Below the pieces are notes generated by a model, which did no database searches, was not told the DNA's origin, and saw nothing but the letters and a program-made list of their open reading frames with translations. A stretch of DNA of 37,495 nucleotides from Bacillota bacterium (GTDB lineage Bacteria > Bacillota > Clostridia > Tissierellales > Tissierellaceae), in NCBI GenBank assembly GCA_030602225.1, contig JAUWAD010000010.1, forward strand, positions 1-37,495, written 5' to 3'. This document shows positions 1 through 37,495 of the stretch, one piece after another; position 1 is the first letter of the stretch, and each line of letters starts with the position of its first letter. Both the position numbers and the translations under genes were made by a program.

Positions 1-289
1 TGGTAGTTATAATATTATCACAGGTATCACAAATATAGAATTTTAAGTTCTTCATATTGCCTCCATTACTATCGTTAATATCCACTTCTCCTGCAATCAA
101 ACTATCCATAGTTATTCCCAGCTCATTGGCAAGGATGGGAATCAAGGAAATATCTGGGCATCCCAAACCCCTTTCCCACTTGGAAATTGCCTTGTCACTT
201 ATAAATAATTTATCTGCCAATTGTTTCTGGGTTTGCCCCCTATCCCTTCTAAGTTTTAGAATCAATTTTCCTATTTTCTCACAGTCCAT
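1..289 (-). CDS. XRE-family HTH transcriptional regulator (3' end cut by window edge)
   Basis: Ninety-six codons are visible, running off the left edge. Residues 5-65 form a Cro/CI-type helix-turn-helix: QTQKQLADKL followed by the recognition segment ISDKAISKWERG, then a CPDISLIPILANELGIT helix typical of this family. After a linker the protein enters FYICDTCDNII, where Cys87 and Cys90 look like the first half of a zinc-ribbon or rubredoxin-like knuckle that continues outside the window. Regulators of this HTH-plus-metal-knuckle type are common in Clostridia, but their ligands are mostly unknown. The ATG is supported by GGAGGAG seven bases upstream. It is transcribed away from nothing else visible here, so its regulon cannot be inferred. 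Confidence 0.85.
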   Translation of the reverse strand, partial: MDCEKIGKLILKLRRDRGQTQKQLADKLFISDKAISKWERGLGCPDISLIPILANELGITMDSLIAGEVDINDSNGGNMKNLKFYICDTCDNIITT

Positions 290-300
290 CCCTATCTCCT

Positions 301-330
301 CCATAGGTATAATATACCAAAACTATACAT
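301..330 (-). promoter_or_regulatory. Promoter with palindrome upstream of the HTH gene
   Basis: Reading the minus strand, TATATT lies 17 bases after TTTAAA, a plausible -10/-35 pair. The -10 is embedded in the perfect palindrome GGTATA-A-TATACC (306-318). A palindrome over the -10 of a gene for an HTH protein suggests autoregulation, which is inference. Confidence 0.4.
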
Positions 331-358
331 CACTTTAAATAAACGTTTAGTAGAATAA

Positions 359-389
359 ATAAAAAGACAAGGTTTATAGCCTTGCCTTC
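359..389 (-). terminator. Intrinsic terminator of groES-groL
   Basis: On the minus strand AAGGCAAGG and CCTTGTCTT form a 9-bp stem (one G-U) around a 7-base loop, followed by TTTATTTATT. It lies about 20 bases after the groL stop codon. Confidence 0.85.
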
Positions 390-409
390 TAAACTCTATG
401 CTATTTGGA

Positions 410-2041
<1,632 letters not shown>

Positions 2042-2065
2042 TTATAACACTCCTTTTTATTAATC

Positions 2066-2350
2066 TTAGTCTTGTACTACTGCTAGAATATCCATTAGTT
2101 TTAAGATTGTCAGCTCTTCACCATCAACCTTAACTTTTGTTCCTGCATATTCGGAGAAAATTACCTTATCTCCAACTTTAATCTGATCTTTTTTCTTCTC
2201 ATCATTTAGAATTTCATCTCCAATAGCTATTATTTCAGCCATTAAAGGTTTTTCCTTCGCAGTAGGTGGTAATACGATGCCGCTTTTAGTCTTTTCTTCC
2301 ACTTCTACCTTTTTTATAATTATTCTGTCTCCCAATGGTTTAAGATTCAT
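2066..2350 (-). CDS. groES: Co-chaperonin GroES
   Basis: This is a 94-residue Hsp10. It starts MNLKPLGDRIIIKKVE, and the mobile loop EEKTKSGIVLPPTAKEKP that contacts GroEL is intact. The roof and core strands (KVGDKVIFSEYAGTKVKVDGEEL) and C-terminal ILAVV also match the family. It caps the GroEL chamber. The start is fixed by AAGGAGGT at 2357-2364. It is the first gene of the groES-groL operon, downstream of a CIRCE operator. Confidence 0.99.
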   Translation of the reverse strand: MNLKPLGDRIIIKKVEVEEKTKSGIVLPPTAKEKPLMAEIIAIGDEILNDEKKKDQIKVGDKVIFSEYAGTKVKVDGEELTILKLMDILAVVQD

Positions 2351-2384
2351 TAAGATACCTCCTTAGAATATTTTTCATTTTTTT

Positions 2385-2413
2385 GTTAGCACTCATCTTT
2401 ATCGAGTGCTAAC
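2385..2413. promoter_or_regulatory. CIRCE operator (HrcA binding site) of the groE operon
   Basis: The exact CIRCE arms TTAGCACTC (2386-2394) and GAGTGCTAA (2404-2412) are separated by nine bases, with one further G-C pair outside. HrcA represses heat-shock operons by binding this inverted repeat. It sits between the groE promoter and the groES RBS, so it is in the transcribed leader. Confidence 0.97.
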
Positions 2414-2424
2414 ATCTATTTATA

Positions 2425-2453
2425 ATAATACTCGAAAATCAATCGCTAATCAA
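2425..2453 (-). promoter_or_regulatory. Sigma-A type promoter of groES-groL
   Basis: On the minus strand the -35 TTGATT (2448-2453) and -10 TATTAT (2425-2430) are 17 bases apart. They end 12 bases before the CIRCE element. Confidence 0.7.
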
Positions 2454-2550
2454 GTCTAAATTTATTCCAAAATAGATATTTTTAGCAAAATTTCCGAGTA
2501 TTCTTCTGTTTTTCTTAGCTTTTCTAAGTATTTCTTCCTTTTTCTTTCAA

Positions 2551-3234
2551 TTAAAATAAGTTTATAACCATATAATATAGGATTGGAATAAAAATAGCAG
2601 GTAACATATTGGCTATCTTTATCTTCTTAATGCCTAAAATATTAACACCTATAGCCATAATTAGAATTCCACCAACTGCTGACATCTCGGTTATAACAAT
2701 TGGTGTAAGTAGATCCTTTACTGAACTGGCAAGGATTGTAATTGCCCCCTGGTATACAAATACAGCTACAGCCGAAAAGGCAACTCCAATTCCCAATGTT
2801 GATGCAAAGATAATTGCTGATATTCCATCAAGGACTGATTTTGCATATAATGTTTCGTGATTTCCTGCTAGACCAGACTCCAAAGCCCCCAGAATGGCCA
2901 TTGCACCAATACAATAAACCAATGATGCCATAATGAATCCTTTTGAAAAGTTTGAGTCTCCCTTTCCAAATCGTTTCTCCATATTATTACCTAAATTCTC
3001 CAGTCGTTTATCTAAATCCAACATCTCTCCCACAATACTACCAACTACTATACTGGCGATTACAAGAATGAGATTGTCCATCTTAATGGCACCCATTATA
3101 CCTATTACCACGACAGAAAGGCCCATCCCATCCATTATTGTTTTTGTGTACTGTTCCTTAATTCCCTTTTTTAGAAGTATACCAATAAAAGCACCTGCAA
3201 TTATTGCAATACTGTTTACTATAGTACCTAGCAT
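2551..3234 (-). CDS. DUF554 family integral membrane protein
   Basis: This 227-residue protein is almost wholly hydrophobic, with about six to seven membrane segments. It opens with MLGTIVNSIAIIAGAFIGILLKKGI, the hallmark start of the DUF554 (YdfK-like) family. The polar segment at about 75-95 (MLDLDKRLENLGNNMEKRFG) and the following SNFSKGFIMASLVYCIGAMAILGAL are also typical. The family is widespread in Firmicutes; its substrate or role is not established, though a transporter function is often assumed. AGGTGAT precedes the ATG. It stands alone between groE and the DUF3160 operon, and no clear terminator follows it. Confidence 0.9.
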   Translation of the reverse strand: MLGTIVNSIAIIAGAFIGILLKKGIKEQYTKTIMDGMGLSVVVIGIMGAIKMDNLILVIASIVVGSIVGEMLDLDKRLENLGNNMEKRFGKGDSNFSKGFIMASLVYCIGAMAILGALESGLAGNHETLYAKSVLDGISAIIFASTLGIGVAFSAVAVFVYQGAITILASSVKDLLTPIVITEMSAVGGILIMAIGVNILGIKKIKIANMLPAIFIPILYYMVINLF

Positions 3235-3308
3235 ATTATCACCTATCCATTCATTTAAATTACTATTATCAATAATATACTATTTTTTGGTCCATTTCTA
3301 GCTGTTTT

Positions 3309-3337
3309 TAAAAAAACAAGGTCCCAAAGGGAACCTT
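3309..3337 (-). terminator. Intrinsic terminator after the DUF3160 gene
   Basis: On the minus strand AAGGTTCCC and GGGACCTT pair around TTT with one bulged T, then run into GTTTTTTT. The stem starts immediately at the gene's stop codon. Confidence 0.8.
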
Positions 3338-5429
3338 ATCTAACTATAAAACTATTTGTCCATTGTGGCATTGGTGGATTTTCACCATTCTTTATCATCT
3401 CTTGCCATTTTTCATCTGTCAGTCTAGTTTGATTAAGAAACTCATGGAAGCTAAATACTGCTCCCCTTGTTAACACCAACTCTCCTTCAATTGGGACTAT
3501 TGAATATATTTCATATGCTGGTCCTACCCCTGCATGAATCATTCCATCCCTTCCCACAGTGTGGTAGTCTGCAATCACTGCCATGTTTTTATCTGTTTCA
3601 GAAGTTATTTCATGCCATTTGCCAACATTTGAAAAGGACAAGGTTAGATCCTCCAATATTCCACCATAGATCGTCAATCTAAAATACTCCTCCTCTGTCA
3701 AAGCTTCCCCTCTTAGCTGTTTCTCAGATGCAGTCAGTAGAAAATCCAACAGCCATTGGAAACGTTCCATTTTGATGTCTATATCATCAATACTCAAATT
3801 CATTTCACTTAGTAGTTGCCTGGATCTGTCTGTTAACCAAAGTAATCTTCTATAAACTTCAACTGATGGTTCCACATAGCCTTTTGTCTCTTCTATCATA
3901 TCTCCACCCATCTCTGCCCCTGATGGCTTTCCATATAGTACTGTATCATGCTTTAGTTCCGCCCATGATGATAATGCGGTATTCAAGTTTTTATCTATCC
4001 AGGCACCATTTTTCATGAATTCTGGGTACTCATCCCCATACTCTTCCTGATTTAAAGCTGTTAAAGTCCACATCCAACCTGTGTACATGTTCTTCTTCCA
4101 GTCTTCTTCTGTATAGGTTGAAAACTCATCAATCAATTCTTCCATAACTATTGGGTAGTCTTCCCACATTTGATTTATTGGGTCATTAAGCTGCAATTCC
4201 TTTGCTCTATTTGACCCAAGAACTGCCATTACATCCAAGCCTGATGGTATAGGTCTTAAGATTGGATATACTAACCTTTGAATAATCTCTGAATCCATAA
4301 CATATCTTTGCCCCATAAACCTAAACTGTTTGCCCACTGGCGAATCAATGCCATTGTAATCTTCACTTTTGGGTAAGAATCTTGCCATTATCCTTGGCAT
4401 GGGAAGTTTATCCGTCTCCTTGTAGAAAGAATCTATTCTCTTCTTCTCATTCAACTGGTCAAGACTATTAATATCTCCATAGACCTTCTCATAAATGGTT
4501 TTGTAATCATGGATGGTTAAGTCATCACTACTTCCTACAAAATGCTCCGTGGGTTTATATATTTGCTCCCATACTTTAAGTAATTCTGAATCGCTCTTTA
4601 AAATTTCTGTTATGAGAAGAGCTTGATATGTCTGATCATAATTTTTTTCTTCCTCACTAATATAAAGGGGGAATGGTACCTGTCCATACCACATCATAGA
4701 AAGGAAGTAATCCCCCAGATCCTCACTTCTTGTGTAGTGACCTCTTATGGTGTATTGGCTATAGTCAATTTCAAAGGGAAATATCTCTGATTTTTGATAT
4801 ACTTGCCTTTCCATGATCTTCTCATATTCTCTATTAGCCATACTTAATGCTCTAAAAGGTATGTTATCTGGTAATTCTTCCTTAATGAGCATATTTGCAA
4901 CTGTAAAGAAAGCAATATTCTTTGTTGCACTTTCCACTAACTCCCCATCTTTTAATCTATCATACTGGTCCAGTGACTTAAGTAACATATTTTTTGATAA
5001 CTCCTTAGCAAGCTGAATCAGGCGTTGCTCTTCAAGGGTTCTCAAGGTGTAATTATAGAATATGTGATAGACTTGAAGCACTGAGTCCGTAGTAATAAAT
5101 GATGGTATCCCTCTGTATTCATTGTGTTCATAAATAAAGAATAATTGCTCTTCATTTGAAGGTCTTACAAAAAATTGGTTATTATAGAGCATCTCCAATT
5201 CCCTTGAGCTGAATCCTTCAAAATCTCCTAGATTAACAACATTTGATAGACCTTCCTCCAAATTGATTTTTCCATTAACAGGTTCAATTATTGGCACTTG
5301 TTCATCAATTGGTATAGGATCTTCTATTGGCTCATTTATTTGCGTAATCTCATCCTTTTTAGTACACCCTGTTATAAGTAATGTTGATGCCAGTAATATT
5401 GAACCTATTCTAACACTTATATTTTTCAA
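3336..5429 (-). CDS. DUF3160 family lipoprotein (exported, function unknown)
   Basis: From the TTG at 5429 the product is 697 residues. It starts MKNISVRIGSILL and carries a lipobox LITGC with the acylated Cys at residue 22, followed by an acidic Pro-rich linker, so it should be tethered to the outer face of the membrane. The rest is one long DUF3160-type domain, recognised by the early segment FVRPSNEEQLFFIYEHNEYRGIPSFITTDSVLQVYHIFYNYTL and the C-terminal half with GWMWTLTALN and the LKHDTVLYGKPSGAE stretch. No catalytic function is established for the family. The TTG is chosen because GGGGAGAG sits just upstream and because an upstream ATG would overlap the preceding gene and spoil the signal peptide. 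It lies 19 bases after the VCBS-like gene, presumably in one operon. Confidence 0.88.
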   Translation of the reverse strand: MKNISVRIGSILLASTLLITGCTKKDEITQINEPIEDPIPIDEQVPIIEPVNGKINLEEGLSNVVNLGDFEGFSSRELEMLYNNQFFVRPSNEEQLFFIYEHNEYRGIPSFITTDSVLQVYHIFYNYTLRTLEEQRLIQLAKELSKNMLLKSLDQYDRLKDGELVESATKNIAFFTVANMLIKEELPDNIPFRALSMANREYEKIMERQVYQKSEIFPFEIDYSQYTIRGHYTRSEDLGDYFLSMMWYGQVPFPLYISEEEKNYDQTYQALLITEILKSDSELLKVWEQIYKPTEHFVGSSDDLTIHDYKTIYEKVYGDINSLDQLNEKKRIDSFYKETDKLPMPRIMARFLPKSEDYNGIDSPVGKQFRFMGQRYVMDSEIIQRLVYPILRPIPSGLDVMAVLGSNRAKELQLNDPINQMWEDYPIVMEELIDEFSTYTEEDWKKNMYTGWMWTLTALNQEEYGDEYPEFMKNGAWIDKNLNTALSSWAELKHDTVLYGKPSGAEMGGDMIEETKGYVEPSVEVYRRLLWLTDRSRQLLSEMNLSIDDIDIKMERFQWLLDFLLTASEKQLRGEALTEEEYFRLTIYGGILEDLTLSFSNVGKWHEITSETDKNMAVIADYHTVGRDGMIHAGVGPAYEIYSIVPIEGELVLTRGAVFSFHEFLNQTRLTDEKWQEMIKNGENPPMPQWTNSFIVR

Positions 5430-5448
5430 GTTCTCTCCCCTCTCTTTC

Positions 5449-6105
5449 CTAGTCCAGATCAAATACTCTTATTCTTAAAACCAGATCATTATTTTTTGTT
5501 ACTGCATAAAGTTCATTTTCAGATGTATCCAAATAATCAAATGGGATATTCTCTATGCTTTCTAAAAATCCTTCAAAGCCAAATCCTTTCCATTTGTAAC
5601 TATTTATTATATGACCTCCATCTGCCAAATCTTCAATCGCAACTATTTCACAAACTCCATCCTGATCCACATCAAATAGTAAAAAATCGGAAAATGGTCG
5701 TGATAGTCTTGACCCTCTCCATTTGGGTATCAGATCATTTCCATTAAAATTATAGATAAAAGGTCTCTTTGCCATTATTGGATGAAGTGGGGATTCCTTA
5801 TAAACCCCAATGGCTATTTCCAAATTGCCATCACCATCAACATCTCCTATATCTATTTTCCATGGCTTCAGATGGGAAATATCCCTTCTAAAAACTTCCT
5901 TTTTCCCATTTACTAATGAGTAGATAACTATGTCTCTTCCAAATTCCTGCCATCGTCTTCCTGTAAGGATAACCAGGTACTCATCCTCATCTCCCATAAG
6001 ATACCCACTTTTAAAATCTTTAGTATCCTCAAGAGCATATCCTATTGTAAAACAAAAAAGGATGAGTATTATCAAAACGAACACTATCTTAGTTCTCTTT
6101 TTCAA
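5449..6105 (-). CDS. Secreted or membrane-anchored protein with VCBS/FG-GAP-like repeats
   Basis: This is a 218-residue protein with an N-terminal signal anchor (basic start, hydrophobic residues 7-24, then LEDTKD). Two calcium-loop-like motifs, DVDGDGNLE (88-96) and DVDQDGVCE (145-153), each follow a beta strand, as in FG-GAP/VCBS propeller repeats. The conserved patch KWRGSRLSRPF lies between them. Only part of a propeller seems present, so it may pair with another protein. I could not name a function. A TTG start at 6105 has GGGGTGA five bases upstream; a GTG at 6114 is the alternative but overlaps that RBS. The DUF3160 lipoprotein gene follows 19 bases later, so the two are probably co-expressed and act outside the membrane. 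Confidence 0.75.
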   Translation of the reverse strand: MKKRTKIVFVLIILILFCFTIGYALEDTKDFKSGYLMGDEDEYLVILTGRRWQEFGRDIVIYSLVNGKKEVFRRDISHLKPWKIDIGDVDGDGNLEIAIGVYKESPLHPIMAKRPFIYNFNGNDLIPKWRGSRLSRPFSDFLLFDVDQDGVCEIVAIEDLADGGHIINSYKWKGFGFEGFLESIENIPFDYLDTSENELYAVTKNNDLVLRIRVFDLD

Positions 6106-6201
6106 CGTACTCACCCCGCTATCACTTTATTTCAATAATAGTATATCAAGATAATATTTTCTTTAGGTTACATATGTATGACAAATTAGTGTCAAATTAG
6201 A

Positions 6202-6223
6202 AAAACCACTGTTTCCAGTGGTT
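6202..6223 (-). terminator. Intrinsic terminator of the glycosylase gene
   Basis: AACCACTG and CAGTGGTT form an 8-bp perfect stem with a GAAA tetraloop on the minus strand, followed by TTTCTAATTT. The stem overlaps the stop codon. Confidence 0.85.
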
Positions 6224-7103
6224 ACTTGCCAATTCCCATTTCCCTTGCATAATAGAATAAGTATTGTTGAGCAAATCCAGCTAAATCTCCGAAAAGCTTT
6301 TCTCCTGATTCCTCCAGCTCTCTTTTGGTTGCATTTCTCTTGAAGTAAAAATACTCCATAACCCTTTTTACCCATACATCCACGGGAAAGGCTTCTGATT
6401 TGTCATATGCAAATAGTAGTATGCAATCACTAACCTTAGGACCAACTCCAGGTAGTGTGGTTAATAGTTCCTTCCCATTTTTATGGTCAAAATCAAAAAT
6501 GCACTGATGGTCAAATTCACCTTGTGCTATTCTTCTGCTAACCTCTCTGATTCTATCTGCCCTAAACCCTACTCTGTACTTTTCCCTAATGTACTCCTCG
6601 CTCTTTGATGCAAGCTTATCTGGTTGTGGAAAACTGTAGTAGTCCTTCCCATTGTAATTTAGTATAAACTCCCCTAAATCCGTTGATATCAACTCCACTG
6701 CACTTTTTATCCTTGGTATCTGATTGTTGGCTGAAATTATAAAGGAAATAATTGTCTCATAGGGATCTTGATTGAGTAGCCTCATGCCATATCCAAATCT
6801 TATGGCTTCATCCAGAATGGGATCCTTTGAAAGCTTTTTCTTTATCTTTGAATAATCCCTATCTAAATCAAAATAATGATGCCAAAATCCATTCCAATCC
6901 TCAAGGGTGGTTCCCTTAACTATGAAATCATGATCTTCTTCCTTAATATTAATGACTCTTCCTGATGCAATAGTTGTGTAGCTATTATCATCTTCTCTTT
7001 TCCATCTAAAACATTGACCACACTCAAATATATGGCTTGGCTTAAAATCCTTTAACCCTTTAATAATCAAACTATCTCTTGACTTCTCAATTCTATATGT
7101 CAT
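6222..7103 (-). CDS. ogg: 8-oxoguanine DNA glycosylase / AP lyase (OGG1 family)
   Basis: This 293-residue bifunctional base-excision repair enzyme removes 8-oxoguanine opposite C and nicks the abasic site. The N-terminal OGG_N domain (about 1-115) includes ECGQCFRWKRE. The helix segment QDPYETIISFIISANNQIPRI (112-132) is diagnostic of OGG1 rather than MutY or EndoIII. The helix-hairpin-helix LPGVGPKVSDC holds the catalytic Lys223, and the second catalytic residue is Asp242 in FPVDVWVKR. There is no iron-sulfur Cys cluster, as expected for OGG1. The ATG has AAGGAG nine bases upstream. It appears monocistronic, between the gluD terminator and the VCBS-like gene. Eukaryote-like OGG1 is the usual clostridial form. 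Confidence 0.93.
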   Translation of the reverse strand: MTYRIEKSRDSLIIKGLKDFKPSHIFECGQCFRWKREDDNSYTTIASGRVINIKEEDHDFIVKGTTLEDWNGFWHHYFDLDRDYSKIKKKLSKDPILDEAIRFGYGMRLLNQDPYETIISFIISANNQIPRIKSAVELISTDLGEFILNYNGKDYYSFPQPDKLASKSEEYIREKYRVGFRADRIREVSRRIAQGEFDHQCIFDFDHKNGKELLTTLPGVGPKVSDCILLFAYDKSEAFPVDVWVKRVMEYFYFKRNATKRELEESGEKLFGDLAGFAQQYLFYYAREMGIGK

Positions 7104-7142
7104 AAATTATCTCCTTGAATATATAATAAGCTTATTATACCC

Positions 7143-7180
7143 CAAAAAAAATAAAAAGGACAGAAGCCACGCTTCCATCC
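7143..7180 (-). terminator. Intrinsic terminator of glutamate dehydrogenase gene
   Basis: On the minus strand the inner GAAGC/GCTTC and outer AAGG/CCTT segments pair with a small internal loop. They are followed by a long T-rich tract (TTTTTATTTTTTTT). Confidence 0.75.
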
Positions 7181-7192
7181 CTTATCTTTATA

Positions 7193-8458
7193 TTAGTACC
7201 AGCCTCTTAACTTCATTGCAGTTGCAACCTTCTTAACTGAATGCATGTAAGTTGCCTTTCTCATTGGTACATTGTATTCTTCTTTAACTTTCCAAACGTC
7301 ATTAAATGCATTTACCATAGCAATTTCTTCTTTTTCTTCTACTTCTGCTTCACTCCAGTAGTAACCATATAGGTTTTGTACCCACTCAAAGTAAGAAACT
7401 GTTACTCCACCTGCATTTGCAAGAATATCTGGAGCTACAACTATGCCTTTTTTCTCAAGAATCTCATCAGCTTCTGGAGTTATAGGGCCATTGGCAGCTT
7501 CTGCTATTAATTTAGCATTGATTTTTTCTGCATTTTCAAGAGTAATAGCATTTTCCAATGCTGCTGGGATTAGTATGTCAACTTGAAGTCCCCAGAACTC
7601 ATCTAAACTAATCATCTTAGCATTTGGATAATTTACAAGGTTTTTATTCTCTTTAACATAAGCAGCCATTTCAGCATAATCTAATCCATTTTCGTTATAT
7701 ATAGCATATGTGCCATGATCTCTTGCCCATTCAGCTATTGCAACAATTTTTCCACCAAGTTTTTGAACATTCTTAACTGCGAAACTACCAACATTACCAA
7801 AACCTTGAACAGCAACAGTTGCACCGTTCATTTCGATACCTAATTTTTTAGCAGCTTCTCTAGTTACAACAGCAACACCAAATCCAGTAGCTTCGTTTCT
7901 ACCCTTTGATCCGCCCCACTCAACTGGCTTACCAGTAATAACTCCAAGCTCCATATGTCCTGTAAGTTTATTGAACTCATCAACCATCCATGACATTATT
8001 TGACCATTTGTATTAACATCTGGTGCAGGGATATCAATTTTTTCTCCAATATACTTGTGAAGACCTTGAATATAACCTCTTGATAATCTTTCTAATTCAC
8101 CTTTTGATAAAGTTGATGGATCAACTATGATTCCACCTTTTCCTCCACCATATGGGATACCAGTTACACAGCATTTGAAAGTCATCCAGATTGATAAAGC
8201 TTTTACTTCATCCGCATGAACTCCTGGATGAAAACGTATTCCACCTTTGCCTGGTCCTACAGCATCACTGTGCATTGAACGGAAGCCTTTAAATACCTTT
8301 ACAGTACCATCATCCATTATTACTGGGATTGAAAGTTCGATAAATCTCTTTGGTTCCTTAAGTAATTCGTATACTGATGGCTCTAATCCTAGTGCATCAC
8401 AAGCATCCTTAACTTGTTTCTGAGCACTTTCCAATGGATTAAGAATTTCTTTTGACAT
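7193..8458 (-). CDS. gluD: Glutamate dehydrogenase (Glu/Leu/Phe/Val dehydrogenase family)
   Basis: This 421-residue enzyme reversibly converts glutamate to 2-oxoglutarate and ammonia with NAD(P)+. Lys71 (GPGKGGIRFHP), Lys95 (MTFKCC) and the catalytic Lys107 (PYGGGKGG) are present, as is the active-site Asp in PAPDVNTNGQIMSW. The C-terminal Rossmann domain shows GFGNVGS. The length equals the 421-residue hexameric clostridial fermentation enzymes, which suggests a catabolic NAD-dependent role; cofactor choice is inference. The start is the ATG at 8458, where GGGGGT lies upstream; a longer reading frame beginning at 8614 would translate the promoter and leader. It lies directly downstream of rex but has its own promoter, and its leader carries an inverted repeat. 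Confidence 0.95.
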   Translation of the reverse strand: MSKEILNPLESAQKQVKDACDALGLEPSVYELLKEPKRFIELSIPVIMDDGTVKVFKGFRSMHSDAVGPGKGGIRFHPGVHADEVKALSIWMTFKCCVTGIPYGGGKGGIIVDPSTLSKGELERLSRGYIQGLHKYIGEKIDIPAPDVNTNGQIMSWMVDEFNKLTGHMELGVITGKPVEWGGSKGRNEATGFGVAVVTREAAKKLGIEMNGATVAVQGFGNVGSFAVKNVQKLGGKIVAIAEWARDHGTYAIYNENGLDYAEMAAYVKENKNLVNYPNAKMISLDEFWGLQVDILIPAALENAITLENAEKINAKLIAEAANGPITPEADEILEKKGIVVAPDILANAGGVTVSYFEWVQNLYGYYWSEAEVEEKEEIAMVNAFNDVWKVKEEYNVPMRKATYMHSVKKVATAMKLRGWY

Positions 8459-8482
8459 TAAAACTACCCCCTTTAAATTAGC

Positions 8483-8501
8483 TGTGAAGTATATATTCAC
8501 A
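8483..8501. promoter_or_regulatory. Inverted repeat in the glutamate dehydrogenase leader (candidate operator)
   Basis: TGTGAA (8483-8488) and TTCACA (8496-8501) are perfect inverted arms separated by seven bases, about 15-33 bases downstream of the predicted start of transcription. The arms match Rex half-sites, but Rex sites normally have about four bases in this gap, so assignment to Rex is uncertain. Confidence 0.45.
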
Positions 8502-8522
8502 AATACTATTAATCTCGACAAA

Positions 8523-8551
8523 ATTATATCATACAAACTATGCCTTAGCAA
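8523..8551 (-). promoter_or_regulatory. Promoter of glutamate dehydrogenase gene
   Basis: On the minus strand the -35 TTGCTA (8546-8551) and the perfect -10 TATAAT (8523-8528) are 17 bases apart. Transcription should begin near 8516, giving a leader of about 58 bases. Confidence 0.7.
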
Positions 8552-8575
8552 CCCAATTAAAACGAGCGAAAGGGC

Positions 8576-8625
8576 ATAAAAAAGATATAATTGTACAAAG
8601 CTCTCCTTATACAATTATATCTTTT
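8576..8625 (-). terminator. Intrinsic terminator of rex
   Basis: A 16-bp AT-rich stem (8580-8595 with 8610-8625) encloses a 14-base loop and is followed on the minus strand by a T run. It begins four bases after the rex stop codon and separates rex from the gluD promoter. Confidence 0.8.
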
Positions 8626-8628
8626 CAG

Positions 8629-9267
8629 TTATTTATCAAATTTTGTCTTCAAGAAGTATGAAAGAATAAATAAGCTCTCATTTAATCTAACATTTTCCAC
8701 AACTATATCATCTGGTACTTGCAAATCTGTTGGAGCAAAATTCCAGATACCTTTAATCCCTGATCTGATATATATGTCCGCGATTTGCTGTGCACTATCT
8801 TTAGGTGTTGTTATAATTCCGATTTCAACATTGTGTTCTTTAATGAATTCTTCAATGTGTTCCATATCTCTAATTTCAATATCCCTAATCTTTAAACCAA
8901 TAACCCTTGGATTTCTATCAAATAATGATAAAACCTTAAATCCAGCATCCTCAAAACCTTTATAATTGGCTATTGCCTGTCCAAGATTACCAGCCCCTAC
9001 AACCACTGCGTTATAACGGGTATCTAACCCTAGTATTTTTCCCAGTTCTTTTTGCAAATCCTCAACATTGTAACCATATCCTTGCTGTCCAAATCCTCCA
9101 AAGTTATTCAAGTCCTGTCTGATTTGAGAAGCGGTAAATCCAGTCAATACGCTTAGCTCTTGAGATGATATTCTGCTGATTCCCTTTTCGATTAATTCTG
9201 TCAAATAACGATGGTACTTTGGCAATCTTCTTATTACTGTTACTGACACTTGAGATTCTCTATTCAA
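8629..9267 (-). CDS. rex: Redox-sensing transcriptional repressor Rex
   Basis: This 212-residue Rex senses the NADH/NAD+ ratio and represses fermentative dehydrogenase and hydrogenase genes until NADH accumulates. The N-terminal winged helix (about 5-80) contains ISSQELSVLTGFTASQIRQDLNNFGGFGQQGYGY, the family's most conserved stretch. The Rossmann domain follows with VVGAGNLGQAIANY and LFDRNPRVIGLKI. The C-terminal domain-swapping helix (LNESLFILSYFLKTKF) is present. The start is TTG at 9267, preceded by AGGTGGTGA. The promoter is a perfect consensus pair. Neighbouring gluD is a plausible target. Gene order with the ABC-F gene resembles ydiF-rex in Bacillus. Confidence 0.97.
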   Translation of the reverse strand: MNRESQVSVTVIRRLPKYHRYLTELIEKGISRISSQELSVLTGFTASQIRQDLNNFGGFGQQGYGYNVEDLQKELGKILGLDTRYNAVVVGAGNLGQAIANYKGFEDAGFKVLSLFDRNPRVIGLKIRDIEIRDMEHIEEFIKEHNVEIGIITTPKDSAQQIADIYIRSGIKGIWNFAPTDLQVPDDIVVENVRLNESLFILSYFLKTKFDK

Positions 9268-9292
9268 TTATTTCACCACCTATCATTTTATG

Positions 9293-9327
9293 TTAACAAT
9301 TATATCATCAAAAAAAATATGTGTCAA
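9293..9327 (-). promoter_or_regulatory. Consensus promoter of rex with an adjacent Rex-like half-site
   Basis: On the minus strand, the -35 TTGACA (9322-9327) and -10 TATAAT (9299-9304) are both perfect and 17 bases apart. Immediately after the -10 comes TTGTTAA (9293-9299), identical to one arm of the clostridial Rex site. The second arm is poorly conserved (AAATGA). Confidence 0.8.
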
Positions 9328-9433
9328 TTTATTCACATGTATAGAACCATAATTTTCAACACTTATGTGTATTCTCTTCACTAATTGGACTTATAGTGTT
9401 AAAATTATTGTATGACTTTTAGGAGGATTTAAT

Positions 9434-11338
9434 ATGCCAGTTTTATCTGTTAGTAATTTATATAAATCATACGTGGTTGAATCAATTCTTGAGGACATCA
9501 CCTTCAATCTTGAAGATGGTGACAAGGTAGGTGTACTTGGTCTTAATGGCACAGGGAAGACCACCCTTATTGAAATTATATCCGGTAATCTGGAAGCAGA
9601 TTCAGGAAGCATAATGCTTCAGAAGGGTATCAAAGTAGGGTATCTTAAGCAGCACACAAAGATTGAAAGCTCCCTTAGTATATTTGATGAGTGTTTAAGA
9701 GTATTCCAGCATCTTATCTCAATGGAAGAAAAAATAAGAGCTTTGGAATTGGAAATCTCAAACTTATCCCAAAGTGGTGAAGATGCTTTAACAAAGCCAA
9801 TGTCTGAATATGGGCACCTTCTTGAAGATTTCAGCAATAAAGGCGGATACGAATATAAGTCCAGAATAAGAGGTGTACTAAAAGGTTTAGGTTTTGTTGA
9901 GGATGACTTCCATAAGAATATTGAAATCTTAAGTGGAGGCCAAAAATCCAGAGTATCCCTTGCAAAATTACTATTGGAGAACCCAGATGTTCTGTTGTTG
10001 GATGAGCCTACAAATCATTTGGACATTTCAGCGATTGCTTGGCTTGAAAAATTTTTAAAGGAGTATCCTGGGGCAGCATTGATTATATCCCATGACAGAT
10101 ACTTTTTGGATAATGTGGTAAATAGGATATTTTTCATGGAGAATAAAAAGCTTTATCCATATAACACTAACTACTCTGGATTTATGGTCCAGAGAAAAAG
10201 AGATCTTGAGCTTATGAATAAGCAATATGAGGATCAACAAAAAGAGATAAAAAGACAGGAAGAAATAATTCAAAGATATATAAGATATGGTGGTGAAAGA
10301 TACTTAAAGCAGGCAAGAAGCAGGCAAAAGATGCTAGATAGAGTGAAGCTCTTGCCGAAACATCAAGACAGTAAGAAAACCAGACTGAAGTTTGATCCTG
10401 AAGTAAAATCAGGAAACGACGTATTATTTGCTCAAGGCATTTCTAAATACTTTAATGATTTTAAGCTTATTGAAAATATAAATCTAGCGATATATAAAGG
10501 TGATAAGGTTGGACTCATTGGTCCAAATGGAGTAGGTAAGACCACTCTTTTCAAGATACTCCTTGGTCAAATCCCTTATGATAGTGGAGAGATAAAAAAA
10601 GGTCACAACGTTTTTTCAGGTTATTTTGACCAAGAAATGGCCAGCTTAAATCCAGATAATTCCATAGTTGATGAAATTTGGGACAATTACCCAAATTTAA
10701 ATCACTATCAGATTAGAACATACCTTAGCCAGTTTCTATTTGTAGGTGATGACATCTTCAAGGAAATTGGAGATTTAAGTGGTGGTGAAAAAGCAAGGGT
10801 TGCTCTTTTAAAGCTTATGTTATCAAAATCCAATTTTCTTCTTATGGATGAGCCCACCAACCATCTGGATATAGATTCTAAAGAAGTGTTAGAGGATGCC
10901 TTAAATGACTATTCCGGAACTATTTTTGTCATATCCCATGATAGATACTTCTTAAATCAGGTTGTAAATAAGATATTTGAGTTAACACCTGATGGTTTAA
11001 ACGAATATCTAGGGAATTATGATTATTATGTGGAGAAAAAGCAAGAGTTAAATATTGTGGAAGAGGATGAAGATCCTAGGACAAAAACTCAAATAAAGTT
11101 AGATAAGAAAAGAGAAAAAGAGATTATTCAACAACAAAAAGATAAGAACAACAAGATTAAGGATCTTGAAGTAAGGATTTCCAGAAAGGAAGATGAATTG
11201 GAAGAAGTTGATAATAGACTATCTGATCCTTCAATTTATGGAGATCATGAAAAAGTATTGGATTTGGGAAAGCTTAGGGAAAGTATAAAATCTCAATTGG
11301 ATGATCTGTATGAGGAATGGATGTTGTTAACGGAATAA
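9434..11338 (+). CDS. ydiF: ABC-F family ATPase, YdiF-like translation factor
   Basis: This is a 634-residue soluble protein with two fused ABC ATPase domains and no membrane segment. Domain 1 has Walker A GLNGTGKTT (36-44), signature LSGGQKSRVSLAK and Walker B LLLDEPTNHLD. Domain 2 has GPNGVGKTT, LSGGEKARVALLK and LLMDEPTNHLD. The inter-domain linker (about 240-330) is a charged helical hairpin (KRQEEIIQRYIRYGGERYLKQARSR) of the kind that reaches the ribosomal P site. A C-terminal coiled coil (about 560-634) is typical of YdiF/Uup. ABC-F proteins relieve stalled ribosomes, and some confer antibiotic protection; the neighbourhood (tsa operon, rex) favours the housekeeping YdiF group. AGGAGG precedes the ATG. 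Confidence 0.92.
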   Translation: MPVLSVSNLYKSYVVESILEDITFNLEDGDKVGVLGLNGTGKTTLIEIISGNLEADSGSIMLQKGIKVGYLKQHTKIESSLSIFDECLRVFQHLISMEEKIRALELEISNLSQSGEDALTKPMSEYGHLLEDFSNKGGYEYKSRIRGVLKGLGFVEDDFHKNIEILSGGQKSRVSLAKLLLENPDVLLLDEPTNHLDISAIAWLEKFLKEYPGAALIISHDRYFLDNVVNRIFFMENKKLYPYNTNYSGFMVQRKRDLELMNKQYEDQQKEIKRQEEIIQRYIRYGGERYLKQARSRQKMLDRVKLLPKHQDSKKTRLKFDPEVKSGNDVLFAQGISKYFNDFKLIENINLAIYKGDKVGLIGPNGVGKTTLFKILLGQIPYDSGEIKKGHNVFSGYFDQEMASLNPDNSIVDEIWDNYPNLNHYQIRTYLSQFLFVGDDIFKEIGDLSGGEKARVALLKLMLSKSNFLLMDEPTNHLDIDSKEVLEDALNDYSGTIFVISHDRYFLNQVVNKIFELTPDGLNEYLGNYDYYVEKKQELNIVEEDEDPRTKTQIKLDKKREKEIIQQQKDKNNKIKDLEVRISRKEDELEEVDNRLSDPSIYGDHEKVLDLGKLRESIKSQLDDLYEEWMLLTE

Positions 11339-11346
11339 TCCCCAAC

Positions 11347-11465
11347 TTGTCCACAGTACCCACATGTTTATCCACAGAACTACAAAGGAATACCATGGGA
11401 GTTTCCTAAATTTCCCACATTATCCACAATTCCAATAAAAAATCATCCCCAAATTATGTGGATAA
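11347..11465. promoter_or_regulatory. Cluster of DnaA boxes between the ABC-F gene and tsaD
   Basis: Three exact DnaA boxes (TTATCCACA at 11368-11376 and 11420-11428; the reverse form at 11457-11465) and one with a single mismatch (11347-11355) lie in 119 non-coding bases. Two of them are preceded by CCCACAT, giving a repeated unit. The last box overlaps the loop and stem of the tsaD terminator. No dnaA or dnaN gene is nearby, so this is more likely a DnaA-binding titration or regulatory site than oriC. Confidence 0.6.
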
Positions 11466-11475
11466 TTTGGGGATT
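11437..11475 (-). terminator. Intrinsic terminator of the tsaE-tsaB-rimI-tsaD operon
   Basis: A perfect 13-bp stem (11445-11457 with 11462-11474) has a 4-base loop and is followed on the minus strand by GATTTTTTATT. It begins one base after the tsaD stop. Confidence 0.88.
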
Positions 11476-12483
11476 CTAATCAAGAAAACTAAGATTTGGC
11501 ATCACCTTTAGATCAAGAGGTGATGTTTTTCCATTTATATAATTGTAATACCCGGCTGAGCCTATCATTGCTGCATTGTCGGTGCACAACCTTGGGGAAG
11601 GATAAAAGATTCCAATGTTGTTTTTAATACCTCTAGTTTCCATCATTTCCCTTAGACCCTTATTGGCTGCCACTCCTCCAGCAATTACTATCTTGTCCCG
11701 TCCAAGCTCCCTTGATAGTCTAAAGGATTTTTCCACCAATACATCCAGGACTGCCTGTTGAAACCCTGCGGCAACATCTTCAAGGACAATTTCTTCTCCT
11801 CTTTGTTTAGCACCATTTAGATAATTTAAAACAGCAGTTTTTAGACCACTAAATGAAAAATCATAGGTTTTATCATCTAAAAACACCCTTGGAAATTCAA
11901 TCTTTTCTTTATTACCCTTTGAGGCTAAAGAATCTATAAATGGTCCTCCTGGATATGGTAAGCCCATTGCCCTGGCAACTTTGTCAAAAGCTTCTCCTGC
12001 TGCATCATCTCTTGTCCTACCATAAAGGGTATAACTATTATAATCCTCTACATCTATTAGGTAGGTATGTCCACCAGATACTATTAAGCATACAAAAGGC
12101 GGTTTAAGATCCTTATGTTCAATGTAATTTGCACATACGTGACCTTCAATATGATTTACACCAACCAAAGGTATGTTCAAACCATAAGCAATTGACTTTG
12201 CTGCTGATAACCCTACTAACAGAGCTCCAACAAGTCCTGGTCCTTGTGTTACGCTTATAAAGTCTATATCATTAAAGCCTACTTTTGCTTCATCTAGAGC
12301 TTCTTGTATTATTAAATTTATACTCTCAACATGCTTTCTTGAAGCAATTTCAGGAACTACTCCTCCAAATCTTCTATGAATATCGATTTGAGATGAGATT
12401 ATATTTGAAAGTACTTCTCTTCCATCTTTTATTACACCACATGATGTTTCATCACAGGATGATTCAATTGCTAAAGTTAACAT
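11476..12483 (-). CDS. tsaD: tRNA threonylcarbamoyladenosine synthase catalytic subunit TsaD
   Basis: This 335-residue ASKHA-fold enzyme transfers the threonylcarbamoyl group to A37 of ANN-decoding tRNAs, working with TsaB and TsaE. Metal ligands His111 and His115 (NHIEGH) are present. Family signatures include [10 protein letters not shown] near the N-terminus, [23 protein letters not shown], and [11 protein letters not shown] in the C-terminal half. It is the last gene of tsaE-tsaB-rimI-tsaD, eleven bases after rimI, so the whole t6A transfer machinery is expressed together. TsaC is not in the window. Confidence 0.98.
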
Positions 12484-12494
12484 TTAATTCACCT

Positions 12495-12941
12495 CTAGTC
12501 CATCTTTCTCCACATTATAACTGCATCTTCTCCGTTGTCTGTATAGTAACCAGGTCTAATCCCATGGGAAGTAAACTTGTGCTTTCTATAGAGATTTTGA
12601 GCTGTCGTATTTGATAGTCTTACTTCAAGGGTGATGTTTGGAATATTGTTTTTCTCACAGTAATCCACTATGCCCATGACCAGTATATTACCCATTCCCT
12701 TGCCTCTATATTCCTTCTTAACTGCTATGTTGGTAATATGGGCTTCATCTAGTATTCTCCAGAATCCACCATAGCCAACAATTTCCCCATCTACCTCAAC
12801 TACAATATAGATTGCTAGTACATTATCTCTAACTTCATTTATAAAAGCATCCTTTGACCATGGTGTCGAGAAGGATTCTTCCTCTATCATGAGTACTTGA
12901 TCTATATCTTCTATTTTCATTTCTCTTAATATTATATTCAT
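12495..12941 (-). CDS. rimI: Ribosomal protein bS18 N-alpha-acetyltransferase RimI (GNAT)
   Basis: This is a 148-residue GNAT protein. The acetyl-CoA-binding segment EYRGKGMGNILVMGIVDY matches the R/Q-x-x-G-x-G/A motif, and the C-terminal strand region LEVRLSNTTAQNLYRKHKFTSHGIRPGYYTDNGEDAVIM is diagnostic for RimI. It acetylates protein N-termini, classically of ribosomal protein S18; in Firmicutes the physiological target is less certain. It lies four bases after tsaB and eleven before tsaD, the usual arrangement. Confidence 0.94.
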   Translation of the reverse strand: MNIILREMKIEDIDQVLMIEEESFSTPWSKDAFINEVRDNVLAIYIVVEVDGEIVGYGGFWRILDEAHITNIAVKKEYRGKGMGNILVMGIVDYCEKNNIPNITLEVRLSNTTAQNLYRKHKFTSHGIRPGYYTDNGEDAVIMWRKMD

Positions 12942-12945
12942 TTAA

Positions 12946-13641
12946 TTACCTCTGTAATTTTAGATTTCTCTCAGCCTGGGAATCTCTTAAATAATCTGGA
13001 GCTAAGGTGTAGTAATCATCACTACCATATCTAATGTACTTTAAAAGACCTAATCTGGCAACACTACTACCTCTAGAAAGGTTAAGTTCTCCTGGAGCAA
13101 ATGAAATCATTTCTCCAATTTCACTATTAATAGTATCCTTATAAACCAGGCATCCATCACCATTAAGTATAGCACTATCTATATTATCCCTTAAGAACTT
13201 AATCAGTTCCATTACTTCAATGGCATCTGGCTTTAAGATTTCTCTAAATCTGTCTTCTTCTCTTTTATATACAGCGGTGAATACCCTATCTCTTCTTGCA
13301 TCCATCATGGGAACTATAGCCTTATCTGATAGGATGTTGTTTGCCAATACTTCCAAAGATGACACTCCAACAATTGGTTTATCAAAAACATGGGCAAAAC
13401 TCTTTGCCGTGGTGACACCTATCCTTAAACCTGTGAATGAACCTGGTCCAGTTGAAACTGCAAACAGGTCCATATCCTTCATTTCCAATTTTAGATTATC
13501 CATCAATGATTTAATCATTGGTACCAATGCTTCTGAATGACTCATATCCAAATTCAAGGAAAACTCTCCAAGTAATTTGTCCTCATCCATAATTGCACAA
13601 GTGGTCATAAGCGTTGATGTATCCAAACCTAGAACCTTCAT
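12946..13641 (-). CDS. tsaB: tRNA threonylcarbamoyladenosine biosynthesis protein TsaB
   Basis: This 231-residue inactive TsaD paralogue scaffolds the TsaB-TsaD-TsaE complex. The N-terminal ASKHA strand VLGLDTSTLMTTCAIM and the central SHSEALVPMI and STGPGSFTGLRIGVTTAKSFA stretches are family hallmarks. Metal ligands of the TsaD type are absent, as expected. Its ATG overlaps the tsaE stop by four bases, which indicates coupled translation. Confidence 0.96.
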   Translation of the reverse strand: MKVLGLDTSTLMTTCAIMDEDKLLGEFSLNLDMSHSEALVPMIKSLMDNLKLEMKDMDLFAVSTGPGSFTGLRIGVTTAKSFAHVFDKPIVGVSSLEVLANNILSDKAIVPMMDARRDRVFTAVYKREEDRFREILKPDAIEVMELIKFLRDNIDSAILNGDGCLVYKDTINSEIGEMISFAPGELNLSRGSSVARLGLLKYIRYGSDDYYTLAPDYLRDSQAERNLKLQR

Positions 13642-14093
13642 CTTTTCAACTCCCCCACTAGACTATCATATCTATTCCCAAAGGCTTTAATCTCAATAAC
13701 TCTCTTATTATCTGCTTCTCCTCTAAAAATCCAAAGCTCAAGCCTGTCCCTTGGAAGTTCATCTTGAATATTTTCTGCCCACTCTATCAAACATACTCCA
13801 TCTCCATAAAAGTAGTCCTCAATTCCCAGATCAAATAATTCTTCTCCATTTTCCAATCTGTACACATCAAAGTGATATAGTGGAAGTCTTCCCTTGTACT
13901 CGTTTATTAGAGTAAAGGTAGGGCTAGTTATATAGTCCTCAACCAAAAGTCCTTTACCAATAGCTTTGCTCAGGGTTGTCTTTCCTGCTCCAAGATCACC
14001 ATTCAAGCATATAATATCCCCTTTTTGTAAAAGTGATCCTAATTTTTCACCAAATTTATTAGTTTCATCTATACCATCTATTCTAATTATCAT
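13638..14093 (-). CDS. tsaE: tRNA threonylcarbamoyladenosine biosynthesis ATPase TsaE
   Basis: This is a 151-residue P-loop ATPase. Walker A is GDLGAGKTT (32-40); the switch-like TSPTFTLINEY, the YHFDVYRL motif and CLIEWAE are the TsaE signatures. It drives turnover of the TsaB-TsaD complex in t6A synthesis. It is first in the operon, starts with an ATG behind GAGG, and overlaps tsaB by four bases. Confidence 0.97.
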   Translation of the reverse strand: MIIRIDGIDETNKFGEKLGSLLQKGDIICLNGDLGAGKTTLSKAIGKGLLVEDYITSPTFTLINEYKGRLPLYHFDVYRLENGEELFDLGIEDYFYGDGVCLIEWAENIQDELPRDRLELWIFRGEADNKRVIEIKAFGNRYDSLVGELKR

Positions 14094-14130
14094 ATTTTCC
14101 TCTTTTCATAATTCATTGTATCAACTTTTA

Positions 14131-14159
14131 ATTATAACAAAGTAGAAAAATTAATACAA
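14131..14159 (-). promoter_or_regulatory. Promoter of the tsaE operon
   Basis: On the minus strand the perfect -10 TATAAT (14131-14136) is 17 bases after a weak -35 TTGTAT (14154-14159). Confidence 0.55.
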
Positions 14160-14160
14160 T

Positions 14161-14190
14161 AAAAAAACCAGAGCATTTTTTACCCTGGCT
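14161..14190 (-). terminator. Intrinsic terminator of ribU
   Basis: CCAGGG and CTCTGG (one G-U) pair around a 9-base A-rich loop on the minus strand, followed by TTTTTTTATT. Confidence 0.75.
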
Positions 14191-14197
14191 TCCTATG

Positions 14198-14806
14198 TTA
14201 TCTGTGCAGTATTGGTGATACCTTCTTATATAAAAGAATGGTTAGTGCAGTTAGTATTGCTCCTTTTAGTAAATTGAAAGGCACTATTGCATACAATACC
14301 ATAGTCTTCATATCTACTATTCTTGAATTTACTGCTGTTCCCATTTCAACTAAGCTTTCAATTGGCCATCCAAACAGTCTTGCATAGAACGGGAAGATGA
14401 AGTAATAGTTTGCAATTGAAATTACAATGGTCATAGTTATTGTTCCAAGAACTAAACCAAGAACCGCCCTATTAAATGTTCTTTTCTTAAAGTATACTAA
14501 TCCAGCTGTGTATGCAAATACACTTCCAACAACGAAATTGGCAAATTCTCCAACACCACCAGTTGTTGAACCTTCAATTACTAGATTTAGAACATTCTTA
14601 AGTAGCTGTACAATTACACCTACCATAGGTCCCATGGCAAATGCACCGATCAATGCGGGTAAATCTGAGATGTCTATCTTCATAAACGGTGGTGCAAGCC
14701 AAACCAATGGCATTTCAAAGAACATCAATATGAATGCTATAACTCCTAAAACTGATACTTTAACCATGGTTCTTGTTGTCCATAGTTCTCTACTTAATGT
14801 GTACAT
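14198..14806 (-). CDS. ribU: Riboflavin ECF transporter substrate-binding subunit RibU
   Basis: This is a 202-residue integral membrane S component with about six helices, including ISVLGVIAFILMFFEMPL-like TM1, then APPFMKIDISDLPALIGAFAMGP, the conserved segment after TM1 in RibU. It binds riboflavin and imports it with the shared EcfA-EcfA'-EcfT module, which is not encoded here. The start is the ATG at 14806 with GGAGGG upstream; the longer frame from 14893 would run through the leader terminator and riboswitch. The FMN riboswitch upstream independently supports the substrate. It is monocistronic. Confidence 0.95.
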   Translation of the reverse strand: MYTLSRELWTTRTMVKVSVLGVIAFILMFFEMPLVWLAPPFMKIDISDLPALIGAFAMGPMVGVIVQLLKNVLNLVIEGSTTGGVGEFANFVVGSVFAYTAGLVYFKKRTFNRAVLGLVLGTITMTIVISIANYYFIFPFYARLFGWPIESLVEMGTAVNSRIVDMKTMVLYAIVPFNLLKGAILTALTILLYKKVSPILHR

Positions 14807-14840
14807 AAAAATCCCTCCATAATTTTTATTACCTGGGGAT

Positions 14841-14870
14841 ACAAAAAACCCCGAAGCAATCTTCGGGGCA
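14841..14870 (-). terminator. Expression-platform terminator of the ribU FMN riboswitch
   Basis: A perfect 8-bp stem CCCCGAAG/CTTCGGGG (14849-14868) with a 4-base loop is followed by TTTTTTGT on the minus strand. Its 5' arm extended as GCCCCGAAGA is complementary at nine of ten positions to TCTTCAGGGC at the 5' start of the aptamer, so an antiterminator can form without FMN. Confidence 0.9.
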
Positions 14871-14889
14871 TAAAAAACATCAGAATACA

Positions 14890-14999
14890 TCATCTTCTTC
14901 CATCCAGACTTTAACTGTCGGCTCTGGAATCACACCAGATCAACCATTCGGTTCGCGGGCTTTACCGCCGGTGAGGACTTGCACCTCGCCCTGAAGATA
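14890..14999 (-). promoter_or_regulatory. FMN riboswitch (RFN element) controlling ribU
   Basis: The minus strand carries the conserved RFN blocks in order: TCTTCAGGGCGAGGTG, ACCGGCGGTAAAGCCCGCGA, GGTGTGATTCCAGAGCCGAC and AGTCTGGATGGAAGAAGA. The 5' TCTTC and 3' GAAGA close P1. FMN binding should favour the following terminator and switch off riboflavin import. Confidence 0.97.
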
Positions 15000-15010
15000 T
15001 ATCTAGTATT

Positions 15011-15039
15011 ATAATATCGAAGCTTATCTATTTTGTCAA
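15011..15039 (-). promoter_or_regulatory. Promoter of the ribU leader
   Basis: On the minus strand the perfect -35 TTGACA (15034-15039) and -10 TATTAT (15011-15016) are 17 bases apart, ending about 10 bases before the riboswitch. No terminator is seen between the upstream NAD-kinase-like gene and this promoter. Confidence 0.85.
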
Positions 15040-15071
15040 TAGGTAACTTTTTGAAATTGTTAAATATTTAT

Positions 15072-16181
15072 CTATAACCCTTTTACTTCCTGAATACTAT
15101 CTGTATAGTAATCAAATACAACACTAATATAACCACTCATCATCTTGTTTACTTCATCATCCCCAGTGTCCACTAGAAGTGGTCTTCCTTCCAATGAGAA
15201 AATCTTGCTTCTTGGTGCCACAACTATGATATTCTTCTTTCCTACTTTGTTAATGACTTCCGCACTGATCTGCTGATTACCTCTTCCAAAAATATAACCC
15301 TGACCCCCTATTACTGTTACGATTATCTTGGCAGGATTATCTCCAATTATCTCCAGGATTTCCTTCTCGTTCACATCCGATGCCACAAGCTTTTTATCCT
15401 TAATTATATCTATTCCCAGAAGGGTATTGGGTAATCCAAGACCTTCCATTATTGGTCTTATGGTTGTTCCAGAACCTACGATATAGTATATTCCATCTCT
15501 CATTTCTTCAATGACCTTTTCAGCTATACCTTCAATGGCTTCCCTTTCATCAGCAAAACCACTGGACTTTTGGCTTTGGGTTAAATTTGGCATGTGGGGA
15601 ATCTTCATATAACCATACAGTTTGGCTGTTACGATACCATCCCTAAATCTTTCTTCATCAATATCCATGACCTCAGCATCCTTAACCCCTATTTCTGGAT
15701 CTGAAAGATAGTGAAGGGCTATCTCTCCTGCGTTTCTAGGGTGTGATGCAAAAACACCAGAGTGTATTTTTACCCCTGCTGGAATTCCAATAACGGGAAT
15801 GTTATCCTCAATGGCATTGAATATATTTCTTGCAGTTCCATCTCCACCTGCAAAAATAATAAGGTCAACACCTAAGCCTTTCATTTCCTTTGCTGCCCTT
15901 TCAGTATCCTCAGGTGAGGTTTCCTCTCCAATTTCTCCAATTACATTGGGTTCCCAACCCAGCTCCTTAAGCTCTCTTTCACCCATTTCTCCTGGGTATG
16001 AATATATTTCTAGATTTTCTATGGGTTTAAGAGCTTCCAATGCCTTCATGGCTTTCTTAGGTGATTCAGGAATAGCACCCATGCTCCTTGCTTTTTTTAG
16101 TACCTCTACCCCATCTGTACCCTTTAGTCCAACTCTTCCACCCATACCTGCAATTGGGTTAATGATAACTCCCAGCTTCAT
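15072..16181 (-). CDS. ATP-NAD kinase family protein (COG3199/AcoX type)
   Basis: This 369-residue protein has an N-terminal NAD-kinase-like domain. It begins LGVIINPIAGMGGRVGLKGTDG and contains the GGDGTAR motif (112-118), whose Asp is the family's catalytic base, followed by IPVIGIPAGVKIHSGVFA. The GSGTTIRPIMEGL segment and the long C-terminal domain place it in the COG3199 branch, not the shorter canonical NadK. It may make NADP or phosphorylate a related substrate; activity is inferred. It follows tex by twelve bases, behind TAGGAGGT, as the last gene of secA-prfB-tex. No terminator is visible after it. Confidence 0.87.
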   Translation of the reverse strand: MKLGVIINPIAGMGGRVGLKGTDGVEVLKKARSMGAIPESPKKAMKALEALKPIENLEIYSYPGEMGERELKELGWEPNVIGEIGEETSPEDTERAAKEMKGLGVDLIIFAGGDGTARNIFNAIEDNIPVIGIPAGVKIHSGVFASHPRNAGEIALHYLSDPEIGVKDAEVMDIDEERFRDGIVTAKLYGYMKIPHMPNLTQSQKSSGFADEREAIEGIAEKVIEEMRDGIYYIVGSGTTIRPIMEGLGLPNTLLGIDIIKDKKLVASDVNEKEILEIIGDNPAKIIVTVIGGQGYIFGRGNQQISAEVINKVGKKNIIVVAPRSKIFSLEGRPLLVDTGDDEVNKMMSGYISVVFDYYTDSIQEVKGL

Positions 16182-16193
16182 TAAATCGACCTC

Positions 16194-18299
16194 CTAGTTA
16201 GATATATCCTTCATGCTAAGGGAGATTCTTCCCTTATCCTTATCCACATCAATAATTCTAACCTTAATTACATCCCCCACCTTAACAACTTCCTTAGGAT
16301 GTTTTATAAACTTGTTGGACATTTGAGAAATATGCACAAGTCCATCCTGCTTAACCCCAATGTCAACAAAGGCTCCAAAATCCACAACGTTTCTAACAGT
16401 TCCATTTAATACCATATCCTTATTTAAATCCTCAAGTTTTAAAATGTCAGATCTTAGTATTGGTTTTGGCATTTCATCCCTTGGGTCTCTACCTGGTTTT
16501 TCCAATTCCAGCATTATATCCTTTAGTGTAGGAACTCCCACTTCCAGTTCCTTGGCTAAACTCTCAATTTCCTTTGATTTATAATCACTATTCATCAATA
16601 CTTTTGCAATATGATATGACTCAGGGTGTACGCCAGTATTATCAAGGGGATTTGTACCTTCAGATATCCTTAAGAATCCAGCACACATCTTAAATGTCTT
16701 CTCACCTAAACCCTTAACTTTTGATAGATCTTCCCTGCTTCTGAATTTACCCATTTCCTCCCTGTAACTAACAATACTATTGGCAACTTTAGGGTTTACT
16801 CCTGATACGTATTTAAGAAGGGATGGGCTGGCAGTATTTAAGTCAACTCCAACTCTGTTAACTGCATCTTCAACTACTGCAGTTAAAGATTCATCCAATT
16901 TCCCCTGGTTTAAGTCGTGCTGATACTGTCCAACACCTATATGTTTTGGATCGATTTTTACCAATTCAGCCAGTGGGTCCTGTAGTCTCCTTCCTATGGA
17001 AGCTGCCCCTCTAACAGTTACATCATGATTTGGGAAATCCTTTAATCCAACCTCCGATGCAGAATAAATTGATGCCCCAGCTTCATTCACAATTGCATAT
17101 GCTAGATTTCCTCTTATCTCAGAGATTAATTCAGCAACTACTGCCTCTGTCTCCCTTGAACCTGTTCCATTACCAATGGCTATTAACTCAACCTTATATT
17201 TATCAATTAGCTTCTTAAGAACTCCCTTTGATTCTTCCACCTTGTTCTGTGGCTCAGTGGGATATATGGTAGTGTTATCCAATAACTTACCCGTATCATC
17301 TATGACAGCTACCTTACATCCAGTTCTATATCCTGGGTCTATGGCAAGTACGTTCTTACCCTTTATAGGCGGTTGCATAAGTAATGGCTCAAGATTAAGA
17401 GAGAATACTTTTATTGCCTCCTCCTCTGCCCTTTCAGTAAGATCATTTCTTATTTCCCTCTCAATAGATGGATACAGTAGCCTTTTAAACCCATCCTCAC
17501 ATGATAGTAGAACATAATTTGTTGTGAAGCTATTTTTATTATTCGTTGATCTCTGCTTGATAATATCCACTGCCACATCATCTTCCACAATTATACTAAC
17601 CTTGAGTACTTTTTCCTTCTCTCCCCGATTCATGGCTAGAACTCTGTGGTTTGGAATCTTTGAAACTGGTTCTCTATAATCATAATACATCTCATATACT
17701 GAGTCTTGGTCCTTCTTCGTTGCAATGGTTTGAATTTTACCATTCTTTTTTATATGGTTTTTAACCAATCTTCTAATATCTGGATCATCTGCAATATCTT
17801 CAGCAATTATGTCCATTGCTCCATTAATGGCATCTTCAATAGAGTTTACTTCTCTTTCTTCACTTAAGAAGGTCTTTGCATATTCAATGAACTCATCCTT
17901 ACCCATTTCTTGGGCAAATATGGCCTTTGCAAGGTCTTCTAGCCCTTTTTCCTTAGCCATGGTTGCTCTAGTCCTTCTCTTAGGTCTAAATGGTCTATAA
18001 AGGTCATCCACCCTTTGGAGGCTTTCTGATTTTAGTATTTCCTCCTTTAATTCAAGGGTAAGTTTCCCCTGTTCATCTATGAGTCTTATAACCTCTTCCT
18101 TCTTATTTTTAAGGTTTCTAAGATAGGTTAGTCTATTAAACAGATCCCTCAATTCCACATCTGTCATAGATCCAGTCTGCTCTTTTCTATACCTTGCAAT
18201 AAATGGAATAGTATTTCCTTCATCAATTAGCTCGATTACATTTTTTACATATCCTTTGTTTAGTTTTAACTCACTGGAAAGTACACCAATAATATCCAT
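16194..18299 (-). CDS. tex: Tex family transcription accessory protein (S1 RNA-binding)
   Basis: This 701-residue protein has an N-terminal helical domain including KGYVKNVIELIDEGNTIPFIARYRKE, a YqgF-like RNase H fold around NVLAIDPGYRTGCKVAVID, tandem helix-hairpin-helix motifs (NTASPSLLKYVSGVNPKVANSIV and VKGLGEKTFKMCAGFLRI), and a C-terminal S1 domain (about 625-697; NVVDFGAFVDIGVKQDGLVHISQM). Tex binds nucleic acid and affects transcription and toxin expression in several bacteria; its exact role is unclear. I chose the ATG at 18299 because CTCCTT (AAGGAG on the coding strand) lies 11 bases upstream, whereas the earlier GTG and ATG (18311, 18308) overlap or abut it. It sits between prfB and the NAD-kinase-like gene. 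Confidence 0.95.
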   Translation of the reverse strand: MDIIGVLSSELKLNKGYVKNVIELIDEGNTIPFIARYRKEQTGSMTDVELRDLFNRLTYLRNLKNKKEEVIRLIDEQGKLTLELKEEILKSESLQRVDDLYRPFRPKRRTRATMAKEKGLEDLAKAIFAQEMGKDEFIEYAKTFLSEEREVNSIEDAINGAMDIIAEDIADDPDIRRLVKNHIKKNGKIQTIATKKDQDSVYEMYYDYREPVSKIPNHRVLAMNRGEKEKVLKVSIIVEDDVAVDIIKQRSTNNKNSFTTNYVLLSCEDGFKRLLYPSIEREIRNDLTERAEEEAIKVFSLNLEPLLMQPPIKGKNVLAIDPGYRTGCKVAVIDDTGKLLDNTTIYPTEPQNKVEESKGVLKKLIDKYKVELIAIGNGTGSRETEAVVAELISEIRGNLAYAIVNEAGASIYSASEVGLKDFPNHDVTVRGAASIGRRLQDPLAELVKIDPKHIGVGQYQHDLNQGKLDESLTAVVEDAVNRVGVDLNTASPSLLKYVSGVNPKVANSIVSYREEMGKFRSREDLSKVKGLGEKTFKMCAGFLRISEGTNPLDNTGVHPESYHIAKVLMNSDYKSKEIESLAKELEVGVPTLKDIMLELEKPGRDPRDEMPKPILRSDILKLEDLNKDMVLNGTVRNVVDFGAFVDIGVKQDGLVHISQMSNKFIKHPKEVVKVGDVIKVRIIDVDKDKGRISLSMKDISN

Positions 18300-18338
18300 T
18301 GATTCCATCACTCCTTAGTCTCTAGCACAAAAGCCCTT

Positions 18339-19446
18339 CTATTGAAGAGCTTTGTACTTTAAATATTCATTTATAAAATAGTCAATATCTCCATCCATAA
18401 CTCTATAAACATCTCCTACCTCAGCATTAGTTCTGTGGTCCTTAACCATACTATATGGGTGGAACACATAACTTCTTATTTGGGATCCCCATGCTATTTG
18501 AGTATAGGAACCTTGTAGATCCTCAATTTTTTCCTTGTTTTCCTCTTCCTTGATCCCTATTAGTTTTGCCTTTAGCATATTCAATGCTGTTGCCTTATTT
18601 GAGTGCTGTGATCTTTCTGATTGACATTGAACCACTATACCCGTTGGAATATGGGTGATCCTTATGGCAGAGTCCGTTGTGTTTACATGCTGTCCACCAG
18701 CACCTGATGCTCTGTATGTGTCAATTTTAAGATCCTTTTCATTAAGATCAATTTCCACATCCTCATTTATCTCAGGATAAACATCTATACTGGCAAAAGA
18801 AGTATGTCTCTTCCCAGAAGAGTCAAATGGTGAAATTCTAACCAATCGATGAACTCCCTTTTCACTCTTAAGATATCCATAGGCGTTGTAACCTTCAACT
18901 AACAATGTCACAGATTTAATTCCACCTTCTGTATCAGACAAAAGGTCCAAAGTCTCAACTTTGTATTCCTTTGCATCAGCCCATCTTCTATACATCCTTA
19001 AAAGCATCTCAGCCCAATCCTGAGCTTCCAACCCTCCTGCTCCTGAGTGAATTGATAATATGGCATTGTTCTGATCAAACTCCCCACTTAGTAGAGTCTT
19101 AATCTTGAATTCATTTGCTGACTTTTCTAGATTATTAAGACCTTTTTCAATTTCCTTGTAGTCTGCAAAACTCTCATCTTCAAGCATAAGTTCTATAAGA
19201 ACTTCCATATCTGCTATGTCAGCCACAAGCTCTTCATATTGGTCAATTTCAGTTGTAATGGCTTTAATTTCCTGCATTATGCCCTGGGCTTTTTTTACAT
19301 CATTCCAGAAGTTTTCCTTATGAGAAAGTCCTTGCAACTCTTCAACCTTATTTTTCAGATTATCCAGGTCAAAGAGAAACACCCAATTCAACTACCATTT
19401 CCTTTATCTCAAGGAGACGTTCTCTATCTAAATATATACTTTCCAT
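18339..19446 (-). CDS. prfB: Peptide chain release factor 2 (RF2), made by +1 programmed frameshift
   Basis: RF2 recognises UGA and UAA and triggers peptide release. The gene starts at the ATG at 19446 (GGGAG upstream) and reads MESIYLDRERLLEIKEMVVELGVSL (25 codons) to a UGA at 19371-19369 in the slippery context CTT-TGA-C. Slipping +1 gives CTT-GAC and continues as DLDNLKNKVEEL for 343 residues, total 368. The upstream GGGTG in the first frame is the likely stimulatory Shine-Dalgarno-like element. The stop-codon recognition tripeptide SPF and the catalytic GGQ (ASGAGGQHVNT) are intact. Low RF2 allows the shift and so raises RF2: autoregulation. An annotation that starts near 19391 would miss the true N-terminus. 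It lies between secA (18 bases) and tex. Confidence 0.97.
19369..19374 (-). other. Programmed +1 ribosomal frameshift site in prfB
   Basis: The minus strand reads CTT TGA C. The P-site tRNA-Leu slips from CTT to TTT-type pairing, skipping one base so GAC is read next. The zero frame ends at this UGA after 25 codons and the +1 frame is open to the RF2 C-terminus. Confidence 0.95.
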
Positions 19447-19464
19447 AAAATCAACTCCCATCCT

Positions 19465-22218
19465 TTAATCCTGGTTTCTAGTCGGATCTCCATGACACTT
19501 TTTGTACTTCTTTCCACTACCGCAAGGGCATGGGTCATTTCTTCCTACCTTCTTTTCAGTATTTACAACCGGTTTCTTTTCAACTTTTCCACCAGCATTA
19601 GTCATTATTGGATTTGCCACTCTTTTTCTTTCCATTCCTTTATTCTCAACAACATGGAATAAGAATCCAACTGTTTCTTCCCATATTCCTCTTGTCATCT
19701 CTTCAAACATATCAAATCCTTCAATCTGATATGCTCTAACTGGATCCTCCTGGCCATATGCTCTTAGACCAATCCCCTGTCTTAGTTGATCCATGGCATC
19801 AATGTGATCCATCCATTTTCTATCAACAACCTGTAAAAGAACAATTCTTTCTATCTCTCTAAATCTTTCAGAACTGAATTCTTTCTCCTTACTATCATAT
19901 CTTTGGAATGCCTTCTCAGTAATATAATCTATTAAGCCTTCCTTTGTAAGGTTTTCAATATCTATGCCAGCAAATATTCCCTTGCTAAATCCAAACTGCT
20001 TCATCAAGTAGGCTTCAAGCCCTTCGAAATCCCATTCTTCGGGGTACTTAGCCTGTCTAGTGTAGATTTCAACATTTTCAGAAATTAGATTTGATACCAT
20101 TTCCTGAATGTGATCCTTTAAGTCTTCACCTTCTAGAACCTTTCTTCTTTCACCATACATTATTTCCCTTTGCTTATTCATAACATCATCGTATTTTAGT
20201 ACGTGTTTTCTTATGGCAAAGTTGTTGCCCTCAACTTTTCTTTGGGCTCCTTCAATGGTCTTTGTCAATAATGCATGCTCCAGTGGTTCATCATCTGGCA
20301 TATTCATGCTGTCAATAATTCCTCTGATTCTTTCACCAGCAAATAGTCTCATAAGGTCATCCTCTAGGGAAATATAGAATCTGGAGCTACCAGGGTCTCC
20401 CTGACGGCCTGAACGACCTCTTAACTGATTATCTATACGCCTTGACTCATGCCTCTCTGTACCGATGATATGAAGCCCACCTGCACTAACAACTCTTTCA
20501 TGCTCTTGTCTTGTTTCACCTTCGAATTTCTCCACAAGTTGGTGGTATACTCTTCTTGCTTCTAGGATTTCTGCATCATCAGTATCAAAGAAACCATCAA
20601 CCACAGCGATTATATCTTCAGCATATCCTCTTTTTTTCATTTCGTCCTTTGCCATGTACTCAGTATTACCTCCAAGGACAATATCAGTACCACGACCAGC
20701 CATATTTGTTGCTATAGTAACAGAACCATATCTACCTGCCTGTGCTACAATTTCAGCTTCTCTTTCATGCTGCTTGGCATTTAGGACTTCATGCTTAATG
20801 CCTTCTTTCTTTAACATTTTAGATAACAGTTCTGATCTTTCTATTGTAATTGTACCAACTAGAATTGGCTGACCTAGTTGATGCTTTTCCTTTATTTCAT
20901 TTACTACTGCCTTAAATTTTCCTTCCTCTGTCTTGTAAACATTATCGGGAAGATCAATTCTTATAACTGGCTTGTTTGTAGGTATTTCCACAACATCCAT
21001 GTTATAGATTTCTCTAAACTCTGATTCTTCAGTTTTTGCAGTACCTGTCATACCTGATAACTTATCATACATCCTAAAGTAATTCTGGAATGTTATTGTT
21101 GCCAGTGTCTTTGATTCGCTTCTTACATCCAATTTTTCTTTAGCTTCAATGGCTTGATGTAAACCATTGGAATATCTTCTACCTAGCATTAGTCTGCCGG
21201 TAAATTCATCAACGATAATTACCTCTCCATCTTTTACAACATAGTCTATATCTTTTTTCATTATGCTTCTTGCTTTTATTGCCTGATTAATATGATGGGC
21301 AATTTCCATATTTTCCATGTCAGCTAAATTATCTAGCCCAAAAAAGCTCTCAGCTCTTTCAGTACCTTTTTCCGTCAAGGAAATACTCTTTGCCTTTTCA
21401 TCAATAAGATAATCCACTGTTTCTTCTTTGAATTCCCTATTAAATGGATCTTGCTTCTTCTCATCAGGATCTATAAATCTATATGAAAGTGTTCTTGCAA
21501 AGTTATCCGCCATTTCATATAGTTTTGTTGATTTATCACCCTTTCCAGAAATAATCAATGGGGTCCTTGCCTCATCCACTAGAATTGAGTCAACCTCATC
21601 CACTATAGCGTAGTAGAGATTTCTTTGAACCATCTCACTCTTATAAATAACCATGTTATCTCTAAGATAGTCAAAACCAAACTCATTGTTTGTTCCATAA
21701 GTTATATCTGCTTCATATTGTAATTTTCTTTCTGAGCTGGAAAGTCCATGTACAACACAACCTACCTTTAATCCAAGAAACTCATAAACCTTCCCCATCC
21801 ACTGGCGGTCACGTTTTGCAAGATAATCATTTACGGTTACAACATGAACTCCAAGACCTGTTATGGCATTTAGATATGCTGGCAAGGTGGCAACAAGGGT
21901 CTTACCTTCACCTGTTTTCATCTCTGCAATTCTTCCTTGGTGAAGAATTATTCCGCCATAAACCTGAACTGGAAAGTGTTTCATTCCCAATACTCTATGG
22001 GAAGCTTCCCTAACCACTGCAAATGCCTCAGGAAGTATGTCATCTAGCTTTTCTCCACTTGAAAATCTATCCTTGAATTCTTGTGTCTTTCTTCTTAACT
22101 CTTCATCATTTAATTTTGATATGCTTTCCTCAAGGGAAAGAACTTTATTTACTGTTGAATCTAATTTCTTTAACTCTCTATCACTATACGAGCCAAAGAC
22201 CTTATCAAACAATCCCAT
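19465..22218 (-). CDS. secA: Preprotein translocase ATPase SecA
   Basis: This 917-residue motor pushes unfolded preproteins through SecYEG. In order: NBD1 with Walker [10 protein letters not shown], the Walker B region [21 protein letters not shown], the preprotein crosslinking domain, NBD2 with the [14 protein letters not shown] and [23 protein letters not shown] motifs, helical scaffold and wing domains, and a C-terminal zinc-binding SEC-C tail ([17 protein letters not shown]) that binds SecB or phospholipid/ribosome. The ATG at 22218 (MGLFDKVFG) is chosen because AAAGG is nine bases upstream; an ATG three codons earlier abuts the RBS. It heads the secA-prfB-tex-NAD-kinase operon. Confidence 0.99.
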
Positions 22219-22249
22219 GTGAATCATCCTTTCAAATTAACATCATTTT

Positions 22250-22278
22250 ATTATACCATTTATCTCTACCATTGCCAA
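22250..22278 (-). promoter_or_regulatory. Promoter of secA-prfB-tex operon
   Basis: On the minus strand the -35 TTGGCA (22273-22278) and perfect -10 TATAAT (22250-22255) are 17 bases apart, just downstream of the surface-protein terminator. Confidence 0.85.
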
Positions 22279-22289
22279 ATACCACGGCA

Positions 22290-22352
22290 TAAAAAATACC
22301 CTCCAAGTAAGCAAATAAACTTTGTTGTTAAAACTGTCTACTTGGAGAGTAT
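22290..22352 (-). terminator. Intrinsic terminator of the SLH-chagasin gene
   Basis: A 14-bp stem (22296-22309 with 22339-22352; one G-U) closes a 29-base loop and is followed by TTTTTT on the minus strand. Confidence 0.85.
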
Positions 22353-22379
22353 AATAATATTAAATATACTCAATATTAA

Positions 22380-23468
22380 TTATTTTACCTCTATGATTTT
22401 TAGATCACTTCCAACTTTAACATCTATTATTCTTACATCAACTGCAGTGGATACATCTTCCCAGCTTCTGTAGTAATAGAATGAAATATTCTCCATACCT
22501 GCTTTTAATGTTTGGAAGACAAATATTCTAGTTCCTCCTGATCCTACCATACCTCCTGATTGACTACTTTGAATAAAATCATCTTCAACTAGTTTTAATA
22601 TGGTTCCATCACTAAACTTAAAATGCCAACTATATCCTGTGGAAGGATTTTCATATAGATTTACTGTCAACTCATTTTCAGAATAATTGTATTCATCCGG
22701 AGTTATCCCAAACATATTCATGGCTCTCATCATCATCGCAACAGCCTCTCCCCTTGTCAATCTATTATGGGGCATGAAATTTCCATTATTTCCCTTTAAT
22801 ATTCCCAGAACCCTTAATCTGTAGATAAATCCCAGCTCTTCTTCTGATAATAAGTCATCATCAAGAAAAACAGTAATTTCATCAGTTAATTCTTCACTTT
22901 GGATTCCTAGAGTTCTGGCTAGCATCAATGCAAATTCCAATCTGGTTAATGGTTCACTTCCATATGTTTGATTCCTAAAAGCTATGCTAAGTGGTATTTT
23001 TTCACTTATTTGGATCCTAGCCCAATTTGGTATCAAACTATAATCCAACTTTGCATCTTCATCCACAATACCATTCCATTCAGTCATGCAATTTACAAGC
23101 CTTGCTAATAATAGGACGCCTTCTGTTCCTGAAATATTGTTGTTTGGTCTAAAGGTTCCATCTGGATATCCATTGATTAATCCCCAATCAAATCCATTTA
23201 AAACCTCTTCCTTGCTCCAATGATCCTCCAGGTCAGCAAATCTGTTTTCCATTCTTTCTCTGACCCTTTCCATCATCTGTAAGTATGCTTCTCCATCAAT
23301 ATGAAGTCTTTTGTTTAGCTCTGATCTTGCTTGCAGCTGATCTGCATCTTTTATATTGCTTTGAATTCTATCTCTATCATGGATTGCTGTTTCGCTCCCG
23401 TAAGAATATGAAATACCTAATGACAGAATCATGGCAATAACAATAACAACAACAATAATTTTTTTCAC
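22380..23468 (-). CDS. Secreted SLH-anchored protein with C-terminal chagasin-like (inhibitor I42) domain
   Basis: From a GTG at 23468 (GGGGGTGA five bases upstream) the product is 362 residues. Residues 1-24 are a signal peptide (MKK, hydrophobic core, SYSYG). A charged helical stretch (about 28-76) precedes three SLH repeats: 77-124 (FADLEDHWSKEEV, GLINGYPDGTFRPNNNISGTE), 145-190 (divergent; LTRLEFALMLARTLGI), and 200-250 (LGILKGNNGNFMPHNRLTRGEA). SLH domains bind secondary wall polymers. The C-terminal domain (about 263-362) shows all three chagasin loops: NPSTGY (274-279), GSGG (309-312) and RSW (334-336, for RPW/F). Chagasins inhibit papain-like cysteine proteases. The inhibitory role is inferred from motifs. 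It is preceded by a c-di-GMP-II riboswitch and sits alone between hpf and secA. Confidence 0.88.
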   Translation of the reverse strand: MKKIIVVVIVIAMILSLGISYSYGSETAIHDRDRIQSNIKDADQLQARSELNKRLHIDGEAYLQMMERVRERMENRFADLEDHWSKEEVLNGFDWGLINGYPDGTFRPNNNISGTEGVLLLARLVNCMTEWNGIVDEDAKLDYSLIPNWARIQISEKIPLSIAFRNQTYGSEPLTRLEFALMLARTLGIQSEELTDEITVFLDDDLLSEEELGFIYRLRVLGILKGNNGNFMPHNRLTRGEAVAMMMRAMNMFGITPDEYNYSENELTVNLYENPSTGYSWHFKFSDGTILKLVEDDFIQSSQSGGMVGSGGTRIFVFQTLKAGMENISFYYYRSWEDVSTAVDVRIIDVKVGSDLKIIEVK

Positions 23469-23486
23469 CCTTATCACCCCCATCTA

Positions 23487-23514
23487 AAACAAAAAACCGA
23501 CTGAATAGTCGGTT
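23487..23514 (-). terminator. Expression-platform terminator of the c-di-GMP-II leader
   Basis: AACCGACT (23507-23514) and AGTCGGTT (23495-23502) form a perfect 8-bp stem with a 4-base loop, then TTTTTTGTTTT on the minus strand. The 5' arm is also the conserved 3' strand of the aptamer, so the two folds exclude each other. Confidence 0.9.
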
Positions 23515-23575
23515 ACGCTACTGGCTCATCTAGGGATAAGGCGTCCAATATACCCTGAATTCTCAGCCTCTACTT
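23507..23575 (-). promoter_or_regulatory. Cyclic di-GMP-II riboswitch upstream of the SLH-chagasin gene
   Basis: The minus strand carries the features I know from class II c-di-GMP aptamers: TGA-GAAT kink-turn-like stretch, GGGTATATTGG (compare GGGTTTAAATTGG), then ACGC (23541-23544) pairing with GCGT four bases, enclosing a hairpin CTTATC-CCTA-GATGAG, the AGTA linker, and finally AACCGACT. The ACGC/GCGT pair replaces the usual GCAC/GTGC, a covarying change. The 3' strand AACCGACT is needed both for the aptamer pseudoknot and for the terminator, which predicts that c-di-GMP turns the gene on. Identification is by motif recall, not by a covariance search. Confidence 0.83.
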
Positions 23576-23583
23576 ACACATTA

Positions 23584-23612
23584 TATATACCCATTTAACG
23601 CTGATACTTCAA
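23584..23612 (-). promoter_or_regulatory. Promoter of the c-di-GMP-controlled leader
   Basis: On the minus strand the -35 TTGAAG (23607-23612) is 17 bases from the -10 TATATA (23584-23589). Transcription near 23577 would start two to three bases before the aptamer, giving a leader of about 110 bases. Confidence 0.6.
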
Positions 23613-23658
23613 TACATAAACATTACAAATTCATATCAATTTTAACAACTTAAAAACT

Positions 23659-23686
23659 TAAAAAAGACAGGGATTCTATCCCTGTC
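23659..23686 (-). terminator. Intrinsic terminator of hpf
   Basis: GACAGGGAT and ATCCCTGTC form a perfect 9-bp stem with a 3-base loop on the minus strand, followed by TTTTTTAAG. Confidence 0.92.
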
Positions 23687-23699
23687 CATGTATTTATCT

Positions 23700-24236
23700 T
23701 TAGAAGACCTCTGGTTCTATTAAGCCATAATTCCCGTCTTTTCTCTTGTATACCACTGATACATCTTCAGTTTCTGCATCCATGAATACAAAGAAATTAT
23801 GTCTTAGTAATTCCATTTGTAGAATTGCTTCATCCGCTGACATTGGCTTAAGCCCAAATCTCTTTCTTCTTACTAGTCTTGGTTTATCATCCTCTTCCTC
23901 TTGAGTCAATGGAGGTACATTATCAAACCTAATTGTCTCGTTATTTTGGTATCTTTTCTGAAGTTTTGTCTTATGCTTTCTAATTTGTCTTTCAAGTACA
24001 TCAACAGTTTTGTCAATAGAAGCATACATATCATCACTAGATTCCTCTGCCCTTAGGATTGTGCCGGGAAGGTTTATGGTAACTTCGATGATCTTTCTGT
24101 TCTTCTCTGTACTGAAAGTTACATTCCCTGAGATATCTGTCTGAAAGTACTTTTCTAGTTTACCTAGCTTCTTTTCAGTAACATCTCTTAATGCATCCGT
24201 TACCTCCATGTTCTTTCCAGTATAATTCATTTTCAT
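23700..24236 (-). CDS. hpf: Ribosome hibernation promoting factor, long form (HPF/RaiA)
   Basis: This 178-residue long HPF dimerises 70S ribosomes into inactive 100S particles in stationary phase. The N-terminal domain (1-100) shows YTGKNMEVTDALRDVTEKKLGKLEKYF and the basic helix RQIRKHKTKLQKRY. After an acidic linker, the C-terminal dimerisation domain (about 122-178; VRRKRFGLKPMSADEAILQMELLRHNFFVFMD) is complete. The ATG at 24236 is chosen because AAAGGAG lies eight bases upstream; the earlier in-frame ATG at 24254 precedes that RBS. In Firmicutes hpf usually sits next to secA; here a surface-protein gene intervenes. Its promoter carries a 19-bp palindrome. Confidence 0.97.
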   Translation of the reverse strand: MKMNYTGKNMEVTDALRDVTEKKLGKLEKYFQTDISGNVTFSTEKNRKIIEVTINLPGTILRAEESSDDMYASIDKTVDVLERQIRKHKTKLQKRYQNNETIRFDNVPPLTQEEEDDKPRLVRRKRFGLKPMSADEAILQMELLRHNFFVFMDAETEDVSVVYKRKDGNYGLIEPEVF

Positions 24237-24253
24237 AAACCCAGCTCCTTTCA

Positions 24254-24273
24254 TATAAGTTTTACAACTTATA
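24254..24273 (-). other. Hairpin in the hpf leader
   Basis: TATAAGTT and AACTTATA are perfect 8-base inverted arms with a 4-base loop, about six bases upstream of the hpf RBS. It is AT-rich and lacks a following T run, so it is not a terminator; it could be an mRNA-stability or operator element. Confidence 0.45.
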
Positions 24274-24285
24274 CTATTTGCTGTT

Positions 24286-24313
24286 ATTATACCCTTAGTT
24301 AATCATTAACTAA
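24286..24313 (-). promoter_or_regulatory. hpf promoter overlapped by a perfect 19-bp palindrome
   Basis: The -10 TATAAT (24286-24291, minus strand) has no good -35. Instead the perfect palindrome TTAGTTAAT-C-ATTAACTAA (24295-24313) covers the spacer and -35 region. This looks like an operator or activator site; the protein is unknown. Confidence 0.65.
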
Positions 24314-24372
24314 CATAATTTTAGATATGATCAACTTTGCTAGAATCGTTGAAATAACTGGAATCCATGAAC

Positions 24373-24500
24373 TGTGAATAACATTTAGTGAAATCTGTGG
24401 ATAAGTTGATAATTTCCTGTGGATAGTGTGGGCAAACTTGTGGAAAACATAGAAAATAGGGAATCTCTTTGTGGAATAATCAGTTGATGTTTGTGGTTAA
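24373..24500. promoter_or_regulatory. Cluster of DnaA-box-like sites in the hpf / exporter intergenic region
   Basis: The 310-base gap between the divergent hpf and exporter genes holds one exact DnaA box (TGTGGATAA, 24396-24404) and four one-mismatch sites (24373-24381, 24418-24426, 24439-24447, 24492-24500), plus TGTGGAATA at 24470-24478 with two. All point the same way. No dnaA gene is nearby. Confidence 0.5.
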
Positions 24501-24546
24501 ATGTTGTAGAGTATATGAAAGAATATAATATTGGAGACGAACTACA

Positions 24547-25440
24547 ATGAAACTTAGAAAATTTAAAATTGGAATGAGAACTATAAAAACTGGTCTTGCT
24601 GTATCTATTTCCGTAATGCTGGCTGAGTTAGTGGGGCTATCCAGTCCACTATTTGTTGGAATAGGTGCTATTTCAACAATGCAAGCTAGCGTATCAGAAT
24701 CCTTTGCCATGGGGAAAAATAGAATACTTGGTACTATAATGGGTGCCATTGTTGCCCTTATTATGAGCTATATATTTCCAAGCAATATTTTTTTTCTGGC
24801 CCTTGGAATAATAATAGTAATACACATTCTAAATTTATTGGGCTGGAAAAAGAGTATAAACCTTTCTGCAATTGTATTTTTAGCGGTATTTCTAAATCAT
24901 GATGAAGCCATGATACCATATGCCATAAGCAGAGTTTTCGACACATTTGTGGGTATAGTTGTAGGGGTTCTTATAAATTATTTTATTGCTGCACCTAATA
25001 ATGATAAGGTTTTTAATAAGTTGGCACTCCCCCTTATTGATGAATGTAAAAAATACACCTATGATATCGTCGTTGGTAAGAAGAAGGTTGATTTGAGCAT
25101 CTTAAAGGAACACCTTAGTGAACTAACTAAGATTCAGGAGTTGATTGAGGATGAAACGAAGTTAAAAGTTGGTAATGTAAGAAGCCTTGCCTCCACAAGA
25201 TCTTTACTTGGTATTCTCTTAGAAATAGATAATGACCTGTCATCACTGGTTATGATGAATTACATCGCCACAATAACACCAACGAATTTAAGTAATCTGG
25301 AATCATTATACAATATTAATACCTTCTGGGAAGAAAGATCGGTTCTAAGTCAGGAGGATATAATTTTTAACTATCACCTTCAAAGACTTATTAAAAACCT
25401 GAATCAATGTGAAACAGTTATGGCTAGCCTATTAGGCTAG
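24547..25440 (+). CDS. Aromatic acid exporter family (DUF939/FUSC-like) membrane protein
   Basis: This is a 297-residue protein. Residues about 10-155 carry some six membrane helices, beginning with the amphipathic start KLRKFKIGMRTIKTGLAVSISVMLAELVGL and the conserved FVGIGAISTMQASVSESFAMGKNRILGTIMGAIVAL of the ArAE_1 (YqjA-like) family, and FDTFVGIVVGVLINYFIAAP ends the membrane part. Residues 160-297 form a cytoplasmic helical domain. Family members are related to p-hydroxybenzoate efflux proteins, but substrates in Firmicutes are unproven. The ATG follows GGAGACGA. The upstream 300 bases carry DnaA-box-like sites. It is monocistronic with a terminator overlapping its end. Confidence 0.88.
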   Translation: MKLRKFKIGMRTIKTGLAVSISVMLAELVGLSSPLFVGIGAISTMQASVSESFAMGKNRILGTIMGAIVALIMSYIFPSNIFFLALGIIIVIHILNLLGWKKSINLSAIVFLAVFLNHDEAMIPYAISRVFDTFVGIVVGVLINYFIAAPNNDKVFNKLALPLIDECKKYTYDIVVGKKKVDLSILKEHLSELTKIQELIEDETKLKVGNVRSLASTRSLLGILLEIDNDLSSLVMMNYIATITPTNLSNLESLYNINTFWEERSVLSQEDIIFNYHLQRLIKNLNQCETVMASLLG

Positions 25441-25450
25441 CCACTTTTTC
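25421..25450 (+). terminator. Intrinsic terminator of the exporter gene, overlapping its stop codon
   Basis: TGGCTAGCC (25421-25429) and GGCTAGCCA (25435-25443) form a perfect 9-bp stem with a 5-base loop, followed by CTTTTTC. The last codons and the TAG stop lie inside the stem. Confidence 0.88.
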
Positions 25451-25467
25451 ATACTGTTTATAACTTA

Positions 25468-27162
25468 TTAATACTGTGAATCATCTATTTTATCCAGAAA
25501 TTCCTTTATTGGTCCAACAACTCTTTTAATTGTTCCATCCTCAAAAGGATTATCAAGTTCTGCCAATTGAACTAGTTTTGTAAATGGTAGACTTCCCCCT
25601 GCTTTACAAAGTCTTAGATAAGCCTCCCATGCTTCTTTTGAATCTTCCCTATTCTTTATCCAAAACTGGAATGCACAAACCTGAGCTAGGGTGTAATCAA
25701 TATAGTAGAATGGATTAGAGAAAATATGACCTTGTCTAAACCAATAGCCTCCTCTGTTTAACAGATCGTTATCTTCATAATCCTTACTTGGTAGATACTT
25801 TCTTTCTATTCTTCTCCAGGTTTCCTTTCTCTCATCAGGTGTCATATCTGGATTTTGGAAAATCTCATGCTGGAATTCATCCACTGTTACTCCATAGGGG
25901 ATGAAGCTTATGGCTCCAGACAGATGGGAGAATCTATATTTCTCAACTTCATCCTGGAAGAAAGTCTCCATCCATGGCCAGGTTAGAAACTCCATACTCA
26001 TAGAGTGAATTTCACATGCCTCCAATGTGGGAAACTTATATTCAGGAAGTGGGAAATCCATTGACATAAATGTCTGAAATGCATGCCCAGCTTCATGGGT
26101 TAGTACATCTATATCCCCGCTAGTTCCATTGAAGTTGGAAAATATGAAAGGTGCTTTGTAATCTGCTATTACTGTACAATATCCCCCTCCTCTTTTCCCC
26201 TTTTTTGCTTCAAGATCAAGTAACTCATTGTCTATCATGAAGTTGATGAACTTACCGGTCTCATGGGATAGCTGTTCATACATGGTCTTTCCGTTTTCCA
26301 TAATCCACTTTGAATCACCCTTGGGTGTGGCATTTCCAGTTAAATACTCCAGTGGTTCATCGTAGTAATACATCTTTGAAAGTCCAAGTCTTTTTCTTTG
26401 TCTATCTTTTAACTCCTCAACAACTGGAACTAAGTCCCTATAAACTTGGTCTCGATATCCCTTAACCATACTGGCATCATAATCAGTTCTTGATAGCCTC
26501 TTATACCCCATGGGAATATAATTATCATATCCTAGTTTCTTTGCCATGGAATGTCTAGTCTTTACCAATTGATCATATATTCTATCGAATTCTTTTTCAT
26601 TGGCAGTAAAAAAGTCCATATATGCCTTTGTGGCTGCTTTTCTAACATCCCTATCCCTAGATTCCATAAAGGGTCTCATTTGGCTAAGATTTCTTTCTTC
26701 ACCTTGGAATTGAATTTTTGCAGATGCAATCAACTTATCGTATTCTGTAGAAAGCTTGTTCTCCTTTACAAGCTCTTCCATTATTTCTTCACTGAAAGTT
26801 TCTATTTGAACCTGAGCCAGATTAAATAGTTGTTCTCCCCATGTGTTTTCAAGTTCTTTTCTAAAAGGTGTTTTGATAAGTTCCTTGTAGAATTTGGTTA
26901 CCATATTCATGTATCTTGGTGAATTTTCATCCATGAAATTCTGTTCTTCCATGTAAAATTCATCTAGAGTGTTAATGGAATGTCTGATGCTTACCAGTGT
27001 GTGCATTGTTTCCAAATTGTTTCTAAGATTAGTTATCTTTTCGATTATATCATTTTGCTCATGGGCAGATTTTGCTTCTTTAAACTGTAACAGTAACACT
27101 TCAAAATCCTTTTCCATCTGCTCAATATCAGGCCTTTTATACTCGTAATCCTTAAACTTCAT
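25468..27162 (-). CDS. M3 family oligoendopeptidase (zinc metallopeptidase)
   Basis: This 564-residue cytosolic peptidase cleaves short peptides. The zinc motif HEAGH (356-360) supplies two His ligands and the catalytic Glu357; Glu384 in EACEIHSMSMEFL is the third ligand. The surrounding FSNFNGTSGDIDVLTHEAGHAFQ and C-terminal DYTLAQVCAFQFWIKN match the M3 oligoendopeptidase group that differs from classical PepF. The ATG at 27162 has GGGAGG upstream; the longer frame to 27213 adds 17 residues unlike the family. It faces the exporter gene and is divergent from the unknown 562-residue gene. No convincing terminator follows on its strand. Confidence 0.94.
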   Translation of the reverse strand: MKFKDYEYKRPDIEQMEKDFEVLLLQFKEAKSAHEQNDIIEKITNLRNNLETMHTLVSIRHSINTLDEFYMEEQNFMDENSPRYMNMVTKFYKELIKTPFRKELENTWGEQLFNLAQVQIETFSEEIMEELVKENKLSTEYDKLIASAKIQFQGEERNLSQMRPFMESRDRDVRKAATKAYMDFFTANEKEFDRIYDQLVKTRHSMAKKLGYDNYIPMGYKRLSRTDYDASMVKGYRDQVYRDLVPVVEELKDRQRKRLGLSKMYYYDEPLEYLTGNATPKGDSKWIMENGKTMYEQLSHETGKFINFMIDNELLDLEAKKGKRGGGYCTVIADYKAPFIFSNFNGTSGDIDVLTHEAGHAFQTFMSMDFPLPEYKFPTLEACEIHSMSMEFLTWPWMETFFQDEVEKYRFSHLSGAISFIPYGVTVDEFQHEIFQNPDMTPDERKETWRRIERKYLPSKDYEDNDLLNRGGYWFRQGHIFSNPFYYIDYTLAQVCAFQFWIKNREDSKEAWEAYLRLCKAGGSLPFTKLVQLAELDNPFEDGTIKRVVGPIKEFLDKIDDSQY

Positions 27163-27251
27163 TGTCTCAAACCTCCCTCTTTTGTATATTTTTAATATAC
27201 CATAACTGCACAACCATTAGTATAATATTTGAGTTTGTATTATATTGGAAA

Positions 27252-27280
27252 TTGTTAATACTAATAACATAGGGTATAAT
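27252..27280 (+). promoter_or_regulatory. Promoter of the 27309-31948 operon
   Basis: The -35 TTGTTA (27252-27257) and perfect -10 TATAAT (27275-27280) are 17 bases apart, with AGGAGG following before the first gene. Confidence 0.75.
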
Positions 27281-27308
27281 GTATTTGTAATAATCACAGG
27301 AGGTATTA

Positions 27309-28997
27309 ATGACTAATTTTGATTTTAATGCAATAAAACGACTGGATAATTCAGTCACAAAAAAACTTATACAGTATATTAATAGCGATAGAAATTTGGA
27401 TGAAATCTTCATAAACCTTAGAAGTAAATATCCTTTAATAGAGAACAGCAATTTTAGACTGCCCTATATTATGTGGCTATGTTGTGACTATAAGGATAAG
27501 GATAATCTTACTTATATAGATAAGCTAATCGCCCATGACGCTACCCTTACTCCCCAGGAGATTAGTATTCTATTGGATAAAAAAGACTCTTATGTTTCAA
27601 TATTTAGGGTTAAATCCACTAAGGGTTTAAAGACAAATGTGTTTGATCACATCCTAAAGAAGGGTTACCAACTAGATGAGTATTTCCAACAAGGTGTAGT
27701 CACTAAGGGAGACTTCATAATTGGAAGGGTAGGCAATGTCCTTGGTTCGAGAATGTTCTTAGGCGAGATAAATTTTGTTAACAAATCTACTCTTAATATA
27801 ATCCTAAGACTTATACTAAAAGACTATAATACCAAAAACCAAAATCACACTGAAAGTGGACTATATCAATATCTAAAGAATGAGAATCTCTCAGTTTACA
27901 GCTATTATCTTAAAGCAAGCCTGGATCTACTTGAAGGCTCAGATGAGTACCTTCCACCAATCTATTCAGAGCTGGAGACTTTTCAGGAATATCTAAATAC
28001 AAAAAGAGACTCTGATGTGGTGCATAACTATGTAAAAGCTCTATGGGAATTAAATAACTTCTATCTTCATAATAAGAATATCGATTTTATGAAGATAAAC
28101 GAAATGGATATTGTGGACTTTTTTGATTATGCTATTCTATTTAGATTTATATCCAATAAGGATGAATTCAGAGTATTCTACAATGCTCTTAAAGAGTATC
28201 TATTATTTAAGTACAGGAAAAATCCATCCATTTACTCCAATCAGATCAATACCATAAAAACCATTGGAGAAAACAGCTTCAAGTATATTGATGGTTTTAA
28301 GGATTCCAATATTGTTTCTCAGTTAGACTTCACCCTATCAAGGCAAATCCTAGAATCCTTTAATGATGAAGCAATGAATTATATTGATGATTTCACCAAT
28401 ATGGCCTACCATTTAATTGATTTTGAAGGACTTATCCTCACTCCTGCTAAGGCGTTTATTAAAGTATCTGATATGGAATTGTTAAGATCATCATTTAATG
28501 GAGACTACAAATTGCTTTTTTCTGTACCCAACAAAATGAAGGTTCCGATTATTGAACTATTCTATCAATTAGGATTAAGTATGGGTATTTTTGAAATCAA
28601 AAATGGTAGATTAATCCTTTCAGAAGCATCAGATGATTACTTTTTAATTAGTGATAGTAATAAGATTTGGAACCATATAAGAACTTTATTTGAAAGTGAA
28701 ACTATCAATATGACAATGAGTTTTGATATTGTAAGGGCTGAGAAATTTAAGCTAACAATATTTGAGATACTAAGTAGCTGCCCATTATCTTTATTGAATG
28801 AATTTGATAAGTTCAATAAGTATAAGTTTAAGTTGGAAGAAGTTATGCTATATATAAGGTATCTATCATTTATGGGTATAATCTCACAGGATTCATACTA
28901 CGGAAAAGTAAGTTTGACCCAATTGGGTTCAGTCTTATTACCAAGTCTAATGTCTTTGAATGAATCAAATGAATCCCAAATAATTAAGCTCATATGA
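27309..28997 (+). CDS. Uncharacterised 562-residue protein
   Basis: I do not recognise the family. It has no signal peptide or membrane segment and is rich in Asn, Asp, Lys, Ile and aromatic residues, so it is probably a cytosolic, mostly helical protein. Residues about 90-155 (SYVSIFRVKS, GDFIIGRVGNVLGSRMFLGEINF) look like a small beta-rich domain, the middle (about 190-340) is helical, and the C-terminal 100 residues end in a winged-helix-like pattern (LEEVMLYIRYLSFMGIISQDSYYGKVSLTQLGSVLLPSL). The AGGAGG RBS and a good promoter show it is expressed. It is first in an operon with an S9 peptidase (24 bases on) and a YihY protein. Confidence 0.85.
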   Translation: MTNFDFNAIKRLDNSVTKKLIQYINSDRNLDEIFINLRSKYPLIENSNFRLPYIMWLCCDYKDKDNLTYIDKLIAHDATLTPQEISILLDKKDSYVSIFRVKSTKGLKTNVFDHILKKGYQLDEYFQQGVVTKGDFIIGRVGNVLGSRMFLGEINFVNKSTLNIILRLILKDYNTKNQNHTESGLYQYLKNENLSVYSYYLKASLDLLEGSDEYLPPIYSELETFQEYLNTKRDSDVVHNYVKALWELNNFYLHNKNIDFMKINEMDIVDFFDYAILFRFISNKDEFRVFYNALKEYLLFKYRKNPSIYSNQINTIKTIGENSFKYIDGFKDSNIVSQLDFTLSRQILESFNDEAMNYIDDFTNMAYHLIDFEGLILTPAKAFIKVSDMELLRSSFNGDYKLLFSVPNKMKVPIIELFYQLGLSMGIFEIKNGRLILSEASDDYFLISDSNKIWNHIRTLFESETINMTMSFDIVRAEKFKLTIFEILSSCPLSLLNEFDKFNKYKFKLEEVMLYIRYLSFMGIISQDSYYGKVSLTQLGSVLLPSLMSLNESNESQIIKLI

Positions 28998-29021
28998 AAA
29001 ATTATTTTAGGAGGAGACAGT

Positions 29022-31010
29022 ATGGAAAATCTAAATCTTAAGGATTTCTTAAATTTTAAGTTTTTATCAAATATCAATTTATCACCAGATGGTTTGAATC
29101 TAGGTTTTGTGGTGAGTACTCCAGATGAGGATGATAATGATTACAAATCTAATATTCATATTTATTCTGAGGATAGGGGTATAATCCAGTTAACTTCCAT
29201 GGAGGATAGTAAGAGTTTTATCTGGTTGAATTCAAGTACCATTCTATTCCCCGCCATAAGAAAAAAGGATGATATTAAGAAGAAGGATGATAAAAAACCC
29301 CTTACTGTTTACAATAAGATAAATATATATGGTGGTGAGGCCACAAAGGCTTTTGAAATCCCCCTATATGCTTCAAGACTAGAGGTTCTTGATGATGATA
29401 ATTATCTTGTATTGGCTTCTTTTAACAAAAAATATGAAAATTTTCATCTTTTAAGTGAATCAGAGCAAAGAGATAGATTGGATGAAATTAAAGAAGAAGA
29501 TGATTATGAAGTTCTGGATGAAATACCCTTCTGGTCCAACGGGGAAGGATTTACAAATAAAATTAGATCAAGGCTATATCATGTAAATATTAAGGACAAT
29601 GCTATTACACCAATAACAGATGAGTTCACAAATGTTGAACATCTAGCCCTTAACGGTGCAAAGGACAAGGCCTTATTGATAACTTCTTCCTTCACTGACA
29701 AATTGAACCTATACTCTGGTCTTTACCAGCTGGATATAAATACACTAAAGTGCGAAAAAATTTCCCCTATCCTTGAGTTTAATTACTCCTATGCTAACTA
29801 CCTTGAGGATATGATAATTTTTATGGGGACAGATATGAAGCACTATGGAATAAATGAGAATCCAAAAATATATATTACTGAGGATGAAGGTATTACCTAT
29901 GTTAAGATTAATGATTTTGATAGAAGTACCTGGAATTCTGTGGGTTCTGACTGCAGATATGGAGGAAACAGAGCCTTTAAAGTTGATGGAAAGTACCTGT
30001 ATTTTATCTCCACCAACAATAGTAGTTCCAATATTCAGAGGATTTCAATAGATGGTAGGATTGAGCATGTAACAGATGAAATTGGATCTGTTGATGGATT
30101 TGATATTATAGATGGTAAATTGTACATGGTTGCCATGAGAGATTTGAAATTACAAGAAGTTTATTCGGTTGAAGATAAGAAGGAAGTTCAGATTTCATTC
30201 ATAAATTCATGGCTAAATAACAGTAGAAACCTTTCTATTCCTGAAGAAGTGAGATTTAAAAATGACAACAATTCCCTAAATGGTTGGGTTATGAAGCCAA
30301 TTGGGTATGTAAAAGGTAACAAATACCCTGGTATTCTTAATATTCACGGTGGTCCAAAGACTGTATATGGGTCAATTTATTATCATGAAATGCAGGTTTG
30401 GGCAAATAAGGGATACTTTGTATTCTTCATGAATCCAAGGGGAAGCGATGGTCAGGGTAATGAATTCGCAGATATTAGAGGAAAATACGGAACAATTGAC
30501 TATGATGATCTTATGCTGTTTACAGATAAAGTCCTAGAATCCTATCCTTGTATCGATAAGTCAAGAATAGGTGTAACTGGAGGATCCTATGGTGGGTTTA
30601 TGACAAACTGGATTATTGGGCATACAAACAGATTCAAGGCTGCAGCATCTCAAAGAAGTATTTCCAACTGGATCTCTTTCTTTGGGAACTCGGATATTGG
30701 TTATTATTTTTCTAAGGATCAGGTAGGTGCAACTCCTTGGTCTGATGTTGATAAGATGTGGTTCCATTCTCCTCTTAAATATGCTGATAAAGTTGAAACT
30801 CCTACACTTTTCATTCACTCGGATGAGGATTATAGGTGTTGGATCCCCGAAGGATTGCAGATGTATGTAGCTCTAAAATACCATGGAGTCCCATCAAAGC
30901 TAGTGGTGTTTAAGGGAGAAAATCATGAGTTATCAAGATCAGGCAAACCAAAACACAGAGTTCGAAGATTAGAGGAAATAACCAATTGGTTTGAAAAATA
31001 CTTGAAGTAG
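29022..31010 (+). CDS. S9 family (prolyl oligopeptidase / acylaminoacyl-type) serine peptidase
   Basis: This 662-residue peptidase has an N-terminal beta-propeller (about 1-400, with repeated INIYGGE, LYHVNIKDNAITPITDE and GLYQLDINTLKCEKIS blades) that filters substrates, and a C-terminal alpha/beta hydrolase. The catalytic triad is Ser522 (GGSYGGFMTNW), Asp603 (HSDEDYRCWIPEG) and His635 (KGENHELSRSGKP). HGGPKTVYG forms the oxyanion region. There is no signal peptide, so it is probably cytosolic peptide turnover. AGGAGGAGA precedes the ATG; the gene lies 24 bases after the unknown gene and 20 before the YihY gene. Confidence 0.96.
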   Translation: MENLNLKDFLNFKFLSNINLSPDGLNLGFVVSTPDEDDNDYKSNIHIYSEDRGIIQLTSMEDSKSFIWLNSSTILFPAIRKKDDIKKKDDKKPLTVYNKINIYGGEATKAFEIPLYASRLEVLDDDNYLVLASFNKKYENFHLLSESEQRDRLDEIKEEDDYEVLDEIPFWSNGEGFTNKIRSRLYHVNIKDNAITPITDEFTNVEHLALNGAKDKALLITSSFTDKLNLYSGLYQLDINTLKCEKISPILEFNYSYANYLEDMIIFMGTDMKHYGINENPKIYITEDEGITYVKINDFDRSTWNSVGSDCRYGGNRAFKVDGKYLYFISTNNSSSNIQRISIDGRIEHVTDEIGSVDGFDIIDGKLYMVAMRDLKLQEVYSVEDKKEVQISFINSWLNNSRNLSIPEEVRFKNDNNSLNGWVMKPIGYVKGNKYPGILNIHGGPKTVYGSIYYHEMQVWANKGYFVFFMNPRGSDGQGNEFADIRGKYGTIDYDDLMLFTDKVLESYPCIDKSRIGVTGGSYGGFMTNWIIGHTNRFKAAASQRSISNWISFFGNSDIGYYFSKDQVGATPWSDVDKMWFHSPLKYADKVETPTLFIHSDEDYRCWIPEGLQMYVALKYHGVPSKLVVFKGENHELSRSGKPKHRVRRLEEITNWFEKYLK

Positions 31011-31030
31011 TCTCTAAAGGTGGTGGGATT

Positions 31031-31948
31031 ATGGGTAATTTCATTAACAGGTTGAAAAGAAAAAATTCAATAAAATTTATAGATCAATTGGCTTATAGGT
31101 TCTCAAAAAACTATGTTGTAGGTTCAGGAGCACAATTGACATATTTTCTCATACTTTCCATATTCCCATTCATAATAGTTTTACTTAATATTCTTAGCTA
31201 TACACCTCTTGCAAGGGAGGATGTTATTGCAAATATGATTCAGTACCTTCCATATGATATCCAGCTGATTATTGAGGGTTTTGTAAATGATGTTGTTACA
31301 TCATCATCTCAAGGATTATTATCCATTGCTGCAATCGGTGGTATCTGGACTGCATCTTCTGGAGTTAAGGCAATAATCAGGGCAATAAATTCTGCTTATG
31401 ATTATACTGAAAACAGATCCTTTATTAAAATGAAGACTATCTCCATAGTATTTACAATTGCTTTGCTATTTCTAGTACTAATAGTATTTCTGACTTTGAT
31501 TGCAGGTCAGATTGTTGGATATATGCTTTTTGACATTTTTGGATTAGGCGACTTTTTCTCAATACTTTGGAGTAACTTAAGATTCATAATTCCAATGTTG
31601 TTTATGATCATTTTCTTTGCCCTATTGTATAAATATAGTCCAAATGTAATGAAGAATGAAAAGATTAAATTTATTTCAACTTTACCAGGGGCTATTTTCA
31701 CTACCCTCGGTTGGGTAGTAACTTCATTATTATTCTCCTACTATGTCAGTAACTTTGGAAGCTACGCCATAACCTATGGCAGCTTGGGTGGAGTGATTGT
31801 GCTATTGGTTTGGCTATTCATAAGTAGCATAATTATAGTTTTAGGAGGAGAGATAAATGCTACTTTGGAGGATTTGAGAAAGCATGGATATAAAATAAAC
31901 GAACAAAAAAGTGTTATAAATTCAATAAATAATAAGAAAAAACAATGA
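31031..31948 (+). CDS. YihY/BrkB family inner membrane protein
   Basis: This is a 305-residue protein with six predicted membrane helices. The early GSGAQLTYFLILSIFPFIIVLLNIL and WTASSGVKAIIRAINSAYDYTENRSFIKMK match the YihY/virulence factor BrkB family, and the C-terminal half has GSLGGVIVLLVWLFISSIIIVLGGEINATLEDLRKHG. The family was once misnamed RNase BN; its function is unknown. It is the last gene of the operon. Confidence 0.94.
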   Translation: MGNFINRLKRKNSIKFIDQLAYRFSKNYVVGSGAQLTYFLILSIFPFIIVLLNILSYTPLAREDVIANMIQYLPYDIQLIIEGFVNDVVTSSSQGLLSIAAIGGIWTASSGVKAIIRAINSAYDYTENRSFIKMKTISIVFTIALLFLVLIVFLTLIAGQIVGYMLFDIFGLGDFFSILWSNLRFIIPMLFMIIFFALLYKYSPNVMKNEKIKFISTLPGAIFTTLGWVVTSLLFSYYVSNFGSYAITYGSLGGVIVLLVWLFISSIIIVLGGEINATLEDLRKHGYKINEQKSVINSINNKKKQ

Positions 31949-31975
31949 GGATTAATTTTCTCATTGTTTTATTTT
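31939..31975. terminator. Bidirectional terminator shared by the YihY gene and comFC
   Basis: AAAACAATGAG (31939-31949) and CTCATTGTTTT (31960-31970) form a perfect 11-bp stem with T-rich tails on both strands. It overlaps both stop codons of the converging genes. Confidence 0.85.
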
Positions 31976-32623
31976 CCCACTATGATTTGTTGAAGTTAAA
32001 GTTAGACCAGTTACACTTTTTGCTCCAGCCTCAATAATCACTTTACTTACTTCAAGAATTGTAGTCCCTGTGGTTATTATATCATCTATTAATAGAATAT
32101 TTTTATCCCTTAGTTCTTCTTTTCTCTTAACTTTAAATACCTCTTTTAAATTCCCAAGTCGGTCATAATATTGAAGTTTGCTTTGAGGTTTTTTGTTCTT
32201 TGTCTTTATAACGATATCTTTTCCAACATATATCCCCAGTTTATTTCCTATCTCTCTAGCTAATAAATAGGACTGATTATAGCCTCTTTCTGATTCCCTT
32301 AGCCTATGAAGTGGCACTGATATGATCATATCTATATTATTGATTTCTCTTTTTTTAATGGTCTCTAACATAATTTCTGATAGGGGTTTGCAAAGATAAT
32401 TTCCATCCTCAAACTTGAACTTATGGAGAAGATCCTTAGTTATGGAAGTATATAATAGGGATGAGTAAACCCCATTAAGTCGGTCTGATGGGATATCTCT
32501 ATAATCATGAATAAACTCCAACCTTTGATAACACTCAGAGCAAAGGTAATTATTAATGTTATTGGATAACTCATAACAAAAAAAACATTTTCTATCAGTT
32601 GGGTATATTAGTTTTTTTATCAA
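31961..32623 (-). CDS. comFC: ComF family phosphoribosyltransferase-like protein (ComFC)
   Basis: This 220-residue protein has an N-terminal zinc finger (Cys13, Cys16, Cys28, Cys31 in CFFC and CSEC) followed by a PRTase-fold domain with the PRPP-loop-like ILLIDDIITTGTT. SVPLHRLRESERGYNQSYLLA is the typical ComF/GntX segment. In competent bacteria ComFC supports handling of incoming single-stranded DNA. The start is TTG at 32623 behind AGGAGGT. It lies ten bases after recD2, so it may be a DNA-repair/recombination unit; comFA is not adjacent. Confidence 0.93.
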   Translation of the reverse strand: MIKKLIYPTDRKCFFCYELSNNINNYLCSECYQRLEFIHDYRDIPSDRLNGVYSSLLYTSITKDLLHKFKFEDGNYLCKPLSEIMLETIKKREINNIDMIISVPLHRLRESERGYNQSYLLAREIGNKLGIYVGKDIVIKTKNKKPQSKLQYYDRLGNLKEVFKVKRKEELRDKNILLIDDIITTGTTILEVSKVIIEAGAKSVTGLTLTSTNHSGKIKQ

Positions 32624-32633
32624 GATTTACCTC

Positions 32634-34853
32634 CTAAGAGTGTTTAATAAGATGGAAATATTCTCTTATCTTTGGTGCTAATGTCGAGTATCTATTTGCA
32701 ATAAGATTGTTCTTTATCATTTGGTACATATACTTCCTATCTCCCACCAGTACTACCAAAGATTTAGCTCTTGTAATCGCAGTGTAAAGAAGATTTCTTG
32801 TTAGAAGCATGGGTGGCCCTCCAAATAAAGGCAAGACAACACAAGGAAACTCGCTTCCCTGGGACTTATGAATAGTGGTAGCATAGGATAATCTTAGTTC
32901 ATCAACTTGCCTTAAGTCATATTCCACTTCCTTATTATCTTCAAACAAAACAGTGATAATGCCCTCTTCCTGGTCTATGTCCTTGATATATCCTATATCA
33001 CCATTGAAAATTCCTTCTCCTTCTTCAATCACCCTGCCATAATCCTTAACCATCCATCTGGCTTGATAGTTATTCTTTATCTGCATCACTTTATCTCCCA
33101 CTCGGTAAATGTCTTCTCCAATTGTTTTTTCTTCCTTGTTCTTATCCTTTGGGTTAAGGGACCTTTGGAGTTCCTTATTTAAAGCAAGAACACCAACTTC
33201 TCCCTTTCTCATAGGGGATAACACCTGTATATCCTTAATCCCATCGAGACCATAGAACTCAGGCAATCTAGTGGTTACAAGCTCTAGGATAGTATCCTTA
33301 ATGTCCAGAGAGTTATCCCTTTGAATATGGAAGAAATCCCTACCCTTTTCATTTAGTAAAGGATACTCCCCCTTGTTTATCAAATGGGCATTAACTATTA
33401 TCATACTCTCTTCTCCTTGTCTGAAAATCTCATCAAGGTAAACAACATTTATAATTTTTGAATCAATTATATCCCTAAGTACATTTCCTGCTCCTACTGA
33501 TGGTAATTGATCCACATCACCTACTAGTATAAGTCTTGTTCCAGGCCCTATGGCTTTTATGAGATGGTTCATTAACAGTATGTCCATCATGGAAACCTCA
33601 TCCACTATCACGATATCCCCTTCTATAGGATTCTCCTCTCCTTTGCTAAATTCCAGGTCATCATCAAGAAATGAGATTTCAAGTAATCTGTGGATTGTTT
33701 TCGCAACTTTACCCGTTGTTTCAGTTATCCTCTTAGCTGCTCTACCAGTTGGAGCTGCCAGTACTACTTCCAATCCATCTCTTTCAGCCAATTGAATTAT
33801 GGCATTGATTATTGTTGTCTTACCAGTTCCTGGTCCTCCCGTTATGACAGTTACACCACTTTCCAGTGAACTTTTTATAGCTGTTTTTTGCTTTTGTCCA
33901 AATGAAATCCCTTGAACTGACTGAATCTTTTCAATCCCCTTGTCTATATCCAAGGTTATTTCATCCCTTTGACCTAAGCTTAGCTCCACTAAAGCTTTGG
34001 CAACATTGTTCTCAGCAGTATGGTATGGCATGTAATATATTATCTCTCCTGATTCTCTTTTTTGAATGTGAAAGTTCTTTCTAAGAAGCAGACTTTTTAA
34101 TCCATCCTCAATTCCATCTTCTCCAGATTGTAATAGATTTTGAGTCTTCTTAAATAGTTCCTCCTTGGGTAAATAGCAGTGTCCCTCAGCTGCTGCACTC
34201 ATCATGACATACTTTAGTCCTGCCTCTATTCTAAAGGGAGAGTCCTTTTTTAGACCCACTTTTGAAGCTATGTCATCTGCAGTTCTAAAACCCATTCCAT
34301 AAATATCTTCAGATAACCTATATGGATTTTCCCTTATTACATTCATGGTATCATTACCATATACCTTATATATCTTCATCCCCTGATTTATACTTATGCC
34401 ATATTCAGAAAGGGCAACCATTATGTCTCGCATCTCTCTTTGTTCATCATAGGATTCCATTATTCTCTTAAGCTTTTTTTCACCAATTCCCTCTATTTCC
34501 AATAATTTATCCGGTTGGTATTGTATAATCTCCAAGGAAAATTCCCCAAATCTATCTACGATTTTCTTAGCTGTCTTAGGTCCGATATGTGGTATTAATC
34601 CTGAACTCAAATAGTTCTCAATTCCCTTTGTGGTATTAGGTGTAATTGTCTTAACTGAAGAAAATTGAAACTGCTCTCCAAATTTATTGTGATATATCCA
34701 CTCGCCAACCATCTGCACAGGTTCATCCTTGTATATGAAAGGAGCAGTACCAACAAAGGTTATACTGCCCTCAGAAGTATATAACTTGCCAACAGTATAA
34801 CCATTAGATTCATTTCTAAATATTATATCTTCCACTATCCCTTGAATTTCCAA
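32634..34853 (-). CDS. recD2: ATP-dependent RecD-like DNA helicase (RecD2)
   Basis: This 739-residue SF1B 5'-to-3' helicase works without RecBC. It has an N-terminal OB-like region (EIQGIVEDIIFRNESNGYTVGKL), tandem HhH motifs (LIPHIGPKTAKKIVDRFG and LLEIEGIGEKKLKRI), Walker A GGPGTGKTT (339-347), the DEAD-like IVDEVSMMD and VGDVDQLPSVGAGNVL, an SH3 insert, and the C-terminal ATTIHKSQGSEFPCVVLP motif. The TTG at 34853 is chosen because GAGGTG lies six bases upstream; the GTG at 34862 overlaps the RBS. It heads a recD2-comFC operon. Confidence 0.96.
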   Translation of the reverse strand: MEIQGIVEDIIFRNESNGYTVGKLYTSEGSITFVGTAPFIYKDEPVQMVGEWIYHNKFGEQFQFSSVKTITPNTTKGIENYLSSGLIPHIGPKTAKKIVDRFGEFSLEIIQYQPDKLLEIEGIGEKKLKRIMESYDEQREMRDIMVALSEYGISINQGMKIYKVYGNDTMNVIRENPYRLSEDIYGMGFRTADDIASKVGLKKDSPFRIEAGLKYVMMSAAAEGHCYLPKEELFKKTQNLLQSGEDGIEDGLKSLLLRKNFHIQKRESGEIIYYMPYHTAENNVAKALVELSLGQRDEITLDIDKGIEKIQSVQGISFGQKQKTAIKSSLESGVTVITGGPGTGKTTIINAIIQLAERDGLEVVLAAPTGRAAKRITETTGKVAKTIHRLLEISFLDDDLEFSKGEENPIEGDIVIVDEVSMMDILLMNHLIKAIGPGTRLILVGDVDQLPSVGAGNVLRDIIDSKIINVVYLDEIFRQGEESMIIVNAHLINKGEYPLLNEKGRDFFHIQRDNSLDIKDTILELVTTRLPEFYGLDGIKDIQVLSPMRKGEVGVLALNKELQRSLNPKDKNKEEKTIGEDIYRVGDKVMQIKNNYQARWMVKDYGRVIEEGEGIFNGDIGYIKDIDQEEGIITVLFEDNKEVEYDLRQVDELRLSYATTIHKSQGSEFPCVVLPLFGGPPMLLTRNLLYTAITRAKSLVVLVGDRKYMYQMIKNNLIANRYSTLAPKIREYFHLIKHS

Positions 34854-34884
34854 CGTTACCACCTCTAAATGTATTATAACATAG

Positions 34885-34923
34885 AAAAACCTGACAAAGA
34901 TACAAAAGTATCCTCATCAGGTT
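34885..34923 (-). terminator. Intrinsic terminator of metK
   Basis: A 16-bp stem (34888-34903 with 34908-34923; a few G-U pairs) with an AAAA/TTTT loop is followed by TTTTTC on the minus strand. Confidence 0.88.
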
Positions 34924-34927
34924 AATA

Positions 34928-36109
34928 TTACTGTATTTCAGCTTTCAAAGCTTCAGCTTTGTCTGTTCTTTCCCAGGCTAAATCCACATCTGTTCTTCCC
35001 ATATGACCATAAGCTGCAATCTGTCTGTAAATAGGCTTCTTCAAATCTAGATTCTTTATTATTGCCGCTGGTCTTAAGTCAAAATGCTTATTAACTAATT
35101 TTGTAATCTCTTCATCAGATATCTTTCCGGTTCCAAAGGTATCTACATAAATTGATAATGGATGTGCAACTCCAATGGCATAAGCTAAGCCAACTTCACA
35201 CCTCTCAGCAAGTCCAGCTGCCACAATATTCTTAGCTACATATCTAGCTGCATATGCTCCTGATCTATCTACCTTTGTGGGATCCTTTCCCGAGAAAGCT
35301 CCACCACCATGTCTTGCATATCCACCATAAGTGTCAACTATGATCTTTCTACCAGTTAAACCTGCATCACCCATTGGTCCTCCAACAACAAACCTTCCTG
35401 TTGGATTTACATAGTACTTTGTATTCTCATCTAACATTTCAGCTGGTACTATTTCATGGACAACATATTTCAATATATCTTCCCTGATCTGCTCTAATTC
35501 AGCATCTGGACTATGTTGTGTTGATACTACGATATTCTCTATTCTAACAGGCTTTTCATCGTGATACTCAACTGTTACCTGTGTCTTACCATCTGGTCTT
35601 AAATAGTTAAGAGTTCCATTCTTTCTAACCTCAGCAAGTCTCCTTGATAACTTATGGGCTAAGGAAATTGGCAATGGCATCAGTTCTTCTGTTTCATTAC
35701 ATGCAAAACCAAACATCATTCCCTGATCTCCAGCTCCAATGGTATCAAAGTCATCTTCACTGTGTTCCTTCTTTTCTAAAGCTTCATCAACTCCCATTGC
35801 AATATCTGGGGATTGTTCATTTATTGAAGTTAATACTGCGCAAGTATCTGAGTCAAAACCATACTTAGCACGTACATAACCTATCTCCTCAACTGTCTTT
35901 CTTGCTATTTTGGGGATATCAACATAGCAACTTGTTGTTATTTCACCTGAAACAAGAATTAAACCTGTTGTCACCATTGTCTCACATGCTACTCTAGCAT
36001 CTGGATCCTTCTCCAAAATTGCATCCAAGATTGAATCAGATATTTGATCACAAATCTTATCAGGATGCCCTTCAGTTACAGACTCTGAAGTAAATAACCA
36101 CTTTTTCAT
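34928..36109 (-). CDS. metK: S-adenosylmethionine synthetase
   Basis: This 393-residue enzyme makes SAM from methionine and ATP. N-terminal [22 protein letters not shown] holds the catalytic His and substrate residues; [12 protein letters not shown] and the [23 protein letters not shown] signature are intact. The ATG at 36109 (MKKWLFTSE) has AGGAGG six bases upstream; the adjacent ATG at 36112 is only three bases away from it, and a longer frame would translate the leader terminator. Control is by the upstream SAM-I riboswitch. Confidence 0.98.
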
Positions 36110-36124
36110 CATATTCCTCCTCAT

Positions 36125-36157
36125 AAAAAATAAAAAACCTTGTCTTCTAGACAAGGT
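36125..36157 (-). terminator. Expression-platform terminator of the metK SAM riboswitch
   Basis: ACCTTGTCT and AGACAAGGT form a perfect 9-bp stem with a 3-base loop on the minus strand, followed by TTTTTTATTTTTT. The 5' arm CACCTTGTC can instead pair over nine bases with the 3' P1 strand GATGAGGTG, giving the antiterminator. Confidence 0.92.
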
Positions 36158-36172
36158 GAGTTTGCACTACAC

Positions 36173-36268
36173 CTCATCTTCCAGGAGAATTCTCCTGTAG
36201 GAATTAGCACCTGTATAACCAGGTTGCTGGGTTTCATCGGGCCTATCCCTCCACCTCTCTTGATAAGG
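36173..36268 (-). promoter_or_regulatory. SAM-I (S-box) riboswitch of metK
   Basis: The minus strand shows CTTATCAAGAGAGGTGGAGGGA, then GGCCCGATGAAACCCAGCAACC, GGTGCTAATTCC and the closing GGAAGATGAG, the diagnostic S-box blocks in order. CTTATC and GATGAG form P1. SAM binding should promote termination before metK. Confidence 0.98.
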
Positions 36269-36297
36269 TAATCAAGATTAAATTTTCACTGATGAAA

Positions 36298-36326
36298 ATA
36301 CTATCATAATCATTGATGCTAGTCAA
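36298..36326 (-). promoter_or_regulatory. Promoter of the metK leader
   Basis: On the minus strand the -35 TTGACT (36321-36326) and -10 TAGTAT (36298-36303) are 17 bases apart. It diverges from the ribD promoter about 50 bases away. Confidence 0.75.
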
Positions 36327-36376
36327 TATATTTTTAAATTTAATTTTTAACTACTTTATGATTTTAAATCAAAATA

Positions 36377-36405
36377 TTGACAAGGGAACATTCTAATGAT
36401 ATATT
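36377..36405 (+). promoter_or_regulatory. Promoter of the ribD leader
   Basis: The perfect -35 TTGACA (36377-36382) and -10 TATATT (36400-36405) are 17 bases apart, ending about 20 bases before the FMN riboswitch. Confidence 0.8.
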
Positions 36406-36426
36406 CGTTACATAATTTAATTAAGT

Positions 36427-36533
36427 ATCTTCAGGGCAGGGTGAAATTCCCTACCGGCGGTATAGCCCGCGAACCGTAAGGTTGATTCGGTTGAATTCCG
36501 AAGCCGACAGTAAAGTCTGGATGAAAGAAGATT
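36427..36533 (+). promoter_or_regulatory. FMN riboswitch (RFN element) controlling ribD
   Basis: The plus strand carries ATCTTCAGGGCAGGGTGA, ACCGGCGGTATAGCCCGCGA, GTTGAATTCCGAAGCCGAC and AGTCTGGATGAAAGAAGAT, the RFN blocks in order; ATCTTC and GAAGAT close P1. FMN should cause termination before the riboflavin biosynthesis genes. Confidence 0.98.
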
Positions 36534-36554
36534 TGTTTTTTTGTGTGTATTTTT

Positions 36555-36585
36555 GCCCTGATATTTTTTCAGGGCTTTTTATTTT
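36555..36585 (+). terminator. Expression-platform terminator of the ribD FMN riboswitch
   Basis: GCCCTGA (36555-36561) and TCAGGGC (36569-36575) form a 7-bp stem with a 7-base loop, followed by TTTTTATTTT. The 5' arm is also perfectly complementary to TCAGGGC at 36431-36437 in the aptamer start, allowing an antiterminator. Confidence 0.9.
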
Positions 36586-36601
36586 GTATAAAGGAGAAAA
36601 T

Positions 36602-37495
36602 ATGGATAAATATTACATGAGTTATGCATTGGAATTAGCAAAAAAAGGTGCTGGTTATACAAATCCAAATCCACTTGTTGGGGCTGTAATAGTTAAAGAT
36701 GGCGAAATAATTGGAGAAGGTTATCATCAATATATTGGAGGTCCCCATGCTGAAGTAAATGCCTTTAGTAATACACTTAAGGATCCAAAGGGTGCCACAA
36801 TGTATGTTACCCTTGAACCTTGCTCCCATTATGGAAAGACTCCTCCTTGTGCCAATAAAATTATTGAAAGTGGCATTAGTAAAGTAGTAATTGGAATGAT
36901 TGACCCAAATCCCCTTGTGGGGGGTCGAGGAATTCAGTTATTAAAAGATAGTGGGATTGATGTTGTAGTTGGTGTCCTTGAAGATGAGTGCAAGAAGATT
37001 AATGAGATATTCTTAAAATTCATAACCACACAATTACCCTTTGCCATCCTAAAAACAGCTATGACTTTAGATGGTAAAATAGCCACTGTAAGTGGAGACT
37101 CAAAGTGGATTAGCAATGAAAACTCCAGAACCATTGTTCATCGGCTTAGACATAGAGTGGCTGGAATAATGGTTGGTGTGGGTACTGTTATTTATGATGA
37201 TCCTCTTCTTAATACTAGACTTGATGGTATGGATGGAAAGAATCCCATCAGAATAATAGTAGATACTAAGGCTAAAATACCAACTGAATCCAGGATAGTA
37301 AAAACCGCTAATGATATAAGAACAATTTTGGCAACTACCAGCGAAGCTTCCAAAGATAAGTTAGTTATTTTAGAGGAAAAAGGTGTTGAGATAATAACAT
37401 GCCCAAAGAAAAATGAAAAAGTTGATCTAACTTTTCTTATGAAGCAACTTGGAAAACTAGGAATTGATAGCATATTGGTTGAAGGTGGTGCAACC
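36602..37495 (+). CDS. ribD: Bifunctional riboflavin biosynthesis protein RibD (3' end cut by window edge)
   Basis: The first 298 codons are present. The N-terminal deaminase domain (1-145) has the zinc and catalytic motif HAE (49-51) and PCSHYGKTPPC with Cys74 and Cys83. The C-terminal reductase domain begins near FAILKTAMTLDGKIA (about 150) and reaches ILVEGGAT at the edge, the start of the conserved end of that domain. It deaminates and then reduces the pyrimidine intermediate of riboflavin synthesis. The ATG has AAGGAGA upstream. It is likely first in a rib operon continuing outside the window, controlled by the FMN riboswitch. Confidence 0.98.
   Translation, partial: MDKYYMSYALELAKKGAGYTNPNPLVGAVIVKDGEIIGEGYHQYIGGPHAEVNAFSNTLKDPKGATMYVTLEPCSHYGKTPPCANKIIESGISKVVIGMIDPNPLVGGRGIQLLKDSGIDVVVGVLEDECKKINEIFLKFITTQLPFAILKTAMTLDGKIATVSGDSKWISNENSRTIVHRLRHRVAGIMVGVGTVIYDDPLLNTRLDGMDGKNPIRIIVDTKAKIPTESRIVKTANDIRTILATTSEASKDKLVILEEKGVEIITCPKKNEKVDLTFLMKQLGKLGIDSILVEGGAT

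Follow-up and report, generated by a model that had tools for sequence, protein, structure and literature searches.

The stretch of DNA analysed here, which we call the window, spans 37,495 nucleotides of a Gudongella genome and carries on its minus strand a coding sequence (22380..23468) for a protein that joins S-layer homology (SLH) repeats to a chagasin domain of inhibitor family I42. The open reading frame runs from a GTG at 23468, or from an in-frame ATG at 23483, down to 22380, and a plus-strand frame at the same locus was ruled out by its many stops. Because the GTG is preceded by a good ribosome site, GGGGGTGAT, and none is visible ahead of the ATG, the GTG is probably the true start, and the gene end at 23468 proposed in an earlier, sequence-only reading of this DNA is probably right; residue numbers below are counted from the ATG, and 5 must be subtracted to count from the GTG. 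The gene lies between hpf (S30AE, 23700-24254) and secA (19465-22227). It looks like a single-gene unit, with a terminator-like hairpin 3′ of hpf separating it from that gene (23665..23687, minus strand) and an extended -10 promoter-like site standing ahead of secA. Across the region, terminator-like sites number 4 against 0.7 expected, and promoter-like sites are at chance level (9 against 8.4 in shuffles). NCBIfam offers no name for the product. Farther along the window, on the plus strand at 27309-28997, lies the gene for a protein of 562 aa that matches no Pfam family (E <= 1).

Upstream of the SLH-I42 gene, at 23498..23580 on the minus strand, the leader matches the aptamer of the c-di-GMP-II riboswitch (Rfam RF01786) over model positions 1-84 of 84, with 45.6 bits and an E-value of 4e-9 in a 281-base search. 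The leader of a homologous gene in another Gudongella genome (locus L024) matches the same model with 41.8 bits (E 1e-5 among 57 kb). Both scores lie under the gathering score of 53.5; hence we call the leaders c-di-GMP-II-like and do not assign them as members, and the window match is absent from a standard Rfam scan at gathering thresholds. The 3′ core of the aptamer, GAGCCAGU..G..AACCG, is present in the window. A terminator-like hairpin, AACCGACTATTCAGTCGGTT with a T-run after it, occupies 23495..23514 (minus strand), and its 5′ arm overlaps the 3′ core of the aptamer. Since AACCGACTATTCAGTCG is common to the hairpin, read from 23514 to 23495, and the 3′ end of the aptamer, the two structures should be mutually exclusive, and this geometry suggests an on-switch. 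A possible but weak promoter, TTGAAG-17-TATATA (23584..23612, minus strand), was noticed by eye and ends just 5′ of the aptamer; it scores 8/12, below the threshold of the promoter scan.

It is conceivable, although we judge it unlikely, that the protein is as described and the leader is a decayed or other-ligand relative of the riboswitch, with the hairpin acting as an attenuator. In its favour are the scores under the gathering score in both species and a weak P1 stem, in which non-standard pairs make up 3/11 in the window and 5/11 at L024. Folding energy was rejected as evidence for a riboswitch, being unremarkable in the window, where the leader has z -1.0 if the hairpin is included and -0.6 if it is not; the corresponding values for the L024 leader are -2.1 and -0.6. 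What argues against decay is the size of the match, an E-value of 4e-9 in 281 bases, together with the preservation of GGACGCC and ATGAGCCAGTAGCGTAACCGA, which do not differ between the leaders of two proteins that share 45% identity overall. Furthermore, L024 was the only c-di-GMP-II match (E <= 0.01) among 58 loci totalling 184 kb; none was found at the four SLH-I42 loci of the family that we label f118, which belongs to another class of the same phylum, at 40 other I42 loci, at a broken Gudongella remnant (L025) or at 10 other SLH loci of this genome, in a search that used 1.5 kb flanks, may miss some leaders and leaves 12 I42 loci (L030, L070-L076 and L095-L098) outside. In our reading, transcription of the SLH-I42 gene is probably governed by a c-di-GMP-II-like riboswitch; the sequence-only reading makes no mention of the riboswitch-like leader.

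Elsewhere in the genome, 282,475 bases (L137 and L139 excluded) held no further c-di-GMP riboswitch at the gathering threshold, a threshold that would also miss the window's own leader, and a motif pattern run over 17 own-genome stretches plus the window returned the known leader only. Three GGDEF proteins are encoded in the window and the sampled stretches (308,174 of 2,084,369 bases). Riboswitches of other classes are present as well: in the window, an FMN riboswitch at 14888-15002 (minus strand) before a RibU-like transporter gene, another at 36423-36536 (plus strand) that precedes a ribD-like gene or overlaps its start, and a SAM-I riboswitch at 36171-36269 (minus strand) before a SAM synthetase gene, the three genes being named by eye; and, upstream of another SLH-protein gene of this genome, a Moco riboswitch (L004:578-686, plus strand).

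The inhibitor domain occupies residues 264-357 (22413..22694, minus strand), and is supported by Pfam, by a phmmer search of the PDB and by fold comparison. Pfam Inhibitor_I42 (PF09394) matches residues 270-349 with an E-value of 4.2e-24 and 85.1 bits against a cut-off of 27.2, and the E-values of the I42 and SLH matches exclude chance as their source. The best solved relative by phmmer is the inhibitor ICP of Pseudomonas aeruginosa (2wgn, E 4.8e-9), followed by EhICP2 (3m86), another ICP (2cio) and chagasin. An AlphaFold2 model built from a seven-sequence alignment reached a mean pLDDT of 71.6 and a pTM of 0.60; the model is poor over the signal and linker, and ten-residue blocks of the I42 domain have pLDDT values of 75-93, except for 301-320 (64 and 59), where residues 308-314, close to loop L4, fall below 50. 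When residues 263-358 of the model were compared with the PDB, the highest scores went to EhICP2 (Z 10.5, for 3m86, and 10.2) and chagasin (9.3-9.5; 2nnr, 9.3), so that the comparison proposed in the sequence-only reading yields a chagasin-like domain. Lower scores were obtained for amebosin (7.8), the Leishmania mexicana ICP (7.4) and the P. aeruginosa ICP (6.5); unrelated Ig-like chains begin at about Z 7, and the last of these inhibitors, the closest by sequence, is thus among them.

All three inhibitory loops named in that reading are present on the minus strand: L2 as NPSTGY (residues 279-284, 22632..22649), L4 as VGSGG (22533..22547, with GSGG at residues 314-317) and L6 as RSW, which is RPW in chagasin (residues 339-341, 22461..22469). 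The motifs given for chagasin, together with their roles, in PMC2607524 are NPTTG, GXGG and RPW/F, so that in the window protein a serine replaces T31 and another replaces P92. According to the same source, the T31S change in chagasin is nearly neutral, with a Ki of 11 against 7.6 pM on cruzipain and 4.9 against 7.3 pM on cathepsin L, deletion of T31-T32 costs hundreds-fold in inhibition, and the loss caused by W93A is about 100-fold for cathepsin L but about fourfold for cruzipain. Between the window protein and its homologue at L024, 16/18 loop residues are identical against 27/76 in the rest of the domain (Fisher p 4e-5). As the loops are conserved family-wide, this difference shows, at the level of sequence, that both Gudongella genes are still maintained as chagasins; inhibition itself lies beyond what loop conservation can say.

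The same contrast bears on the idea that the I42 domain has lost its inhibitory function and now serves on the surface as an Ig-like module for binding or structure (an adhesin or an envelope spacer). Ig-like folds often serve as spacers and adhesins. The c-di-GMP-II switches of Clostridioides difficile, moreover, govern a pilin, adhesion and surface proteins, as described in PMC3649979, and the searches set out below found no target enzyme of families C1, C11 or C39_2 in this genome, all of which would suit such a module. A spacer, however, would not need loops so much better conserved than the domain that bears them, and we regard this explanation as rather improbable.

The remainder of the protein is presumably concerned with export and attachment. 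The N-terminus resembles a signal peptide (23394..23468, minus strand), read by eye from the translation as KK, a long hydrophobic stretch and SYSYGS. Three SLH repeats follow on the same strand. Repeat 1 (residues 81-128, 23100..23243) is recognised by Pfam PF00395 and by alignment; repeat 2 (residues 146-194, 22902..23048) is divergent and unscored by Pfam, and was placed by alignment and model; repeat 3 (residues 205-258, 22710..22871) is found by both Pfam and alignment. Pfam gives the SLH family 50.9 bits against a cut-off of 20.8, in two stretches; in a genome-level search, repeat 1 scores 36.9 bits and repeat 3 scores 18.2, below the cut-off by itself. A TRAE-type motif is expected in SLH repeats, and TRxE is kept in two of the three, repeat 2 retaining LTRLE and repeat 3 LTRGE, while repeat 1 has SGTE in its place and lacks the motif arginine. 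All three repeats are visible when the protein is aligned with other three-SLH proteins, and residues 80-260 of the AlphaFold2 model match the SLH trefoil of Bacillus anthracis Sap (3pyw) with Z 14.8 over 167 residues. The three SLH repeats and the fusion to chagasin described in the earlier reading both hold.

The genome is also equipped for the anchoring side of the surface display envisaged there. Besides 24 SLH matches (E <= 0.1, profile search), it encodes the pyruvyl transferase CsaB, identified by TIGR03609 with 301.2 bits against a cut-off of 213.1; its product also matches PF04230, a family with hits in 8/14 control genomes. The csaB gene adjoins a WecB/TagA/CpsF gene that is itself over its cut-off. 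With CsaB encoded, anchoring of the window protein through its SLH repeats is plausible.

Elsewhere in Gudongella, the homologue in the sister genome G004 has an SDR gene on one side and, on the other, a TrkH-like transporter gene from which a small gene separates it (named by eye); the window gene and the L024 gene thus occupy different chromosomal loci, and both have a c-di-GMP-II-like leader. G003 keeps, at the position that the gene occupies in G004, a broken SLH-I42 remnant (L025:1456-1822, minus strand) with large losses and stops, which has lost most of its SLH portion and retains no riboswitch match, and one sister genome has no I42 match, so the gene is dispensable. At the window site, hpf runs directly into secA in G002 and G003 with no trace of a gene, so that, compared with these two genomes, the window carries an insertion there; the contig of G004 stops within hpf. 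Between G000 and G004, hpf is 92% identical and the SLH-I42 protein 45-46%: either the gene relocates, decays and evolves rapidly, or the copies are not orthologues. Such a record would fit an accessory surface trait under outside selection.

Beyond the genus, I42 matches at E <= 0.001 occurred in 3/28 genomes of the family, 7/249 of the order, 30/391 of the class (25 of these over the cut-off) and 22/398 of the phylum, where the class and phylum sets were sampled evenly from larger groups and the four sets overlap. From the matches, 58 I42 loci besides that of the window were retrieved, of which 31 proteins, skewed to long frames, were scanned with Pfam and the rest inspected by eye. The statement in the sequence-only reading that chagasins usually stand alone is only partly true in this phylum, for 22 of the 31 scanned proteins carry an additional SLH domain (5: L024 and, all from f118, L078, L080, L083 and L092), dockerin (7, from seven genomes of one genus, g117: L050, L052, L055 and L057-L060), choline-binding domain (1: L056) or Cu_amine_oxidN1 domain, which we abbreviate CuAO (9: L062, L066, L068, L082, L085, L087, L088, L089 and L091). 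Chagasins with surface modules are therefore common among the longer I42 proteins of the phylum, and SLH is one module of several. Pfam finds a second I42 stretch in six of the seven dockerin proteins, and their L2 motif reads GSTGY in six and NPSTGY in one. I42 also occurs together with PdaC, on CuAO proteins (L066, L068, L082) or SLH proteins (L080, L083, L092), with DUF3298 over the cut-off in five of these six; by its domain content, I42 with PdaC, and in most cases DUF3298, is a shuffled surface cassette.

In a tree of 48 I42 domains (where L089, a CuAO protein by Pfam, is labelled 'other'), those of the Gudongella and f118 SLH proteins stand apart, weakly. A single origin of all SLH-I42 fusions appeared in 0/200 bootstrap trees and is not rejected by the AU test (p 0.097); 90 columns resolve little. 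A pattern scan of contigs, whose two patterns sit in SLH repeat 1 so that unlike fusions would escape it, retrieved one full-length relative, from Gudongella sp. M17C-05 (L032, the same protein as L024); its other 15 loci match outside the I42 domain only. Among viral contigs, 73 pattern matches included no relative.

Which proteases such an inhibitor would face is a separate matter. The sequence-only reading had offered the cell's own wall-associated enzymes of the Cwp84 type as one target and had proposed a search for C1 or C11 peptidases in the same genome. That search, run on a genome that is 96.8% complete, returned no peptidase over the cut-off for C1 (best E 0.06, a short fragment), C11 (best E 0.05) or C39_2, these being the families sought, with C10, C47 and C70 outside the search. 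Nor was there a C1 match at E <= 0.001 in any of the four Gudongella genomes (this one and three sisters), and the C1 model itself found its family in 3/14 control genomes, Lactococcus lactis included, which shows the search to be functional. Since no C1, C11 or C39_2 peptidase was found over the cut-off, a papain-like protease from outside is likelier as the target than one of the cell's own, and the own-protease suggestion is not supported in this genome.

Relatives in f118 may differ in this respect. In two of its genomes, a C1 gene precedes a CuAO-I42 gene by about 100-140 bases on the same strand (G805, L103:1285-3631, plus strand; G680, L104:3-2349, minus strand), likely as an enzyme and inhibitor pair, so self-targeting may exist there; the first of the C1 proteins is C1 plus Lectin_like by Pfam, which we take to be Cwp84-like. 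A C1 match is also present in 3/4 of the f118 genomes that bear SLH-I42. Co-occurrence of I42 and C1 was rejected as evidence for self-targeting, C1 being found in 19/51 I42-positive and 11/29 I42-negative genomes (p 1.0), or, counting only matches that span 180 model positions or more, in 13/51 and 5/29. The 51 positives are all those over the cut-off in the order, class and phylum searches, five class genomes below it being dropped, and the 29 negatives were picked, not at random, from the listed family, order, class and phylum genomes. In another genome (G048, L030:231-1761), a papain-fold gene of C70/C39_2 type, AvrRpt2-like by Pfam, stands directly before a weak I42-like gene that lacks the NPTTG motif. 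The arrangement recalls staphopain/staphostatin operons. For the window protein, the explanation that the same surface inhibitor restrains the cell's own wall-associated cysteine proteases can draw on the two gene pairs of f118, the C1 matches there and the papain-fold neighbour in G048, but with C1, C11 and C39_2 peptidases missing over the cut-off from a nearly complete genome, in a search that left C10, C47 and C70 aside, and with C1 missing from all four Gudongella genomes, we consider it very unlikely.

Building on what was observed directly, namely the architecture, the loop conservation, the predicted folds, the CsaB gene, the leader match and the hairpin overlap, we lean, with some reserve, towards a riboswitch-led, secreted and SLH-anchored inhibitor of outside papain-like proteases, forming part of a sessile-state coat. 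The protein would be secreted, and its three SLH repeats would hold it on the pyruvylated secondary cell-wall polymer. The chagasin domain would plug the active-site cleft of family C1 proteases through L2 (NPSTGY), L4 (VGSGG) and L6 (RSW), the enzymes coming from other microbes, protists, or plant or animal material. At low c-di-GMP, AACCGACT would form the 5′ arm of the terminator and transcription would stop; at high c-di-GMP, the same segment would be sequestered in the aptamer and the polymerase would read through, 'on' by analogy with the type II switches of C. difficile. The four type II switches of that organism are all 'on' by qRT-PCR in the text of PMC3649979, although a figure legend there says 'negatively', contradicting it. 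The result would be an anti-protease coat in the sessile state. More tentatively, and with doubt prevailing, Gudongella may wear its chagasin coat only under the c-di-GMP sessile signal, shielding attached cells and their surface proteins against papain-like proteases of foreign origin, the leader and gene having been kept together as a unit at two sites.

The 2016 paper on Cip1 (PMC5014320) described what bacterial chagasins do as not yet elucidated. A wall-anchored chagasin with an apparent c-di-GMP switch, in a genome where no C1, C11 or C39_2 target of its own was found, points to defence against outside proteases within a sessile programme; if this is true, protease inhibition joins the known outputs of c-di-GMP riboswitches. 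With this leader, what was an odd fusion of domains becomes a circuit that can be tested.

Several known systems share parts of this arrangement. The cyspins carry a chagasin domain. Reportedly, they were described by Meguro et al. in 2011 as cellulosomal cysteine protease inhibitors of Clostridium cellulovorans. They are inhibitory when heterologously expressed and have been proposed to protect the cell and its cellulosome from plant proteases, as related in PMC4305082 and PMC3444338. Like them, the window protein is, by prediction, a secreted cysteine protease inhibitor with a module that anchors it to a surface machine; unlike them, it has SLH repeats where they have a dockerin, and its gene has a riboswitch-like leader. 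An SLH-IPI protein of Clostridium thermocellum likewise unites a peptidase-inhibitor-type Ig domain with SLH repeats (PMC3901451), but IPI is not I42: it has a different Ig-like fold, is a reported inhibitor of subtilisin and not of papain-like enzymes, and no recent common ancestor of the two was found in that work. Among titles and abstract openings, in a search whose coverage left out most subscription journals, no report of an SLH-chagasin combination appeared, the only match for chagasin with S-layer homology concerning IPI, and none combining a riboswitch with a chagasin was found. The closest architectural relatives are the four f118 proteins (L078, L080, L083, L092), in which SLH repeats are followed by I42, both over the cut-off; they differ from the window protein in an I42 domain that is 33-36% identical (three of them), in PdaC over the cut-off in three of the four, and in having no c-di-GMP-II match. 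Cip1 of Pseudomonas syringae, an inhibitor of papain (Ki 3.98 nM) and of immune proteases of tomato (PMC5014320), and the P. aeruginosa ICP are bacterial chagasins too, but they are small, free of anchors and of Gram-negative origin. On the side of regulation, c-di-GMP riboswitches in C. difficile act on a pilin, on putative adhesins and on a metalloprotease of the surface, and its proteins CD2831 and CD3246 are wall-bound and turned on by c-di-GMP by way of class II riboswitches, in a circuit that includes surface proteolysis (PMC3649979, PMC4591827). Those two, however, are sortase-anchored putative adhesins acting with a metalloprotease, whereas the window product is predicted to be a protease inhibitor borne on SLH repeats. 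Chagasins on surface modules, SLH repeats joined to another kind of inhibitor domain and c-di-GMP-II control of surface proteins are thus each already known singly; what is new here, as read from the DNA, is a c-di-GMP-II-like leader on an SLH-I42 gene.
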